Shown here: in pieces, positions 1 through 64,000 of the stretch | Layout of the letters: each line of letters opens with the position of its first letter | Numbering within the stretch: the first letter of the stretch is position 1 | Assembly (NCBI RefSeq): GCF_016907715.1 | Contig: NZ_JAFBCM010000001.1 | Coordinates: 3,472,001 to 3,536,000 of the forward strand | Direction: 5' to 3' | Origin: Tenggerimyces flavus | GTDB lineage: Bacteria > Actinomycetota > Actinomycetes > Propionibacteriales > Actinopolymorphaceae | DNA: 64,000 nucleotides | Program-made: the position numbers and the translations under genes | Notes under the pieces: generated by a model | What the model was told of the DNA's origin: nothing | The model's input: only the letters and a program-made list of their open reading frames with translations | Databases searched by the model: none

Positions 1-2429
1 CCCTCGGCGAGCTTGCCCTGGTCGGCCAACGCCGCGCCGAGCTCGAGGTGCAGGCTCCGCCGCATGCTCGGGTCCTGGTCGGGTACGTCGATCGCCCTCG
101 CTCGGTCGAGGAACTCGATCGCCTCGTTGAGCCGAGCCAGGCTCCGCTCCGCCCACGCGCACCGCAGCAGCGCCTCCTGCTGGGCTTCGGCGTCACCGAG
201 CTCACGGGCCGTCTCGTACTTCAGCGCGGCGATCGCGGGCAGCTCGCTGAACCGCGCCCGTTGGGCGTACGCCGTGAACAGCTCGCCCAGCAAGCGGATC
301 CGAAGCTCGAGCCCGGACCGCTCCGGGGCGAGCCGCAGCGCGGTCTGCATGAGCCGTTCGCGGTCCTGGTCGTACGCGCGAACGGTGAGGAAGCCGGCGA
401 GGCGCATCGCCAACGTCCCCGCCAGCTCGAAGTCGCGCAGGCCGTGGGCGAGGTCGAACGCGGCGAGCAGGTTGGGCAGCTCGACCTCGAACCAGGTCGC
501 CGCGAACTGGCGGGCGAGGCCCGCCGCTCGTTCGGGCGGCGTGGGAGCGGGCAACCCACGTGCGGACATCCGTCCGTGCTTGACCTGCCCGTCGGCGATC
601 GAGGCGAGGCCGAGCCAGCCGTTGACGACGCGGCGGAGTACGGCGTCGCGTTCGGCGTCGGGCTCCTCGTCGAACGCGTGCTCCCGCGCGAACTCCGCGA
701 TCAGGTCGTGCAGCCGGTACCGGGCCTGGTCGACGGAGTCGCGGCCCATCGGCTCGATCAGGTGCACGTCGGTGAGCTGATCGAGCAACCGACCGGCGTC
801 GGCGCCGACCAGCTCCTCGGCCACCCAGAGCGGCCAGCTGTCCATCGGCAGCAGGCCGAGGCGGCGGAACAGTGTGCGGCACGGCGGATCGAGCGACTCG
901 TACGTGAGCGCGATCCCCGCACGCACGTCGATGTCGCCGATCGCGAGCTCGTCGAGGCGCGCGCGTTCGTCGGTGAGCCGTTCCTCCAGCTCGCTGAGCC
1001 GCCATGAGGGATTGGCCGCGAGCCGTGCGCCGGCAACGCAGATCGCGAGCGGCAGGAAGCCGCACAGCTCGGCGATCGACTCCGCCGCCGACGGTTCGCG
1101 CCCGGCGCGTTCCGGGCCGACGATCGCCACGAGCAGCCGCGTCGCGTCGGCCGGCAGCAGTCGCGCGACCGTCCAGCGTGGCGCGGGAGCGAGCGCGGCG
1201 AGGCTGCGGCGTGAGGTGACGAGGAGCCCGCAGCCGGAGCCGCTCGGGATCAAGGGGCGGACCTGCTCCTCGTTCGCGGCGTCGTCGAGGACCACGAGAA
1301 CGCGGCGGTCGGCGAGCGCGGTCCGGTAACGGGCGGCTCGTTCCTCTTCGCTGGTGGGAATCTCCGAGCCCGCGACGCCGAGCGAACGCAGGAACCGGCC
1401 GCTGATCTCGTGCGCGGAGACCGGGCTCTCCTGGCTGCCGCGCAGGTTCGCGAACAGGGTGCCGTCCGGATAGGTGGCGGCGAGCCGGTGGGCGGCCGCG
1501 AGCGCCAGCGCCGACTTGCCGACGCCGCCCGAGCCGACCAACAGGGCGATCCTGGTCGGCTCACCCGTCTCGCGTTGCTCGTCGCCGAGCCGGTCGACGA
1601 GCTCGTCGAGGACCTTCGTCCGACCGACGAGCGCGGCGGTGAGCGCGGGCAGTTCGCGCGGGACGACCGGACGGTCCGCGGTCGACTCGGGGAGCGGGTC
1701 GCCGGCACGGATCTCGCGTTCCAGACGTCGCAGGTCCGCACCGGGCTGGACGCCGAGCTCGTCGCCGAGCCGGCGAGCGGCCAGCTGGTACGCGTCCAAC
1801 GCGTCCACCCGGCGGCCGTCGAGAACAAGGGCACGCATGCGCAGCTCGTAGAGGTACTCGCGGTAGGGATGCTCCTCGACCAGCGGAGCGAGGGCGTCCA
1901 GCGCGGCTTGATGGTGGCCGAGCGCGAGGTGGGCTTCGAGCTGGGCGATGGTCGCGGCGAGGCGTTCGTCGTGCACGCTCTGCCGAATCGTTCCGGCGAG
2001 GTCGTCGCCGATGCCGGCGAGCGCCGGCCCGCGCCAGTGGCCGAGAGCGGCGGTGGAGCAGGAGAGCGCGGCCTCGTGGTCGCCCTTCTCGCGTGCGGTG
2101 CGGGCATGTTCGACGTCGCGACGGAAGTCGGTGAGGTCGAAGCGGTGGTCGCCGAGCTTGAGCTCGTACCCGAGCGGCCGGGTCTCGATCAGGTGCTCGT
2201 CGAAGCCGTTCAGCCGGCGGCGCAGGTTGCGGATGATGTTGTGCAGCTGGGCGCGGGCAGACTGCGGCGGGTCTTCGGGCCAGAGCGCGTCGATGAGCCG
2301 TTCTGCCGGCACGACTCGGTCGGCACTGAGCGCGAGCAGGGCGAGGACGTACGCCTCGCGGGCGCTGCCGACGGCCACCGACGCGCCGGCCGCCACGACA
2401 ACGACGGGTCCGAGGATGCCCAACCGCAT
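1..2429 (-). CDS. AfsR/SARP-type transcriptional regulator with NB-ARC and TPR regions (partial, runs off the left edge)
   Basis: The frame is open from an ATG at 2429 to the window edge (about 809 codons), so the C-terminus is missing. Residues 1-90 look like an OmpR-type winged helix (starts MRLGILGPV, with ALWPEDPPQSARAQLHNII). Residues about 95-240 are a bacterial transcriptional activator domain. An NB-ARC ATPase follows, with Walker A GSGGVGKSALA near residue 300 and a Walker B-like LVVLDDA near 380. The rest is alpha-helical and TPR-like. In Streptomyces, AfsR-type proteins activate secondary-metabolite or differentiation genes. No biosynthetic cluster is visible on the side that can be seen. 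No clear ribosome site precedes the ATG, but TAGGGT lies 7 nt upstream, so a leaderless transcript is possible. Family assignment is firm; the target is unknown. Confidence 0.88.
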   Translation of the reverse strand, partial: MRLGILGPVVVVAAGASVAVGSAREAYVLALLALSADRVVPAERLIDALWPEDPPQSARAQLHNIIRNLRRRLNGFDEHLIETRPLGYELKLGDHRFDLTDFRRDVEHARTAREKGDHEAALSCSTAALGHWRGPALAGIGDDLAGTIRQSVHDERLAATIAQLEAHLALGHHQAALDALAPLVEEHPYREYLYELRMRALVLDGRRVDALDAYQLAARRLGDELGVQPGADLRRLEREIRAGDPLPESTADRPVVPRELPALTAALVGRTKVLDELVDRLGDEQRETGEPTRIALLVGSGGVGKSALALAAAHRLAATYPDGTLFANLRGSQESPVSAHEISGRFLRSLGVAGSEIPTSEEERAARYRTALADRRVLVVLDDAANEEQVRPLIPSGSGCGLLVTSRRSLAALAPAPRWTVARLLPADATRLLVAIVGPERAGREPSAAESIAELCGFLPLAICVAGARLAANPSWRLSELEERLTDERARLDELAIGDIDVRAGIALTYESLDPPCRTLFRRLGLLPMDSWPLWVAEELVGADAGRLLDQLTDVHLIEPMGRDSVDQARYRLHDLIAEFAREHAFDEEPDAERDAVLRRVVNGWLGLASIADGQVKHGRMSARGLPAPTPPERAAGLARQFAATWFEVELPNLLAAFDLAHGLRDFELAGTLAMRLAGFLTVRAYDQDRERLMQTALRLAPERSGLELRIRLLGELFTAYAQRARFSELPAIAALKYETARELGDAEAQQEALLRCAWAERSLARLNEAIEFLDRARAIDVPDQDPSMRRSLHLELGAALADQGKLAE

Positions 2430-2447
2430 ATGCCGAACCCTACGGGG

Positions 2448-3122
2448 TCAGCCCTGGGGCTGTGGCGTGGTGCGAATCCAGAGCTCGGCGCCGATGACGT
2501 GGCTGACGAACGCGACCCAGAACGCCGGCGCGAAGCTGCCCTGGAAGTCGAGCAGGCCGGTCGAGGAGAAGATCGCGATCCAGATCCGGATCGAGCCGAC
2601 GCCGAGTGCGATCGCGAACGCGCGGATCATCCACCGTCGATGGTCGGCGACCCGATCCTGCTTGATCGCCCGGAACGCGAGCACGAGGCAGGCGATCATC
2701 CAGAGGCTGAACACGACCGCCGCGACCGACTCGCCGACACCACCGAACGCGTACGGGATGCCGAACGCGATCGCGAAGATCGCGCTCAGCAGACCGGCCA
2801 CCAGCAGCAGCCGTCCGAATCGCCGGTGGAACCAGTAGGCCTTGCTGCGAATCCGATGGGCGAGCTGGAACGGAGCGCCGATCAGGTAGAGCACGCCGGG
2901 TGCGATGTGTGCCACCGCGAGCCACGGATGCTCGACGTACCGCTTGGCGTACTCGTCGTCGTCGGGGACCGTTCCGGCCTGCAGATGCGGGAGGTCCTCG
3001 ATCATCCGCAGCACGGCGAACGTGAGCACGATCAGGATGAGAATCAGCGTGATCGCCTGGACGATGCTCAGCTTCGCCCGTCCGACCGTTGCGGGCGGCG
3101 GTGCGGTGGGTGGTGTGACCAT
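2448..3122 (-). CDS. DUF2306-like integral membrane protein
   Basis: A 224-aa protein. I chose the ATG at 3122 (MVTPPTAPPP) because a purine-rich GGGAGGG lies upstream and the hydrophobic part begins soon after. About six membrane segments are visible, the first near residues 20-40 (ITLILILIVLTFAVL). A loop with HPWLAVAHIAPG and FHRRFGRLL is typical of DUF2306 proteins, which are small polytopic proteins of unknown function. The gene ends 18 nt before the AfsR-like gene on the same strand, so the two may be co-transcribed. No catalytic motif is seen. It could equally be annotated simply as a membrane protein. Confidence 0.75.
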   Translation of the reverse strand: MVTPPTAPPPATVGRAKLSIVQAITLILILIVLTFAVLRMIEDLPHLQAGTVPDDDEYAKRYVEHPWLAVAHIAPGVLYLIGAPFQLAHRIRSKAYWFHRRFGRLLLVAGLLSAIFAIAFGIPYAFGGVGESVAAVVFSLWMIACLVLAFRAIKQDRVADHRRWMIRAFAIALGVGSIRIWIAIFSSTGLLDFQGSFAPAFWVAFVSHVIGAELWIRTTPQPQG

Positions 3123-3226
3123 GTCTTCGGGGTGCCCTCCCGTCGGCGCCAGGGTGCGGCGCGGCAACAGCTTGCCAGGCCCGGTGTTTCCCGTCGAGGT
3201 CTTGGGGTTCCGCAGTGGGCTGATCG

Positions 3227-4306
3227 TTATGTGGGCAAGGTCTGCCGGACGACCTCGCGGATCAGGGCCGCGGGGTCGTCGGTCTGTTTCCTCACCTCGC
3301 GTTGGATCCGCGCACCCGTTCCCCGTCCGATGACGTCGGCGAGGCGTGCCCGCGTGACCTCGAGCTCGCTCCATTCGGCGAGAACGGGCGTGACTCGATC
3401 GACGAGCGCGGCGATCACGAACGCCGCGGGAGCGGGCTTTCCCGTCTCCGGATGGAGCAGCTGGCCTTCGATCCCGTTCCGCGCCGCTGTCCATTTCGCC
3501 AGCCGCATCAGCTCCGGTCGAGGCGGTGCGAACGGCTCCTCGCGTTGCCAGGCGGCGATCTCGGTCTCGACCAGCGCTCGCGCCAGCGTGGCCAGCAGCA
3601 CGGTGTCCTCCCAGCGCAGGCAGACGTCAGCGATGCGTACCTCCAGCGTGGGGTACGTCCGCGAGAGCCGTACGTCGAACCACACCATGCCCTCGTCCCT
3701 CAGCACATCGGTGTCGAGCATCGCGTCCACGACGCGGCGGTACTCCTCGAGCGAGCCGAAGTGCGACGGCGTTCCCGACGACGGCCAGCGTTCGACGACC
3801 TGGGAACGGTAGGTCGCGTAGCTGGTGTCGACGCCGTTGAAGTACGGCGAGTTCGCCGACAACGCGAGCAGGACCGGTAGCCACGGGCGGAGCCGATCCA
3901 GCGCCGCGACGCCTTCGTCTGGCGACGCGATCTCCACGTGCACGTGGCATCCGCAGACCAGCTGCTCCTGTGCGGTGAGCCCGAAACGTTCCGCGATGTG
4001 CAGATAGCGCTGCTTCCAGGTGACGTTCGTGTCCACCGGCATCGGCGAGGTCGCGATCGCGGCGACGTTCGCTCCCGCCGCCTCGGCGGCCTTCGCTGCC
4101 TTGTGCCGCCACTGGCGAAGCTCGGCGGCGAGCTCGTCGATCGTCGTGCAGGGCTTGGTGTCGAGCTCCAGTTGCTCGCGCATGAGTTCGGGATCAAGTC
4201 GCGACTCGTCCGTCATCCGCAGCACCGAGTCCGCGAGCGCGATCGGGTGGCCGTTGTCGGGGGAGATGAGCAGCAGTTCTTCTTCTACGCCAAGTCGTCG
4301 TCGCAC
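3227..4306 (-). CDS. Carboxylate-amine ligase, YbdK / glutamate-cysteine ligase 2 family
   Basis: A 359-aa protein starting at GTG 4306 (MRRRLGVEEELLL). The N-terminal GVEEE motif binds metal and nucleotide in the GCS2 superfamily. Further family motifs are CGCHVHVEI near residue 120, NSPYFNG near 155 and TLEVRIADVC near 225. YbdK-type enzymes ligate glutamate to an amine such as cysteine with ATP, but the natural substrate in most actinobacteria is not proven. Length matches the family (about 360-380 aa). The gene stands alone between the DUF2306 gene and ndgR with no tight spacing, so context does not reveal the substrate. The alternative, ergothioneine EgtA, is less likely because the egt genes are absent here. 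Confidence 0.85.
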   Translation of the reverse strand: MRRRLGVEEELLLISPDNGHPIALADSVLRMTDESRLDPELMREQLELDTKPCTTIDELAAELRQWRHKAAKAAEAAGANVAAIATSPMPVDTNVTWKQRYLHIAERFGLTAQEQLVCGCHVHVEIASPDEGVAALDRLRPWLPVLLALSANSPYFNGVDTSYATYRSQVVERWPSSGTPSHFGSLEEYRRVVDAMLDTDVLRDEGMVWFDVRLSRTYPTLEVRIADVCLRWEDTVLLATLARALVETEIAAWQREEPFAPPRPELMRLAKWTAARNGIEGQLLHPETGKPAPAAFVIAALVDRVTPVLAEWSELEVTRARLADVIGRGTGARIQREVRKQTDDPAALIREVVRQTLPT

Positions 4307-4345
4307 CCGGGGTCCATGCCCCGTCTGTGCGGGGTTACTCGGGGA

Positions 4346-5065
4346 TTACTCGGCGGCGCGGCGCAGCGCGTCGGACAATCGCTCGGCGGCGGCCATCACC
4401 GCGGGAGCGTGCATGCGTCCGGGCTGGCGGGACAGCCGCTCCAGCGGACCGGACACCGACACCGCCGCGACGACCTTGCCGGACGGCGAACGGACTCCTC
4501 CCGACACCGAGGCGACGCCCTGCTCACGTTCGCCGACGCTCTGAGCCCAACCACGGCGGCGTACGGCGGACAACGTTGCGGCCGTGAACTTCGCGCCCTG
4601 CAAGCCGCGATGCAGCCGCTCGGGCTCCTCCCACGCCAGCAGTATTTGCGCCGCCGACCCCGCGTGCATGGTCAGCTGCGTGCCGACCGGGATCGTGTCG
4701 CGCAGCCCCGTTGGCCGTTCGGCCGCCGCGACGCAGACGCGCAGGTCGCCCTGGCGCCGGAACAACTGTGCCGACTCGCCCGTGATGTCCCGCAGGCGTG
4801 CGAGAACGGGTCCCGCCGCCGCCAGCAGCCGGTCCTCACCTGCGGCGGCAGCAAGCTCGCCGAGCCGCGGGCCGAGGATGAACCGCCCTTGCATGTCGCG
4901 CGCAACCAGACGATGGTGTTCGAGAGCAACGGCGAGACGGTGCGCAGTCGGCCGAGCCAGGCCGGTGACCTGGACCAGTCCGGCCAAGGTCGCCGGTCCC
5001 GCCTCGAGTGCTCCGAGGACGAGTGCCGCCTTGTCCAGTACGCCGACTCCGCTAGAGTTGTCCAT
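4346..5065 (-). CDS. ndgR: IclR-family regulator of leucine biosynthesis (NdgR/LtbR/AreB type)
   Basis: A 239-aa protein with an N-terminal winged helix (residues 8-65, including LARPTAHRLAVALEHH) and a C-terminal IclR effector domain (residues about 75-235). It is divergent from leuCD with 76 bp between the start codons. That arrangement is the conserved one for NdgR in Streptomyces, LtbR in Corynebacterium and AreB, which control leuCD and other amino-acid genes. The assignment as ndgR is by family and by this neighbourhood. The palindrome at 5079-5097 is the probable binding site and would allow autoregulation as well as control of leuC. Confidence 0.9.
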   Translation of the reverse strand: MDNSSGVGVLDKAALVLGALEAGPATLAGLVQVTGLARPTAHRLAVALEHHRLVARDMQGRFILGPRLGELAAAAGEDRLLAAAGPVLARLRDITGESAQLFRRQGDLRVCVAAAERPTGLRDTIPVGTQLTMHAGSAAQILLAWEEPERLHRGLQGAKFTAATLSAVRRRGWAQSVGEREQGVASVSGGVRSPSGKVVAAVSVSGPLERLSRQPGRMHAPAVMAAAERLSDALRRAAE

Positions 5066-5078
5066 GACTCGATATTGC

Positions 5079-5097
5079 CGTCTCGAATGCCGAGACG
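5079..5097. promoter_or_regulatory. ndgR: Palindromic operator candidate between ndgR and leuC
   Basis: A perfect inverted repeat CGTCTCG-N5-CGAGACG lies 14 nt upstream of the ndgR start and about 45 nt upstream of leuC. Position and symmetry fit binding by the IclR dimer. The GTCTCG/CGAGAC core is seen directly; binding by NdgR is inferred. Confidence 0.65.
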
Positions 5098-5141
5098 CAA
5101 GCCCACGGGCCTAGGAAGTTTCCAGTCTGGAGGACGGAACC

Positions 5142-6554
5142 ATGGGGACCACACTGTCCCAGAAAGTGTGGGAGGAGCACGTCGTACGTCGCGCGACGGG
5201 GGAGCCAGACCTTCTCTACATCGACCTTCACCTCGTGCACGAGGTGACAAGTCCGCAGGCGTTCGACGGACTTCGACTGGCTGGACGGCCGGTTCGTCGG
5301 CCGGACCTGACGATTGCGACTGAGGACCACAACGTTCCGACCCTCGATGTCGACAAGCCGATCGCCGATCTGGTGTCGCGCACGCAGGTCGACACGCTGC
5401 GGAAGAACGCCGCCGATTTTGGCATTCGTTTGCACGCGCTCGGCGACGCCGACCAGGGCATCGTGCACATCATCGGCCCGCAGCTCGGGCTTACCCAACC
5501 GGGCATGACGATCGTCTGCGGTGACTCGCACACCTCCACACATGGTGCGTTCGGCGCGATCGCGTTCGGCATCGGGACGAGCGAGGTCGAGCACGTTCTC
5601 GCGACCCAGACGCTGACCCAGAACACCCCCAAGACCATGGCGGTCACGGTCGACGGCGAGCTCCCCGAGGGCGTCACGCCGAAGGACCTCGTGCTCAGCC
5701 TGATCGCGCACGTCGGCACCGGCGGCGGGCAGGGACACATCGTCGAGTACCGGGGCGAAGCGTTCCGCGCGATGTCGATGGAAGGCCGCATGACGGTCTG
5801 CAACATGTCCATCGAGTGGGGCGCGAAGGCCGGCCTCGTCGCGCCGGACGAGACCACGTTCGCCTATCTCGAAGGGCGTCCGCACGCACCGCGCGGCGCC
5901 GACTGGGAGAAGGCGCTGGAGTACTGGCGCACGCTGACGACGGACGACGACGCCGAGTTCGACCGCGAGGTGAAGCTCGACGCCGGCGCGATCACGCCGT
6001 TCGTCACCTGGGGAACGAACCCGGGGCAGGGTGTTCCGCTGGGTGGCAACGTGCCCAGCCCGGACGACTTCGAGGAAGAGGGCGCGCGCGTCTCGGCGGA
6101 GAAGGCCTTGGAGTACATGGGTCTGACCGCGGGCACGCCGATGCGCGAGGTGTACGTCGACACCGTTTTCCTCGGCTCCTGTACGAACGGGCGGATCGAG
6201 GACCTGCGGGCCGCCGCCGACGTCCTGCGTGGGCGGAAGATCTCTGACAGCTTGCGGATGCTCGTCGTTCCCGGCTCGGGTCGGGTGCGGCTGCAGGCCG
6301 AGTCCGAAGGGCTCGACGTCGTCTTCAAGGACGCCGGTGCCGAGTGGCGCGGGGCGGGCTGCTCGATGTGCCTGGGCATGAACCCGGACCAGCTCGCTCC
6401 CGGCGAGCGCAGCGCGTCGACGTCCAACCGCAACTTCGAAGGACGGCAGGGAAAGGGCGGACGTACGCACCTCGTCTCGCCGCTCGTCGCCGCCGCGACC
6501 GCGGTGACCGGTCACCTCGCGTCCCCCGCCGACCTGCTCAACGCCAGGAGCTGA
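5142..6554 (+). CDS. leuC: 3-isopropylmalate dehydratase large subunit
   Basis: A 470-aa protein of full family length. With LeuD it isomerises 2-isopropylmalate to 3-isopropylmalate in leucine synthesis in the cytoplasm. The three cysteines that hold the 4Fe-4S cluster are at residues 347 (GSCTNG), 407 and 410 (CSMC), which are the same positions as in the well-studied enteric enzyme. The substrate/iron loop [13 protein letters not shown] is near residue 126. The start ATG at 5142 is preceded by GGAGGA at 5129-5134. The stop is 1 nt before the leuD start, so the two are translationally coupled. Likely regulated by the divergent IclR protein. Confidence 0.98.
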
Positions 6555-6555
6555 C

Positions 6556-7167
6556 ATGGACAAGTTCACCGTTCACTCCGGCAAGGCATTGCCGCTGCGA
6601 CGCAACAACGTCGACACCGACCAGATCATCCCCGCGGTCTATCTGAAGCGCGTCACCCGGACGGGCTTCGGAGACGGACTGTTCGCCGCGTGGAAGAACG
6701 ACTCCTCGTTCGTCCTGAACCGTCCGGAGCACGCGGGCGCCACGGTGCTCGTCGCCGGACCGGACTTCGGCACCGGCTCGTCGCGCGAGCACGCCGTGTG
6801 GGCTTTGATGGACTACGGCTTCCGCGTCGTCATCTCCTCGCGGTTCGGCGACATCTTCCGCGGCAACTCCGGCAAGGCGGGCTTGCTCGCCGCGCTGGTG
6901 GACCAGAAGGTCGTCGACCGGCTCTGGGACCTGATCGAGGAGGAGCCCGACACGCAGGTCGTCGTCGACCTGGAACACCGGACGATCCGCGCGGGCTCGG
7001 GAGAGACCGCGGTCAACGACTCGTTCGACATCGACGACTACACGCGTTGGCGGCTGCTCGAGGGACTCGACGACATCGGCATCACGCTGTCGAGCGCGGA
7101 CGCGATCGACGCGTTCGAGGCGAAGCGCTCGCCGCTTCGACCGACGACGCTGCCGGCACGTACCTGA
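6556..7167 (+). CDS. leuD: 3-isopropylmalate dehydratase small subunit
   Basis: A 203-aa protein with the swivel-domain motifs [10 protein letters not shown] (residues 17-26) and [10 protein letters not shown] (about 72-81). It is the second subunit of isopropylmalate isomerase. The ATG at 6556 follows the leuC stop by 1 nt and uses CAGGAG in the end of leuC as ribosome site. The C-terminal 20 residues are variable and rich in Ser/Arg. A hairpin with a T-rich tail follows directly, which ends the leuCD unit. Confidence 0.98.
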
Positions 7168-7182
7168 CCCCGCATCACCGAT

Positions 7183-7225
7183 GACGTCCCTGTCGCGAAC
7201 GCTCGCGGCGGGGACGTTCTCTTTT
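7183..7225 (+). terminator. Rho-independent-type terminator after leuCD
   Basis: Composite hairpin: outer stem ACGTCCC (7184-7190) with GGGACGT (7211-7217), inner stem CGCGA (7194-7198) with TCGCG (7203-7207), followed by TTCTTTT. It lies between the leuD stop and the ribosome site of the next gene. Confidence 0.7.
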
Positions 7226-7238
7226 ACGAGGAGAAGAG

Positions 7239-8021
7239 ATGACAGCGGCTTGGGACGGCGAGCTCTACTCGGCGAACACCGCGCACCACCGGGCGTACGA
7301 CGCCGCCGTACTGGAAGGCGTTTCCGTCCCGGCGGACGGGCGGATCGTCGACGTTGGCTGCGGAGTCGGCGACTTCACCCGTTCGCTCGCGGCCTTGGTG
7401 CCGGAGGGTTCGGTGCTCGGCGTCGACGCGTCGGCGGAGCAGATCGCGGCGGCTCGTGCGGCGGGGGAGGGCGAACGGGTGACGTTCGAGACCTGCGTCG
7501 CGCAACGGCTCGGCGAGGTCGTTCCAGCCGGCTCGGCGGACCTCGTCATCTCGGTCGCCTGCCTGCATTGGGTTCCCTGGGACGACCATCCGGCCGTGCT
7601 GCGCGAGGTTGGTGAAGCGCTCAAGCAGGGCGGGGCGTTCCGTGCCGAGTTCGGCGGTGCCGGTCAGATCGCGGGCGCGCGGCGGGTGTTGGACGAGGAG
7701 TCGGAACGTCGTGGTGGGCCGGTGAGTCCGTGGACGTTCCCCACCGACGAGGAGTACCGCGCGCTGCTGGTGGCGGCGGGATTCGACGTCTCCTGGGTGC
7801 GGTTGCTGCGGCAGCGCCGGTCGATGCCGACCCCCGATGCGTTGCTGGGTTGGCTGCGCAGCCAGGTCGCGATCGCGTACCTGCCGCGCCTCGACCCGTC
7901 CGTTGTGACGGACTTCACTGCGGCGGTCGAACGGCGCGTGGTGGAGGAGTTGAGGCGGCCCGATGGCACGTACGACCAGGACTATGTACGGCTCGACTTG
8001 CTCGTTCGGGCCGCTGGCTGA
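7239..8021 (+). CDS. Class I SAM-dependent methyltransferase
   Basis: A 260-aa protein. The SAM-binding motif I is VDVGCGVGDF near residues 33-42, followed by the acidic strand end GVDASAEQ and motif IV-like DLVISVACLHWV near 102-113. This is the trans-aconitate methyltransferase/Tam-like fold. The ATG at 7239 has GAGGAGAAG just upstream. It follows the leuCD terminator and is probably a separate transcript or expressed by read-through. The methyl acceptor cannot be told from the sequence. Confidence 0.88.
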   Translation: MTAAWDGELYSANTAHHRAYDAAVLEGVSVPADGRIVDVGCGVGDFTRSLAALVPEGSVLGVDASAEQIAAARAAGEGERVTFETCVAQRLGEVVPAGSADLVISVACLHWVPWDDHPAVLREVGEALKQGGAFRAEFGGAGQIAGARRVLDEESERRGGPVSPWTFPTDEEYRALLVAAGFDVSWVRLLRQRRSMPTPDALLGWLRSQVAIAYLPRLDPSVVTDFTAAVERRVVEELRRPDGTYDQDYVRLDLLVRAAG

Positions 8022-8112
8022 GGCGTTCGGCCCGCCCTGGCTGGGATGCGGCGCGGACCGCATCGGCACCCTTCTGCGTCTTTCTTCAGCTTCGTCTGGG
8101 ATAGTTCCCGAG

Positions 8113-8340
8113 ATGAGTCAGAACGCTCGTGAGGCAAAGGGATTCACCGACCTCGCGGCTGCCCTCCGGGAAGCGACGAGGCGACTCCACACATTACGAG
8201 TCGAACCCGCTGTCCGCGATCGTCTGACCAGGAAACTGCTGGCCATCACTCAGGCAAGCAAGCACGACCTCGAATCGGCCGCAAAACGCCTGCGAAAGTT
8301 CCAGGAGGACCTGGCAGACGCCGAGAACGGGACGTCCTAG
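8113..8340 (+). CDS. Small hypothetical protein upstream of hup
   Basis: A 75-aa protein from ATG 8113 (MSQNAREAKGFTDL). It is charged and predicted helical, with a heptad-like C-terminal half (KHDLESAAKRLRKFQEDL). No domain is recognised. Regular coding composition and its place between the methyltransferase and hup support it as a real gene. The upstream in-frame extension overlaps the methyltransferase end and was not used. Function unknown. Confidence 0.55.
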   Translation: MSQNAREAKGFTDLAAALREATRRLHTLRVEPAVRDRLTRKLLAITQASKHDLESAAKRLRKFQEDLADAENGTS

Positions 8341-8462
8341 GATGAAATCCGTGCGACACAAGGGTTTTTCTTGCGAAGGTGATTGAGAGATGGCGAGAAG
8401 TTCCCTAACGTCCTCATGAATCGAGCACATGGCTCGGACATCCAGGTTCACGGAGGGAAGAA

Positions 8463-8993
8463 GTGAACAAGTCACAGCTCATCGACACGCTTGCGGGCAG
8501 GTTCGATGGCAACAAGCGGGACGCGCAGCACGCGCTCGAGTCGGTGCTCGACACCATCACGCGTGCCGTTGCGGCCGGCGAGAAGGTCTCCATCACGGGC
8601 TTCGGCGCGTTCGAGAAACTCGACCGCCCTGCTCGTATGGTCCGCAACCCCGCGAGTGGTCAGCGGGTCCGTGCCAAGAAGACGTCGGTGCCGAAGTTCC
8701 GCGCAGGCGCGAACCTCAAGGCCGTCGTCGCTGGCCAGAAGAAGCTGCCGAAGCTGACCGTTGCCAAGGCTGCTGCGACCAAGGCCGCTCCGGTCAAGGC
8801 CGCCGCGACCAAGGCTGCTCCGGCGAAGGCCGCTGCCACCAAGGCCGCCAAGGCTCCGGCGAAGTCGCCGGCGAAGCGCGCTGCGGTGAAGGCGACGACC
8901 GCGAAGAAGACGGCCACCAAGGCCACGACGACGCGGGCGACGAAGAAGGCCAGCCCGGCCAAGAAGACGGCGAAGCGAGCCGTCAAGAGTTAA
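8463..8993 (+). CDS. hup: HU-type nucleoid protein with long Lys/Ala-rich tail
   Basis: A 176-aa protein. Residues 1-92 are a complete HU fold (MNKSQLIDTLAGR, GFGAFEK, DNA-arm RNPASGQRV). Residues about 95-176 are a histone-H1-like tail built from repeats of the AAATKAAPVKA and AKKTATKA type. This domain layout is that of Streptomyces HupS and mycobacterial HupB, in which the basic tail adds non-specific DNA compaction and is a site of acetylation or methylation. The ATG at 8463 is preceded by GGAGGGAAGAAG. A strong hairpin follows the stop. HupS versus HupA naming is by domain layout only. Confidence 0.96.
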   Translation: MNKSQLIDTLAGRFDGNKRDAQHALESVLDTITRAVAAGEKVSITGFGAFEKLDRPARMVRNPASGQRVRAKKTSVPKFRAGANLKAVVAGQKKLPKLTVAKAAATKAAPVKAAATKAAPAKAAATKAAKAPAKSPAKRAAVKATTAKKTATKATTTRATKKASPAKKTAKRAVKS

Positions 8994-9024
8994 TCAGCGG
9001 ACGCACGTTCGCTGAAGCAGGCAA

Positions 9025-9058
9025 AAGGGCCGGATCCCCGACGGGGATTCCGGCCCTT
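9025..9058. terminator. Bidirectional terminator between hup and the cold-shock-like gene
   Basis: Stem AAGGGCCGG (9025-9033) pairs with CCGGCCCTT (9050-9058), and an inner ATCCCC/GGGGAT stem has a GAC loop. On the minus strand the hairpin is followed by TTTTGC. The TAA stop of the convergent minus-strand gene (9057-9059) lies on the edge of the stem, so one hairpin serves both convergent genes. Confidence 0.85.
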
Positions 9059-9266
9059 AGCCATGCAGCGTGTAGATGCTGACGCCCGTGACGCGGAGGT
9101 CGGCGCCTTCGCCGGTGGTCTGGAGCTGGACGCGTTGGCCGATGCGCAGATGTCGCACGGTGCTGGTCGCGAACGCGTCGGCGTCATAGGGGAGCTCGAC
9201 GCCGTCGTCCAGGAGGACGGTGCCGCTTCGCGATTGCGGGTCGAACGAACGCACGGTGCCCTGCAT
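9057..9266 (-). CDS. Small cold-shock-domain-like protein
   Basis: A 69-aa protein (MQGTVRSFDPQSRSGTVLLDDG). Spacing of Gly, Phe, the DDG turn and the later GQRVQLQ resembles an OB-fold cold-shock protein. The nucleic-acid-binding RNP1/RNP2 aromatics (KGFGFI, VFVH) are not present, so RNA binding is doubtful. It sits 11 nt downstream of cofC on the same strand. Its role is unknown. Confidence 0.7.
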   Translation of the reverse strand: MQGTVRSFDPQSRSGTVLLDDGVELPYDADAFATSTVRHLRIGQRVQLQTTGEGADLRVTGVSIYTLHG

Positions 9267-9277
9267 GGTGGGGAAGC

Positions 9278-9946
9278 CTAACCGTGAACGGTCTCGAGCG
9301 CGGCGAGGATCTCCCGGGTGTGCGGGCCGACGCCGAGCAGCGCGGCCTCGCGAAGGTCGGGCTCGGTGTCGACATCGCGCCGTACGGTGGGGATGTCGGT
9401 GCCGTCGAGCTCGACCGCGCCGCCGGACAGATGGGCCAACCTCGACGGGCCGCCGAAGGCGGGTACGAAGTCGGCGCCCGGCATCGTGCAGTACAGCGTC
9501 GTCCCGACCGCGGGGGTGTCGGAGACGAACGAGGTCTGGTGGTCCGCCGCGAGCGTGAGCGCGTGGGCCAGCTCGTCCGGCCGCAGCGCGGGCAGATCGG
9601 CCAACATGGCGGCGATCGGGGCGCGGCCGCGGCGTTCGCGAGCGGCCAACCAGCCGTAAACCAGTGCTTGGTTCAGGCCGAGGTCGGGCTCGTCCGGAAC
9701 GACGATGGCGCCCAGGTCGTTCAGCACGTGCGTCGCGTCGGAGTCGTTGGTCACGATGACGACCTCAGCCACCGCGGGCGAACGAAGCGTCGCCGCGATC
9801 GTGTCGAGGCCCATCGCCCTCGCGAGTCCGGGGCGATGCGGGCCGGCGTACGAGGCGAGGCGGGACTTGGCGACCGCGTATCGCTTGACCGGGACCACGA
9901 CGGTCCATCCATCGTTGCGCGGACGGAAGCCAGGTAGGTGACTCAC
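9278..9946 (-). CDS. cofC: Phosphoenolpyruvate/2-phospho-L-lactate guanylyltransferase (coenzyme F420 synthesis)
   Basis: A 222-aa protein from GTG 9946 with AGAGGA 8-9 nt upstream. An upstream in-frame start at 10021 would add 25 unconserved residues. The nucleotidyltransferase fold shows VVVPVKRYAVAKSRLA at the N-terminus, VVIVTNDSDA near 60 and MLADLPALRPDEL near 115, as in CofC/FbiD. The enzyme activates phosphoenolpyruvate or 2-phospho-L-lactate with GTP to start F420 synthesis. The other F420 genes are not in this window. A predicted LLM-type oxidoreductase at 55.1 kb would be one user of the cofactor. Confidence 0.93.
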   Translation of the reverse strand: MSHLPGFRPRNDGWTVVVPVKRYAVAKSRLASYAGPHRPGLARAMGLDTIAATLRSPAVAEVVIVTNDSDATHVLNDLGAIVVPDEPDLGLNQALVYGWLAARERRGRAPIAAMLADLPALRPDELAHALTLAADHQTSFVSDTPAVGTTLYCTMPGADFVPAFGGPSRLAHLSGGAVELDGTDIPTVRRDVDTEPDLREAALLGVGPHTREILAALETVHG

Positions 9947-10092
9947 AAGCTCGATCCTCTCAACCTCCGGCAACTCACTCTTGCCAAGGCCGTGCTCGAC
10001 ACCGTTATTCCGGCCGTGCACACTATCCGGGCCGTGTCTGACGGAGAGCGTCGGAAATGCGCGCGGCGCATCCGCGCCCGTATGGGCGTGCT

Positions 10093-10189
10093 GCAGGAGG
10101 AACTCATATTGGTTATATGGGTGACGAGCTGGAGCACGGCCAGACGGGATGCGGGGTGTCGCGCGCCCGGCGAAATCCGGCAGACTCGG
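10093..10189 (+). repeat. Dispersed repeat B, copy 1
   Basis: A 97-bp sequence in the cofC-plsC intergenic region that recurs at 48709-48805. Shared blocks include GCAGGAGGAA, GGGTGACGA, CGGCCAG, CGGGATGCGG, GTGTCG and GGCAGAC, in the same order and nearly the same spacing. No protein is credible here. In this copy it ends 43 nt before the plsC start and may include its promoter. The rest of the 286-bp gap (9947-10232) shows nothing else I can support. Confidence 0.6.
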
Positions 10190-10232
10190 CCCAGGATCCT
10201 CGCTTCCGCAGGATCGACGAGGAGGACGGAAG

Positions 10233-10979
10233 TTGACACAGCCCCCGCCCGGATTCGCCTACCGGTTGACCGCGGCCGTACTGAGGCCGCCGCTTGCGGC
10301 CCTGACCAAGCGCGACTGGAAGGGCGGCGAGAACATCCCGGCTGACGGCGGGGTCATCATCGTGGCCAACCACATCTCCTACATCGACCCGCTCGTGTTC
10401 GGCCATTTCATCCACGACCATGGGCGACCGGTCCGCTACCTGGCGAAGGCGAGCCTGTTCGACATCCCGCTGCTGGGACCGTTCCTGCGATCCGCCGGGC
10501 AGATCCCCGTACACCGGGAGAAGCGCACCGCGGGCGACGCGCTCGCCGAGGCCTGCGAGGCGATCGAGAGCGGCGAGTCCATCGCCATCTATCCCGAGGG
10601 CACGATCACCCGTGACCCGAACCTGTGGCCGATGATCGGCAAGACCGGTGCCGTACGCGTCGCGCTGCGCACAGGAGCCGAGATCGTCCCGGTCGCGCAG
10701 TGGGGCGCGCAGCACATCCTGAAGCCGTACGGGAAGGTGCCGAAGTTCCTGCCGCGCAAGACCGTGCACGTCCATGCGGGGCCGCCGGTGGATCTGTCCG
10801 CGTATCGCTCGGCCGACCCGCACCCGTCGGTGTTGAAGAAGGCCACCACCGACGTGATGGCGGCGATCACCAACCTGCTGGCCGGCATTCGCGGCGAGAC
10901 GGCGCCCGTGCCGTTCGACCCGAGCAAGAGCGGCTTGCCTACGCTCGGAAACCCGAACAAGAAGGCCAAGAAGCGATGA
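10233..10979 (+). CDS. plsC: 1-acyl-sn-glycerol-3-phosphate acyltransferase
   Basis: A 248-aa protein. The start is TTG 10233, chosen because GAGGAGGA lies at 10219-10226 and the protein then begins just before the conserved region. The upstream ATG at 10149 would put coding sequence over repeat B. Catalytic HX4D is at His47-Asp52 (NHISYID), and the substrate-binding YPEGT is near residue 115. It acylates lysophosphatidate in membrane phospholipid synthesis. Its stop overlaps the gpsA start (ATGA), so the two phospholipid genes form one unit. The Lys-rich C-terminus (NKKAKKR) is unconserved. Confidence 0.94.
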   Translation: MTQPPPGFAYRLTAAVLRPPLAALTKRDWKGGENIPADGGVIIVANHISYIDPLVFGHFIHDHGRPVRYLAKASLFDIPLLGPFLRSAGQIPVHREKRTAGDALAEACEAIESGESIAIYPEGTITRDPNLWPMIGKTGAVRVALRTGAEIVPVAQWGAQHILKPYGKVPKFLPRKTVHVHAGPPVDLSAYRSADPHPSVLKKATTDVMAAITNLLAGIRGETAPVPFDPSKSGLPTLGNPNKKAKKR

Positions 10980-11983
10980 CGCGCGTTGCCGTTCTCGGTG
11001 CGGGTTCGTGGGGCACGGCGTTCGCGCTCGTCTGCGCCGACGCGTCGTCGGACGTCGTGCTGTGGGCACGGCGGCCGGAGTTGGCCCAGGCCATCAACGA
11101 GCGTGGGGAGAACCCGGACTACCTGCCCGGGATCGCCCTGCCCGCGGGGATTCGCGCCACGTCGTCGGCCGAGGAGGCGCTGTCGGGGGCGGAGTACGTC
11201 GTGCTCGCGATCCCCTCGCAGCAGCTGCGGACTCACCTCGCGCCGTGGTCGGCTTTGCTGGGACCGGCGTCGGTTCTCGTGAGCCTGGCCAAGGGCGTCG
11301 AACTCGGGACGGCCAAGCGGATGTCGGAGGTGATCGTCGAGGTCGCGGGTGTCGAGGACGACCGGGTCGCCGTCGTCAGCGGGCCCAACCTGGCCAAGGA
11401 GGTCGCGCAGCGCCAGCCGGCCGCCTCGGTCGTCGCGTGCCGTGACGCCGGCGTTGCCGAACGCCTGCAGAAGGTCTGCCACTCGCCTTCGTTCAGGCCG
11501 TACACCAACTCCGACGTGACCGGCTGCGAGCTCGCTGGCGCGACGAAGAACGTGATCGCGTTGGCGGTCGGGATGGCCGTGGGGTTGGGCTTCGGCGACA
11601 ACGCGCGCGCGTCGGTGATCACCCGCGGGCTCGCGGAGACGACGCGGTTGGGGGTGACGTTGGGCGCCGACCCGTACACGTTCGCCGGGCTTGCGGGTCT
11701 GGGCGACCTGGTGGCGACCTGCTCGTCGCCGTTGTCGCGGAACCGTACGTTCGGGGAGAAGCTCGGGCAGGGCCTCTCGGTGGCGGACATCGCGGCGTCG
11801 ACGCGTCAGGTCGCCGAGGGTGTGAAGTCGTGTGAGTCGATCCTGGACCTGGCGCGTCGACACGGCGTGGACCTGCCGATCGTCGAGCACGTGGCGTACG
11901 TGGTGCGCGGTGAGATGACGCCGGTGGAGATGCTGCGCTCGTTGGTCTCTCGGAGCGCGAAGCCCGAACGCCACGGCTGGTAG
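10976..11983 (+). CDS. gpsA: Glycerol-3-phosphate dehydrogenase [NAD(P)+]
   Basis: A 335-aa protein. The N-terminal Rossmann motif is AVLGAGSWGTAFA (residues 5-17). The substrate domain contains GPNLAKEV and the catalytic-lysine region GATKNVIALAVG near residue 190. The C-terminal part has GLGDLVATC and RNRTFGE. It makes sn-glycerol-3-phosphate from dihydroxyacetone phosphate. The start overlaps the plsC stop by 4 nt. Length and motifs are normal for the family. Confidence 0.97.
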   Translation: MTRVAVLGAGSWGTAFALVCADASSDVVLWARRPELAQAINERGENPDYLPGIALPAGIRATSSAEEALSGAEYVVLAIPSQQLRTHLAPWSALLGPASVLVSLAKGVELGTAKRMSEVIVEVAGVEDDRVAVVSGPNLAKEVAQRQPAASVVACRDAGVAERLQKVCHSPSFRPYTNSDVTGCELAGATKNVIALAVGMAVGLGFGDNARASVITRGLAETTRLGVTLGADPYTFAGLAGLGDLVATCSSPLSRNRTFGEKLGQGLSVADIAASTRQVAEGVKSCESILDLARRHGVDLPIVEHVAYVVRGEMTPVEMLRSLVSRSAKPERHGW

Positions 11984-11990
11984 TTCCTTC

Positions 11991-13103
11991 TTACGCCCTC
12001 AGGGCTTGGTCGAGGTCCTGCCAGAGGTCGTCGACGTCCTCGATGCCGACGTTGAGGCGGACGAGGCCCTCGGGGATCGTTGCGCTCTCGCCCGCCCAGC
12101 GGCGGCGACGTTCCATCGTGGACTCGATCCCACCGAGGCTGGTGGCGTACATCCACACCTGCGTGGACTTCACCAGTCGCTCGGCCGCCTCGGCACCGCC
12201 CCTCACCTCGGCGGCGATGATGCCGCCGTACGCGCCGCTCATCTGGGCCTTGGCGCGTCCGTGGCCCGGATCCGACGGCAGGCCTGGGTAGCGGACGCGT
12301 TCGATGGCTGGGTGCTCGTTCAGCCTCGTCGCGAGCGTCATGGCGTTGGCGCTGGCGCGCTCGATGCGGATCCCGAGCGTGCGCATGCCTCTGAGGGTCA
12401 GGTAGGTCTCGAACGGGCCCGCGATCGCGCCGATCGACTTGCGCCTCGCCAGCAGCTGGTCGTACCGCTCGTCGTCCTGGACCACGACGGCGCCGATGAT
12501 GACGTCGCTGTGGCCGGCGAGGTACTTCGAGCCGGAGTGCACGATCACGTCCGCGCCGAACTCGAACGGTCGTTGCAGCACGGGCGTCGCGAACGTGTTG
12601 TCGACGACGGTCGTCACGCCTTCGGCCTTGGCTGCTCTGCAGAGCGCGGGGAGGTCGGCGACCTCGAGCGCGGGGTTGGTGGGGGACTCCGCCCAGAGCA
12701 GGTGTGCGCCTGTCAGCGCTGCGTTGACAGCTGTGGTGTCGGCGATGTCGACGAGGCGGGTCTCCTTGACGCGGCCCGTACGTTGCAGATCGGCCAGCTG
12801 ATGGAGCGTTCCGTGGTACGCGTGCCTGGGGGCGACGACCGTGGCGCCCGGCTCGAGCAGGTCGAGCACGGTGGCGACGGCGGAGGAGCCGGACGAGAAC
12901 ACGAGCGCCCGGCCACCCTCGAGCGTGCCGAGCGCGGTCTCGAACGCCGCCCAGGTGGGATTCTCGTACCGCCCGTACTCCATTCCGCCCGCACCGTAGG
13001 CGGAGGCGAGCACGATCGGCGGGTTCGGGGGAGCGTCGACGCCGGGCTCGGGGCGGCCGGCTTTGACGACGAGGGTCGCGGGGGAGAGTTTCGCTTCGCT
13101 CAT
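11991..13103 (-). CDS. PLP-dependent trans-sulfuration enzyme (cystathionine gamma-synthase/lyase family)
   Basis: A 370-aa protein from ATG 13103 (MSEAKLSPATLVVKAG). PLP-fold motifs are YGRYENPTWAAFE near residue 47, FSSGSSAVAT near 73 and VVDNTFATP near 170. The Schiff-base lysine is in VHSGSKYLAGHSD near 195, where most relatives have HS(A/T)TKY. The family includes MetB, MetC-like lyases and homocysteine synthases; the sequence does not decide which. It is divergent from ddl with only 30 bp between the start codons and shows no good ribosome site, so a leaderless mRNA is likely. It is convergent with gpsA. Confidence 0.9.
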   Translation of the reverse strand: MSEAKLSPATLVVKAGRPEPGVDAPPNPPIVLASAYGAGGMEYGRYENPTWAAFETALGTLEGGRALVFSSGSSAVATVLDLLEPGATVVAPRHAYHGTLHQLADLQRTGRVKETRLVDIADTTAVNAALTGAHLLWAESPTNPALEVADLPALCRAAKAEGVTTVVDNTFATPVLQRPFEFGADVIVHSGSKYLAGHSDVIIGAVVVQDDERYDQLLARRKSIGAIAGPFETYLTLRGMRTLGIRIERASANAMTLATRLNEHPAIERVRYPGLPSDPGHGRAKAQMSGAYGGIIAAEVRGGAEAAERLVKSTQVWMYATSLGGIESTMERRRRWAGESATIPEGLVRLNVGIEDVDDLWQDLDQALRA

Positions 13104-13133
13104 AAGGAGATTCTTGCCGGTAGTGTGCGGAAG

Positions 13134-14279
13134 GTGAACGACACGGACCAGCCGACTGAGGCCAACCCCCGCCCGCGCGTGGCGGTCGTGTTCGGTGGGC
13201 GCAGCTCCGAGCACGCGGTTTCGTGCATCACAGCGGGCAGTGTGATGCGAGCGATCGACCGTTCGAAGTACGACGTGGTGCCCGTGGGGATCACGCTGGA
13301 CGGCGAGTGGGTGCTGGAGGCCGACGAGCCTGCGTTGTTGGCGGTGACGGACGGTCGGATGCCGTCGGTGTCTGCTGCTGATGGGCAGGCCGTGGTGCTG
13401 CTGGGCTCGTCTTCGCGCGGGTCGCTGGTGACTCTGTCGGCGTCCGAGGTGCCGCACACGCTGGGCGAGGTCGACGTGGTGTTCCCGTTGCTGCACGGTC
13501 CGTTCGGTGAGGACGGGACGTTGCAGGGGTTGCTGGAGATGGCGGGGATCCGGTACGTCGGGGCCGGGGTGCTGTCGAGTGCGGTGTCGATGGACAAGCA
13601 CTACATGAAGATGATCTTCCAGGCCCATGGGCTGCCGGTGGTGCCCTATGCGGTGCTGTCGCCTTCGGAGTGGGCGCATGACCGTTCGGCGTGCGCCGAG
13701 ACGGTGGCGTCGCTGGGGTATCCGGTGTTTGTGAAGCCCTGCCGGGGCGGGTCGAGCATCGGGATCACGAAGGTCTCTCGTCCTGAGGGCCTCGAGGCTG
13801 CTGTCGAGCTGGCTCGTACGTACGACCCGAAGGTGCTCGTCGAGGCCGCGGTGGAGTCTGCTCGGGAGCTCGAGTGTGGGGTTCTGGGTTCTCTGACGCC
13901 TGGCGCTTTACCTGAGGTTTCGGTGGTGGCGGAGATCGTGGTGGACCCGTCGCGGGAGTTCTACGACTTCGACGCGAAGTACGTGTCGGAGGAGGACGCG
14001 AAGCTGATCGTTCCCGCGGTGATGGAGGAGGGCGACGCCGTGGCTGTGCGGCGGATGGCCGCGCAGGCGTTCGCCGCGGTGTCGTGCGAGGGCTTGGCCC
14101 GGGTGGACTTCTTCGTGCAGCCTGATGGCCGGTTGCTGCTGAACGAGATCAACACGATGCCCGGGTTCACGCCGATGTCGATGTTCCCCCGGGTGTGGGC
14201 TGCGAGTGGGGTGGAGTACCCGGAGCTCGTGGACCGCCTTGTTCAGCTGGCCCTGCAGCGCCCGACGGGTCTGCGCTAG
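13134..14279 (+). CDS. ddl: D-alanine-D-alanine ligase
   Basis: A 381-aa protein from GTG 13134. The N-terminal domain has VAVVFGGRSSEHAVS and VFPLLHGPFGEDGTLQG. The ATP-grasp part has KPCRGGSSIGITKV, ARVDFFVQPDG and LNEINTMPGFTPMSMFP, with the metal-binding Glu/Asn of NEIN. It makes the D-Ala-D-Ala dipeptide for peptidoglycan. Between the divergent PLP gene and ddl there are only 30 bp, so the promoters must overlap the coding starts. Downstream is a gene-free, repeat-rich region. Confidence 0.97.
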   Translation: MNDTDQPTEANPRPRVAVVFGGRSSEHAVSCITAGSVMRAIDRSKYDVVPVGITLDGEWVLEADEPALLAVTDGRMPSVSAADGQAVVLLGSSSRGSLVTLSASEVPHTLGEVDVVFPLLHGPFGEDGTLQGLLEMAGIRYVGAGVLSSAVSMDKHYMKMIFQAHGLPVVPYAVLSPSEWAHDRSACAETVASLGYPVFVKPCRGGSSIGITKVSRPEGLEAAVELARTYDPKVLVEAAVESARELECGVLGSLTPGALPEVSVVAEIVVDPSREFYDFDAKYVSEEDAKLIVPAVMEEGDAVAVRRMAAQAFAAVSCEGLARVDFFVQPDGRLLLNEINTMPGFTPMSMFPRVWAASGVEYPELVDRLVQLALQRPTGLR

Positions 14280-14312
14280 CCGGATCGGGGGAACCAGCGG
14301 GCGTGCAGGTTT

Positions 14313-14424
14313 AGCGCGGAAGATTTCGGGCGCTATAGCGCCCATAGTTTCCACAATCATCGGTCGGCGAGCGGCCATGGGATGAGCGCGAAGACTTTTG
14401 GTCGCTATAGCGCTCATAGTCTTC
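14313..14424. repeat. Pair of direct repeats with a CGCTATAGCG core
   Basis: Two 40-bp copies at 14313-14352 and 14385-14424 share AGCGCG, GAAGA(T/C)TTT, CGCTATAGCG and CATAGT(T/C)T(T/C)C. Each is itself palindromic. Copy 1 has the perfect 16-bp palindrome GGGCGCTATAGCGCCC. Copy 2 adds flanking arms GAAGACT and AGTCTTC. They directly follow ddl and could act as its transcription terminators. Confidence 0.75.
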
Positions 14425-14592
14425 GGGCTAACGAGAATGGTGACGGCCACCACTGGAGGTGGCCGGGGTGTGACCGCGGCAGGTGAGTGGACCGGAGCTG
14501 AGCTGGTCATGGGAACGCGAGCGCCGCTGCTCGAACCGGGTCGCCACGGGGCACGGGTGGGCAGGCGGAGCCTGCCCTTAACGACCTGCGTC

Positions 14593-14735
14593 GGGCCGCC
14601 GAGAGGCTCAATGTCAAGGGTCAGGCCGGCCACGGCCTGATCTCGTGGCAATCAGCCCCCAGCCACGCAACAACACCAACCACGCAAGCTGATTGTCACG
14701 AGACGCGAACGCGCCCTTGACATTGAGGGCGGCCC
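14593..14735. repeat. Branched hairpin element: four-way junction of perfect stems
   Basis: The outer stem is 14593-14600 plus 14607-14620 pairing with 14714-14735 (22 bp, one 6-nt bulge). Inside it three hairpins abut without unpaired bases: 14621-14640 (TCAGGCCG/CGGCCTGA), 14641-14703 (16-bp arms, one G:T pair, 31-nt A/C-rich loop holding CCACGCAA twice) and 14704-14713 (CGCG-AA-CGCG). No ORF explains it. It may be a structured RNA or a DNA element able to form a cruciform. Confidence 0.75.
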
Positions 14736-14809
14736 ATAAACTCCCGAGGCGACCCATCAGTGAGCGAACTCGACTCCGCACGCGGACAGCTCCCCGCACG
14801 AGATGGAGC

Positions 14810-15120
14810 TGCGCAGAGGACAGCCGAGCCGACGGCCGCACACTTCATCGCGCGGGGGCACGGCACGGTCGACAGCCGAGTCGATGGCCGCGCACCTCAT
14901 CCCGCAGGGTGCTCCGCGTGGTCGACAGTCGAGCCGATGACCGCCGCCTCTTCGCGCGGCGGTGCTGCGCGACTGACAGCCGAGATGACCGTCACCTCTC
15001 GTCGCGCGGAGGTGCCGCGCGGACCCCAGCTGAGCCGGCGGCCGCACCTCTCATCGCCCGGGGTGCGGCGCGGACCGCAGCCGAGCTGGTGGCCGCGCAC
15101 TTCATCGCACGGTGGTGCTG
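14810..15120 (+). repeat. Degenerate tandem repeat, about six units of 50-53 bp
   Basis: The marker C-A-G-(C/T)-(C/T)-GAG recurs at 14821, 14873, 14926, 14977, 15027 and 15078, spaced 52, 53, 51, 50 and 51 bp. Units carry GCCGCGCAC(C/T)TCATCGC and a TGCTGCGCG-like joint. Unit lengths that are not multiples of three argue against a repetitive protein. Confidence 0.75.
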
Positions 15121-15228
15121 TGCGCTGGCGTGGTGTGCGAGAGCTCCTCTTTGGTCAGCTCTTCACTGTTGCGACGGGCGCTCTGCGAGAGTTGGTGCTC
15201 TCGGGGACTGTGGCGGCGGTCGATGGTG

Positions 15229-15338
15229 GTGGCCGCTCCGGGGCGCGTCAAGGGCGCCGTTCAGGGGCGCTTCGCGGACGGCGAACGACGTCGCTTCGCG
15301 ACCGCGTTGCGGCCCTTGACTCGCCCCGGCCCGGCCAC
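15229..15338. repeat. Second branched hairpin element
   Basis: The outer stem is GTGGCCG (15229-15235), then CCGGGGCG and GTCAAGGGC up to 15255, pairing with 15312-15338 (about 24 paired bases with a 2x2 loop and one mismatch). Inner hairpins include CGTTC/GAACG (15258-15287) and GTCGC-TTC-GCGAC (15290-15302). It shares the GTCAAGGG/CCCTTGAC stem segment with the element at 14593-14735. Confidence 0.7.
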
Positions 15339-15384
15339 CTGTATTTCACGCGCCGCCCCTGCCCCCGGAACAGGTGTCCCGGGA

Positions 15385-15585
15385 CAGGCTTGCTTCGCCC
15401 CAGGTCTGCTGCGGTGTTGCCGTCTCTTGCGGGGCCTCTGTTTCTTGTGGCTCGGATGAAGCCGGTGTGGCCCGGTCACCTGGGGCAGGCCTGCTTTCGG
15501 TTCCGGTCTGCTGCCGTGCTCGGTCGCTTGTGGCCCTCGGCTTCTTGGCGTTGGGATGAAGCCGGGAGTGGCCGTCGCCGCCCCG
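15385..15585 (+). repeat. Two degenerate direct copies of about 100 bp
   Basis: CAGGC(T/C)TGCTT starts at 15385 and 15486; GGTCTGCTGC and GGGATGAAGCCGG-type blocks recur 100-101 bp apart. The copies abut the 3' end of the DUF3515 gene. Noncoding, origin unknown. Confidence 0.65.
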
Positions 15586-15591
15586 ACCCCG

Positions 15592-16053
15592 CTACACGCA
15601 CTGGCTCCTCGCGGGCACGTGGGCCTTTACTGCGTCGGCTATGTCCACGAGGGCGTTCGACTCTGGCGCGTACTTCGACGGCACCGTCAGCTCGACGTTC
15701 ACTGCCCGCCCGATGGTGGTGAACACGTAGCCCGGCTCCCGTTGCTCGGCGAACCATCCCACGTCGTTCACCTCCATGCACGACGCCGACTGAGTCATCG
15801 CTGCCGGCCTCGACACGCCGCAGCGCAGGACCACTGGCGGGGAGCCCCACGCGGCACCTCCACCAGCAGGCGACACCTCCCGGCTCGGCAGCGACTCCAC
15901 TGTCGCGGGCAGCGCGGCCAACAGGGCTCGGCAGGCTGCGGGCGCGCCCGATACCGGCGTCACTGACACTGGCCCAGGCGCGCAAGATGTGGCCAGCGCC
16001 AGGGCCACGACCGCTACGACGATCGCCCGCCTCAGATGTGCACCACCGGGCAC
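15592..16053 (-). CDS. DUF3515 family lipoprotein
   Basis: A 153-aa protein from GTG 16053. The N-terminus is a lipoprotein signal peptide (RRAIVVAVVALALATSC) with the lipobox Cys near residue 24, so the mature protein should be anchored on the outer face of the membrane. The rest shows conserved DUF3515 features: CRALLAALP, AAWGSPPVVLRCGV and the C-terminal VP. The gene start overlaps the end of the Lrp-type gene by 22 nt on the same strand. DUF3515 genes lie next to ddl and thiL in many actinobacteria, as here. Function is unknown. Confidence 0.88.
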   Translation of the reverse strand: MPGGAHLRRAIVVAVVALALATSCAPGPVSVTPVSGAPAACRALLAALPATVESLPSREVSPAGGGAAWGSPPVVLRCGVSRPAAMTQSASCMEVNDVGWFAEQREPGYVFTTIGRAVNVELTVPSKYAPESNALVDIADAVKAHVPARSQCV

Positions 16054-16268
16054 GTCAACGTCCGGGTGATTCCCGCCACCCCCTGGACGCGCGCCACGAC
16101 CAGGCGGCCGAGCTCGTCCACGTTGCTGGCTTCGGCGCGCACGATCACGTCGTACGGCCCGGTCACGTCCTCGGCGAGCGTCACGCCTTTGATCTGTGCG
16201 ATCTGTTCCGCCACCTCGGCAGCCTTGCCGACCTCGGTCTGGATCAGGATGTAAGCCTGGACCACCAC
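16032..16268 (-). CDS. Stand-alone Lrp/AsnC ligand-binding (RAM) domain protein
   Basis: A 78-aa protein (MVVQAYILIQTEVGKAAE). It is the alpha-beta sandwich of the Lrp/AsnC effector domain with no helix-turn-helix, as expected for SAD-RAM proteins. The GPYDVIVRAEA strand and the DELGRLVVARVQG helix are visible. These proteins bind amino acids and may modulate full-length Lrp regulators. It overlaps the DUF3515 gene and is divergent from thiL, with about 130 bp between the starts. Confidence 0.9.
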   Translation of the reverse strand: MVVQAYILIQTEVGKAAEVAEQIAQIKGVTLAEDVTGPYDVIVRAEASNVDELGRLVVARVQGVAGITRTLTCPVVHI

Positions 16269-16400
16269 TGTCGTCCTCCCGGTATCTCGGGACCGCTTCG
16301 GAGGCTGCTCCTACGCGGTAGCGTCACGAAAGTCTGTACACGTCCACTTGTTCAGAGTGCGCACACGCTATCGCGCGCCCCTCACCCAAGGAGGCACCGA

Positions 16401-17357
16401 GTGAGCCGAACCCTTGCCGACCTCGGCGAGTTCGGGCTGATCCGCCTGCTTCAGGACCGGCTCCCGAACGGCAAGGACGTCCTCCTCGGGCCCGGTGACG
16501 ATGCCGCGATCGTGCATGCGATCGATGGGCGCGTCGTGGCCACCACGGACATGTTGGTCGAGGGACGGCACTTCCGCCGCGACTGGTCCGAGGCGTACGA
16601 CATCGGCCGGAAGGCGGCTGCGCAGAACCTCGCGGACGTCGCTGCCATGGGTGCGAGGCCGACCGCGCTGCTCGTCGCGCTGGCCGCCCCGCCCGACCTC
16701 GAGGTGGACTGGGCGCTCGGGCTGGCCGACGGTCTGAGGGACGAGTGCGAACGTACGGACGCCTCCGTCGCCGGCGGCGACCTGGTCCGCGGACCCAGCA
16801 TCGTGATCTCGGTCACGGCGCTCGGCAGCCTCGACGGCCGCCCGCCCGTCACGCGGGCCGGGGCCAAGGCGGGCGACGTCATCGCGGTCTGTGGACGCCT
16901 CGGCTGGTCCGCGGCCGGCCTCGCCGTGCTCGGGCGCGGGTTCCGTTCGCCCCGCGTGGTCGTCGAGGCGCACCGCCGTCCGGAGCCGCCGTACGACGCC
17001 GGGCCGGAGGCCGCGACGCTCGGGGCGACCGCGATGATCGACGTCAGCGACGGGCTCGTCGGCGACCTCGGGCACATCGCGAAGGCCAGCGACGTCGTAC
17101 TCGACCTCGACACCAAATCCCTGGAGATCGCCGAGCCCCTGCAGGCGGTCGCGGCGGCGATCGGCGTCGACCCGCTGGAGTTCGTGCTGACCGGGGGAGA
17201 GGACCACGCGCTCGCCGCGACGTTCCCCTCGGAGGTGAATTTGCCGGAAAGGTGGCGGGTCATCGGGCGCGTCGCGGCGCCGACCGAGGAGCAACTACAA
17301 GGCGTCACGATCAACGGGGAGAAATCCGAAACCGCAGGTCACGACCACTTCCGCTGA
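16401..17357 (+). CDS. thiL: Thiamine-monophosphate kinase
   Basis: A 318-aa protein from GTG 16401 with AAGGAGG at 16388-16394. PurM-like fold motifs are GPGDDAAIV near residue 32, TTDMLVEGRHF near 50, GRKAAAQNLADVAAMGA near 73 and the C-terminal DVSDGLVGDLGH near 215. It phosphorylates thiamine monophosphate to the diphosphate. It keeps its conserved place after the Lrp/DUF3515 pair. A hairpin follows the stop. Confidence 0.96.
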   Translation: MSRTLADLGEFGLIRLLQDRLPNGKDVLLGPGDDAAIVHAIDGRVVATTDMLVEGRHFRRDWSEAYDIGRKAAAQNLADVAAMGARPTALLVALAAPPDLEVDWALGLADGLRDECERTDASVAGGDLVRGPSIVISVTALGSLDGRPPVTRAGAKAGDVIAVCGRLGWSAAGLAVLGRGFRSPRVVVEAHRRPEPPYDAGPEAATLGATAMIDVSDGLVGDLGHIAKASDVVLDLDTKSLEIAEPLQAVAAAIGVDPLEFVLTGGEDHALAATFPSEVNLPERWRVIGRVAAPTEEQLQGVTINGEKSETAGHDHFR

Positions 17358-17361
17358 GAAA

Positions 17362-17400
17362 TCGGACAGGAAATCGAGAAGGCACTCGTTCCCTGTCCGA
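17362..17400 (+). terminator. Hairpin terminator after thiL
   Basis: Stem TCGGACAGG (17362-17370) with CCTGTCCGA (17392-17400), and an inner CGAG/CTCG stem at 17375-17388. It begins 4 nt after the thiL stop. There is no long T-run, so termination may be Rho-assisted. Confidence 0.65.
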
Positions 17401-17495
17401 ATAGCCCGAAAACTTCTCCATGACCATACGTGTCCGATCCGTAACTTTAAGCATGGATTGATCGTTGAATGTCCACCCGTGACACGTTGTGATGG

Positions 17496-17606
17496 CTATT
17501 TGACTTTGTGTACATGAATGTCAACTATGTCCGTTGCATCGAGTTCCGTGGGTCGCGCCACATCGGCCAGGTTCCAGGGCCGGCGCTTGGTCGATGTGGC
17601 GCCCAT
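17496..17606 (-). CDS. Candidate small ORF opposite the leader of the secreted-protein gene
   Basis: 36 codons from ATG 17606 to TAG 17496 (begins MGATSTKRRPWNLADVARPT, ends IHVHKVK). The same frame stays open upstream to about 17714 with plausible peptide sequence (LSKLLKSIEEVL), so it could be a longer or decayed gene. The peptide is not low-complexity, unlike chance frames in this GC-rich DNA, but there is no recognised family and no strong ribosome site. It may be a precursor peptide, an uORF on the antisense strand, or chance. Confidence 0.25.
   Translation of the reverse strand: MGATSTKRRPWNLADVARPTELDATDIVDIHVHKVK
17555..17602 (+). promoter_or_regulatory. Stable hairpin in the 5' leader of the secreted-protein gene
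   Basis: Perfect 11-bp arms GCGCCACATCG (17555-17565) and CGATGTGGCGC (17592-17602) with a 26-nt loop, ending 48 nt before the ATG at 17651. It could be an attenuator or RNA switch. It does not match a riboswitch class that I recognise. Confidence 0.5.
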
Positions 17607-17650
17607 CAGCACTTCTTCGATGGATTTCAGCAGCTTCGAAAGGTCCCCAC

Positions 17651-18988
17651 ATGGTCGTACGTCGGATGCGTTCCGGCGTCGTCGCCGCCACGGTGCTCGC
17701 GTTGGTCGCGGCACTCGCCCTGGCCACCGCGCCGGGTGCAGTGGCTGAAGACCGGCCCGAACAGTCGACGATGCCTGCCCTCGAGGCCGTCGAGACGAGC
17801 TATCCCGAGGACGCGGCCGCTCGGGACTTCAACACCGGTCCGGCGGGCTGGTCGTTCGCCCAGGACTACGCCACCGGCTGCTGGGCCCGCGCTCGCGCCT
17901 GTCCCAAGATCGCCGGCGACTGGCAGACCGACGGCGGTCAGCTGGGCGACGGCGACGGCTACCTGAGGTTCCGCGGCAACGCGACCTCGGTCGGGTCGCC
18001 GTGGGGCGAGGGGTCGTACGCCGACTGGACCTCGCCGTGGTTCACCTACACCAGCCGCGACGCCCAGAGCTGGGCGATCGCGTTCGACTGGAGGTCCAGC
18101 AAGGGCGACTACACGCTCGGCTGGAACGGGCTGCGGTTCGAGCTCCGCGACCTGGCCGACCGGGTCGTACGGACGGTGGTCCCCGGTACGGTCGCCGCTC
18201 CCACGGGCGACTGGCGCCAGCTGACCGTTCCGTTCGACGGCCGCGGCGCGTTCGCCCCGGGCAAGCGGTACCGGATCCACGCCGTCGCGATCGACTACTC
18301 CGGTCCGAGCGCCGCGACACTCGGCAACCAGGACGTCGACAACGTCACGTTCACGACGAGCACCGCGCCGAGCCCGGTGCCGATCGCACGCTGCGCGGCG
18401 GAACGGGACCTCTCGAACGGCGTCTCGGACGCCGCGATCGCCTTGCTCTCCGGCGCACCGGGCAGCCTGTGCCAGTCGAGCGAGCCGCTCCACGACGGCG
18501 GGTTCCCGGCAGCGAAGCTCGCCGACAACCTGGCCAAGGCGCCGGGCCTCGGCGACGTCGTCCGGGCCGGCGCGGGCGCGTTCACCGTCGTCGACGTCGC
18601 GTCGGGACAGACCGGCGCCTGGGCGGTCGGCGCCCCGAGCGGCACACCCCAGCGCTTCTACGCATGGGTGGGGCGTTCGTCGAACGTCGCCGTGTTCTTC
18701 GCGACCTACCAGCCGCAGCGGGTCGTCGACCGGCTGATGAACGGCAACGGCACCCCGCCCGCTGCCGCCACTGGAGTGATCCAGGACCAGCTCGGCGACA
18801 ACCTGGCAGCTCCCGTCGGAGAGGTGATGATCGACCCGTCCTGGACGCCCGACAACGCGATCTGGCACGTGGCCACGGCGCTGGCACGTCAGGGACTGCC
18901 GAACAGTGCCCTCCCGATCCCCGCGGGGTCGGACGGCCTGGTCGAGCTGCCCGACGTCGGCGTTCCCGAACTGCCCGCCGCGCGCTGA
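17651..18988 (+). CDS. Secreted protein of unknown function with an N-terminal jelly-roll-like region
   Basis: A 445-aa protein from ATG 17651, with GAAAGG about 8 nt upstream. Residues 1-32 form a Sec signal peptide (RR near the start, then VLALVAALALATAPGAVA). The first mature half has Asp/Gly/Trp-rich strands such as SPWFTYTSRDAQSWAIAFDW and a TGDWRQLTVPF stretch, typical of beta-sandwich carbohydrate-binding or laminin-G-like folds. Two Cys pairs are possible (near residues 77 and 84, and in the middle region). The C-terminal half is helical and unrecognised. It is the first gene of a three-gene cassette with a flavoprotein and an FHA protein. No enzyme motif was found. Confidence 0.75.
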   Translation: MVVRRMRSGVVAATVLALVAALALATAPGAVAEDRPEQSTMPALEAVETSYPEDAAARDFNTGPAGWSFAQDYATGCWARARACPKIAGDWQTDGGQLGDGDGYLRFRGNATSVGSPWGEGSYADWTSPWFTYTSRDAQSWAIAFDWRSSKGDYTLGWNGLRFELRDLADRVVRTVVPGTVAAPTGDWRQLTVPFDGRGAFAPGKRYRIHAVAIDYSGPSAATLGNQDVDNVTFTTSTAPSPVPIARCAAERDLSNGVSDAAIALLSGAPGSLCQSSEPLHDGGFPAAKLADNLAKAPGLGDVVRAGAGAFTVVDVASGQTGAWAVGAPSGTPQRFYAWVGRSSNVAVFFATYQPQRVVDRLMNGNGTPPAAATGVIQDQLGDNLAAPVGEVMIDPSWTPDNAIWHVATALARQGLPNSALPIPAGSDGLVELPDVGVPELPAAR

Positions 18989-19018
18989 GCCGCATCAGCT
19001 CGTCGGAGAGGGCAGAGA

Positions 19019-19054
19019 AGTGGACCCGCGTCCGGCCTCGGGCGTGGGTCCACT
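19019..19054 (+). terminator. Hairpin between the secreted-protein gene and the flavoprotein gene
   Basis: AGTGGACCC (19019-19027) pairs with GGGTCCACT (19046-19054). No T-run follows, so it may be a partial terminator or an mRNA-processing point inside the cassette. Confidence 0.6.
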
Positions 19055-19106
19055 GTCGTTGACGAATCCTCGATCGGCCCTCTGGCCAAGGCGGAAGGAG
19101 ATCACG

Positions 19107-20432
19107 ATGACCGTACTCGACGCTTCCACCTCGTCGCATCGGGCGAGCAGCGCTCCCGACGACCTGCTCTCGTTGCCCGTCTGGACCGACGCGGACGTCG
19201 CCGCCGCGGACCTGCCGATCATCGACAGCCAGCTCGTCAGCGTGGGCGGTGGGTTGGGCTCGTTCGCGCTCGTGGACCTGTTGCGCATCGCCGGCGTCGA
19301 GACCGAACGCCTCCGCGTGCTCGGTCCGACGCACTGGCCGGACGACTCGTACCGCTATCTCTGCGAGTCCTCCGGGCTGTCGGCCGACGACCGGCTGCGG
19401 TCGGGCCGGCGGATCGACAACATCTGGGGCTTCCCGAGCTACGCGCTGCAGTCGGCGTGGCAGGAACGCGACGTCAAGGCGCTCTTGCGCCGGCAGCCGA
19501 CGGCCGGCCAGGTCAACCAGGGCATCCGGCGCGAGGCGGAGCGGATCGGCTGGTCCGCCGTGCACGCTCCCGGTAGCGTCCGCGTGCTCCGGCGTCGTGA
19601 GGGCGGCGGCTTCTACTCGCTGCTGGAGGGCGTCGGCGGCGCGCTCGCGTACCGGTCGGAGTTCGTCCACCTCGCCGTCGGCTATCCCGCGCTGCGGTTT
19701 CTCCCGCAGCTACGGGAGTTCCGTGCGCACTTCGGCGACAACCATCGCTTCGTCCAGGTGTACGAACCGCACGAGCACGTCTACCGCACGCTCGTCACCC
19801 GCCCCGGCACCGTCATGGTGCGCGGCGTCGACGTCGCGGCCGCGCGGGTGCTGCAGCGGCTCCTCGAGGACCGCGACACCTATGACGCGCAGACCCGGAT
19901 CGTGCACCTGTTCAGCGACGCCGCGGACCGCGCGAGGTTCCTCCGGGAGTGGAAGCGCCTGCTCGAGCCAGGCCTGAGCGAGGGTTGGTACGTCGCGCAG
20001 GAAGGCCAGCTCGTCGAGGTGCTCCCCGACGTCGACGGCCGGCTGCTCGCCCGCGGCCAGGACGCCGCCGGCGGACGGCTGAAGCTCGGCGCGGACTTCG
20101 TCATCGACGCCACCGGCCTCGACGGCGACGTGTCCGGGCACGAGCTGCTGTCCGACCTGATGTCGGTGTCCGGCGCGGTGCACGGCCCGCTCGGCCGGCT
20201 CTCGGTCAGCCAGCGGTTCGAAGTCGTTGGAACCCGCAACGGCACCGGGCGCATCTACGCGTCGGGCCCGATCGCGATCAGCGAGCTGGGCAGCGCCGAC
20301 TCGTTCGGCGGACTCGTCGGCGCGGCCTGGACGATCTGCGACGAGCTTGCCCAGCAGGGATTCTGCGACCGGATCGGTCTCGGCCGGTCCGTCGCACAGT
20401 GGATGCGGTGGTTGCGAGGGAGAGCGCTATGA
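19107..20432 (+). CDS. FAD/NAD(P)-binding protein (uncharacterised flavoprotein)
   Basis: A 441-aa protein from ATG 19107 with AAGGAG at 19095-19100. The dinucleotide-binding glycine motif is VSVGGGLGSFALVDLL near residues 45-60. A second nucleotide site is suggested by HLAVGYPALRF near 193 and by FVIDATGLDGDVSG near 330. The C-terminal GPIAISELGSADSFGGL resembles the FAD-closing segment of flavin monooxygenase or thioredoxin-reductase-like proteins. There is no signal peptide, so it is cytoplasmic. Its stop overlaps the FHA gene start (ATGA). Substrate unknown. Confidence 0.75.
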   Translation: MTVLDASTSSHRASSAPDDLLSLPVWTDADVAAADLPIIDSQLVSVGGGLGSFALVDLLRIAGVETERLRVLGPTHWPDDSYRYLCESSGLSADDRLRSGRRIDNIWGFPSYALQSAWQERDVKALLRRQPTAGQVNQGIRREAERIGWSAVHAPGSVRVLRRREGGGFYSLLEGVGGALAYRSEFVHLAVGYPALRFLPQLREFRAHFGDNHRFVQVYEPHEHVYRTLVTRPGTVMVRGVDVAAARVLQRLLEDRDTYDAQTRIVHLFSDAADRARFLREWKRLLEPGLSEGWYVAQEGQLVEVLPDVDGRLLARGQDAAGGRLKLGADFVIDATGLDGDVSGHELLSDLMSVSGAVHGPLGRLSVSQRFEVVGTRNGTGRIYASGPIAISELGSADSFGGLVGAAWTICDELAQQGFCDRIGLGRSVAQWMRWLRGRAL

Positions 20433-21046
20433 CGAGTGGACGACACGCGGCAGGTCTGCATCGTTCGCGGGAGCTGGCCGAACCCCAGTCGTGGGAGATC
20501 GAGGTGGCTCCCGTACCGGCACAGAACGGTGCCCACGTCGGCTACCGGCCCGAGGCCGGCTGGGTCGAGGGAATCCGCTGCCGTAACGGGCACTTCTGCC
20601 ATCCCTCGGCGCAGTACTGCACGACGTGCGGCTCGTCGATGCTGCAGCTGGCTGCGGTCCGGGTCCTCGACCGCCGGCCGCCGCTCGGTGTGCTGGTGGT
20701 GGACGACGGCACGATCGTGCCGTTGGACGTCGACCTCGTGATCGGCTCCGATCCGAGCGAGGACGACAGCGTACGGTTCGGCATCGCGGGCTCGTTGGCG
20801 TTGGCCGGGTCCGCTGGTGCCGGGCTCGCCGACGTGCACTGCGACCTTCGGCTGCGCGGGTGGAACGTGCTGATCCGCGACCGCGGCACCGAGGCGGGAA
20901 CGTTCCTCGGCCAGCCGAACCAGAGCTGGGCGCGGGTGTCGGATCGCGAACGGACGCAGGTGTTGCCGGGCTGTGCGATCAGGATCGGCGGCCGCGAGCT
21001 CCGGTTCGAGTCCCGTCACGCACCCTTGCCGGAGCACGCAGCCTGA
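20429..21046 (+). CDS. Zinc-ribbon plus FHA-domain protein
   Basis: A 205-aa protein from ATG 20429. Residues about 52-70 hold a CxxxHxC...CxxC zinc ribbon (CRNGHFCHPSAQYCTTCG). Residues about 85-200 form an FHA domain: GSDPSEDDSVRFG stands where GR.....D usually does, followed by ADVHCDLRL and DRGTEAGTFLG. FHA domains bind phosphothreonine peptides, so this looks like a signalling adaptor. It is translationally coupled to the flavoprotein gene. No kinase or phosphatase gene is in the cassette; the kinase partner must be elsewhere. Confidence 0.85.
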   Translation: MTSGRHAAGLHRSRELAEPQSWEIEVAPVPAQNGAHVGYRPEAGWVEGIRCRNGHFCHPSAQYCTTCGSSMLQLAAVRVLDRRPPLGVLVVDDGTIVPLDVDLVIGSDPSEDDSVRFGIAGSLALAGSAGAGLADVHCDLRLRGWNVLIRDRGTEAGTFLGQPNQSWARVSDRERTQVLPGCAIRIGGRELRFESRHAPLPEHAA

Positions 21047-21051
21047 GACCC

Positions 21052-23694
21052 TCAAGCTCGCAAGCGCCCGTCGTTGTAGCCGCCCTGGATCGTCGCCCAC
21101 GCTGACCATCCGCCGTTGGCGCCGCCCTCGGTCCACGACGTCGTGCCGACCCGGTTGTCGTCGGTCGCGGTCGTCAACGTCGGCTTGCCATTGACGACGG
21201 ACGCGGCCAGCCAGGCGTTCGGCGCAACCAGCCCGTCGTGGTAGCCGGTGGGGATCGCGAACCATTCGTGCCAGCCGCCGTTGGTCGGGATGTCGGCGGA
21301 CCAGAACGTCGACATGACATGCCGGTCGGACCCGATCGCGAACAGCTGCGGGTGATCGTTGATCGTCGTCGCGACCACGCGCGTGTTGGGTGCCACGACG
21401 CCGTTCGCGTGGCCGGTGGGGATCGCGAACCACTCGTGCCAGCCACCGTTGGTCGGGAGGTCCGCGGACCAGAACGTCGAGATCACCTGCCGGTCCGGGG
21501 CGATCGCGAACAGCTGGGTGTGACCGCTCACCGCCGCGACCGTGATCGGGGTGTTGGCCGCGACCCTGCCGTCGGCATGGCCGGTGGGGATCGCGAACCA
21601 GTTCGCCCAACCCCCGTTGGCCGGTTGCGACGCCAGCCAGAACGTCGACATCACGTGCCCGTCCGGCGCGACTGTGTAGATCTGGCTCCCCGCGGTCGCG
21701 ACGGACGCGCCCGCCGCGGTCCTGCCGTCGAAGAAGCCGCCGGGAATGTCGAACCAGCCGCTCCACCCGCCGTTCGTCGGAATCGTCGAGGGTTGGTGGA
21801 ACGCCGACATCACCCGCCCGTCGGGCGCGATCGTGAACAGCTGGGGGACATCGCCGTTGACGAACGAGGGCGTGACGACCGCGTTCGCACCGGACTTCCC
21901 GTCGTAGAAGCCACCGGCGATGCTCATCCAGTCGTGCCAACCACCGTTGCTCGGGATGGCCGGGTCGAAGTACGTCGAGAGCACGCGACCGTCCGGCGCG
22001 GTCGTGAACAGCCTGCCGCCGAACTCCGTCACGGCCGCGTTGGCGCGCGCCTTGCCCGCGGCGTAGCCCGTCGTGACGGCGCTCCACGGACGCCAAGCCC
22101 CGTTGGCGAACGACGTCGTGATCACGTTGCTGTCGGTGCTGATCGCGAACAGGCGCTGGTCCGCGGTCGCCGTGACGGCGGAACGGACTGTCGCCGTGGA
22201 TGCCGGTGGCGCGACGTTGCCAGGAGCCTTGCCGACGGCATCGATGATCGGGGCGAACGCGGCGTACGTCGACGCGGTTTTCGGCGATCCCCACAGGAGC
22301 TGGGCCAATGAGCGCTCGGGAGCGTAGAGCTTGTCGATGATCGTCTGCTCGGGGTCGTTGCCGCTGAAGCCCAACCACACATGGAGTTTCGAACCGGTGA
22401 TCTTCGGATGGTCGTCGGCGATGGCCGGGCTGCCGTCGAACTGACCGAGGCGGAACTGCTCGTAGATCTTGGCAGCGTCGAGCTGGTGTCCGCCCGCCCA
22501 GTTGTCGTAGTAGGTGTAGTCGAGGTGGCAGTTCTGCAGCTCGTGCCCGTCGGCGATCAGCTGGCTGGCCGGCCTTCCCCAGTGGACCCAGTGCTCGATG
22601 ACCACGTCCCGTTCGACCGGGACGTTGCGCCAGGTGAGGTACGTGTCGTTCCACATCCGCAGCCGCTTGCCCTGCGGCTGGACCAATCCCCTGACATAGT
22701 TGATGAAACCGCTGAACGTGTCGAACGAGCTGGCGTCAGCGCCGTAGTGCGCGCGGGCGTACGCGAGGAAGTTCCGGTCCCACTCCGGGACGTCCGAGCC
22801 GGCCAGGAACTCGTCCGCCGCGGTGTGCCACCACGGCGACTGCATGCCCTGCACGAGCGGCGCGAGCTTGTCCCGGGTCCAGGTGTAGGCGGCGTCCTTG
22901 CCGATGTGCAGGTCGGTGGGACGGCCCGGGACCTGCAGGTCGGGTCGGTTCGGCAGGTCGTAGTCCATGTGCGAGGGCACGCCGAACATCGGGACGACGG
23001 TGAGGTGGTAGCGGCGCGCGTACTCCGCGACCTGCTGCATCTCGGCGAGCGGCGCGTGGGGATAGCCGACGACGAACCAGACCATGTTCAGCTTCAGATA
23101 GGCGAGCTCGCGGATCTGCTGCTGCCAGAACGAGACCGACACCTTCGCCGGGGCGTTGCTGACCAGCAGGCCGCGCTCCTTGTGCTTCGGCCAGTCGCGG
23201 ATCGTGCCGGCCGGGACGCGGGCGGACCGGCGCAGGAACTGTAGGAACGTGCGGGTGCCGAAGAACGCGCCGGTGGCCGTACGGGCCTGGATGCGCAGGC
23301 TGCTCCCCACGGTCATCAGATAGCCCTCGGTGCCGAGCTGGGTGTCGGTGGAGCCGAGTGTGAGGAACACGTCGCCAGCAGCCGGGGCACTGGCTTGAAC
23401 GGGTGTGTAGCGGATGCCGGTCGTGACCAGCAGGTCGTCGCTGAGCGTCGCCGCGGCCTGCGCGAGGGCCGTTTGGTGGGCGGAGTCGACGACCAGCCGG
23501 CTGCGGGAGTCGAACAGGAACTCCCCGCTCGCCGGCGTCCACTGCTGGGGTGCCGGGATCAGCGGCGCCTCCGGCGCTGCGGCGATCGCGACCGGAGCGG
23601 CGTGGGCGTTGCTCGTCCCGAGCGGGAGAGCCGTGGCGGCCGCGAGGAGTCCGGCGGAACCGAGGACGGTCCGGCGGGAAGGACGTACGGGCAT
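21052..23694 (-). CDS. Secreted GH20 beta-N-acetylhexosaminidase-like enzyme with a seven-bladed lectin propeller
   Basis: An 880-aa protein from ATG 23694, with GGAGGTGCC directly upstream. The N-terminus is a twin-arginine-type signal (RPSRRTVLGSAGLLAAA). Residues about 45-160 are a GH20b-like domain. The (beta/alpha)8 catalytic part follows, with the Asp-Glu pair in WWHTAADEFLAG near residue 285. From about residue 530 there are seven repeats of roughly 50 aa (LFAIAPDRQVISTFW, TNGGWHEWFAIPTG), as in PLL-type seven-bladed fucose/glycan-binding propellers. It probably removes amino sugars from chitin-, peptidoglycan- or glycan-type substrates. It is convergent with the FHA gene (5 bp apart). 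Confidence 0.85.
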   Translation of the reverse strand: MPVRPSRRTVLGSAGLLAAATALPLGTSNAHAAPVAIAAAPEAPLIPAPQQWTPASGEFLFDSRSRLVVDSAHQTALAQAAATLSDDLLVTTGIRYTPVQASAPAAGDVFLTLGSTDTQLGTEGYLMTVGSSLRIQARTATGAFFGTRTFLQFLRRSARVPAGTIRDWPKHKERGLLVSNAPAKVSVSFWQQQIRELAYLKLNMVWFVVGYPHAPLAEMQQVAEYARRYHLTVVPMFGVPSHMDYDLPNRPDLQVPGRPTDLHIGKDAAYTWTRDKLAPLVQGMQSPWWHTAADEFLAGSDVPEWDRNFLAYARAHYGADASSFDTFSGFINYVRGLVQPQGKRLRMWNDTYLTWRNVPVERDVVIEHWVHWGRPASQLIADGHELQNCHLDYTYYDNWAGGHQLDAAKIYEQFRLGQFDGSPAIADDHPKITGSKLHVWLGFSGNDPEQTIIDKLYAPERSLAQLLWGSPKTASTYAAFAPIIDAVGKAPGNVAPPASTATVRSAVTATADQRLFAISTDSNVITTSFANGAWRPWSAVTTGYAAGKARANAAVTEFGGRLFTTAPDGRVLSTYFDPAIPSNGGWHDWMSIAGGFYDGKSGANAVVTPSFVNGDVPQLFTIAPDGRVMSAFHQPSTIPTNGGWSGWFDIPGGFFDGRTAAGASVATAGSQIYTVAPDGHVMSTFWLASQPANGGWANWFAIPTGHADGRVAANTPITVAAVSGHTQLFAIAPDRQVISTFWSADLPTNGGWHEWFAIPTGHANGVVAPNTRVVATTINDHPQLFAIGSDRHVMSTFWSADIPTNGGWHEWFAIPTGYHDGLVAPNAWLAASVVNGKPTLTTATDDNRVGTTSWTEGGANGGWSAWATIQGGYNDGRLRA

Positions 23695-23851
23695 GGCACC
23701 TCCATGGGCGAAGCAAGGGATAGGTGCACTGCGCGCCATCTCTACGAGAATTCGTAGACACGACCGAGATAGTGAAACATGCACGTCTGGGCGTCCGCAA
23801 TTCGAGTTGACGAACAAGAACGTGCAGCTTGGTGCCATCTCCTGCGGACGG

Positions 23852-24499
23852 TTAGTTCAGCAGGCCGTGGTGGAGGGCGCGGAGGACGGCGCGGGTGCGG
23901 TCGCGAGTACCGAGCTTGAGGAGGACGTTGGAGACGTGGTTCTTGACCGTTCCTTCCGCGAGGAACAGGGCGGTGGCGATCTCGCGGTTGGAGTAGCCGC
24001 CGGCGAGCAGACGGAGGACTTCGAGCTCGCGTTCGGTCAGCTCCTGGACGCGCGCGTCGTCAGCCGGGGCGTCGGGGATGTCCGTACGGACCGCGCGCAG
24101 CAGCCGGTCCGTGATCGCCGGCTGGACGAGCGTCCCGCCGGTGGCCAGCGTGCGGATCGCGTGCACCACCTGGTCCAGCGTGACGTCCTTCAGCAGGTAG
24201 CCCATCGCCCCCGCTCGCAACGCCTGCAGCACCAGCTCGTCGTCGTCGAACGTCGTCAGCACCAACACCGGCGTGGAGATCCCGCTGTCCTGCAGGGCAC
24301 GCAGCGTCCAGATCCCGTCGTGCCGCGGCATCCGCAGATCGAGCAGAACCACATCCGGACTGTGCGTGGAGATCGCACTCAGTGCGGAGAGCCCGTCGTC
24401 GGCCTCCGCGACGACCTCGATGTCGGACGCGAGCCCGAGCAGGCTCCGGATCCCCTGCCGTACAAGGGTTTGGTCGTCGACGACGCAGACGCGGATCAT
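23852..24499 (-). CDS. NarL/LuxR-family response regulator
   Basis: A 215-aa protein from ATG 24499. The receiver domain has the acidic pair DD at 8-9, phospho-acceptor Asp54 (VVLLDLRMP), Thr near 82 and Lys near 104. The C-terminal LuxR-type helix-turn-helix (LTERELEVLRLLAGG, EGTVKNHVSNVLLKLG) covers residues about 150-212. The start overlaps the histidine-kinase stop by 4 nt. It pairs with the kinase and probably controls the divergent ABC transporter genes. Confidence 0.95.
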   Translation of the reverse strand: MIRVCVVDDQTLVRQGIRSLLGLASDIEVVAEADDGLSALSAISTHSPDVVLLDLRMPRHDGIWTLRALQDSGISTPVLVLTTFDDDELVLQALRAGAMGYLLKDVTLDQVVHAIRTLATGGTLVQPAITDRLLRAVRTDIPDAPADDARVQELTERELEVLRLLAGGYSNREIATALFLAEGTVKNHVSNVLLKLGTRDRTRAVLRALHHGLLN

Positions 24500-25626
24500 C
24501 GGGCCGGCAGCTCCGCGACGACGCGGAAGCCGCGGCGGGACGAGAACGTCGCCGAGCCGCCGAGCTCCTCGACGCGCTCGGTGATGCCGCGCAGCCCGTT
24601 CCCCAGCACGATCCGCTCGGCGCCGCGCCCGTCGTCGTGCGCGGTGAACGTCACACCGCCGCCTGGTGCCGCGCCGATCTCGATCCATAGCTCGTTCGCC
24701 TCGGCGTGCCGGATCGCGTTCGTCACGACCTCCTGCACGCACCTGACGAGTGCCGCGGTCTGCGCCTCGTCGGCGTGCGCCTCGTCCGCGACCCTGACGT
24801 GCACCACCGGCTCGGGCAGGTCGGCGACGATCCGTTCGAGCGTCTCGCGTAGGTCCGGTGCCCGGCTGCGCAGCTCGCCGACCGTCGCGCGGACGTCCGC
24901 GAGCAGCTCGTGCGCGATCCCGGCGGCACGGGACACGTGCTCGCGCGCCGGCGGCTGGCTGTGGTGCTTGGCGACCTCGAGCTCGAGGCTCAACACGGTG
25001 AGCTGGTGGCCGAGCAGGTCGTGCAGCTCGCCGGCGATGCGGAGCCGTTCGTCCGAACGCGTCGACTCGCTCAGCAAGGCGGTCGTCGCGCGCAGCTCGG
25101 TGTGCGCCTTGGCGAGCTTCTTCCGCGTCTCGACCTCGCGCCTGTTCGCCATCTCCCCGAGCACACTGCCCACCTGCAGGAGGAGGTAGAGCAACGCGGC
25201 GGGGTACGCCATCGAGCCGACGCCGGTTGTCCCCGCCAGCGCCTGCCCGGCGACCGCGACGACGACCGTGTTCGCCACGATGATCGCGGCCGTCACCTTC
25301 CACCCGACGAAGTAGCTGCTCGTCACCGCGGTGAACACGAGCAGGATCGGCGTCCACCCGGCACCGGGCGCGAGCAGCACGAGCACCGGTCCGAGCACGA
25401 CCTGCGTCGCGAACACCGCCGGCACGACCCGCCGCGGCAGCGTCTCGGACAGCCAGGACGTGGCCATCAGCGCCGCGACGTACGCGACGAAACAGGCCCA
25501 CCACAGTAGGGGAGTACGCGTGATCGGGATGCCCTGCAGCTGCATCACCGCGATCGGGATGCCGATCGCCACGCAGGCCAGGCTGATGAAGACGCCCGAC
25601 CACACTCCAGGCTCCATCCGCCTCAT
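24496..25626 (-). CDS. DesK-type sensor histidine kinase
   Basis: A 376-aa protein (start at 25626 or the Met at 25617). About five membrane helices fill residues 10-150, with almost no extracellular loop. A short coiled linker precedes the HisKA_3 dimerisation motif ERLRIAGELHDLLGHQLTVL with the phospho-His. The ATPase part has CVQEVVTNAIRHA and DDGRG/GNGLRGI motifs. Such intramembrane-sensing kinases often respond to envelope stress or antimicrobial compounds and govern adjacent ABC exporters. It is divergent from the ABC-2 genes, 106 bp apart. Confidence 0.93.
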   Translation of the reverse strand: MRRMEPGVWSGVFISLACVAIGIPIAVMQLQGIPITRTPLLWWACFVAYVAALMATSWLSETLPRRVVPAVFATQVVLGPVLVLLAPGAGWTPILLVFTAVTSSYFVGWKVTAAIIVANTVVVAVAGQALAGTTGVGSMAYPAALLYLLLQVGSVLGEMANRREVETRKKLAKAHTELRATTALLSESTRSDERLRIAGELHDLLGHQLTVLSLELEVAKHHSQPPAREHVSRAAGIAHELLADVRATVGELRSRAPDLRETLERIVADLPEPVVHVRVADEAHADEAQTAALVRCVQEVVTNAIRHAEANELWIEIGAAPGGGVTFTAHDDGRGAERIVLGNGLRGITERVEELGGSATFSSRRGFRVVAELPAR

Positions 25627-25732
25627 CCGGCAAGCCTAGGTGGTCCAACACCTCGAGTGACGTGCCAGAAGTCATGCCCCGTTCTCGTGACGTCCAGCAC
25701 GCGCGGACGGGGCCGGGTCGCTCCTAGCGTCG

Positions 25733-26659
25733 ATGAGCATGATGAACGCGATTGAGGTTCGCCACCTGCACAAGAGCTACGGCGAGGTCGTCGCCGTCGA
25801 CGACCTCAGCTTCGAGGTGAACGAGGGTGAGATCTTCGGGCTCCTCGGACGCAACGGCGCGGGGAAGTCGACGGCGGTCGAGTCGATCGCCGGGCTCGTA
25901 CGACCCGACCGCGGCGAGGTCCGCGTCCTCGGGCTCGACCCGCGACGCGACCGTAGGAGGCTGCTGCCGAAGCTCGGCGTCCAGCTGCAGTCGAGTGCGC
26001 TGCACTGGTCGCTGACCGTCCGCGAGCTGGTCCGGCTCTACCGCACGTTCTACAAGACCGGCGCCGAGCCGGACGAGCTGATCGCGGTCCTAGGGCTCGA
26101 AGCCCGCCGCGACGTACGGTTCGACAAGCTGTCCGGAGGCGAAGCGCAGCGGCTGTCGATCGCGCTCGCCCTGGTGGGGAACCCGAAGGTCGCGCTGCTC
26201 GACGAGCTCACGACCGGCCTGGATCCCGAAGCGCGGCGGCAGATCTGGTCGCTCATGTCGAGCCTGCGCACCGCCGGCGTCACGATCCTGCTCGTCAGCC
26301 ATCTCATGGAGGAGGTCGAGCGGCTCTGCGACCGCGTCGCACTCATCGATCATGGCCGGATCGTGGCCGAGGACAGCCCGGCCGGCCTGGTCTCCCAAGC
26401 GGGCTTGGGGCAACGGGTCCGCTTCCGCTCCTCCGCACCGTTCGACAAGACGGTGCTGGCGTCGGTGTCCGAGGTGACGTCGGTCGAGGTCGATTCGGCG
26501 CAGGTGACGGTGCACGGGACCGGCGAGCTGCTGCAGGCGGTGAGCACGGCCCTCGTACGCGCGGGTGTCGTCGTGACCGAGACCCGGCTGTTCAGGCCCA
26601 CGTTGGACGACGCGTTCCTCGCCCTGACCGGGCGATCGCTTCAGGAGGAGGAGAAATGA
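25733..26659 (+). CDS. ABC-2 type transporter ATP-binding protein
   Basis: A 308-aa protein. Walker A GRNGAGKST is near residue 42, the Q-loop is LGVQLQSSALHW, the signature is LSGGEAQRLSIALAL near 138, and Walker B is VALLDELTTGLD near 158, followed by the H-loop LLVSHLMEEVERL. The C-terminal about 80 residues form the DrrA-type accessory domain. It energises export with the permease encoded immediately downstream (4-nt overlap). The divergent two-component system suggests drug- or envelope-stress-induced expression. The export substrate is unknown. Confidence 0.94.
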   Translation: MSMMNAIEVRHLHKSYGEVVAVDDLSFEVNEGEIFGLLGRNGAGKSTAVESIAGLVRPDRGEVRVLGLDPRRDRRRLLPKLGVQLQSSALHWSLTVRELVRLYRTFYKTGAEPDELIAVLGLEARRDVRFDKLSGGEAQRLSIALALVGNPKVALLDELTTGLDPEARRQIWSLMSSLRTAGVTILLVSHLMEEVERLCDRVALIDHGRIVAEDSPAGLVSQAGLGQRVRFRSSAPFDKTVLASVSEVTSVEVDSAQVTVHGTGELLQAVSTALVRAGVVVTETRLFRPTLDDAFLALTGRSLQEEEK

Positions 26660-27396
26660 GGCCATGGCTCGCCCTGGTCGGGGCCGAGATGAAGATGGTG
26701 GCGCGCGACACCGGCGGGCTGGTGATCCCGCTCGGGCTCCCCGTGCTGATCCTGGTGATGAACGGCTTGGGCAACCAAGGCGAGGTGATCCCGGGAACGG
26801 GCGGGCGGACCGCGATCGATCTGTTCATCCTGCCGGTGGTGCTCACGATGGTGGTCGCGACGATCGGGGTGATCAACCTGCCGAGCTTCCTGGCCGGCTA
26901 CCGCCGCGCGGGGATCCTGCGCCGGCTGGCGGTGACGCCGACGCCTCCGATGAGGGTGCTGGTGGCACAGCTGGTGACGAGCCTCGTGCAGACGCTGGTG
27001 GGGATCGCGTTCGCGCTCCTCGTCGCTGTGCTGGCGTTCGACGTTCGGCTGCCGGCGTCGCCGATCCTGGCGTTCGGGGTGTTTGGCCTTGCGGCGTTGG
27101 CGATGTACGCGATCGGGCTGCTCATCGCTGCGCTCGCGCCGACGGCGAACTCGTCGGTCGCGATCGGGCTGGTCGCGTTCTTCGCGATGGGCGCGGTCGG
27201 AGGGATGTTCGGCGGAACGCGTGCGCTGCCGGACGTTCTCGCCCGGGTGGGGGAGGTGCTGCCGTTCGGCGCCGCGGTGCACGCGTTGGGCACGGCATGG
27301 GCGGGGAACTCTCCGGCCCTCCTGCACCTCGTGAGCCTCGCCGCGGCCACCGTCATCGCGGGTCTGGTGGCGGCGCGGTTCTTCCGGTGGGAATGA
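26656..27396 (+). CDS. ABC-2 type transporter permease
   Basis: A 246-aa protein with six membrane helices in the DrrB arrangement. The cytoplasmic motif REAGILRRLAVTP appears here as RRAGILRRLAVTPTPP near residues 90-105. It overlaps the ATPase gene by 4 nt and forms the membrane half of the exporter. Confidence 0.93.
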   Translation: MRPWLALVGAEMKMVARDTGGLVIPLGLPVLILVMNGLGNQGEVIPGTGGRTAIDLFILPVVLTMVVATIGVINLPSFLAGYRRAGILRRLAVTPTPPMRVLVAQLVTSLVQTLVGIAFALLVAVLAFDVRLPASPILAFGVFGLAALAMYAIGLLIAALAPTANSSVAIGLVAFFAMGAVGGMFGGTRALPDVLARVGEVLPFGAAVHALGTAWAGNSPALLHLVSLAAATVIAGLVAARFFRWE

Positions 27397-27494
27397 CTCT
27401 TTTCGAGGGTTACGGTTTGGTTGCAATTGGGAGGTATACCCGAATTTTCTGATGCAAGGCATAACTGCGTATCGTCGTGTCGCGTTGACAGCGC

Positions 27495-27857
27495 GTGAGG
27501 AATGGGATCGAGGCGATCCAGCGTCGGATGGCGCGACCGTGGCTCCACGCCGCGGGCGTCGTCATCTACCCGCTGCCCTGGCTGGTGTTCGTCCAGGGAG
27601 CCGACGCCAGCTGGGGACCGGTGCTCGCCGGCGGCTGGGCCGTTTTCGCGCTCTACCTGCTGGCCGGGATCACCGAGTTCGCCATGGCACGGCGCCGGGT
27701 CGTACCGGAGGCGGTGACGCGACTGGCCGGCCGGCACCGGGCTCCGGAGGCCGAACGGCAGGTGGTCCGACCGCAGCGCGTCGGCCGGCATCGCGCTCCC
27801 GGCCGACATGCCCTTCGCGCCACGACGTCCGTCGCGGGAGGGCATCGCCCCGCCTGA
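27495..27857 (+). CDS. Small hypothetical membrane protein
   Basis: 120 aa from GTG 27495; an internal ATG at 27528 is an alternative start. Two membrane helices are seen (AAGVVIYPLPWLVFVQGA and VLAGGWAVFALYLLAGI), followed by an Arg/His/Ala-rich tail without recognisable features. There is no clear ribosome site. A strong terminator follows, which supports transcription of this region. Function unknown. Confidence 0.5.
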   Translation: MRNGIEAIQRRMARPWLHAAGVVIYPLPWLVFVQGADASWGPVLAGGWAVFALYLLAGITEFAMARRRVVPEAVTRLAGRHRAPEAERQVVRPQRVGRHRAPGRHALRATTSVAGGHRPA

Positions 27858-27888
27858 GCTCACGGGGGGTTCAGGCGGCGGCAAAACA

Positions 27889-27935
27889 AGACCTGCCGGA
27901 ACAGCTTCACGGGGGAGCTGTTCCGGCAGGTCTTT
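27889..27935. terminator. Strong bidirectional terminator
   Basis: A perfect 18-bp stem, AGACCTGCCGGAACAGCT (27889-27906) with its complement at 27916-27933, and a 9-nt loop. TTTCTT follows on the plus strand and TTGTTTT on the minus strand, so it serves both the small membrane gene and the convergent rpmB. Confidence 0.93.
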
Positions 27936-27955
27936 CTTCGTTCTGGGGTCCGCGC

Positions 27956-28141
27956 CTAGCGGGTAACCTTTCCCGCCTTCAGGCAGGACGTGCAGACGTT
28001 GAGGCGCTTCGGCGTGCCCTGGACGGTCGCGCGAACCCGCTGGATGTTCGGGTCGAAACGCCGACGCGTCCGGCGGTGCGAGTGGGACACGTTGTTGCCG
28101 AAGCCCGGCCCCTTGCCACAGACATCGCAGACGGCAGCCAC
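27956..28141 (-). CDS. rpmB: 50S ribosomal protein L28 (zinc-ribbon form)
   Basis: 61 aa from GTG 28141, with AGGAG upstream. It begins [20 protein letters not shown] and ends with the [10 protein letters not shown] motif. The four cysteines (CxxC ... CxxC) mark the zinc-binding C+ form. Core ribosomal gene, divergent from the DAK2 gene as in other actinobacteria. C- paralogues, where present, are induced by zinc starvation; none is seen here. Confidence 0.97.
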
Positions 28142-28298
28142 TGGAGACACTCCTGAATTGGTTTCATTTCCTACGGTCGTGTGCGCCGACGACAGCACGC
28201 GCCGCGGGGCAACCTGTTGAGGATATCCGACCGACGCCACCGAGCGCCAACTGGGGGAACGCCTCGATACCCTTCCAGCCTAGTGAGGGAGGTGACGC

Positions 28299-29912
28299 GT
28301 GGGCGACAAACCGGCCGTCGGGCTGCTCCGCCGCTGGTGCCGCGCGGGCCTCGCCGACCTCACCGCGGCGCGGCGCGAGATCGACGTGCTGAACGTCTAC
28401 CCAATCCCCGACGCCGACACCGGCACCAACCTCCAGCTGACCATGGCCGCGGCCTGCGGCGGCGCCGAGGACGGCGAGCAGGAGAGCGTCTCGGCCCTGC
28501 TCCGTACGGTCTCCCGCCACGCCCTGCTCGGCGCCCGCGGCAACTCCGGCGTGATCCTCGCTCAACTGCTCCGCGGCGCCGCGCTGGCGCTCGACGGCAA
28601 GGCCGAGCTCGACGGGCCCGACCTGGCGCTGGCCCTGCGCGCCGCGGCCGACGCCGGGTACGTCGCGGTCGAGGTGCCCGCCGAGGGCACGATGCTCACC
28701 GTGATCCGCGCCGCCGCCGAGGCCGCGAACGACCGCGCCGCCCAGCCCGACCCGACGCTGCACGCGGTCGCCCTCGTCGGCGCCGCCGCTGCTCGCGAGG
28801 CGCTCGCGCATACGCCCGAACAGCTCGAGGTGCTCCGCCGGGCAGGCGTCGTCGACGCGGGCGGCCGCGGCCTCGTCGTGCTGCTCGACGCGCTGGTGTC
28901 CGTCCTCTCCGGCGGCCGATCCGAGGACGCCCTGCCCGCTCCCAGCGAGCCCACGCCGATGCCCGAGGTGCGGCTCGACCCGGACGACCCGGCGTACGAG
29001 GTGCTCTACCTGCTCGACGCACCCGACGACGCGATCGCGCCGCTGCGGTCGGCGCTCGCTCGGCTCGGCAACTCCCTCGTTGTGGTCGGCGGCGACGGCC
29101 TGTGGAACGTGCACGTGCACGTCGACGACCCGGGCGCGGCCGTGGAGGCGGGCATCGAGGCCGGCAGACCCCACCGGATCCGGATCACGCCCCTCAAAGA
29201 AATTCAATACAGCGCCAGCGCGAGTGCCGAGGGTTGCGTCGACGTGCCGGCCGTACGAGGCGTGGTCGCGGTGGCCGCCGGGCCGGGGTTGGGCGAGCTG
29301 TTCGGCAGTGCCGGGGTCACCGTGGTCGAGGCGAAGCCCGGCCGCCCGTCCTCGGCGACCGAGGTGCTGGCGGCGATCCGTACCGCCGGCACGGCCGAGA
29401 TCGTCGTGCTCCCGAACGACCCCGACGGCATCGCGATCGCCGAGCAGGCCGCCGCCCGCGCCCGCGACGAGGGCCTCCGCGTCGCGGTCGTTCCCGCCCG
29501 CGCGCAGGTGCAGGGCCTCGCTGCGTGCGCGGTGCACGACGCGTCCCGTTCGTTCGACGAGGACGTGGTCGCGATGACCGCGGCGGCGGGGCACACCAGG
29601 CACGGCGCAGTGACGGTGGCGACGAGGGACGCGATCACCAGCGCCGGCTGGTGCAAGGCTGGTGACGTGCTCGGCGTCGTCGAGGGCGACTTCGCGCTGA
29701 TCGGCGCTGACCTCGCCACGGTGGGCCGCGACGTTCTGGCGCGACTGCTCGGCGGCGGAGGCGAGCTGGTGACCGTCGTCACCGGAGCCGACGCCGACGC
29801 CGGGCTCGCCGCGGCGGTCCTGGAAGGCGTACGCGCGACGCGGCCGGAGGTCGACACGATGGTGTACGACGGAGGCCAGCCCCGTTATCCCCTGCTCATC
29901 GGAGTCGAGTGA
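28299..29912 (+). CDS. DAK2 / FakA-like (YloV) kinase-family protein
   Basis: A 537-aa protein from GTG 28299 with GGGAGGTGAC upstream. The N-terminal DhaL domain shows the metal/ATP motif PIPDADTGTNL near residues 34-45 and GARGNSGVILAQLLRG near 77-92. The central and C-terminal domains follow the FakA layout. In Firmicutes FakA phosphorylates fatty acids bound to FakB (DegV) proteins. No DegV gene is near here, so the role in this organism is inferred. The stop overlaps the recG start, which is a conserved pairing. Confidence 0.88.
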   Translation: MGDKPAVGLLRRWCRAGLADLTAARREIDVLNVYPIPDADTGTNLQLTMAAACGGAEDGEQESVSALLRTVSRHALLGARGNSGVILAQLLRGAALALDGKAELDGPDLALALRAAADAGYVAVEVPAEGTMLTVIRAAAEAANDRAAQPDPTLHAVALVGAAAAREALAHTPEQLEVLRRAGVVDAGGRGLVVLLDALVSVLSGGRSEDALPAPSEPTPMPEVRLDPDDPAYEVLYLLDAPDDAIAPLRSALARLGNSLVVVGGDGLWNVHVHVDDPGAAVEAGIEAGRPHRIRITPLKEIQYSASASAEGCVDVPAVRGVVAVAAGPGLGELFGSAGVTVVEAKPGRPSSATEVLAAIRTAGTAEIVVLPNDPDGIAIAEQAAARARDEGLRVAVVPARAQVQGLAACAVHDASRSFDEDVVAMTAAAGHTRHGAVTVATRDAITSAGWCKAGDVLGVVEGDFALIGADLATVGRDVLARLLGGGGELVTVVTGADADAGLAAAVLEGVRATRPEVDTMVYDGGQPRYPLLIGVE

Positions 29913-32107
29913 TGGATCCGCAAGGCGTCGACACCGCGCTCAAGGGCGTGCTCGGCGGCAAGGCCGCCAAGGCGCTCGGCGACAAGCTCGACCTGCACAC
30001 GATCGGCGACCTGCTGCGCCACTATCCGCGCCGCTACGCCAAGCGGGGCGAGCTCACCGACCTCGATGAGCTCGAGGTCGACGAGAACGTCACCGTGCTT
30101 GCCGAGGTCGAACGCGTCAACGGCCGCACGATCGACCGCCGCGGCAGCAAGCGCATGCATCTGCTCGAGGTGACCGTCACCGACGGACGAGGGCGGCTGA
30201 CGCTCACGTTCTTCAACCAGTCGTGGCGCGAACGCGAGCTCGGTGTCGGCACCCGGGCGTTGTTCGCCGGCAAGGTCACCGACTTCCGGGGGAAGCGGCA
30301 GCTCGCGCATCCCGACTACGTGAAGCTGCACGGGGACGACGCCTCCGCGGAGCAGGTCGTCGACGACTACGCCGGCAAGCTGATCCCGATCTACCCGGCC
30401 GGTGGCGGCCTGCAGAGCTGGACGATCGCCAGCTGCGTGAAGCTCGCGCTCGAGGCGGTGGGTGACCCGCCCGACCCGATCCCCTCCGACGTACGTGCGA
30501 GCCGCGCGCTGCTCGACCTGCGGCAGGCGTTCGTCGCGATCCACCGGCCGGAGGAGTGGGACGACGTCAACGCGGGGCGGCGGCGGTTCCGGTTCGAGGA
30601 GGCGTTCGTTCTCCAGACCGAGCTCGCGCTGCGCCGGCTCGCCGCGCGCTCGCTGCCCGCGAAGCCGCGGGTGCCGAAGCCCGACGGGCTGCTCGCGGCG
30701 TTCGATTCGCGGTTGCCGTTCCAGCTCACCGAGGGCCAGGTATCGATCGGCGAGGAGTTGCTGCACGACCTCGCGCAGACGCATCCGATGCAGCGGCTGC
30801 TGCAGGGCGAGGTCGGCTCCGGCAAGACCGTGATCGCCGTGCGAGCGATGCTCGCGGTCGTCGACGCCGGCGGGCAGGCCGTGATCCTCGCGCCGACCGA
30901 GGTGCTCGCGCAGCAGCACCACCGTTCGATCACCGCCTTGCTCGGACCGCTCGCCGAGCGCGGCCTGCTCGGCGGCTCCGACCAGGGCACCCGCGTCGCG
31001 CTGCTGACCGGCTCGCAGGGCACACCCGCCCGGCGGCGGGCGCTGCTGGACGCGGCATCGGCCGACGCGGGCATCGTGGTCGGCACGCACGCGCTGCTGG
31101 AGGACAAGGTCCAGTTCGCCGACCTCGGGCTCGTGGTGGTCGACGAGCAGCACCGGTTCGGCGTCGAGCAACGCGCGGCGCTGACGCAGAAGGCCGGCGA
31201 CACCCCGCCGCACGTGCTGGTGATGACCGCGACGCCGATCCCGCGGACGGTCGCGATGACGGTGTTCGGCGACCTGGAGATCTCGACGCTGACCGAGCTG
31301 CCGCGCGGCCGTTCGACGATCCAGACCAACGTCGTACCCGCCGCCGAGAAGCCGGGCTGGCTCGACCGGACCTGGGAACGCGTCCGCGAGGAGGTCTCGA
31401 ACGGCCGGCAGATCTACATCGTCTGCCCGCGGATCGGGGAGTCGGCGGCCGACGAGGACGCGTCGTCGCCGCCCGCGGAGGACTCCGGCAGGCCGCAGGC
31501 GGTGGCCGTGTTGGACGTGGCGCCGATGCTCGAGGAGGGTCCGTTGCAGGGCTTGCGCGTCGAGGCGCTGCACGGCCGGCTCGCGCCGGACCTGAAGGAC
31601 CAGGTGATGCGCCGGTTCGCGGCCGGCGAGATCGACGTTCTGGTCGCGACGACCGTGATCGAGGTGGGCGTCGACGTACCGAACGCCTCGACGATGATCG
31701 TGATGGACGCCGACTGGTTCGGGGTCTCGCAGCTGCACCAGCTGCGTGGCCGGGTCGGGCGCGGTCAGTACCCGGGACTCTGCCTGCTGGTGACGAACGC
31801 GGCCGCCGGCACCCCGTCGCGGGTCCGGCTGGACGCGGTCGCCTCGACGGTCGACGGCTTCGAGCTCAGCCGCCTCGACCTCGAGCAACGCCGCGAGGGC
31901 GACGTCCTTGGCGCGGACCAGTCCGGCCGCCGCTCGTCCCTGCGGATGCTGTCGATGATCAGGGACGAGTCGCTGATCCGTGAGGCCCGCGAGGACGCCT
32001 CGGCCATCGCCGAAGCCGACTCGACGCTGAGCCACCATCCGACGCTCGCGTCGGCGGTGCGGTCGTTGCTGGACGATTCGCAGGCCGAGTTCTTGGCGAA
32101 GAGCTGA
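29912..32107 (+). CDS. recG: ATP-dependent DNA helicase RecG
   Basis: A 731-aa protein from ATG 29912, overlapping the previous stop by one base (a GTG at 29909 is also possible). The N-terminal wedge/OB domain spans residues 1-160. Helicase motifs: Walker A GEVGSGKT near 302, DEQH near 411, TATPIPRT near 437, and the C-terminal VATTVIEVGVDVPNA and QLRGRVGRG motifs. It remodels stalled replication forks and Holliday junctions. Confidence 0.97.
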   Translation: MDPQGVDTALKGVLGGKAAKALGDKLDLHTIGDLLRHYPRRYAKRGELTDLDELEVDENVTVLAEVERVNGRTIDRRGSKRMHLLEVTVTDGRGRLTLTFFNQSWRERELGVGTRALFAGKVTDFRGKRQLAHPDYVKLHGDDASAEQVVDDYAGKLIPIYPAGGGLQSWTIASCVKLALEAVGDPPDPIPSDVRASRALLDLRQAFVAIHRPEEWDDVNAGRRRFRFEEAFVLQTELALRRLAARSLPAKPRVPKPDGLLAAFDSRLPFQLTEGQVSIGEELLHDLAQTHPMQRLLQGEVGSGKTVIAVRAMLAVVDAGGQAVILAPTEVLAQQHHRSITALLGPLAERGLLGGSDQGTRVALLTGSQGTPARRRALLDAASADAGIVVGTHALLEDKVQFADLGLVVVDEQHRFGVEQRAALTQKAGDTPPHVLVMTATPIPRTVAMTVFGDLEISTLTELPRGRSTIQTNVVPAAEKPGWLDRTWERVREEVSNGRQIYIVCPRIGESAADEDASSPPAEDSGRPQAVAVLDVAPMLEEGPLQGLRVEALHGRLAPDLKDQVMRRFAAGEIDVLVATTVIEVGVDVPNASTMIVMDADWFGVSQLHQLRGRVGRGQYPGLCLLVTNAAAGTPSRVRLDAVASTVDGFELSRLDLEQRREGDVLGADQSGRRSSLRMLSMIRDESLIREAREDASAIAEADSTLSHHPTLASAVRSLLDDSQAEFLAKS

Positions 32108-32112
32108 ACGGG

Positions 32113-33156
32113 CTAGGCACCGAGGACCTCCGACGCCATGTGGGTGCCCTCCACCCGGGCGCGGATCTTGGCGAAGGCGACGTCGCGCGAGGTCGTCGTG
32201 TCGTCGGCGTACGGGGCGAAGCCGCAGTCGTCGGTCGTGCCCAGCCGGGCCGGGTCGACGTACTCCGCGGCCAGCAGCACGCGATCGCGGACGAGGCCGG
32301 GAGACTCCACGGTCGCGCTGAACGGCGTGGTCACGCCGACGAACACTCGGTGGTGCGGCCGCGCCGACTCCTTCACCGCCGCGAGCACGCGCCGGGCGTC
32401 GGGTTCGCGGGCGAGCTGCAGGTAGAAGCGGCCGACGCCCAGGTTGAACAGCTCGGGCAGGAACTCCGCCGGGTCGACCTCCGCGGAGTGCGTCGAGCCC
32501 AGCGAGTTGCCCGCGCACACGTGCACGCCGAGGCGTCCGCGGTCGGTCTCGGAGAACCGGTCGAGCACTTCGTTGTTGAGCTCGATGAAGCTCTTCAGCA
32601 TCCCCTTCGACGGGTCCAGCGCGAGCGCCAGCCGCGCCTCGGAGAAGTCGAGCTGGACGCTGTCCGCGCCGAACGCCAGGCACCGCTTGATGTCCGCCGC
32701 GGCCTCGTCGACCAGGTCGGCCAGGAACTCCTCGCGCGAGTAGTCCGCGATCCCGTCCTCGGGATAGATCAGGCTCAGCGCGGACGCGGCGACGACGGCC
32801 TGCTTCACCGGCAGGTGCGTCCGCGCGCGGGCGTCGGCGAGGTACGTCGCCGCGAAGCGCTCGTACCGGAACGGCCCGGCGGCGAGGGTTGGGTAGCGGC
32901 GGCTGTGCCCGTCGGCGTACGGCACGGTCAGCCCGTCGAGGGGCAGGCCGGCGACCGGGTACGTCGCGTGGCTCGGCTTGCTCTGCTCGCCGTCGGTGAT
33001 CACCGGTGAGCCGGTCGCCTCGAAGCGTTCGATCGTGTCGCGCACCGCGTCCGCACACAGCGCTGCGACGTCCTCGTCGCTGAGGCCTCGTCCGACCGCC
33101 CAGCGCAGGGCGGTCGGACGGGGGATGCTGCCGATCGGTTCGGTCGCGATCGCCAT
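32113..33156 (-). CDS. Cobalamin-independent methionine-synthase-like (MetE C-terminal/UROD-type) protein
   Basis: A 347-aa protein from ATG 33156, preceded by GAAGGTGA. Single-domain TIM barrel. VITDGEQSKP near residue 50, QLDFSEARLAL near 165, HVCAGN near 205 (a His-x-Cys metal pair) and TTDDCGFAPY near 315 match MetE-family metal and substrate sites. Full MetE has about 750 aa, so this is the short, single-barrel form whose methyl donor or acceptor is often unknown. It is downstream of the FAD-oxidase/HAD genes on the same strand but separated by a long hairpin. It is convergent with recG. Confidence 0.85.
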   Translation of the reverse strand: MAIATEPIGSIPRPTALRWAVGRGLSDEDVAALCADAVRDTIERFEATGSPVITDGEQSKPSHATYPVAGLPLDGLTVPYADGHSRRYPTLAAGPFRYERFAATYLADARARTHLPVKQAVVAASALSLIYPEDGIADYSREEFLADLVDEAAADIKRCLAFGADSVQLDFSEARLALALDPSKGMLKSFIELNNEVLDRFSETDRGRLGVHVCAGNSLGSTHSAEVDPAEFLPELFNLGVGRFYLQLAREPDARRVLAAVKESARPHHRVFVGVTTPFSATVESPGLVRDRVLLAAEYVDPARLGTTDDCGFAPYADDTTTSRDVAFAKIRARVEGTHMASEVLGA

Positions 33157-33240
33157 CTCGTCACCTTCGGTGTTCGTAGAGTCACGAAGAGCGACCAGTG
33201 TGACGGAGCCTGTCGGGCGATGGCGAACCGACCCGCCTAC

Positions 33241-33388
33241 GGGCGCCAAAGCGTCGGTGGCGGCGTTGCTATCTCGGCCCCCGGTGCACCGACGGCGCGC
33301 TGCAGCCGAGTTACCGATTGCGTGCCCATGGCGCCGTCGGTGCCACCCGCCGAGATGGCGACGCCTTGTGCCACCGACCGGGGCGCCC
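33241..33388. repeat. 148-bp imperfect palindrome (long hairpin element)
   Basis: Successive arms pair in order: GGGCGCC (33241-33247) with GGCGCCC (33382-33388); GTCGGTGGC (33253-33261) with GCCACCGAC (33370-33378); 33262-33278 with 33349-33365 (17 bp, two wobble positions); 33283-33298 with 33331-33347 (one extra base). The tip is a loop of about 32 nt. It fills the gap between the FAD-oxidase stop and the MetE-like start. It may be a MITE-like unit or a very strong terminator. Confidence 0.8.
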
Positions 33389-33391
33389 CAT

Positions 33392-34723
33392 CTACACCGC
33401 GGGCTGGATGTTGACGTTCCGCCGGAACAGGTTGGTCGGATCGACCTCGCGCTTGATCGCCGCGAGCCGCGCCAGCGTGGCCGGCGGGTAGACGTCGCGG
33501 ACCGACGCCTCGTCCACGTGGGTGAGGAAGTTGCCGTATGCCCCGACCGTCAGCGGTCCGACGGCGTCCCAGAACGCCTTGACGTCCGCCGCCACCGCGA
33601 GCTGGGCGTCCGGCGCGCCCAGGCTGACGCCGGACAGCATCACCTCGATGTCGCGGTGCCCGAACGCTGTGGCATCGGCCGGTACGTCGTTGAGTGCGCC
33701 GCCGATCCAGCGGAGCTCGACCGGGAACAGCCCGAGCTTCGCGGGACGGGTCGTGACGAGGTCGACGAGCTCGTCGCTGAGCGTCCCCACGAACACGTTC
33801 CGGATCAGCGGCGACCAGCCGGGCGGCGCGGGGAACGGGCCCTCGAGGATGTCGGCGTACGGCATCGCCTTGACCTCGTCGGACAGAACCGGTCCGAGCT
33901 GGCGGATCGGCTCGATCGCCTTGGCCGCGGCGTCGGCATCCGTACCGGCGTAGCAGACCCGGATCATCACCGGCGGCGGTCCGTCCGGCCCGAACGCCGG
34001 GAGCAGGTTGATCGTCGAGGTCAGCTCGGGCGGAGCCGCGCGCATCGCCCGCGCCCAGCCCTTGACCACGTCGGCCGCGAGGTCCCGCGGGAACATGATC
34101 GGGCCGAAGTGCACGCCGTCCAGGTGCCGCGCCTGTACCTCGAACGCGACGGCGATGCCGAAGTTGCCGCCGCCCCCGCGGATAGCCCAGAACAGGTCGG
34201 GCCGTTCGGTCGACGACACGCGGACGAGCTCGCCGGACGCGAGCACGAGCTCGGCGGCGAGCAGGTTGTCGATCGAGAGCCCGTACTTGCGCACCATCCA
34301 GCCGATGCCCGCGCCGAGCAGCAGCCCGCCGACGCCGACGGGCTTGCTGTCGCCGGCGGTGAACGCGAGCCCGTGCGGCGTGAGGGTGTCCGCGACCGTC
34401 TCCCAGGTCGCGCCGGCGCCGAGGCGGACGGTGCCCTCGGCGGCGTCCAGGACCTCGACGCCGTCGAGCGGCGAGAGGTCGATCACGAGGCCGCCGTCGT
34501 TCGTACTGAAGCCCGCGTTGCTGTGCCCGCCGGATCGGATCGACAGCACGAGGTCGTTGTCGGCCGCGAGTCGGACCGCCTGCTGGACGTCGGCGGGGGA
34601 GTGGCAGCGCACGATCGCGGCCGGTTCGCCCGTGTGCGCGAACGTCTTGCTGAGTCGTGCGTAGTCCTCGTCTCCGGCTCGGACCACGGTGCCGGACAGG
34701 GTGTCGTACAGCTCGTTCGTCAT
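33392..34723 (-). CDS. FAD-binding oxidoreductase (BBE-like, PCMH-type FAD domain)
   Basis: A 443-aa protein. The FAD domain has the flavin-linking histidine in SIRSGGHSNAG near residue 66 and VGVGGLLLGAGIGWMVRKYG near 130. The second cysteine attachment of bicovalent berberine-bridge enzymes is not evident, so a single covalent link is likely. The C-terminal BBE segment ends with PTNLFRRNVNIQP. Such enzymes oxidise sugars, alkaloid-like or polyketide substrates; the substrate here is unknown. The start overlaps the HAD stop by 4 nt, so the two are one unit. Confidence 0.92.
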   Translation of the reverse strand: MTNELYDTLSGTVVRAGDEDYARLSKTFAHTGEPAAIVRCHSPADVQQAVRLAADNDLVLSIRSGGHSNAGFSTNDGGLVIDLSPLDGVEVLDAAEGTVRLGAGATWETVADTLTPHGLAFTAGDSKPVGVGGLLLGAGIGWMVRKYGLSIDNLLAAELVLASGELVRVSSTERPDLFWAIRGGGGNFGIAVAFEVQARHLDGVHFGPIMFPRDLAADVVKGWARAMRAAPPELTSTINLLPAFGPDGPPPVMIRVCYAGTDADAAAKAIEPIRQLGPVLSDEVKAMPYADILEGPFPAPPGWSPLIRNVFVGTLSDELVDLVTTRPAKLGLFPVELRWIGGALNDVPADATAFGHRDIEVMLSGVSLGAPDAQLAVAADVKAFWDAVGPLTVGAYGNFLTHVDEASVRDVYPPATLARLAAIKREVDPTNLFRRNVNIQPAV

Positions 34724-35415
34724 TGCTCCTCATCAAGGATGTCGAGTACTTCCTGAAGAGATGACGTAGTAGCGCCGGTCCATGTCACAGGATCGAAGAC
34801 GTGACCGTGGGCGTGGTCGGGCGTGAGCAGGCGGATCGGTCGCATGCCGACGGCCGCGGATCCGGGGAGCTCGTTGCCGTCCCCGTCGCCGACGTACAGG
34901 GCCTCGGCGGGGCGGATGCCGAGGCGTTCGCTGGCGAGCAGGAAGATCGCGGGCTCGGGCTTCTTCAGGCCTTCGACGACGGAGAAGACGGTGGCGCCGA
35001 CGTACGGGGCGACCGCGAGCTCAGGCCACTGCTCGGCGAGCTCGTGGGTGCAGTCGCTGACGACGGCCGTCTTGAGGCCTCGTTCGTTGAGTGCCCGCAG
35101 GGTCGGGACGGCGTCTGGTCGCAGCTCGAGGAAGGCGCGCTGGGTCTCGCGCCGGACCGCGCTGGCGTGCGCGAGCGTGGCCTCGTCGGGGTCCACGCCG
35201 CACGCGTTGGCAATCACGCGGAGTGTCTGGGGGAGGTCGCCGAGCCGGCCGCGGGCTCGTTCCTGCCAGGTGTTTGTCATGGCCGCGGCGTACGCGTCGA
35301 GGTCGACGCCGAGCGCTGCGGCGACGAGCTCGTGGCCGGCTGCTCGGGCTTCGCGGGTGGCGCTGACCGTGAGCGTTCCGTAACAGTCGAAGATCACCGC
35401 GGTCGCCACGGGCAC
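34720..35415 (-). CDS. HAD-superfamily hydrolase (subfamily IA)
   Basis: A 231-aa protein. HAD motif I is FDCYGTLT near residues 9-16, where the usual second Asp (DxD) is replaced by Tyr. Motif II is VVSDCTHE near 117, the motif III lysine is in EGLKKPEPAIF near 150, and motif IV is VGDGDGNE near 175. The missing DxD acid suggests a dehalogenase-type rather than phosphatase-type reaction. It is divergent from rsmD with 20 bp between the start codons, and first gene of the HAD/FAD-oxidase unit. Confidence 0.88.
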   Translation of the reverse strand: MPVATAVIFDCYGTLTVSATREARAAGHELVAAALGVDLDAYAAAMTNTWQERARGRLGDLPQTLRVIANACGVDPDEATLAHASAVRRETQRAFLELRPDAVPTLRALNERGLKTAVVSDCTHELAEQWPELAVAPYVGATVFSVVEGLKKPEPAIFLLASERLGIRPAEALYVGDGDGNELPGSAAVGMRPIRLLTPDHAHGHVFDPVTWTGATTSSLQEVLDILDEEQ

Positions 35416-35435
35416 GCAGCCTACGATGACCGGCG

Positions 35436-35999
35436 ATGACTCGCATCGTGGCGGGCTTGGCGCGTGGTCGCCAGCTCGCGGTACCGCCGGGTGGCAACAC
35501 CAGGCCGACGTCGGACCGCGTACGGGAGGCTTTGTTCGCCTCGCTCAGCGCCGACCTCGGCTCGTTCGACGGCCTCGCCGTCGCCGACTTCTACGCCGGC
35601 AGCGGCGCGGTCGGGCTGGAGGCCTTGTCGCGCGGGGCCCGCTCTGCCCTGTTCGTGGAGTCCGACCGGCGGGCGGCCGAGGTGATCCGGCGGAACATCA
35701 AGACCGTGGCACTGCCGTCGGCTCGGGTGGTGACTCTGCGGGTCGAACGGGTGGCCGCGGGCGAGCCGCAGGACGGGCCGTACGACGTGGTGTTCCTCGA
35801 TCCGCCGTACGCGGTGACCGATCCCGCGCTGCACTCGGTGCTGGGTGACCTGCGCACGCACGGCTGGCTGGTGCCGGAGGCGGTGGTGGTGGTCGAGCGC
35901 GCGACGCGGGGCGGCGACTTCGGCTGGTCGGAGGGCTTCGCCGCCGACCGGACGCGTGCTTACGGCGAGACCACGCTTTGGTACGGGCACGCGCTGTAG
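35436..35999 (+). CDS. rsmD: 16S rRNA (guanine-966-N2)-methyltransferase
   Basis: A 187-aa protein (MTRIVAGLARGRQL). Motifs: TRPTSDRVREALF near 23, SAM-binding DFYAGSGAVGLEALSRG near 52 and catalytic FLDPPY near 122. It modifies G966 of 16S rRNA. It is followed 9 nt later by coaD, a widespread bacterial gene pair. Confidence 0.96.
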   Translation: MTRIVAGLARGRQLAVPPGGNTRPTSDRVREALFASLSADLGSFDGLAVADFYAGSGAVGLEALSRGARSALFVESDRRAAEVIRRNIKTVALPSARVVTLRVERVAAGEPQDGPYDVVFLDPPYAVTDPALHSVLGDLRTHGWLVPEAVVVVERATRGGDFGWSEGFAADRTRAYGETTLWYGHAL

Positions 36000-36008
36000 G
36001 GTGCGGGC

Positions 36009-36488
36009 GTGCATCGCGCTGTGTGCCCCGGCTCGTTCGATCCGGTCACGAACGGCCATCTCGACATCATCGAGAGAGCCGCCCGGTTGTTCGACGAGGT
36101 CGTGATCGCGATCGGCGTCAATCCGCGCAAGTCCGGCCTGTTCTCGGTGGACGAACGCGTGGAGATGCTGCGTGCGACGACCTCCGGCCTGGCGAACGTG
36201 TCGGTGGCGACGTTCACCGGGTTGTTGGTCGACTTCTGCCGCGAACGCGAGGCCAAGGCGATCGTGAAGGGCGTGCGCGTCGTGGACTTCGAGTACGAGG
36301 TTCAGATGGCGCAGATGAACCACCGGCTGACGGGGGTCGAGACGGTCCTGCTGCCGACCTCCGCCGAGTACGCTTTTCTTTCCTCGAGCCTCGTCAAGGA
36401 GGTCGCGTCGTACGGTGGGGACGTGTCGGGGTTGCTGCCGGACGACGTACTCCGGCGCCTGACCGAGCGGCTTCGCGATGCGCGATAA
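36009..36488 (+). CDS. coaD: Phosphopantetheine adenylyltransferase
   Basis: A 159-aa protein from GTG 36009. Nucleotidyltransferase motif PGSFDPVTNGHLD is at residues 8-20. ISSSLVKEV-type C-terminal signature appears as FLSSSLVKEVA near 124. It carries out the penultimate step of coenzyme A synthesis. Coupled to rsmD. Confidence 0.97.
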   Translation: MHRAVCPGSFDPVTNGHLDIIERAARLFDEVVIAIGVNPRKSGLFSVDERVEMLRATTSGLANVSVATFTGLLVDFCREREAKAIVKGVRVVDFEYEVQMAQMNHRLTGVETVLLPTSAEYAFLSSSLVKEVASYGGDVSGLLPDDVLRRLTERLRDAR

Positions 36489-36527
36489 GTACGATGCCCG
36501 TGTGGGCACCCTGGAAGGACTGAGGCA

Positions 36528-37166
36528 GTGGACGTGCAAGGCAAGCTCGACGAGCTGAAGAAGCTGGTCGAGAACGCGCGCACCATGCCGATGTCGGCGT
36601 CCTGCGTGATCAACCGCAACGAGCTGCTCGGCGCGGTGGCCGAGATCCAGGCGCTGCTGCCCGCCCAGCTGGCCGAGGCGCAGGAGCTGGTGACCAACCG
36701 CGACGCCGTCATCGAGTCCGGCCGCGCCGAGGCCGCCCGCCTCGTCGAGGACGGCGAGCGCCAGCGGCACGCGCTGGTGCGGGGGACCGACACGTACCGC
36801 GAGGCCCAGCGCGAGGCCGACCAGATCCGTTCGGAGGCGTCGGCCGAGGCGAACGAGCTGCGCCGGGAGACCGACGACTACGTCGACCACAAGCTGGCCT
36901 CGTTCGAGATCGCCCTGCAGAAGACCCTGTCATCGGTTGCCCAAGGCCGCGAGCGCCTGCGTTCAGGCGCGGCCCCAGTCGTGGACGACACCCCGATCGG
37001 CTCCCGCCGCGACGTGGACGAGTACGTCGACCACCGCCTCGGCCGCTTCGAGCACTCGCTGTCGAAGACCCTGGAAGCAGTGACCCGAGGCCGCGAACGC
37101 CTCCAGGACCGCAGCCAACTCGGCTACGCCGAGGACCCCGACGCCCCACCGCTGCCGGGGGAGTGA
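36528..37166 (+). CDS. sepIVA: SepIVA-like DivIVA-domain coiled-coil protein
   Basis: A 212-aa protein from GTG 36528. It has a DivIVA-type N-terminal turn (MPMSASCVINRNELL, residues 17-31) and then long coiled coil to about residue 130. A second, similar segment (SRRDVDEYVDHRLGRFEHSL) repeats DYVDHKLASFEIAL from about residue 120. It is homologous by layout and neighbourhood to mycobacterial SepIVA (Rv2927c), a divisome/elongation factor encoded just before yceD and rnc. The 3' end overlaps the convergent membrane gene by 43 nt. The gene symbol is by homology and context. Confidence 0.78.
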   Translation: MDVQGKLDELKKLVENARTMPMSASCVINRNELLGAVAEIQALLPAQLAEAQELVTNRDAVIESGRAEAARLVEDGERQRHALVRGTDTYREAQREADQIRSEASAEANELRRETDDYVDHKLASFEIALQKTLSSVAQGRERLRSGAAPVVDDTPIGSRRDVDEYVDHRLGRFEHSLSKTLEAVTRGRERLQDRSQLGYAEDPDAPPLPGE

Positions 37167-37762
37167 CCCCCGTCGCGCCGCACGCCCAGGGAGGCGAGGT
37201 GGCGGCGGGCTAGGTCTTCGATGACGTCGACGTCCCCCGTACGCCACGCCGCCGCAGGGTCGCCGTCGAACTGGGTCAGCGTACGGGTCGGCAGAGTGGC
37301 CAAGGCTCGCAATGCCAGCAGCTCGGGCTTGTCGCGCAGCTTCACTGCCGCGCCGGCTCGGAGGGCGAAGCGCAGGCGCAGCGGCAGCCAGGTGATCAGC
37401 AGGAACAGCACCGGGACGGCGACTAGCGCGACCGCCAGCCAAAGCGCTGTGTCCTGGACGACCGAGATCTGCGCGGAGCCTGCACCGGCCAGCGAGTCAC
37501 CCGCCGAAGTGCCTCGCCCGAGGGCGGAGGCCAGGTCGTCGCCGACCACCGGCACCTCGCGAGCCTTCGACGCCGCGTCGGTGAAGGCGTCCCGGATCCC
37601 GGCGCCCGCGGACACCATGCGATCCCCAGGAGCGCGGAGCGAGAGCACGAAGTCCCGAGCACCCAGGGCCACCCAGACCCACAATCCCACCCATCCCACC
37701 GCGAACAGGTCCGCGATCACCTGCCGGGCGAGCCTGGCCGGTCGATCCGCGTACCACTTCAT
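37124..37762 (-). CDS. Hypothetical two-helix membrane protein
   Basis: A 212-aa protein from ATG 37762 (MKWYADRPARLARQ). Membrane helices lie near residues 14-35 and 110-135. Between them is an extracytoplasmic segment of about 75 residues (GDRMVSAGAGIRDAF), and a basic cytoplasmic tail follows. It resembles predicted actinobacterial membrane proteins of unknown function. Its last 43 nt overlap the sepIVA gene tail to tail; it is divergent from yceD. No motif suggests an enzyme. Confidence 0.7.
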   Translation of the reverse strand: MKWYADRPARLARQVIADLFAVGWVGLWVWVALGARDFVLSLRAPGDRMVSAGAGIRDAFTDAASKAREVPVVGDDLASALGRGTSAGDSLAGAGSAQISVVQDTALWLAVALVAVPVLFLLITWLPLRLRFALRAGAAVKLRDKPELLALRALATLPTRTLTQFDGDPAAAWRTGDVDVIEDLARRHLASLGVRRDGGHSPGSGGASGSSA

Positions 37763-37882
37763 GCGCCGGATGCTCCCACGCGGAACGGGCCTCGGATAGC
37801 CCCCGGAAGGGACGCGGTTTGAGAGGACTGTCCGGGGTCCTGTACTCTCATTAGTCGGTCTCAGTCGAGGCCGAATCCAGTC

Positions 37883-38464
37883 ATGCGTACCGATGAAGGC
37901 AGGAACACCCTGAGCACCGCCGACCCCCAGGCGCCGCTCGTGCTCGACACTCGCGAGCTCGGCCGCCGCCCCGGGGCACAACGTAGGGTGCGACGCCAGG
38001 TCGAGGCGCCGGCTGGGTTGGGTATCGATGTGCTCGGCGTCCCCGAGGGCAGCGCGATCGAGTTGGAGATCCGGCTCGAAGCGGTGGTCGAGGGCGTGCT
38101 CGCGACTGTAGAGACGCGGGTACGGCTGGCCGGTGAGTGCGTACGGTGCCTGGAGCCGATCGAGCGCGAGCTCGACGTGGAGTTCCAGGAGCTGTTCGCC
38201 CACGCCGACAGTGAGGTCGAGGACGACGAGGCCAGTCGGCTCGAGGGCGACCTGCTCGACCTCGAACCAGAGCTCAGGGACGCGGTGCTGCTCGCGCTGC
38301 CGTTCCAGCCGCTGTGCCGGGACGACTGTCCAGGCCTGTGCCCCGACTGTGGCGCGCGCCTGGCGGACGAGCCGGACCATCGGCACGAGGAGAACACCGA
38401 CCCGCGGTGGTCGGCGCTCGCCGAGCTCAGGCTGGACAACAACGACAACGCTCAGCGCGACTGA
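37883..38464 (+). CDS. yceD: YceD/DUF177 family protein
   Basis: A 193-aa protein. The conserved DUF177 features are [25 protein letters not shown] near residues 80-105 and the C-terminal cysteine knuckle [16 protein letters not shown] near 145-160. In bacteria and plants the family is needed for 23S rRNA maturation, and its gene is nearly always followed by rpmF, as here. The start at 37883 is probable; a ribosome site is weak. Confidence 0.92.
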
Positions 38465-38490
38465 CAGCGCGATAGACGAAGGAGTACGCC

Positions 38491-38682
38491 GTGGCCGTTC
38501 CGAAGCGGAGGCAGTCCCGGAGCAACACCCGGAGCCGCCGGGCCAACTGGAAGGCGACCGCGCCCTCGCTCGTCACGTGCGCCAACCCGGCCTGCCGGTC
38601 CAAGCACCTCCAGCACCGGGCCTGCCCCTCGTGCGGCCAGTACGGCCCGCGTGCCGACAGGCGCCAAGTTCTCGACGTCTGA
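38491..38682 (+). CDS. rpmF: 50S ribosomal protein L32
   Basis: 63 aa from GTG 38491 ([20 protein letters not shown]), with the zinc-binding CANPAC and CPSCGQY motifs. Conserved place between yceD and rnc. Confidence 0.97.
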
Positions 38683-38690
38683 TCGTCGCC

Positions 38691-39443
38691 GTGGACCGCG
38701 CAAGCGGAGTGGTGGCGGCGTACGACGAGCTCAGCGAACGGCTGGGACTCACGCTCGACGGTGCGCTGCTCGAGCGCGCCCTGACGCACCGTTCGTTCGC
38801 CTATGAGAACGGTGGGCTGCCCACCAACGAGCGCCTGGAGTTCCTCGGCGACTCAGTCCTCGGGCTGGTCGTCACCGACGCGCTCTTCCGCACTCACCCG
38901 GACCTTTCCGAGGGCCAGCTCGCGAAGCTGCGCGCCGCGGTCGTCAACATGCGCGCGCTCGCCGAGGTCGCCCGCGGCCTCGACCTGGGCATCTACCTCC
39001 GCCTCGGCAGGGGCGAGGAGGCCACCGGCGGCCGCGACAAGTCCTCGATCCTCGGCGACGCCGTCGAGGCGCTGATCGGCGCCGTCTACCTCGCCGGCGG
39101 GTTCCCGACCGCGTCGGAGTTCGTGCACCGGCTGTTCGACCCGCTGCTCGAGGCCTCCGCCCAGCTCGGCGCCGGCCTCGACTGGAAGACCAGCCTCCAG
39201 GAGCTCACCGCGCGTTCGTCGCTCGGCGTTCCGGAGTACTCGGTCGAGGAAGAGGGCCCGGACCACGAGAAGATCTTCACCGCGCAGGTCATCGTCGGTG
39301 GCACCGCGTACGGCGAGGGCAAGGGTCGCAGCAAGAAGGAAGCCGAGCAGCAGGCGGCCGAAGCGGCCTGGACCGCGATCCACGCGATGCTCGGCGAGGC
39401 CGAGGACGCCTCGGCGTCCGCGCTCGTCGAGTCCACTGACTGA
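38691..39443 (+). CDS. rnc: Ribonuclease III
   Basis: A 250-aa protein; GTG 38691 lies 8 nt after the rpmF stop. The RNase III signature is [13 protein letters not shown] near residue 42, with the second acidic site in [14 protein letters not shown] near 122. The double-stranded RNA-binding domain is at residues about 165-235 ([28 protein letters not shown]). It processes rRNA and double-stranded RNA. Confidence 0.97.
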
Positions 39444-39475
39444 ACCTGTCAGTAGAGTCCCCCTAGGCTGGCGCT

Positions 39476-40330
39476 GTGCCCGAGCTACCCGAGGTCGAGG
39501 TCGTCCGTCGCGGGCTGGAGAAGTGCGCCGTCGGACACCGCATCGACGCGGTCGACGTACGGCACGCCCGTCCCGTACGAAGGCACCTCGCTGGCCCCAC
39601 CGACTTCGCCGACCGGCTCGCCGGCCGCCGGATCGAGGCGGCCAAGCGGCGCGGCAAGTACCTCTGGCTGCCGCTCGACTCCGGCGACGCGCTGCTCGGC
39701 CACCTCGGCATGAGCGGGCAGTTCCTCGTTCGGCCCACCGGGGCGCCAGACGAGCTTCACCTGCGCGTTCGCCTGCTGCTGGAAGCCAGCGACTACGAGC
39801 TCCGCTTCGTCGACCAGCGCATGTTCGGCGGCCTGTCGATCAGCGACGGCGGCGCCGACGTGCCGCCCGAGATCGCGCACATCGGGCTGGACCCGCTGGA
39901 TCCGGACTTCGACGGCGAAGCGTTCCGCAAGAACCTCAAACGCCGCAAGACCGGTGTCAAGCGCGCCTTGCTCGATCAGAACCTGATCTCCGGCGTCGGC
40001 AACATCTACGCCGACGAGGCCCTGTGGATCGCCAAGCTGCACTACGCGCGGCCGACCGAGACCCTGCGCAAGAACGAGGTCGAACGGTTGTTGGCCGCCA
40101 TCCGCGACGTCATGATCGCGGCGCTCGACGCCGGCGGCACGTCGTTCGATTCCCTGTACGTCAACGTCAACGGGGAAAGCGGCTACTTCGACCGGTCGCT
40201 GCACGTGTACGGACGCGAGCACCAACCGTGCGATCGCTGCGGGTCTGCGATCCGCCGTGATCCGTTCATGAACCGTTCGTCGTACACCTGCCCGAAGTGC
40301 CAGCCGCGACCGCGACGGGCCCGTTGGTGA
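39476..40330 (+). CDS. mutM: Formamidopyrimidine-DNA glycosylase
   Basis: A 284-aa protein from GTG 39476. It begins [13 protein letters not shown] with catalytic Pro2 and Glu3 after Met removal. It has the helix-two-turn-helix [10 protein letters not shown] and a C-terminal zinc finger CDRCGSAI ... CPKCQ. It removes oxidised purines such as 8-oxoguanine. The stop overlaps the next start by 4 nt (GTGA). Confidence 0.97.
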
Positions 40331-41244
40331 AGCTCCCCAGCCTCGACGAGGCGGAGAAAACCCTCACTGAGCTTGGGGTTGCGGAGATCGACCGCGACGA
40401 GCTGCTCGCCGCCGGCACGCCCACCGACGACCCGAAGCTGGCCGACCTGCTCGAGAAGTGCCACCACGAGCTCGTCGACGGGATCGGCGGCCTCGGCACG
40501 ATCCAAGGCTGGCCCGAGCTGGCGGGAAACACCCCACTGGAGAGGTATTTCTACGTCTGGGTGCTGCTGTCCGCCATCCCCGCGTTGCGCGAATTCCACG
40601 CCAGGCATGGGATCTCCGAGGAAGACACCCGTTTGGTACTCGCCGAGTTGGGCGAACAACTGACGAATCGGCGGTCGGTACGGGGAGAGGGCGGCCTCGC
40701 GGCGTACTCCTGGATGACAGTGCATTTCCGCGGCGCGCTCTATCGAGTCGGCCGGCTGCTGTACGAACGACAAAGAATCTGGTTCGACTCGCATGTGGCG
40801 AAGGACACATCGCCGCGCAAGGGGGAGTGGGCGCTCGGCATTCACATTCCGCGCGGACGACTCACTCCGGAGTCCGTCGACGCGTCGATAACGGCAGCCG
40901 AATCGTTCTTCGCCCGCCATTTCCCGGACGAGCCGTACGCGTACGCCACGTGTGTCTCGTGGGTTCTCGACGAGAACCTCGCGGACTGCCTTCCTGCGCA
41001 TTCGAACATTGTGCGATTTCAGCGAAGGTTTCACGTGGAACCACGTATCCCCAACCTGGGGAAGGAGTCTGTGGATGACGCGGAGACAGTCAACGCGGTG
41101 TTCCGGCGACCCTGGCCCGGCATCGAACATCTCGACGAGCTACCGCAGACGAGCTCGTTGGAACGCGGAATCGTCGCGCGACTAAGGGCCGGCGAGCACT
41201 GGCACTACCGCACCGGCTGGTTCGGCTGGCGATCCGTCAGTTGA
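40327..41244 (+). CDS. Acyltransferase with NAT_N / GNAT-like C-terminal domains
   Basis: A 305-aa protein from GTG 40327, translationally coupled to mutM. The N-terminal helical part (residues 1-130) and the C-terminal GNAT-like half, with [37 protein letters not shown] and a closing GWFGWRS, match the paired NAT_N/GNAT_C families of uncharacterised actinobacterial acyltransferases. Codon use is somewhat more AT-rich in the middle (about 40.6-41.0 kb) than in the neighbours. No substrate is known. The coupling to a DNA-repair gene may be only positional. Confidence 0.78.
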
Positions 41245-41448
41245 TTCGGACATGGCCACTTTCCATGGAAGCTTGGGCAGACCGAATCGGCAGAGCTACC
41301 GTTCGATTACGCTCTGTGTAGGTGTCGTCACCTTGACGGCATCCACGTCTGGTGAGACCCTAGAGACACCGCCAGCACTCCGCCCACATCTGAGTGCTGA
41401 ATTGCGGTAACTCATCATGTCAGGTCTCTCAATGCGGAGGACCCAGTT

Positions 41449-41649
41449 ATGGCGAAGGCGCTCCTCGGCCACATGGGTGGCCCCGACCCCCGTTTGGTCG
41501 CCGAGGTGCGGCGGTTGACACAGCGAGTATCCGACTTGGAGCAGCACTTGATGCGGCTCCAGTCAGAGAACGACTCCCTCAGCGCCGTTGTCCACGAAGG
41601 ACACCTGCTCACGATCGATGCACGGGATCACGAGCCGGCACTTACCTGA
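41449..41649 (+). CDS. Small coiled-coil protein
   Basis: 66 aa (MAKALLGHMGGPDPRLVAEV). Residues 15-50 form a leucine-rich heptad pattern (VRRLTQRVSDLEQHLMRLQSE). It lies alone between the mutM-acyltransferase unit and smc, with its own 204-bp upstream gap and a terminator 62 nt after its stop, so it is probably an independent small gene. Function is unknown; the size suggests a scaffold or adaptor peptide. Confidence 0.7.
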   Translation: MAKALLGHMGGPDPRLVAEVRRLTQRVSDLEQHLMRLQSENDSLSAVVHEGHLLTIDARDHEPALT

Positions 41650-41710
41650 GAAACAAGGGAGTCTGGGCTCGCGAAGACCAGCCCCGACTCGACGCACTAC
41701 AACTGAACCG

Positions 41711-41744
41711 AACGGGACGCCCTGCAGGAGGCGTCCCGTTTTCG
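41711..41744 (+). terminator. Rho-independent terminator after the small coiled-coil gene
   Basis: Perfect 11-bp stem AACGGGACGCC (41711-41721) with GGCGTCCCGTT (41730-41740), 8-nt loop, then TTTTCGTT. Confidence 0.92.
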
Positions 41745-42005
41745 TTGCCCGCATGAACTGTGGACAAACCACACGGTGCCGATTACCGCGTCTCGGCTCG
41801 CTGCAGTTTCGCCCACGAAGCGTGGGCGGGCTCGCGTCGGGAGTTCGGGCTGCTTTGCGAGCCAAGCCGCTTTGGGCGAGCCGGCGCCGTGATCGCGAAC
41901 CGTTCCAGGTACGCTTGGCAATCGGTCTTCCCCGCCGCCCGTTGCAGTCCGCTTGTACGCGCTATGCGAGCGCCCGCGGAAGTGCCCCGTTCGAGGAGTC
42001 GTGCT

Positions 42006-45000
42006 TTGTATCTGAAGAGCCTTACGCTCCGGGGGTTCAAGTCGTTCGCCTCGTCGACCACCCTGCATCTCGAACCAGGTATCACCGCCGTCGTCGGTCC
42101 GAACGGCTCGGGTAAGAGCAACGTCGTCGATGCCATCGCCTGGGTGATGGGCGAGCAGGGCGCGAAGAGCCTGCGCGGCGGCAAGATGGAAGACGTCATC
42201 TTCGCCGGCACCACCGGCCGCGCGCCGCTCGGCCGCGCCGAGGTCGTGCTCACCATCGACAACACCGACGGCGCGCTGCCGATCGACTACGCCGAGGTCA
42301 CGATCAGCCGGATCATGTTCCGCAACGGCGGCTCGGAGTACTCGATCAACGGCAACACCTGCCGGCTGCTCGACGTCCAGGAACTGCTCTCCGACTCCGG
42401 CATCGGCCGCGAGATGCACGTGATCGTCGGCCAGGGCCAGCTCGACACGATCCTGCACGCCACGCCCGAGGACCGGCGCGGCTTCATCGAGGAGGCGGCC
42501 GGCGTCCTCAAGCACCGCAAGCGCAAGGAGAAGGCGCTGCGGAAGCTGGACGCGACCGAGGGCAACCTCAACCGGCTGAACGACCTGCTCACCGAGATCC
42601 GGCGCCAGCTCAAGCCGCTCGGCAAGCAGGCCGAGGCGGCACGCCGGGCCGCGACCATCCAGGCCGACGTACGCGACGCCCGGCTGCGTCTGCTCGGCGA
42701 CGACCTCGTCCAGCTGCGCAGCGAGGTCGCAAAGGAGGTCGCCGACGAGACCGCGCTCCGCGAGCTGCGTACCGAGGTCGAGAAGGGCCTCACCGAGGCC
42801 CAGCGCGAGGAGGCGACGCTCGACGAGGCGCTCCGCGAGGACGCGCCGCGCGTCGCCCGCGCCCAGGAGACCTGGTACCGCCTCGCCAGCCTCAAGGAAC
42901 GACTTCGCGGCACCGCCAGCCTCGCCTCCGAGCGCAGCCGGCACCTCGCCGAGGCGCGCGAGGAGGAACGCTCCGGGCGCGACCCGGACGAGATCGACGC
43001 CGAGGCCGCCCAGGTCCGCTTCGAGGAGGGCACGATCGTCGCGGAGGTCGAGACCTACCGCGAGCTGCTCGACGAGGCCGTCGGCCAGCGCCAGGCGTCC
43101 GAGCGTGCCCACCAGGAGGAGGAGCGCCGGATCCAGGCGGTGCTCCGCGCCGCGGCCGACCGCCGCGAGGGCCTGGCCCGGCTCGCCGGCCAGGTCAGCT
43201 CCGTACGCAGCCGTGTCGAGGCCCGCCAGAACGAGGTCGAACGCCTCGCCGCCGCCCGCGCCGAGGCCGACACCCGCGCCGACACCTCCGACCGTGAGTT
43301 CACCGCGCTGGAGACCCAGGTCGCCGGTCTGGACGCGGGGGAGAAGGGCCTCGACGCCGAGCACGAGACCGCCCGGCAGGCGCTCGACGAGGTCGAGCAG
43401 CGCCTCATCACGCTCCGCGACGAGGAGCAGGGCGCCGACCGCGAGCGCGCCGCGCTGGCGGCCCGCAAGGAAGCACTCGAGCTCGGCCTGTCCCGCAAGG
43501 ACGCCGCGAGCGCGCTGCTCGCAGCCAACGAACACGTGTCCGGCCTGCTCGGCTCCGTCGTCGCGCTGCTCTCCGTCGAGCCGGGCTGCGAGACCGCGAT
43601 CGCCGCGGCCCTCGGCCGGGCCGCCGACGCCGTCGCGGTCGACTCGATCGACACCGCGGTGACCGCACTGCGGCACCTGCGGACGGAGGACCTCGGTCGC
43701 GCCGGGCTGCTGCTCGGCGGCGCTCCGGCCGCTCCGGGCGACGACCCGACGAGCTGGCCCACGCTCCCGTACAGCGCGCGCTACGCGGTCGACGCGGTCT
43801 CCGCGCCGCCCGAGCTGCTGCCCGCCCTCGTCCGACTGCTCCGCAAGGTCGCGATCGTCGACGACCTGGACGCCGCCCGTTCCCTCGTCGCGGCACTTCC
43901 CGACCTTTCCGCGGTGACTCGCGACGGCGACGTTCTCGGCGCGCATCTGGCGCACGGCGGCTCGGCCGCCCAGCCGAGCCTCATCGAGGTCCAGGCGGCG
44001 GTCGACGACGCGGCCGTACGGCTGGAGGAGGCCTCGCACCGGGCCGAGCGGCTGAAGTTCGAACGCGCTCGGGCCGAGGAGCGGCGCAAGGCCTGCGCCG
44101 ACACGGTCGAGGCCACGCTCACCCGCCTGCACGAGTCCGACGCCCGGCTCGCCGCGGTGGCCGAGCAGCTCGGGCAGTTCGGCTCGGCGGCTCGTTCCGC
44201 ACGGGCCGAGGCCGATCGGCTCGGCAAGGCGATCGACGAGGCGCAGCAGGCGAGCGCGCGGGACCAGGAGGGTCTCGCCGAGCTCGAGGAACGCCTCTCC
44301 GCGGCCGAGAACAGCCCCGAGGAAGAGCCGTCGACCGACGAACGCGACCGGCTCGCCGAGGCCGGCACGCTGGCCCGGCAGCGCGAGATGGAATCGCGGC
44401 TGTCGCTGCGTACGGGCGAGGAGCGCGCGAAGGCGCTCGCCGCCCGGGCCGAGCAGTTGGAGCGCGCGGCCCGCGAGGAGCGGGCGGCCCGCGAGCGCGC
44501 CCGCGTACGCCGCGAGCGCCGTGCCCGTGAAGCCACGGTGGCGACGTCGGTTCTCGCCGGTGTCGACCAGGTGCTCGCGCGGCTGGAGCTGTCGCTGGCG
44601 GCCGCGGGCCGCGAGCGACAGGAGGCCGAGCAGGCCCGGACCGCGCGCGAGGCGCAGGTGCAGGCCGTACGCCAGCGCGTCCGCGGTCTCGCCGGCCAGC
44701 TCGACGAGCTCACCGACTCTGTCCACAAGGACGAGATGCAGCGGGCCGAGCAGCGGATGCGCATCCAGGCGATGGAGGAGCGCGCGATCGAGGAGCTGGG
44801 CATGGACCCGGACACCCTGGTCGCCGAGTACGGACCGGACCAGCTGGTGCCCGCGCCGCCGCCGCTGGCGGGCGAGGAGGACCAGCTCGAGCCCGAGCCG
44901 CGCCCGTTCGTCCGCGCCGAGCAGGAGAAGCGGCTGAAGTCCGCCGAACGCCAGCTCGCGCTGCTGGGCAGGGTCAACCCGCTGGCCCTGGAGGAGTTCG

Positions 45001-45572
45001 CCGCGATGGAAGAGCGGCACAAGTTCCTCACCGAGCAGCTGGAGGACCTGCGCAAGACGCGGCGCGACCTGCTGGAGATCGTGCGCGAGGTCGACGACCG
45101 GGTCGAGCAGGTGTTCACCTCGGCATACCACGACATCGAGCGCGAGTTCCAGCACGTGTTCCAGCGGCTGTTCCCGGGTGGCGAGGGGCGGATCTTCCTG
45201 ACCGACCCGTCGGACATGCTGACGACCGGCGTCGAGGTCGAGGCCCGGCCGCCCGGCAAGAAGGTCAAGCGGCTGTCGCTGCTGTCCGGTGGCGAGCGGT
45301 CGCTGGTGGCGGTGGCGTTCCTCGTCTCACTGTTCAAGGCGCGGCCCAGCCCGTTCTACCTGCTGGACGAGGTCGAGGCGGCGCTGGACGACACCAACCT
45401 GCACCGGCTGCTGCAGATCTACGAGGAGCTGCGGGAGACCAGCCAGCTGCTCGTCGTGACGCACCAGAAGACCACGATGGAGATCGCCGACGCGCTGTAC
45501 GGCGTGACCATGCGTGGCGACGGAGTGTCCGCGGTGATCTCGCAAAGGCTGCGCGAGGCGGAATCCGCCTAG
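42006..45572 (+). CDS. smc: Chromosome segregation ATPase SMC
   Basis: A 1188-aa protein of normal family length. The start is TTG 42006 (then YLKSLTLRGFKSFA), chosen because GAGGAG is at 41993-41998 and actinobacterial SMC proteins start at this point. The longer open frame upstream has no homology. Walker A GPNGSGKSN is near residue 32. Long coiled coils flank the hinge at about 500-640 (SGLLGSVVALLSVEPGCE). The C-terminal head has LLSGGERSLVAVAF near 1092 and Walker B YLLDEVEAALDD near 1118. It condenses DNA with ScpAB. The usual downstream partner ftsY is missing here. Confidence 0.97.
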   Translation: MYLKSLTLRGFKSFASSTTLHLEPGITAVVGPNGSGKSNVVDAIAWVMGEQGAKSLRGGKMEDVIFAGTTGRAPLGRAEVVLTIDNTDGALPIDYAEVTISRIMFRNGGSEYSINGNTCRLLDVQELLSDSGIGREMHVIVGQGQLDTILHATPEDRRGFIEEAAGVLKHRKRKEKALRKLDATEGNLNRLNDLLTEIRRQLKPLGKQAEAARRAATIQADVRDARLRLLGDDLVQLRSEVAKEVADETALRELRTEVEKGLTEAQREEATLDEALREDAPRVARAQETWYRLASLKERLRGTASLASERSRHLAEAREEERSGRDPDEIDAEAAQVRFEEGTIVAEVETYRELLDEAVGQRQASERAHQEEERRIQAVLRAAADRREGLARLAGQVSSVRSRVEARQNEVERLAAARAEADTRADTSDREFTALETQVAGLDAGEKGLDAEHETARQALDEVEQRLITLRDEEQGADRERAALAARKEALELGLSRKDAASALLAANEHVSGLLGSVVALLSVEPGCETAIAAALGRAADAVAVDSIDTAVTALRHLRTEDLGRAGLLLGGAPAAPGDDPTSWPTLPYSARYAVDAVSAPPELLPALVRLLRKVAIVDDLDAARSLVAALPDLSAVTRDGDVLGAHLAHGGSAAQPSLIEVQAAVDDAAVRLEEASHRAERLKFERARAEERRKACADTVEATLTRLHESDARLAAVAEQLGQFGSAARSARAEADRLGKAIDEAQQASARDQEGLAELEERLSAAENSPEEEPSTDERDRLAEAGTLARQREMESRLSLRTGEERAKALAARAEQLERAAREERAARERARVRRERRAREATVATSVLAGVDQVLARLELSLAAAGRERQEAEQARTAREAQVQAVRQRVRGLAGQLDELTDSVHKDEMQRAEQRMRIQAMEERAIEELGMDPDTLVAEYGPDQLVPAPPPLAGEEDQLEPEPRPFVRAEQEKRLKSAERQLALLGRVNPLALEEFAAMEERHKFLTEQLEDLRKTRRDLLEIVREVDDRVEQVFTSAYHDIEREFQHVFQRLFPGGEGRIFLTDPSDMLTTGVEVEARPPGKKVKRLSLLSGGERSLVAVAFLVSLFKARPSPFYLLDEVEAALDDTNLHRLLQIYEELRETSQLLVVTHQKTTMEIADALYGVTMRGDGVSAVISQRLREAESA

Positions 45573-45702
45573 TTCTGATGGTCGCAGCCCCGGCTCGCTC
45601 AGTTTCGCCGCACGCCACCGTCTGTCATGCGGCGTCCGTCGCGCGTCTTGGGCTTCTTCGACGAGCCGGACTGCGCCGCCCAGTGCGCGAAGATCATTTA
45701 GG

Positions 45703-45721
45703 GTCGGTTAGCCTTCCCTAA
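45703..45721. promoter_or_regulatory. DtxR/IdeR-type iron box upstream of the FhuF-like gene
   Basis: The 19-mer GTCGGTTAGCCTTCCCTAA matches 14 of 19 positions of the iron-box consensus TTAGGTTAGGCTAACCTAA. It lies 23-29 nt before the possible starts of the iron-reductase gene, where a repressor would block transcription when iron is plentiful. The rest of the gap 45573-45744 shows nothing else. Confidence 0.7.
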
Positions 45722-45744
45722 TTCGTTCGCGTCCCCAACCGCAG

Positions 45745-46401
45745 GTGGCTATGTCCTACCCCTTCGACACCTGGCTGGCGGCGTCGGTGCTCACCGACCC
45801 GCGCCGGCCGGAGCTCGGCGCGTTCCTGCGCGGGTGGGAGGAGATCTGCGTCGCGACGCCGGCCGTGGCGGCGGCGCTGTGGTGGAAGCAGTACAGCTGG
45901 TACGCGACCATCGCCGCCGTCGAAGGCTGGATGCTCGGCACGGTGCCCGACCTGTTGCCGTCGGCGGTGCCCGTACGCGTCTCGCTCTCACGCCCGCACG
46001 TGATCGTGCGACCCGGTCCGGCCGAGCCGATCATCGGCGGATCCGCCGTCGACTTCGCGAAGTGGTTCCGTCAAGACGTCCTTGACATCCACCTCTCGCC
46101 GATGGTCGAACGGCTGCACGACCTCACGCGCGTCGGTCGGCGCGTGCTCTGGGGCTCGGTCGCGCACGCCGTCGCGTACCCGCTCGCGGGTGGGCTGCCC
46201 GACTACGCGGACGTCCTCGCCGAGATCGGCGCTCCGCTGGATGGCCTTCTCTCCTGCGGAGATGGGGGCGAGGTCGAGCGGAACACGTGCTGCCTGGCGT
46301 TCCGGATGGGCGAGCCGACGGTCTGCTCGTACTGCCCGATCCGCCGTACGTCCGGTGACGTCGATCACGTTGGGCAACTTCGGGTCTCCTCGCTGCGTTA
46401 G
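45745..46401 (+). CDS. FhuF-like (2Fe-2S) ferric-siderophore reductase
   Basis: 218 aa from GTG 45745; the ATG at 45751 is an alternative. The C-terminal Cys-Cys-x10-Cys-x2-Cys motif (NTCCLAFRMGEP, VCSYCPI) is the FhuF 2Fe-2S signature. The N-terminal part is the helical FhuF-type region (FDTWLAASVLTDPRRPELGAFLRG). These cytoplasmic proteins release iron from imported siderophores. The iron box just upstream fits repression by iron. No siderophore synthesis or uptake gene is adjacent. It is convergent with the M56 peptidase gene (4-nt overlap). Confidence 0.85.
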   Translation: MAMSYPFDTWLAASVLTDPRRPELGAFLRGWEEICVATPAVAAALWWKQYSWYATIAAVEGWMLGTVPDLLPSAVPVRVSLSRPHVIVRPGPAEPIIGGSAVDFAKWFRQDVLDIHLSPMVERLHDLTRVGRRVLWGSVAHAVAYPLAGGLPDYADVLAEIGAPLDGLLSCGDGGEVERNTCCLAFRMGEPTVCSYCPIRRTSGDVDHVGQLRVSSLR

Positions 46402-47300
46402 GCCAGCGTCTCGACCAGTCGAGCGAGCCATGGGATGGCGACGGTAAGGGTCGGCACGATCACGAGCGCTGCCGCTGTCGCGTAGGTCGCGGCGGCGAGC
46501 AGCGGGTGTGCGCCGGCCGGTCTGTTCATCCGTTGTACGCGTTCCAGCGTCATCGTTCCCGAGGCGGCGAGCGCCGCGCTCGGGACGGGGGACTCCGACA
46601 GTCGTACGAGAGCGCGGGCCACGTGCGTCGGGCCGACCTGGCGGCGGGCCGCGTCGTCGGCGAGCATCTCGACCAGCGCCTGGTTCTGTTCCAGCGCGGT
46701 GTTCTCCAGCGCCACGCGTCCGCGGAGGAACTTCGGGAACGCCTCGCGGAGCGCGGCGAACGCCTCGAGCACGAGGTCGTGCCGGGCTCTGAGGTGGGCT
46801 CGCTCGTGCGCGAGGACGGCACGGAGCTCTGCTTCGTCCAGCGTGGCGAGCGTTCCGGACGAGATCACGACGCGGGCGTCGGTGAGCGACGGCAGGCAGT
46901 ACGCGATCGGCGTCTGCTCGGCGAGGATGCGGAGCTCCTTGCGTACCTCGTCCGGCGCGGCGACCAGGTCGACCAGCATCCGGTGCCGCCGGCGGCGAGC
47001 ACGGGTGTGGATCGCGACCTTCGCGGTGGACCAGGCGAGCCGGATCGCGACCACGCAGGTGAGCGTGGAGAGCGCGGAGTGCAGGACGACCTGCAGCGTC
47101 GACGGGTTGTCGGCGTGCAGGAACTCCAGCCCGATCGCGAGCCCGGCGCCGAACACGGCGAGTACGGCGGACAACGCCATGCTCTGCCAGAGCACGATCG
47201 CGGCCCGCGGGACCTTGGTGGGCCACTTGCTGCGTGCGAGCAGAACGGGAGCGGGTCCGGTGAGGACCAGTGCCAGTGCGCTCAGCACGAGCGGGGTCAT
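46398..47300 (-). CDS. M56-family membrane metallopeptidase (BlaR1/MecR1-like protease domain)
   Basis: A 300-aa protein. Three to four N-terminal membrane helices, then the zinc-protease motif LAHERAHLRARHD (HExxH form HERAH) near residue 163, and a terminal helix near 275-295. There is no extracellular penicillin-binding sensor domain, which is usual in actinobacterial homologues. It overlaps the BlaI-type gene by 4 nt. By analogy it cleaves the repressor, or a co-factor, when the envelope signal arrives. Confidence 0.9.
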   Translation of the reverse strand: MTPLVLSALALVLTGPAPVLLARSKWPTKVPRAAIVLWQSMALSAVLAVFGAGLAIGLEFLHADNPSTLQVVLHSALSTLTCVVAIRLAWSTAKVAIHTRARRRRHRMLVDLVAAPDEVRKELRILAEQTPIAYCLPSLTDARVVISSGTLATLDEAELRAVLAHERAHLRARHDLVLEAFAALREAFPKFLRGRVALENTALEQNQALVEMLADDAARRQVGPTHVARALVRLSESPVPSAALAASGTMTLERVQRMNRPAGAHPLLAAATYATAAALVIVPTLTVAIPWLARLVETLA

Positions 47301-47665
47301 GGCTTGTTCTCGAGCTCTTCGAGGGCTTTGCGGATGGCGGCGGCCTCGTCGGGGGTCGCCTGATCGACGAAGCGGACGAGCGCGGCCGTACGTTCCGCCT
47401 CGGCTCCGGCACCGTCGAGGGCCTCGCGCATGAGGTCGGCGACGAGCTGGTCCTTGGTCGCGGCGGCCACGTAGCGGTAGGCACGCCCGTCACGGACGCG
47501 GTTGACGATGCCCTTCTTCGCGAGCCGGTCGAGCACGGTCATCACTGTCGTGTAGGCGAGGTCTCGTTCGGTCAGTGCCTCGTGCACCTCGCGTACGGTG
47601 ACCGGGCTGGGAGCCGCCCACACGCGTTCCATCACGTCACGTTCGAGATTGCCGAGCTGCGCCAC
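47297..47665 (-). CDS. BlaI/MecI/CopY-family transcriptional repressor
   Basis: A 122-aa protein from GTG 47665 (AQLGNLERDVMERVW). The winged helix includes AYTTVMTVLDRLAKKGIVNRV (residues about 37-57), and a C-terminal dimerisation helix follows. It is first in the unit with the M56 protease. The palindrome TACGAC-N5-GTCGTA 11 nt before its start is the likely autoregulatory operator. Two palindromes of the same geometry precede cydA. Confidence 0.93.
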   Translation of the reverse strand: MAQLGNLERDVMERVWAAPSPVTVREVHEALTERDLAYTTVMTVLDRLAKKGIVNRVRDGRAYRYVAAATKDQLVADLMREALDGAGAEAERTAALVRFVDQATPDEAAAIRKALEELENKP

Positions 47666-47675
47666 GCCTCCATCC

Positions 47676-47692
47676 TACGACGCGGTGTCGTA
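47676..47692. promoter_or_regulatory. BlaI-type operator candidate
   Basis: Perfect TACGAC-N5-GTCGTA palindrome between the BlaI-type gene (start 47665, minus) and the divergent membrane gene (start 47711, plus). It may control both. Confidence 0.65.
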
Positions 47693-47710
47693 CGCCCTAG
47701 AATCGCTGCC

Positions 47711-48574
47711 GTGAGCGGGGTGACAGGTGCAGAGCCGGCGCTGGTGTGGCCGGGTGAGTGGAAGCGTGAGATCGGGCGCGGCAAGTTCTATCCGACGCTG
47801 ATCATCGGGTTCGCGGTGTTCATCGGGATCTCGGGCTTGCTGCTGCTCGCCCAGGGGAAGCTGGCCGGCGCGTTCATCGTGCTGGTGATCGCAGTTGGCG
47901 CCGCCTTGGTCGGCGTCGCGCGGTGGCCGCGGAAGCTGCGTGGTGCGTTCACGACCGACTCGGTGGTCGTCAACGGGATGCTGGAGAACGGCGTGCTGAT
48001 CCCGATGCGCGTGTCCCGGACGGCCGGTGCGGGGCTGGCGGTGCTGTGCCTGCCGTTCATGGGCTTCGGCGCCTGGGGCGCGATGGTCGCGTTTCGTGGC
48101 CGCGAGTGGTGGCCCCTGTTCTTCTGTGCCTTCTTGTTCGTGCTCGGGGTGTTCTTCCTCTTCGGCGCGATCGGCACCCAGCGCGCGTCCCGCCAGCAGG
48201 CTCGCGGGATCCTGCTGACGCCGCAGCGGGTGGTGCTGACGTACGGGGAGAAGCTCGACCTGGAGTGGTCGGAGATCGCCCACGTCGACGCGCGGACGCT
48301 TGGAGTGAACACCGAGCTCATCCCGCGCACGGTGATGAACCTGATCGTCTTCGTCGTGCACGATCTCCGCCGGGTGGAGGAGCTGCCCCGCCAGTTCCGA
48401 GCCCTCGGGCACAAGGTCGGAGCGAACGCGGTCGGCACCATCGCGGTCGACCGACTGACCGTGGACCCGGTGCGAGTGCTGTACGCGATGCGCTTCTACC
48501 TCGCCCACCCCGAAGCCCGCACCGAGCTCGGCACCTCCGCCGCGGTGCAGCGCATCACCCGCGGCGCCTTCTAG
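47711..48574 (+). CDS. Hypothetical membrane protein
   Basis: A 287-aa protein from GTG 47711. Two pairs of membrane helices are at residues about 28-72 (LIIGFAVFIGISGLLLL) and 105-155 (WPLFFCAFLFVLGVFFLFGAI). The C-terminal half is a soluble PH-like fold (GILLTPQRVVLTYGEKLDLEWSEIAHVDA). It is divergent from the BlaI gene with 45 bp between starts and may share the operator there. Repeat A copy 1 starts at its stop codon. Function unknown. Confidence 0.75.
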   Translation: MSGVTGAEPALVWPGEWKREIGRGKFYPTLIIGFAVFIGISGLLLLAQGKLAGAFIVLVIAVGAALVGVARWPRKLRGAFTTDSVVVNGMLENGVLIPMRVSRTAGAGLAVLCLPFMGFGAWGAMVAFRGREWWPLFFCAFLFVLGVFFLFGAIGTQRASRQQARGILLTPQRVVLTYGEKLDLEWSEIAHVDARTLGVNTELIPRTVMNLIVFVVHDLRRVEELPRQFRALGHKVGANAVGTIAVDRLTVDPVRVLYAMRFYLAHPEARTELGTSAAVQRITRGAF

Positions 48575-48709
48575 CCTCGATCCCTCGACTCGGCGGTGGG
48601 TTCGCCCGGTCCGACTCCGCCCTGGGGGCCAACGATCATGTTTACATGATCATTCGCCGCTTTACGTGGGGTGGACGCCAGGTAAGGGGGCCACTGGCCG
48701 GGTAAGGCG
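48571..48709 (+). repeat. Inverted repeat A, copy 1
   Basis: 139 bp beginning at the stop codon of the preceding gene. It matches the reverse complement of 56092-56227: TAGCCTCGATC, CCGCCCTGGGG, ATCATGTTTACATGATCATT, TTTACGTGGGGTGGACGCCA and CCGGGTAAGGCG occur in the same order. A palindrome at 48631-48654 has 11-bp arms with one mismatch. The two copies bracket the akr-cydABDC-LLM block. Confidence 0.85.
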
Positions 48710-48805
48710 CAGGAGGAATTCACGGTTTGTCCTCTGGGTGACGACATGCACCGCGGCCAGGCGGGATGCGGAGTGTCGGCGTCAGGCGATCATTGGCAGA
48801 CACGG
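48709..48805 (+). repeat. Dispersed repeat B, copy 2
   Basis: 97 bp directly abutting repeat A copy 1 and similar to 10093-10189 (same end motifs GCAGGAGGAA and GGCAGAC). It ends just before the 3' end of the aldo/keto-reductase remnant. Confidence 0.6.
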
Positions 48806-48806
48806 T

Positions 48807-49655
48807 CTAGCCGGCTGTCGAGTGGCGATCGTCGACGAGCGCCCACTGGTCACCGTACGTGCCCTCCTTGACCTGCCGCTGCCGGAGCAGCTCGTGCGGG
48901 AACCCCAACGAGAACGCGCTCGCCGCGTCGAGGCGATCGAGCTGCTCCGGCGGAATCGTGACGTCGGCCGCCGCCAGGTTGTCGCGCAGCTGCTCCTCGC
49001 GAGACGCACCGACGATGGGGACGACCGTCCCGGGACGGCTGCGCAGCCAGGCGATCGCCACCTGCGCGGGAGTCGTGCCGAGCTCCGCGGCGATGCCCAC
49101 GACCAGCCGGACGACCTCCTCTTTGTCTTTGCTGTGTTGGAAGGTCTCGGGCGCGACGTCGAGACGGCCGGCGGAGCTTCGCAGGTACCTCCCGTGAGCC
49201 GTCCTTCCGCTAGCGGACCCCACGCGGTCACGCCGAGGTCGAACGAACGCGCCATCGGGAGCAGCTCGCGCTCCGGCGTGCGCTCGAGCAGCTTGTAGCG
49301 CAGCTGGAGACCGATGAACGGCGACCAGCCGCGCAGGTCGGCCAGTGTGTTGGCCTGCGCGTCGTTCGCGGCGGCCTCTCAGCAGTTCGCCGAGGAGCTG
49401 CTCCGAGCGGCCATCGGCGTAGATGTTCGCCGTGTCGAGGAAGTTGCCGCCCGCGTCGGCGTAGAGGTCGAGCATCCGCGCGGACGTCTCCGCGTCGACT
49501 CCCCATCCCGTCTCGCCGAACGTCATCGTGCCCAGGGCGAGCTCCGAGACCCGCAGCCCGGATCTGCCCAACCAGGGAAACGCATCATGGGCCGAGCGTC
49601 CCAACTGGGGCGCGCTCCAGGTCAAGGCGTGTGAGCGAACCCACGATGACCTCAT
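48807..49655 (-). pseudogene. Decayed aldo/keto reductase
   Basis: The N-terminal part (LGRSGLRVSELALGTMTFGE, LDTANIYADGRSEQLLGELL) and the C-terminal part (DVAPETFQHSKDKEEVV, IPPEQLDRLDAASAF) are in one frame and clearly family-like. Between about 49200 and 49380 the family sequence is in a different frame (LADLRGWSPFIGLQLRYKLL and DLGVTAWGPLAEGRLTGG). So there are two frame changes, and in addition roughly 100 residues of the central barrel, including the catalytic Lys/His region, are deleted at the first junction (near 49380). The remaining enzyme cannot fold normally. The 5' end abuts the cydA operator sites. Confidence 0.85.
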
Positions 49656-49656
49656 C

Positions 49657-49691
49657 TACTACTTCTCGTAGTATTACTACGTCGCGTAGTA
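49657..49691. promoter_or_regulatory. cydA: Twin palindromes upstream of cydA (BlaI-type geometry)
   Basis: TACTAC-N5-GTAGTA occurs twice, at 49657-49673 and 49675-49691, centres 18 bp apart, ending 19 nt before the cydA ATG. The arm length and 5-nt spacer equal those of the site before the BlaI gene in this window. Confidence 0.7.
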
Positions 49692-49710
49692 GAACCGAGG
49701 GGCGAGTGGC

Positions 49711-51102
49711 ATGGATGTGCTCGAGCTGGCGCGGTGGCAGTTCGCCGTCACCACCGTCTACCACTTCTGGTCGGTGCCGATCTCGATCGGCCTGTCCGCC
49801 ATCGTCGCCGGCCTGCAGACGACCTGGCTGATCACCATCAAGGACGACTACCTCAGGCTTACCAAGTTCTTCGGCAAGCTCCTCGTGATCAACTTCGCGC
49901 TCGGCGTCGTCACCGGCCTCGTGCAGGAGTTCCAGTTCGGCCTGAACTGGTCCGCCTACTCCCGCTTCGTCGGCGACGTCTTCGGCATCCCGCTCGCGCT
50001 CGAGGGACTGCTCGCGTTCTTCCTCGAGTCCACGTTCCTCGGCCTGTGGATCTTCGGCTGGGACCGCCTCCCCAAGGCCATCCACCTCGCGGCCATCTGG
50101 ATCGTCGCGATCGGCACGCAGCTCAGTGCGTACGTCATCCTCGCCGCGAACTCGTGGATGCAGCATCCCGTCGGGTACGTGATCGAGGGCGACCGCGTCA
50201 GGCTCACCGACTTCGTCGCAGTGCTCACCAACGACACCGCGATCTCCGCCGCACTGCACACCGCGGCCGCCTGCTTCGTCACCGGGGGAGCGCTCGTCGC
50301 CGGCATCTCGTTCTGGCATCTCGCGCGCAAGAGCAAGGATGAGAACGCGTTCCGCAAGGGCGCGCTCATCGGCTCGACCGTCGTGCTCGTCGCCGCGCTC
50401 GGCGTGATCGGAACGGGTGACCAGCAGATGAAGCTCGTCGCCGCGCAGCAGCCGATGAAGCTCGCCGCCGCCGAGGCCCTGTTCCACACCGAACGGCCAG
50501 CCGCGTTCTCGCTCGTCACGATCGGCAACCTCGACGGCACCCGCGAGCTGTGGAGCGTGAAGGCGAGCCACATCCTCTCCTTCCTCGCCACCGGCGACTG
50601 GAACGCCGAGATCCAGGGCATCACTGAGCTGCAAGCCCAGTACGAGCGGCAGTACGGACCCGGCAGCTACGCGCCGAACATCCCGCTCACGTTCTGGAGC
50701 TTCCGTCTCATGATCGGCTTCGGCGTCCTCGCCGCCCTGCTCGCCGCCGTAGGCATCGCGATCACCTTGCGCAGAAGGCGATGGCTCACCAACAAGTGGG
50801 TCGCACGCGTCGCCCTCACGCTCCCGATCCTGCCCCTGCTGGCGAACAGCACCGGCTGGATCTTCCGCGAGACCGGCCGTCAACCCTGGCTTGCGTTCGG
50901 CCTGTTCAAGACCCAAGACGGCGTCTCGCCGGGTACGACGGTGGCCGAGGTCGCGCTCTCGCTCGCCGTCTTCACCTTGCTGTACGGGGCTCTCGCCATC
51001 ATCGAGATCAGCCTGCTCAAGCGCAACGCCCAACAGCTCCCGCCCACCGAGAAGCCCAAGCAGGACGACGACCTCGAACGCCCGATGACCTTCGCCTACT
51101 AG
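49711..51102 (+). CDS. cydA: Cytochrome bd oxidase subunit I
   Basis: A 463-aa protein with nine membrane helices. Heme-ligand His18 lies in VTTVYHFWSVP. GLVQEFQFGLNW and LLAFFLESTFLGLWIFGW carry conserved Gln and Glu residues. The quinol-binding Q-loop region has GDQQMKLVAAQQPMKLAAAE near residue 235. The long Q-loop insertion of enteric CydA is absent, as in most actinobacteria. It reduces oxygen with menaquinol under low oxygen. First gene of cydABDC; 11 nt separate it from cydB. Confidence 0.97.
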   Translation: MDVLELARWQFAVTTVYHFWSVPISIGLSAIVAGLQTTWLITIKDDYLRLTKFFGKLLVINFALGVVTGLVQEFQFGLNWSAYSRFVGDVFGIPLALEGLLAFFLESTFLGLWIFGWDRLPKAIHLAAIWIVAIGTQLSAYVILAANSWMQHPVGYVIEGDRVRLTDFVAVLTNDTAISAALHTAAACFVTGGALVAGISFWHLARKSKDENAFRKGALIGSTVVLVAALGVIGTGDQQMKLVAAQQPMKLAAAEALFHTERPAAFSLVTIGNLDGTRELWSVKASHILSFLATGDWNAEIQGITELQAQYERQYGPGSYAPNIPLTFWSFRLMIGFGVLAALLAAVGIAITLRRRRWLTNKWVARVALTLPILPLLANSTGWIFRETGRQPWLAFGLFKTQDGVSPGTTVAEVALSLAVFTLLYGALAIIEISLLKRNAQQLPPTEKPKQDDDLERPMTFAY

Positions 51103-51113
51103 GGAAGAAGACC

Positions 51114-51884
51114 ATGGACCTCACCACGCTCTGGTTCGGCATCGTCGTGTTCTTCTGGACCGGGTTCTTCGTCCTCGAAGGCTTCGACTTCGGCGTCGGC
51201 GTGCTCGCCCGCCTGCTGGGCCGCACCGACCGCGAGCGCGCCGCGTACCTCGAGACGATCGGCCCACACTGGGACGGCAACGAGGTCTGGCTGGTCGTCG
51301 CGATCGGCGCGATGTTCGCCGCGTTCCCGGCCTGGTACGCCGAGCTGCTCAGCACGTCCTACCTGCCCGTCGTCCTCGCGCTCGTCGGCCTGATCGTCCG
51401 CGGCGTCGCGCTGGAGTGGCGCGGCAAGCGGGACGACGCGCTCTGGCGGCGCCGCTGCGACCTCGGCATCGCGCTGGGCTCGGCGATGGTCCCGCTCGTC
51501 CTGGGCGCCGTGCTCGTCGGCGGCGCGACTGGCAACTTCGCGTACGCGATCGCCGGCGGCGTCGTGCTGCTCGCGCTCTGCCTGGTGCACGGTGCGGCGT
51601 TCCTCGCCCTGCGTACGAGCGGCGAGCTCCGTGCCCGCGTCCCGCACACCAGCAGGGATGCGCTGTTCTTCGCCGCGACGAGCGTGGTCATCGCGGGAAC
51701 GATCGTCGCGCTGTTCGTCACCAGCTTCCCGCGAGCGATGCCAGGGCTCGCGTACGGGGATGCGGCCGCATCCCCGTACGCGTTGAAGATTCTGACCTGG
51801 ATCGGTGCTGCCTGCGTCCCGCTCGTGCTTGCCTACCAGGGGTGGAGCTACTGGGTCTTTCGCCGTCGCGTGGCCACGTCATGA
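51114..51884 (+). CDS. cydB: Cytochrome bd oxidase subunit II, short form
   Basis: A 256-aa protein; family members have about 330-380. The first five helices (LWFGIVVFFWTGFFVLEGFDFG, DGNEVWLVVAIGAMFAAFP) and the last (ALKILTWIGAACVPLVLAYQGWSYWVFRRR) are well conserved. Between ALRTSGELR and FVTSFP about 55-60 residues are missing, which normally hold two helices (TM6-TM7), and a loop of about 25 residues after TM4 is also short. The reading frame is intact and the loss of an even number of helices keeps topology. Whether the oxidase works is an open point. The stop overlaps the cydD start (ATGA). Confidence 0.9.
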   Translation: MDLTTLWFGIVVFFWTGFFVLEGFDFGVGVLARLLGRTDRERAAYLETIGPHWDGNEVWLVVAIGAMFAAFPAWYAELLSTSYLPVVLALVGLIVRGVALEWRGKRDDALWRRRCDLGIALGSAMVPLVLGAVLVGGATGNFAYAIAGGVVLLALCLVHGAAFLALRTSGELRARVPHTSRDALFFAATSVVIAGTIVALFVTSFPRAMPGLAYGDAAASPYALKILTWIGAACVPLVLAYQGWSYWVFRRRVATS

Positions 51885-53431
51885 GACCGCTCGACCCGCG
51901 GCTGCTGAGGTACGCCAAGGCCACCGCGCCGTACGTCGCCGCATGCATACTCGTCGGCGCCGCCACCGCCGGGCTGGTCATCGCGCAGGCGACTCTGCTC
52001 GCTTCCGCGATCGCGCACGTCACGACCGCTGGACTCGTCCCGCTCGCGGCCATCGTGCTCGGCCGCGCGCTGCTCGCCTGGGGCCAGGAGGTCGCGGCTC
52101 ACCGCGCGTCGGCCGCAGTCAAGGCGAGCTTGCGCGAGCAGCTGGTACGCAAGGCCCTCGCGCTCGGCCCGCACTGGCTGGCGAACGAACGCAAGGCCGC
52201 CTTGACAACGCTCGCCACCCGCGGACTCGACGCACTCGACGGCTACTTCGCCCGCTACCTCCCGCAGCTCGTCCTTGCGGTCGTCGTTCCCGCGGCCATC
52301 GTCGTCTGGCTGGTCGCAAACGACCTCATCGCCGGCATCACGGTCGCGATCACGCTGCCGCTGATCCCGGTCTTCATGGCGCTCGTCGGTCTCGCGACCA
52401 GGGATCGCGCGAACCGCAGCTGGCGAGCGCTCGCCGTCCTCGCCCATCACTTCGCCGACGTCGTGGCTGGCCTGCCCACGTTGAAGATCTTCGGCCGCGC
52501 CAAGACGCAGGCCGAGGCGATCCGCCGCGTCGGCGCCCAGCACCGGCGCGAGTCGCTGTCGCTGTTGCGCGTCGCGTTCCTGTCCGGGCTCGTGCTCGAG
52601 CTCGTCGCCACGTTCTCCGTCGCACTCGTCGCGGTCGGCATCGGCGTACGACTCGTCGAGGGACGGCTCGACCTCGAGACTGCGCTGCTCGTGCTGATCC
52701 TCGCGCCCGAGGCGTACGTCCCGCTCCGGCTCGTCGGCGCGCACTTCCACGCCAGCGCGGACGGACTGGCCGCGGCCGACGAGGCGTTCCGCGTCCTCGA
52801 GACGCCCGCCCTCCAAACTGTGGGGTTCTGGTACCGACACGCCGGCGTGTCGCGACCAGAACCCCACAGTCTGGGGGCCTGGCTGGTGGTGGAGGGGTTG
52901 ACCGTGCAGTATCCGGGCGACCCGGAGCCGGTCGTGGAGGACCTGTCATTCGAGGTCCGCCCAGGCGAGCTCGTCGCGCTCGCCGGACCGAGCGGCGCCG
53001 GCAAGTCCAGCGTGTTGAACGCGTTGGTCGCGACCTGGCGTACCCAGGTCGGCTGGGTGCCGCAACGCCCTTACCTGCTTGACGGTTCGGTCGCCGACAA
53101 CGTGGGCTTCGGCAACCCGGCCGGCGACGTCGAACGAGCCCTCGCCGACGCCGGCGCACAAGAGCTCGACCCCGCGACCCAGGTAGGCGAAGGCGGCAAG
53201 CGGCTCTCCGAAGGCCAGCGCAGGCGTGTCGCGCTCGCCCGGGCGTTGATCCGCGGCGTCCCCGTCCTGCTGCTCGATGAGCCGACCGCCGGCGTCGACG
53301 CCGAGACCGAGGCCGACATCGCCGCGATGCTACGGCGATCCGGCAGGACCGTCGTGCTCGTCACCCATCACCCAGCCCTGCTCGCTGCCGCCGACCGCGT
53401 CGTGGACGTGCGACCATGCGTTTACGCCTAG
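51881..53431 (+). CDS. cydD: CydD-type ABC exporter subunit, compact form with an inserted palindrome
   Basis: A 516-aa protein (relatives about 550-590). Six membrane helices fill residues 15-300. The ATPase has Walker A GPSGAGKSS near 368-376, signature LSEGQRRRVALARAL and Walker B LLLDEPTAGVD. Only about 20 residues separate the Walker A lysine from the Q-loop glutamine (WVPQRP), against about 45-50 normally, so a beta-hairpin is missing. Residues about 311-332, at the membrane/ATPase linker, are encoded by a long palindrome (52811-52876). CydDC exports cysteine/glutathione for cytochrome bd assembly. It overlaps both neighbours. Confidence 0.92.
   Translation: MRPLDPRLLRYAKATAPYVAACILVGAATAGLVIAQATLLASAIAHVTTAGLVPLAAIVLGRALLAWGQEVAAHRASAAVKASLREQLVRKALALGPHWLANERKAALTTLATRGLDALDGYFARYLPQLVLAVVVPAAIVVWLVANDLIAGITVAITLPLIPVFMALVGLATRDRANRSWRALAVLAHHFADVVAGLPTLKIFGRAKTQAEAIRRVGAQHRRESLSLLRVAFLSGLVLELVATFSVALVAVGIGVRLVEGRLDLETALLVLILAPEAYVPLRLVGAHFHASADGLAAADEAFRVLETPALQTVGFWYRHAGVSRPEPHSLGAWLVVEGLTVQYPGDPEPVVEDLSFEVRPGELVALAGPSGAGKSSVLNALVATWRTQVGWVPQRPYLLDGSVADNVGFGNPAGDVERALADAGAQELDPATQVGEGGKRLSEGQRRRVALARALIRGVPVLLLDEPTAGVDAETEADIAAMLRRSGRTVVLVTHHPALLAAADRVVDVRPCVYA
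52811..52876. repeat. Palindromic element inside the cydD coding sequence
   Basis: Perfect 16-bp arms at 52817-52832 (ACTGTGGGGTTCTGGT) and 52855-52870 enclose an 18-bp perfect palindrome, CGACACGCCGGCGTGTCG (52835-52852). Pairing extends with one mismatch to 52811 and 52876. It keeps the frame and encodes a peptide like GFWYRHAGVSRPEPHS. The opposite strand encodes nearly the same peptide. Confidence 0.92.
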
Positions 53432-55020
53432 CGTTCGCCGCGATCGCGGGTACGGCCGCGGCCGGCAGCGCCGTCGCGATGGTCGCCGCCTCCGCTTGGC
53501 TGATCTCCCGCGCCGCCGAGCACCCGCCCGTCCTGATGCTGATGGTCGCGATCGTCGGCGTCCGCGCGTTCGGCCTCGCCCGCGCCGTCCTCCGGTACGT
53601 CGAGCGCCTGCTCGGCCACGACGCCGGCTACCGCCTGCTCGACGCGCTGCGGACGCGGTTGTACGACAAGCTCGAACTACTCGCGCCGAACGGGCTCGCC
53701 GCATACCGTTCCGGCGACCTGCTGGCCAGGCTCGTCGACGACGTGGACCTGCTGCTCGACCTCGTCCTCCGCGTCGCCCTGCCGATCGTCGTCGCGAGCC
53801 TCGTCGGCGCCGGAACCGCAGTCCTGCTTGGCCTTCTGCTCCCGGTGGTCGGAGCGGTCACCGGCGCAGCCGTCGGCCTTGCTCTCGTCGGAGTGCCGCT
53901 CCTCGTCGCCTGGTCCGCGCACCGCGCCGAGCGCGCCGTCGCGCCGGAACGCGGCCGCCTCAGCGCCGCCACCACCGAGCTGCTCGAGGCCGCTCCCGAG
54001 CTCATCGCGTTCGGCGCCACCGCCCACGCCATCGACAAGGTGGTCGACAGCACGAACCGGCTGCGCGCCGCCGAACGCCGATCGAGCTGGAGCGTCGGCC
54101 TCGGCAACGGCCTGCTCACGCTGCTGACCGGTGCCGCCAGCATCGCCGGCATCGCTGTCGGCGTCCCCGCTGTACGCTCCGGCACCCTCGACCAGGTCCT
54201 CCTGGCCGTCGTCGTACTGACGCCATTGGCGCTCGCCGACGTATTCGCCTCGCTCGCACCAGCCGCCGCGACGGCGACCCGCGGCCACACCGCCCTCGCC
54301 CGAGTCCGCGACGTGCTGCGAGCGAAGGAACCGGTCAGCGAGCCAGACCAGCCCACCACCGTCCCGGCGGGGCCGTACCACCTGAACGTCGAGAACCTCA
54401 GCGTCCGCTGGACCGACGACGGCCCGAACGTGCTCGACGGGTTCGGCCTCGACCTGTCACCAGGGCGGAAGGTCGCGCTGATGGGCCCGAGCGGTTCCGG
54501 CAAGAGCACGCTCGCGCACGCGCTCGTCCGCCTCGTCGAGCCGGTCAGCGGCAGGATCACGCTCAACGGCGTCGACCTCACCGAGCTCCGACCGGATGAC
54601 TTACGGCAGGTCGTCGGCCTGTGCCAGCAGGACACGTACGTCTTCGACACCACCGTCGCCGAGAACGTCCGCTTGGCGAGGCCGGACGCCACCGACGCGG
54701 AGGTGCAGGCAGTCCTCGACCGCGTACGCCTCCCGCTCGACCTCGAAGCCAGGGTGGGGGAGCACGGCGACCGCATCTCCGGCGGCGAACGACGCAGACT
54801 CGGCCTCGCGAGATGCCTGCTCGCCCGAACGCCCATCCTCGTGCTCGACGAGCCGACCGAGCACCTCGAGGACGACCTGGCCGACGCGATCCTGCACGTG
54901 ATCCTCACGGCAGCACGCGATCAAACCATCCTGCTGATCACGCACCGGCCACCCCCGGCGGGACTCGTGGACGAAATCATCGTGCTGGGCAAGGCTTTCT
55001 CGGGGGTAGGGTCCCGGTAG
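53416..55020 (+). CDS. cydC: CydC-type ABC exporter subunit
   Basis: A 534-aa protein from ATG 53416, overlapping cydD by 16 nt. Membrane domain residues 1-290 include AAEHPPVLMLMVAIVGVRAFGLARAVLRYVERL, shared by CydC proteins. The ATPase has GPSGSGKST near 358, Q-loop GLCQQDTYVFD, signature ISGGERRRLGLARCLL and Walker B ILVLDEPTEHLE. Spacing between these motifs is normal, unlike cydD. Partner of CydD in thiol export for cytochrome bd maturation. Confidence 0.95.
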   Translation: MRLRLAFAAIAGTAAAGSAVAMVAASAWLISRAAEHPPVLMLMVAIVGVRAFGLARAVLRYVERLLGHDAGYRLLDALRTRLYDKLELLAPNGLAAYRSGDLLARLVDDVDLLLDLVLRVALPIVVASLVGAGTAVLLGLLLPVVGAVTGAAVGLALVGVPLLVAWSAHRAERAVAPERGRLSAATTELLEAAPELIAFGATAHAIDKVVDSTNRLRAAERRSSWSVGLGNGLLTLLTGAASIAGIAVGVPAVRSGTLDQVLLAVVVLTPLALADVFASLAPAAATATRGHTALARVRDVLRAKEPVSEPDQPTTVPAGPYHLNVENLSVRWTDDGPNVLDGFGLDLSPGRKVALMGPSGSGKSTLAHALVRLVEPVSGRITLNGVDLTELRPDDLRQVVGLCQQDTYVFDTTVAENVRLARPDATDAEVQAVLDRVRLPLDLEARVGEHGDRISGGERRRLGLARCLLARTPILVLDEPTEHLEDDLADAILHVILTAARDQTILLITHRPPPAGLVDEIIVLGKAFSGVGSR

Positions 55021-55055
55021 GGCATCCGGTGAGCGGATGCGATGAAGGGATACGC

Positions 55056-56021
55056 ATGGCAGTGCGTTTCGGAGTCTTCGTTCCCCAGGGTTGGCGGATG
55101 GATCTCACGGAGATCGCCGACCCGGTCGAGCAGTACGAGGCGATGACGGCGGTCGCGAAGGTCGCCGACGCCGGGCCGTGGGACTCCATTTGGGTGTACG
55201 ACCACCTGCACACGGTTCCCGAGCCGACGAAGAACACCACGTTCGAGTGCTGGACAGCGACGTCCACGCTCGTCCGTGACACCCAGCGGGTCAACGTCGG
55301 CCAGATGGTCGGCTGCAACGGCTACCGGCACCCGTCGATGTACGCGAAGATCGCGTCCACCGTCGATGTGGCCGCGCACGGTCGCCTGTACGCGGGCATC
55401 GGCGCCGGCTGGTACGAGCACGAGTGGAAGGCGTACGGCTACGAATGGCCGACGCTGAAGGAACGCATGGGCGCGTTCCGCGAGGCGGTCGAGATCATCT
55501 ACAAGATGTGGACCGAGGACGAGCCGGTCTACAACGGCAAGTACTACTCGATCGACAAGCCGTACAACGAGCCGAAGGGCGCGCGCAAGCCGCACCCCTC
55601 GCTGTGGATCGGCGGTGGCGGCGAGCAGGTCACCCTGAAGCTGGTCGCGATGTACGGCGACGCCTGCAACATCGGCGGCGGCAAGCCCGACGTGATCCAG
55701 CAGAAGCTCGGCGTGCTCAAGCAGCACTGCGACAAGCTCGGCCGCAACTACGACGACATCATCAAGTCGACGAACTTCCTGGTGTTCCCGATCGACAAGG
55801 GTGCCGATCCGGAGAAGGCGAGCGCTCAGGCGCGCCAGAGCTTGTCGGTGGAGCAGTTCCAGCGCAATGGCGAGATCACCGAGGTCGACGTGATCGCCGA
55901 GCGTGTCGAGAAGGCACTCGAGGCGGGCGCGGACTACGTGAACTTCTACATCCCCGGCGTGGCGTACGACCACGAGCCGGTCCACCGGCTTGCCGAGTCG
56001 ATCGTCAAGCGCTTCAACTAA
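55056..56021 (+). CDS. LLM-class (luciferase-like) oxidoreductase, probably F420-dependent
   Basis: A 321-aa protein from ATG 55056 with GAAGGGA upstream. The (beta/alpha)8 luciferase-like fold is evident: FGVFVPQGWRMDL, DSIWVYDHLHTVPEP, CNGYRHPSMYAKIASTVDVAAHGRLYAGIGAGWYEHEW and HPSLWIGGGGEQVTL. The last two segments are typical of actinobacterial F420-dependent members. The presence of cofC in the window shows that the organism makes F420. The substrate is unknown. It is 35 nt after cydC, but its role in respiration is not implied by its family. Confidence 0.88.
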   Translation: MAVRFGVFVPQGWRMDLTEIADPVEQYEAMTAVAKVADAGPWDSIWVYDHLHTVPEPTKNTTFECWTATSTLVRDTQRVNVGQMVGCNGYRHPSMYAKIASTVDVAAHGRLYAGIGAGWYEHEWKAYGYEWPTLKERMGAFREAVEIIYKMWTEDEPVYNGKYYSIDKPYNEPKGARKPHPSLWIGGGGEQVTLKLVAMYGDACNIGGGKPDVIQQKLGVLKQHCDKLGRNYDDIIKSTNFLVFPIDKGADPEKASAQARQSLSVEQFQRNGEITEVDVIAERVEKALEAGADYVNFYIPGVAYDHEPVHRLAESIVKRFN

Positions 56022-56091
56022 CTTCGGGTCTCAGGTGTTGGTGGGCGACATTGGCCTGTGAAGGACGGACGTGCCTGTCCCGCAGGGGGGT

Positions 56092-56227
56092 CGCCTTACC
56101 CGGTCAGTGGCCGCTCTACCTGGCGTCCACCCCACGTAAAGGGGCAAATGATCATGTAAACATGATCATTGGCCCCAGGGCGGGGCCGGGCAGGTCAAAC
56201 CCAACGGCCGGACCGGAGATCGAGGCT
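56092..56227 (-). repeat. Inverted repeat A, copy 2
   Basis: 136 bp, reverse complement of 48571-48709. The central palindrome at 56147-56170 has perfect 11-bp arms (AATGATCATGT and ACATGATCATT, 2-nt centre), extended by GGGGC/GCCCC outside one mismatch. The gap between the LLM gene and padR (56022-56260) holds only this repeat. Confidence 0.85.
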
Positions 56228-56260
56228 AGGCCGTGTCTGACCGCTGAGCGGTGAGGGTCG

Positions 56261-56821
56261 TCACCGCTCAGCGGCCTCGGCGGCGGCGTCCGCGGTGTCT
56301 CTGGCCTCGACCTCGGTGAGAGCCCATTGGGCCCACTCCCGGAGGGTCTCGAACGAGCGGCGGCCGTACTCCGCGGCGAAGTGGCCGAAGCTCATCGGCT
56401 CTTCCTTCCACTCCGGGCCGGCCAGCTCGAAGATCTTCGCCATCCCCTCCAACTGCTCGTTCGCGACCTGCAGGTACGCGGTCAGCAGCGTGCGGGCGTC
56501 GGACGGCTCGAGCGTCGGCAGCAGGAACAGCCGCAGCACGAACTCGTTCCGCACCCCGCCCGAGTCCGGCCGCGTGAACATCCACTCGCGCAGCGAGACC
56601 CGGCCCGGCTCGGTGATCGCGTACGTACGCCGCCCGCGCGGGCCCTCCTCGGTCACCTCGATCAGGCCGTCGGCGGCGAGCTTGCTCAGCTCGGGGTAGA
56701 TCTGGCTGTGCTTCGCGTGCCAGGCGTAGTGCTGCAGCGATCCCTCGAACTTCTTGGTCAGGACGTAGCCACTCGCGGCCTCGTCGGCGAGCAACCCGAG
56801 CAACGCGTACCTCAACGACAT
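56261..56821 (-). CDS. PadR-family transcriptional regulator
   Basis: A 186-aa protein from ATG 56821 (MSLRYALLGLLADEAASGY). The PadR winged helix spans residues 1-80 (SQIYPELSKLAADGLIEV, GRRTYAITEPG), and a C-terminal dimerisation helix region follows (residues 95-170). PadR proteins are ligand-released repressors, often of detoxification genes. It is divergent from the carotenoid oxygenase gene, with a perfect ATGT-N8-ACAT palindrome between them, so it likely represses both genes. Confidence 0.93.
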   Translation of the reverse strand: MSLRYALLGLLADEAASGYVLTKKFEGSLQHYAWHAKHSQIYPELSKLAADGLIEVTEEGPRGRRTYAITEPGRVSLREWMFTRPDSGGVRNEFVLRLFLLPTLEPSDARTLLTAYLQVANEQLEGMAKIFELAGPEWKEEPMSFGHFAAEYGRRSFETLREWAQWALTEVEARDTADAAAEAAER

Positions 56822-56873
56822 CGGACCTGACCTTCCCAAGGAATCTCTTGGTCATCATTTAAACATGTGCGAA

Positions 56874-56899
56874 TTGACATGTCGAATCTTACATGTCAA
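56874..56899. promoter_or_regulatory. PadR operator candidate
   Basis: TTGACATGT-N8-ACATGTCAA, perfect 9-bp arms, contains the ATGT-N8-ACAT pattern known for PadR-family sites. An extra half-site AACATGT lies at about 56861-56868. It ends 10 nt before the oxygenase ATG, and its left arm includes a TTGACA -35-like hexamer. Confidence 0.8.
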
Positions 56900-56909
56900 A
56901 GTCGGCTCC

Positions 56910-58304
56910 ATGACCGAGACAGCGACCCCGGCGGAAGCCGAGCCGATGTACCTCGACGGGGCGTACGCACCCGTTCCTGACGAGATCGACGCCGTGGACC
57001 TGCCGGTCACCGGCGCACTGCCGGCCGAGCTCAGCGGCCGGTACTTCCGCAACGGACCCAACCCGGTTCCCGGTGACGACCCCGGGCACTGGTTCGCCGG
57101 CCACGGCATGGTGCACGGCGTGCGCATCGCCGACGGCCGCGCCGAGTGGTACCGCAACCGTTGGGTCCGCACGAGCCTGCTCGCGAACGCTGACAGGCAC
57201 GCGGGCGGCGCGAGGGACCTCGCGGTCAACCCTGCGAACACCCACATCATCGAGCACAGCGGCCGGCTGCTCGCGCTGTGCGAGGGCGGCCTCCCGTACG
57301 AGCTCTCGCCCGAGCTCGACACCGTCGGACCCGTCGACTTCCGCGGCCGGCTGCGCACAGCGATGACCGCGCACCCCAAGGAAGACCCGGAGACCGGAGA
57401 GCTGTTCTTCTTCGGCTACGGCGTCCAGCCGCCGTACGTCACGTACCACCGGCTCTCACCCGCCGGCGAGCTCGAGCGCAGCGTCGAGATCGACGTGCCA
57501 GGGCCGACGATGATGCACGACTTCGCGATCACCGAGAACTACGTCGTGTGGCTCGACCTGCCGATCGTGTTCGACTTCGCCCTGGTCAGCAAGGGGATGC
57601 CGTTCCAGTGGGACGACGCGTACGGCGCGCGACTCGGCCTGATGCGGCGCGACGGAACGGGGCCGGTGCGCTGGTTCGACATCGAGCCGTGTTACGTCTT
57701 CCACGTGGGCAACGCACGCGAAGATGCCGACGGCCGGGTCCTGCTCGACGGCGTCCGCTACAGCCGGCGCGCGTGGGACTCGGTCTGGGACGCGACCGGC
57801 GGCAACACCCACGTGAACGGGCACGAGCTCACCATGGCCGCGGCGGAGTCCGGCTCCAGCGTCCTGTACCGGTGGACGCTCGACCCGGCGACCGGACGTA
57901 CGTCCGAGGCCCAGCTGGACGACCGCGGCGTGGAGTTCCCGACCATCGCCGACGCCCGGGTCGGGCGCGACGGGCGGTACCTCTACACCGTCGGTGAGCC
58001 CGAGGGACACGACGGGCGCGGCTCGGTCGTCAAGTACGACCTCGCGACCGGGTCCGTCGCCGAACACGACCTCGGGACTGACAAGCTGGCCGGGGAGGCC
58101 GTCTTCGTCCCCGCCGCGAACGCCACCCACGAGGACGACGGCTGGCTGCTGTCGGTCGTCAGCGACAAGGCCGGCCGCGGCTCGGAACTGCTCGTCCTGG
58201 ACGCCGCCGACGTCGCCGGTGAACCAGTCGCCACCATCACCCTGCCCCGCCGCGTGCCGGTGGGCTTCCACGGATCCTGGATCGCGGACTCGGAGCTCGC
58301 ATGA
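56910..58304 (+). CDS. Carotenoid cleavage oxygenase (RPE65 family)
   Basis: A 464-aa protein from ATG 56910; an in-frame GTG at 56865 is less likely because it would overlap the operator. Seven-bladed propeller family with iron-binding histidines in AMTAHPKED, MMHDFAITENYVVW, CYVFHVGNA and the C-terminal PVGFHGSW. The N-terminal GRYFRNGPNPVPGDDPGHWFAGHGMVHGV is characteristic. It cleaves carotenoid or stilbene-like double bonds with oxygen. The DUF3159-type gene overlaps its stop by 4 nt. No carotenoid biosynthesis gene is in the window, so an external substrate is possible. Confidence 0.95.
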   Translation: MTETATPAEAEPMYLDGAYAPVPDEIDAVDLPVTGALPAELSGRYFRNGPNPVPGDDPGHWFAGHGMVHGVRIADGRAEWYRNRWVRTSLLANADRHAGGARDLAVNPANTHIIEHSGRLLALCEGGLPYELSPELDTVGPVDFRGRLRTAMTAHPKEDPETGELFFFGYGVQPPYVTYHRLSPAGELERSVEIDVPGPTMMHDFAITENYVVWLDLPIVFDFALVSKGMPFQWDDAYGARLGLMRRDGTGPVRWFDIEPCYVFHVGNAREDADGRVLLDGVRYSRRAWDSVWDATGGNTHVNGHELTMAAAESGSSVLYRWTLDPATGRTSEAQLDDRGVEFPTIADARVGRDGRYLYTVGEPEGHDGRGSVVKYDLATGSVAEHDLGTDKLAGEAVFVPAANATHEDDGWLLSVVSDKAGRGSELLVLDAADVAGEPVATITLPRRVPVGFHGSWIADSELA

Positions 58305-59032
58305 TGACCGACGACAAGACTGAGGCAACGGCGACCACGCCCCAGCTCGTGCCCACGCAGCCGCCCCGTCCCGTCGAGCTGCGCCAGATGGTCGTGTCGC
58401 TGGTGCTCGACATCGGGCTCGCGCTCGGCACGTACTACGGCCTCCGCGCGTTCGGCGTGAGCATGTTCGCCGCGCTGCTGGCGGCGACGGTCGTGGCCGG
58501 GATCCGCGTCGTGTACGTCGCCGCGCGCGGACGCTCGTTCGACCCTTTCGCGATCTTCCTGCTCGGCACGTTCGGCATCGGCCTGATCCTGTCGTTCTTC
58601 ACCGGCGACGCGCGGTTCCTGCTCGCGAAGGACTCCGCGGGCGGCGCGATCGCGGGGCTGTGGTTCATCGCGTCGTGCTTCATCGGGCGGCCGCTGATCT
58701 TCTTCGCCTCGCGCCGCTTCCAGGCCCGTACGCCCGAGGCGCAGGCCGAGTGGGACGGCAAGTGGCGCGACAGCGCCGGCTTCCGTTCGGTGATGCGCAC
58801 GATGTCCGCGGTGTGGGGCGTCGGCCTGGTGGTCGAGGCCGCGATCAAGCTCGCGCTCGTCTACACGTTCCCGGTCGACGTCATGGTCGCCGTGAGCGCG
58901 GTGATGGGGCCGGCGACGTTCGGCCTACTGATCCTGTGGACGGTCTGGTACGTGATGCGCATCCAGCGCAAGGCCGCGGCCCTCGAGGCAGCCGAAGCCG
59001 CCGCGAAGACCGCGCCCGCGCCCGAGTCCTAG
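58301..59032 (+). CDS. VC0807/DUF3159-like membrane protein
   Basis: A 243-aa protein, start 58301 or the next Met at 58304, overlapping the oxygenase stop. Five to six membrane helices; LLAATVVAGIRVVYVAARGRSFDPFAIFLLG and LAKDSAGGAIAGLWFIAS are typical of VC0807-type proteins. The function of the family is not established. Coupling to the oxygenase gene implies co-regulation by the PadR protein. Confidence 0.72.
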   Translation: MMTDDKTEATATTPQLVPTQPPRPVELRQMVVSLVLDIGLALGTYYGLRAFGVSMFAALLAATVVAGIRVVYVAARGRSFDPFAIFLLGTFGIGLILSFFTGDARFLLAKDSAGGAIAGLWFIASCFIGRPLIFFASRRFQARTPEAQAEWDGKWRDSAGFRSVMRTMSAVWGVGLVVEAAIKLALVYTFPVDVMVAVSAVMGPATFGLLILWTVWYVMRIQRKAAALEAAEAAAKTAPAPES

Positions 59033-59035
59033 GTG

Positions 59036-59626
59036 TCAGGTCAGCGTCGCGCCGGGGTCAAGAAGCCAGGCGATGATGGTCGCCGCGCCGGCAAGGACGA
59101 CCACGACGGGAAGGACCCACCAGCGTAGGTGGATCGTCAACCGGGGTTGGTGGGTAATCGTTTCAGCACCTGCCGGGGCGGACGCCTTCCGCTGCTGGCT
59201 GAGTTCGATGGCGCGGTGAGGGTTGCGGTCGCCGAAGATCTCAGCCAGCAGCGAGTGGGAGAATGCCCAGACCCGGATCTCGCGCCCATCCCACAAGACG
59301 ACAGTCAAGTCGTCTCGGGCTTCGATGGTGTCGACCGCGCGCCAGGGCACGACATGGCAGAGCACGGGGTTGCGGATGACGAGGTGCGTCCGTGTGAGCT
59401 TCAGGCAGGGGTAGCCGCCGACTCGCCATATGAACCAGGTCAAGACCAGTAGCACCGACGCGCCGATGGCGCGACCAACGAGGCTGTGATCCACGCCGGG
59501 GTTGACCACGATGTACCAGCAGAGCGCCAGCGCCCCGGCGGTGAGCAACAAGGCGGAGATGGCCGTGCCAGGCCGTCGGAGCGTGACCGTGCTCGAACTG
59601 GGAAGGTTGGTCGTCGCCTGGGCCAC
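59036..59626 (-). CDS. PH-domain-like membrane protein
   Basis: A 196-aa protein from GTG 59626 (AQATTNLPSSSTVTLRRPG). Two membrane helices near residues 25-65 and one near 170-188 enclose a bacterial PH-like domain (LTRTHLVIRNPVLCHVVPWRAVDTIEARDDLTVVLWDGREIRV). It starts 8 nt downstream of the stop of the large secreted-protein gene, in the same direction, so it is likely co-transcribed. Function unknown. Confidence 0.75.
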   Translation of the reverse strand: MAQATTNLPSSSTVTLRRPGTAISALLLTAGALALCWYIVVNPGVDHSLVGRAIGASVLLVLTWFIWRVGGYPCLKLTRTHLVIRNPVLCHVVPWRAVDTIEARDDLTVVLWDGREIRVWAFSHSLLAEIFGDRNPHRAIELSQQRKASAPAGAETITHQPRLTIHLRWWVLPVVVVLAGAATIIAWLLDPGATLT

Positions 59627-59634
59627 AAGGGGTC

Positions 59635-62600
59635 CTAGGTGTCGCTGCCGCCGCCGAGGAGCTGGATGACGAGGATCATCGAGGCTCCTGGCTGGTCGAC
59701 CGTTCCCGCCACGTCCGTCGCCTGGGCCTGGACCGAGTAGATCCCGAGCCCCGGCGTGCGGGCGGTCCAGGTGCACGACCGCCGTGTCTGATCCGTGCAG
59801 GTGACCGTCGCCTGCACGGTCAGCGGCTTGCCGAGCAGGATCGGCGTGTACTGCACGCGCACCGACGAGACGCCCGACAAGGCGTCGGAGGCGGTGCCGC
59901 GGATCGTGCCGCCCAGGTTGATGATTCCCAGCGGTGGCCGGGTGACCGTCGTGCGCGGCCTGGTGCGGTCGATGTCGATGCCCTTGACCGTCGCCGAGGC
60001 CGAGTTGCCCACCCGGTCCTGCACGGTCCCGGTCGCCGACTGATCCTGGCCGTCCTGCGACAGCACCTTGTCCGAAGGGCAGCTCGCGACCCCGGACACC
60101 GCGTCGGCGCAGGTGAACTTCACCGTCACCGGAGCATTCCGCCACCCCGCCTCGTTCGGAGGCGGCGAGACCGAAGCGGTGATCAACGGCGGCGAGGAGT
60201 CGATGCCGACGTACGACAGCGCATGGCCACCGCTGTCGGAGGACGCCTCGATCACATGCACGCCGTCGCCCTCGACCCGGAACGGCTTGCCCTCGTAGGG
60301 GAACGGCTGCGCGCCGTCGATGCTCACCTGAGCGCCCTCGCCCTTGTCGAGGCCGCCGATGGTGATGTCCGGGCTGCGCGGGTACATGCCGGACTCGGGC
60401 GGCGGCGGGCGCAGGTCGATCGAGATGCCCTCGCTGGTCGGCTTGCCCTCCAGGCCGACGAAGTCCGTGCCCTTGTTCGAGCTCACGCCGACGTTGCCCG
60501 CACCGTCGACGAGCTGCACGGTGTACCCGGGCACTGTCGATGCTCCCGTGAGCGCCGCGGCGCCGGACCAGCGGCCGTTGCCGAGGTTCTGCAGCTCGAC
60601 CTTGCGCCAGACCCCGTCGCTGCCCTGGTACAGGACGACCCCGCGTTGGACGTCGGTGTCCGGCGTACGGACCGAGAACGTGACGAAGTTGCCGAGGATC
60701 GTTCCGCTGACCGGGCCGATCGCCGGCGGCGCCCAGTCGTCGGAGTCGGACCGGTAGACGGTGCCGGCGAGGTGGCTGTACAGCCGCTGCGTCGCGACGC
60801 CCTCGTCAGCCCAGACCTGACCCGGCATGAGCACAAGCGTGTCGCGCAGACCCTTCGCCGAGACGGTCGCGTTGACCGACTGCAGCTTCGCCGGGAACGC
60901 AGCCGAGGAGGCCTGCCGTTCCGGCTCGTTCGCCGACATGTCAATCGTGGGTTGACTGTAGACAGGGTCGACGTCCGCGATGTCCGTCGACGTCTGCTCC
61001 TCGATCAGCGCGCCGTGGACGGGCAGGCCGTCGTCGGCGGTGACGTCGAGCGTGAGTCGCGGCTGCACCGGACGGAAGTGCGTCACCTGCGGCAGCTGCC
61101 CCGCCACGGTCCAGTACTCGCCGCGCGAGCTCTCCTGCCGCTGTGTGTTCGGGTCCTGCGAGAACGGCGCCGTCCGCAGCGTGACCTCGGGCGGCAGCAG
61201 GTTCGTCGGCGGGGCCGGCAGCGTCGCCTCGGCCTCGCCGCCGTCCGCCCCGATGCGGTACGTCGGGAGCCCGTAGAACGTCGTCTGCTGCAGCACCTTC
61301 GCGTCGTACACGCCGACGACACCGAGGTCGCCGAAGTACTTCTGCTTGGCGAACAGCAGCGCCTGTCCCGCCGTCACGTCGACGCCCGGGTCGGGGTCGA
61401 TCGTGCTGTCGGTGAGGCCCTGCGCGTAGTGCGTCATCAACCGCTCGGAGTACGCGACGACGTCGGTGTCTCCGTACCCGAAGCCGGTGTTGCCGGTGAA
61501 CAAGGCGGAACGTCCGCTCGCTAGCTGCGCCCAGTCGCCCAGGCGCTTCTGGTCCGCCGGACCGGGAGCCGCCACCGCGATGTCCGGAACGTTCAACCCC
61601 GCATGGCAACCCATCGTGAACAGCACCGAACCCGCTGCCGGTGTGGCGTCCTCGGCCTCGAGGAGGTCGGCCTGCCCACCCGCGGTGAACTGGTCCGCCG
61701 GCAGTGCCTGGTAGTGGTTGTAGTGGGCGTTGACCGCGACGAAGCCGTCCGACGCGTTGTTCAGCGCGCCGAGCGCGTCGGCCGCCGTCCAACTGTCGGA
61801 GGTGTTGGTGTTCGTCGTCACCCTGCTGGACAGCGCCGACCCGACCGCCTGGCTGCCGTCGACGAGGAAGTCGTACCCGTACACGTCGCCGCTGCCAGGA
61901 TCCAGGACGCCGTTCGCGGACGTGTACTGATCCAGCTGAGCGGAGATCTCCGCCGGCGTCTCGACCAGCCGGCCGAGCGCGACGTCCGGCACGTACAGGC
62001 TGCCGTTCAGCCACGTCTGCGGGTCGAAGTCGCCGTACGGGTCGTCGGACAACGTGAGCCCGCTCGCGAGCGCGCGGGACGTCGCGGTGTCCTTGCCGCC
62101 GAACGAGGCGTCGGTGTACTCCTTCTCGTTCGCGATCGACGTCAGGTCGGGGATCCGGCCCTGAGGCAGCGCGTCGTCGGCGCCGATCAGCACGATGCTG
62201 CGGATGCCGGTGTACGTGCCGCGGACGTGGTCGACGACCTGGTTGATCGCGCCGACGACAGCGTTCGCCTTGGCCGGCGAGCACGGGTCGGCGTCCCAGT
62301 CCGCGTACGCGCCGGAGACGTCGACGGTCGAGTCGCTCTCGACCGGGACGACGACGCCCGCGACGTCCGAACGCGCGGCGTACACGTCGAGCTTGTCCAG
62401 CATGGGCTGGGTGGCCGACGCTCCGTACAGATCGCCCATCCGCTTGGCGTTCACCAAGATCAGCGTCTTTGCCGTCGCCGGGATCGGCAGCGACGGGAAC
62501 GTGCCCGCGCTACCGCCGCCGACGAACGTGCGCGGCTGGCAGGGCAGCGGGTCGGGACCCGGCTGCACCGACGCGCGCAGGATGTACGGCTTGTCGTCGC

Positions 62601-64000
62601 GCGCGCCGTTGTAGCCCGACACCTGGATCGTGAACGTGCCTTCGCGGTCGCTCTCCAGCACCGGGATCGACACCGACTCGGTGCTCGTCCCGCGCTGGAT
62701 CGACGTTGTGCGCAAGGGGATTCCTAGCAGTGGCGTGTCCTGCAGGCCGTTCGGCGCCACGTTGTCGCCGTCGGTCGCCGCCTGGTTCGCGCCGTCGTCG
62801 ACAGGCGTCGTACGGAGCGGCGTCGTCCGCAACGGCGTCGTCCGCAACGGTGTGCTCGGGATCGCCGCGCTCGGCCCGTACACGACCAGGTCGTAGTCGG
62901 CAGGAAGGTGCGACACCGAGATCCGCAGCGTCGAACCGACCTCCGGGGCGCGCAGCGTGAACAGGTCGATGTCGTCGGCCGAGGAGATGTGCGGCGCGTA
63001 CAGCGTCTCCGGCTCGATCGCCTTCGCGCCCTTGGGGTCGGCGCCCTCGTCGTGGCTGTCGTCCACGAGCTCCGGCGCGGTCGCGCCCGACGTGGCGGCG
63101 ATGCCGGCCGACCGGTCGAGCATCGTCGCGACCGACGCGGACGCCTGGTAGCTGCCCATCGTGGACGTCGGCTCGGCCTGGAAGACCAGCGTCTCGGCGG
63201 TCTTCTCGCCCGGGTAGGCACCGCCGCAGATGCCGTCGCCGTCGATCTCCGGAGAGAACGTCAGCTTCGAGCCGTCGACCACGGGCTCCGGTATCGAGTT
63301 GTCCTGGGCGGCGGCCGAGAGGCGGAGCCCGATTACCCCACCGAGGCGCGCCGAGCCCGGCACGTACCGGAAGCCGGGCGCCAACGCGACGGCGATCTCC
63401 AGCCCGCTGACCTCGTCGCACTTGATGGAGAAGTCCGTCGTGTACTCGACCAGGTCGTCCTTGCGGATCAATGCGTTGTCGAGGATCGTCTCGATCGGCC
63501 CGTCCTCGTACGCGACCTCGGTGCCGACGACGAGACCGGCCAGCAGGTCGCCGAGCCCGAGCTGGGTCAGGCCTCCGGCCGGCAGCAGCGCGAGCAGGGT
63601 CGCGACGGTGGCGTCCGGCTTGATCGCGTTCGCCGCTTGGGCATCGGCGAGAGTGGGGCAGGAAGCCGGCGCACACGTGACGAGCGACGGAACGGCACTG
63701 GTCGCCAGCGCACCGATCGGCGTCTGCTCGAGTGCGATGTCGGCCAGGAGTATGTTCCCGAGCGGCGCGTCCGTGCCGGCCAGGTCGACGTCGACGAGGT
63801 CGATCTGCTGGTCGTAGTAGGCGGACAGGTCGTCGCCGGCGAGCTCGAGGTTGAGCAGTGAGGTCGTCGTGGGGTCGACCCCGTTGCCGCAGTTGCTCGG
63901 CTGGCTCGCGAGGTATGCGCACCAGTCGCCGCCTGGCGGGTCGGGCAGCCTGTCGAGGGCGACACCGGCGAGCAGCAACGCGGACAGCGAGGTGGTCCGC
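59635..64000 (-). CDS. Very large extracellular protein with a caspase-like (C25/gingipain-type) region and Ig-like C-terminus (partial, N-terminus outside the window)
   Basis: About 1455 codons are visible and the frame is open to the right edge. Order seen: a Leu/Ala-rich region with DUF11-like adhesin features (FRYVPGSARLGG); pre-peptidase C-terminal-like beta domains (LFTLRAPEVGSTLRISVSHLPADYDLVVYGP); a tandem TPLRT repeat near residues 370-390 with further PLRTT elsewhere; a clan-CD protease-like core with KTLILVNAKRM, VNAHYNHYQALP and FTMGCHAGLNVPD, giving a His/Cys dyad; then Ig-like or PKD-like repeats. It is probably secreted or wall-bound. Protease activity is inferred, not proven. 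Confidence 0.72.
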   Translation of the reverse strand, partial: RTTSLSALLLAGVALDRLPDPPGGDWCAYLASQPSNCGNGVDPTTTSLLNLELAGDDLSAYYDQQIDLVDVDLAGTDAPLGNILLADIALEQTPIGALATSAVPSLVTCAPASCPTLADAQAANAIKPDATVATLLALLPAGGLTQLGLGDLLAGLVVGTEVAYEDGPIETILDNALIRKDDLVEYTTDFSIKCDEVSGLEIAVALAPGFRYVPGSARLGGVIGLRLSAAAQDNSIPEPVVDGSKLTFSPEIDGDGICGGAYPGEKTAETLVFQAEPTSTMGSYQASASVATMLDRSAGIAATSGATAPELVDDSHDEGADPKGAKAIEPETLYAPHISSADDIDLFTLRAPEVGSTLRISVSHLPADYDLVVYGPSAAIPSTPLRTTPLRTTPLRTTPVDDGANQAATDGDNVAPNGLQDTPLLGIPLRTTSIQRGTSTESVSIPVLESDREGTFTIQVSGYNGARDDKPYILRASVQPGPDPLPCQPRTFVGGGSAGTFPSLPIPATAKTLILVNAKRMGDLYGASATQPMLDKLDVYAARSDVAGVVVPVESDSTVDVSGAYADWDADPCSPAKANAVVGAINQVVDHVRGTYTGIRSIVLIGADDALPQGRIPDLTSIANEKEYTDASFGGKDTATSRALASGLTLSDDPYGDFDPQTWLNGSLYVPDVALGRLVETPAEISAQLDQYTSANGVLDPGSGDVYGYDFLVDGSQAVGSALSSRVTTNTNTSDSWTAADALGALNNASDGFVAVNAHYNHYQALPADQFTAGGQADLLEAEDATPAAGSVLFTMGCHAGLNVPDIAVAAPGPADQKRLGDWAQLASGRSALFTGNTGFGYGDTDVVAYSERLMTHYAQGLTDSTIDPDPGVDVTAGQALLFAKQKYFGDLGVVGVYDAKVLQQTTFYGLPTYRIGADGGEAEATLPAPPTNLLPPEVTLRTAPFSQDPNTQRQESSRGEYWTVAGQLPQVTHFRPVQPRLTLDVTADDGLPVHGALIEEQTSTDIADVDPVYSQPTIDMSANEPERQASSAAFPAKLQSVNATVSAKGLRDTLVLMPGQVWADEGVATQRLYSHLAGTVYRSDSDDWAPPAIGPVSGTILGNFVTFSVRTPDTDVQRGVVLYQGSDGVWRKVELQNLGNGRWSGAAALTGASTVPGYTVQLVDGAGNVGVSSNKGTDFVGLEGKPTSEGISIDLRPPPPESGMYPRSPDITIGGLDKGEGAQVSIDGAQPFPYEGKPFRVEGDGVHVIEASSDSGGHALSYVGIDSSPPLITASVSPPPNEAGWRNAPVTVKFTCADAVSGVASCPSDKVLSQDGQDQSATGTVQDRVGNSASATVKGIDIDRTRPRTTVTRPPLGIINLGGTIRGTASDALSGVSSVRVQYTPILLGKPLTVQATVTCTDQTRRSCTWTARTPGLGIYSVQAQATDVAGTVDQPGASMILVIQLLGGGSDT

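Follow-up and report, generated by a model that had tools for sequence, protein, structure and literature searches.

The locus raises the question of how a nearly perfect palindrome came to lie, in frame, within the gene of a conserved protein, CydD, and whether it belongs to a family of sequences that spreads. We conclude that it is probably one member of a family of mobile repeats, around 60 bp long, fully palindromic and non-autonomous, that would be moved in trans by some enzyme and are known so far from this species only. Most of what is known of small palindromic repeats comes from proteobacteria and pneumococcus; the present genome is that of a high-GC actinobacterium with several nested palindrome families, in which no Y1 transposase was found. 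The 49 near-identical copies, their placement at switches in strand composition and the 118 unfilled places of one outer hairpin family make both the hairpin mover and its choice of sites directly testable, and cydD itself is a concrete case in which a likely mobile repeat became a protein linker.

The palindromic unit within cydD

The window, that is the whole 64-kb stretch of DNA that was analysed, holds cydD at 51881-53431 of the plus strand. The encoded ABC transporter CydD (516 aa) has its best matches among solved chains in CydD proteins, and its relatives are found in Actinopolymorpha and Kribbella, the closest being an Actinopolymorpha protein with 59% identity. The genes upstream we take to be cydA and cydB, and the downstream gene (53416-55020, plus strand), an open frame that overlaps the end of cydD, is presumably cydC.

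The palindrome consists of a perfect left arm (ACTGTGGGGTTCTGGT; 52817-52832, plus strand), a perfect 18-bp core palindrome with a central GCCGGC (52835-52852), whose central dinucleotide varies within the family, and a perfect right arm (52855-52870, minus strand), which is the exact reverse complement of the left one. With 16 nt per arm and 2 nt on either side of the core this amounts to 54 nt, in which the ring of 2 bp between arms and core is the only mismatch. The exact arms around an 18-bp palindrome, reported in an earlier note on this DNA, are therefore real. The insert described there was said to be in frame and 66 bp long; the frame is correct, but the 66 bp include 3 flanking bases on each side. 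Comparison with the other copies places the boundaries at CAAACT...AGTCTG, so that the repeating unit is 60 bp long (52814-52873), coincides exactly with codons 312-331 of cydD and represents one of 49 copies in the genome. Because the ends of the palindrome coincide with codon boundaries, both strands indeed specify nearly the same peptide (VGFWYRHAGVSRPEPHSL for the plus and MGFWSRHAGVSVPEPHSLE for the minus strand). The cydD palindrome ranked first among the inverted repeats of the window, a second palindrome scan of the 64 kb returned it together with one other, and the same scan returned none in 200 kb of triplet-shuffled sequence of the same genome. At 27888-27934 the window carries a further inverted repeat, with perfect 19-bp arms around a 9-nt loop, which is unrelated in sequence to the palindrome family.

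Copies in the genome and their variation

Copies were searched for by requiring both 13-nt arms at a fixed spacing of 48 nt with at most 2 mismatches. In this way, 49 copies were recovered from the single contig of 8,519,422 bp (46 of them with both arms perfect, the other 3 with a single mismatch), and the reversed control pattern gave no match. A covariance model built from 22 stand-alone copies recovered the same 49 (98 strand hits of 64 to 98 bits); nothing weaker came up in this genome up to an E of 1, where scoring covered 150 of the 6,353 first-look candidates. The many dispersed copies for which the earlier note had proposed to look are thus present. On the basis of their flanks the copies fall into two classes: 22 stand alone, including the one in cydD, and the other 27 are embedded as the core in a unit of around 115 bp. 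The stand-alone flanks are largely unrelated, as only 9 of the 946 pairs that can be made from the 44 flanks match at no fewer than 9 of their first 12 bases; at further offsets 0-6 pairs reach the same level, and some pairs, like those of the copies at 2213761 and 2861296, have around 11 bases in common.

The 13-nt arms are nearly invariant (3 of 1,274 letters in the 49 copies deviate from the consensus), and most of the variation affects the edges, the centre and a ring of around 4 bp internal to the arms. Within the stand-alone set four base pairs were changed on both sides with pairing retained (e.g. AGC/GCT, ACA/TGT and AGG/CCT), and 5 of the 22 copies, including the one in cydD, have mismatched ring triplets. 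The dinucleotide at the centre reads CG in 20 copies and TG or CA in 27, with 2 exceptions, a pattern that would fit deamination of cytosine in an exposed hairpin tip or in a methylated GCCGGC. A Fisher test for arms that are more conserved than the core (p 1e-5) was withdrawn, as it had counted 1,372 arm letters instead of the 1,274 in the 26 arm columns and as a one-base shift in one copy (L073) accounts for many of the core deviations. Decayed copies were not seen, apart from one that is half-deleted, and this near-absence may reflect a recent spread or selection for function.

The near-invariance of the arms and the preservation of the dyad via paired changes would also suit a dyad that was spread by copying and is retained because a regulatory or chromosome-organising protein binds to it. 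We regard this as very improbable: the copies are unevenly spread, with for instance none at 6.05-7.45 Mb, the unit was found in none of 390 other genomes of the order (see below), and 60 bp is long for a dimeric binder.

The linker of CydD

The position at the linker between membrane and ATPase domains was correctly assigned, with an ETP motif before the palindrome and the first ATPase strand after it. The linker stretch comprises 50 aa; of 47 relatives (with some genomes counted twice, as named and as unnamed loci) one likewise has 50, and the other 46 have 38-43 aa. Without the 60 bp it would comprise 30 aa, which is below the value of all 47. The insert is therefore not clean: as the palindrome replaces around 12 linker residues, the net gain is only around 8 and not the 22 or so claimed before. 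The arrival of the palindrome together with the loss of around 36 bp of the old linker would have yielded a readable linker of 20 codons; which of the two events came first, and whether the present CydD is functional, are matters of inference. Readability is not a general property of the family, considering that 16 of the 22 stand-alone copies carry a TAG stop in the frame used by cydD, where the cydD copy has TAC; the latter belongs to a group of five with no stop in any of the six frames.

Relatives differ in this linker, and one could therefore suppose a natural variable linker that is palindromic by chance. Given the 48 further copies of the unit outside cydD and the lack of the palindrome in CydD of all 47 relatives, this explanation is refuted by copy number and hardly conceivable. 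By the same observations the palindrome is neither single-copy nor part of a linker conserved among related proteins, which is what the earlier note had named as evidence against its proposal.

The notion of a mobile REP-like unit that is tolerated within genes stands as far as the REP-like form and the dispersal are concerned. The tolerance is unproven, as the ATPase domain is 22 residues short: a gap at 53030-53038 (plus strand) reduces the distance between Walker A and Q-loop to 23 residues, versus 45 in 43 of the 47 relatives, so that the insertion cannot be called harmless and the protein may be a changed or decaying one. The predicted model (mean pLDDT 76.9, pTM 0.51; 13 sequences) has the ATPase strands and helices in place, and residues 311-330 are below 50 in confidence.

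Placement relative to genes and strand composition

Genes were called without annotation, using a home-made codon-usage gene finder that was trained on the window. Although 87% of a 400-kb sample is coding, 21 of the 22 stand-alone copies are intergenic. Eighteen of these 21 lie within 60 nt of the 3' end of a gene, versus 16% of the possible placements, and gaps between convergent genes hold 8 of them, versus 12% of the placements. Likewise, 26 of the 27 larger units are located outside called genes and the remaining one lies in a weak ORF, which leaves cydD as the only confident in-gene copy. A general entry into genes is thus not what we found, with just 1 of 22 stand-alone copies within a called gene.

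The flanks of the stand-alone copies have a peculiar composition: read towards the palindrome, from either side, they are rich in C and poor in G. To the left of 19 copies (8 convergent and 11 tandem) the fraction of C is 0.54-0.56 and that of G 0.17-0.19, versus 0.26-0.33 (C) and 0.31-0.34 (G) around the midpoints of ordinary gaps; two divergent copies have a weaker skew (0.41 for C and 0.25 for G). A skew of such strength is absent at ordinary hairpins of this genome and of one relative, albeit few were compared (21 each). Expressed as a score for the switch from C-rich to G-rich on the top strand, the median of the 22 stand-alone copies is 0.57, a value that is reached by 0.15% of the sample positions, and 18 of the 22, including the cydD copy, fall within the top 5% of positions. 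The copies also exceed the best-scoring positions of 172 individual gaps behind genes (median 0.30; p 1.5e-5), although around 5% of these gaps do reach 0.57. The skew fades by about 80-120 nt.

The copy in cydD shows the same pattern, with a C-rich, G-poor left flank (52784-52813) and a G-rich, C-poor right flank (52874-52903; both plus strand). Its switch score is 0.63, versus a mean of 0.00 and a maximum of 0.30 at the aligned place in the 47 relatives. In codon terms the right flank is only mildly unusual, with 9 of 13 fourfold codons ending in G versus 39.5% (p 0.04). We also considered that stand-alone copies were inserted into the tips of existing hairpins, but the complementarity of the flanks beyond the 60 bp is not significant (0.44 versus 0.40, with 129 of 2000 permutations at or above; 6.68 versus 6.56, p 0.31), and only the bias in composition stands.

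The placement behind genes is suggestive of another explanation, in which selection keeps the palindromes for terminating transcription in both directions or stabilising 3' ends, and their spread is secondary. A C-rich, G-poor RNA that runs into a strong hairpin from both sides, as the flanks of the 19 copies and the energy of the consensus hairpin (-51.3 kcal/mol) would provide, could stand for Rho-dependent termination with a hairpin as backup, and the concentration near 3' ends and between convergent genes agrees with this. There is also a precedent, as a terminator role was proposed for the SPRITE elements of pneumococcus (PMC3049150). Nevertheless, in most copies the stem is followed by AGTTT only and not by a U-run, the far side is G-rich even at tandem genes, where termination needs no such side, and the in-gene copy of cydD shares the flank pattern, though termination would cut the protein. 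We therefore consider selection as terminators unlikely as the primary explanation. Both roles may nonetheless be combined, in that the family would have spread as a mobile repeat and survived where a terminator is harmless or of some good. The skew switch itself may represent a preference for certain targets or a Rho-type signal that was retained, or it may have another cause.

Occurrence in other genomes and databases

Among 391 genomes of the order, the unit was found (<=3 mismatches) in its own genome only, and the fixed-spacing arm search recovered no copy from seven members of the family. Neither did exact searches of the named GTDB genomes (15-nt arms; the own genome may be outside that set) and of viral contigs (13-nt arms). 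Similarity searches gave no match to the stand-alone unit in phages and none to the larger unit in plasmids, and 5 of the 49 copy loci (20,240 bases) had no Rfam match at gathering score. The covariance model produced a weak hit in the relative G006 (28.6 bits, E 0.007), a terminator-like hairpin with a similar GGGGTTC stem, which is a hint, and only that, at the origin of the palindrome family; in G001 a weaker hit was obtained (22.4 bits, E 0.3). A literature search for this family yielded no title of relevance.

Probable mobility and comparison with known systems

The repeat is a discrete unit, it occupies largely unrelated sites, it is absent from relatives, and its arms have changed in pairs. 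Taken together, this led us to a mobile hairpin that is moved in trans. Around 50 sites would have been reached through copy-and-insert events, with the enzyme acting in trans; considering the paired arm changes and the central dinucleotides, the copying was presumably enzymatic and proceeded via a hairpin or single-stranded form. The repeat would land, or survive, at points where the composition of the top strand switches from C-rich to G-rich, for the most part no more than 60 nt past the end of a gene.

One candidate for such an enzyme is the Y1 (HUH) transposase of the RAYT type that moves classical REPs and REPINs. Like these, the present repeats are short, form hairpins, are dispersed and lie mainly in intergenic DNA, and two relatives possess Y1 transposases. 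However, a search with PF01797 (E<=0.001) gave no match in this genome, whereas the same search as a control gave matches in 5 of 14 genomes, including 9 in G001 and 7 in G003 (L193-L202), both members of the family. Moreover, a REP is a tagged hairpin (PMC3733652), whereas the present unit is a full palindrome. By eye no GTAG or CGTC tag was recognised at its ends outside the stem; the units end in CAAACT...AGTTTG with variable neighbours, and GTAG occurs only within the stem of some copies. Unless the genome lost the enzyme once the repeats had spread, a REP moved by a RAYT is therefore largely refuted, and we deem it highly unlikely; as no Y1/RAYT transposase was found, the family was not filed as a RAYT-mobilised REP.

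The repeats also resemble MITEs in being small and non-autonomous with inverted ends. No autonomous parent element of this genome that shares the arms was found, and inspection of the flanks by eye revealed no recurrent target-site duplication. One candidate parent was a stretch between two partnerless 13-mer arms, inverted and 11 kb apart, but the right one turned out to be the half-deleted copy and the left one a lone 13-mer with no similarity beyond it.

The earlier note had likened the insert to the palindromic elements of Rickettsia (RPEs). This likeness, judged from published descriptions and not from RPE sequences, applies to the palindromic and dispersed nature, the presence of several families per genome and the in-frame location within a conserved protein gene, as in codons 312-331 of cydD. 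It does not apply to how often genes are entered. According to PMC2229807 and PMC10969869, RPEs measure 105-146 bp and nearly half of a first set of 44 resided in ORFs; here the unit is 60 bp, called genes hold just 1 of the 22 stand-alone copies, one of the 27 larger units is found within a (weak) ORF, linker residues were replaced, and the phylum is a different one. With the SPRITE, BOX and RUP elements of pneumococcus (PMC3049150), the repeats have in common the restriction to a species and its near relatives, the enrichment between convergent genes and the insertion into each other. SPRITEs are in addition found near the 3' ends of genes, like the 18 of 21 intergenic stand-alone copies here, but they are AT-rich with a long U-rich tract, whereas the present repeats are GC-rich and have only TTT in place of such a tract.

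Given that the family lacks a defining feature of RAYT-mobilised REPs and one of SPRITEs, as well as the in-gene frequency of RPEs, it was filed under none of these. By analogy, RPEs would be the closest counterpart for the in-gene copy, REPs for size and form, and SPRITE, BOX and RUP for placement and nesting. The best reading is that of a lineage-specific variant of the REP/RPE/SPRITE kind.

The larger unit, outer hairpins and other palindromes

Around 24 of the 27 larger units an outer hairpin could be discerned (at least 16 of 24 positions paired), as compared to 3 of 108 control placements. At least three families are represented among these outer hairpins; their stems differ and their loops are similar. 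The larger derivative of around 115 bp resides in the loops of these other palindromes. For one of the outer families, 118 places were found in which the left stem is followed by an uninterrupted loop (59 per strand), and this same family was found in none of the seven members of the taxonomic family. In L086, L070, L062 and L045, the left and right hairpins are from different families or one side is absent, which suggests recombination between copies.

A larger unit devoid of the palindrome was not found when gaps of 0-12 nt were allowed between its halves, and the palindrome therefore belongs to the larger unit as it now exists. A looser search with the right half returned 29 places, namely the 27 copies, the half-deleted copy and one place with 3 mismatches. 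The half-deleted copy, the fiftieth, is situated in L152 around 15189 (genome position 1708188); it is a larger unit that lost half of the palindrome, apparently between two TCGCGA repeats.

A more specific version of the mobile hairpin can be formulated, in which transposition re-forms one hairpin arm from the other, targets C-rich-to-G-rich switches and hairpin loops, and occasionally supplies a protein with a ready linker that is compatible with the frame. The arms would change in pairs because one is re-formed from the other with each move, and palindromes would be nested within palindromes because hairpin loops are targets. We did not find a transposition system of this kind in the literature on actinobacteria, and in this full form the proposal is rather doubtful.

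Finally, the genome contains at least four further families of long palindromes (e.g. L153-L172 and L041-L089), with stems GAATGAAGGGCACCTTCATTC, GGGTCGGGGGCACCC, GAATGAGGGCGTCCC and GTGATCATG. The first of these was looked for in seven relatives and found in none. A 400-kb sample held 12 long palindromes, one of which is of the family studied here, versus 2 in the relative G003.
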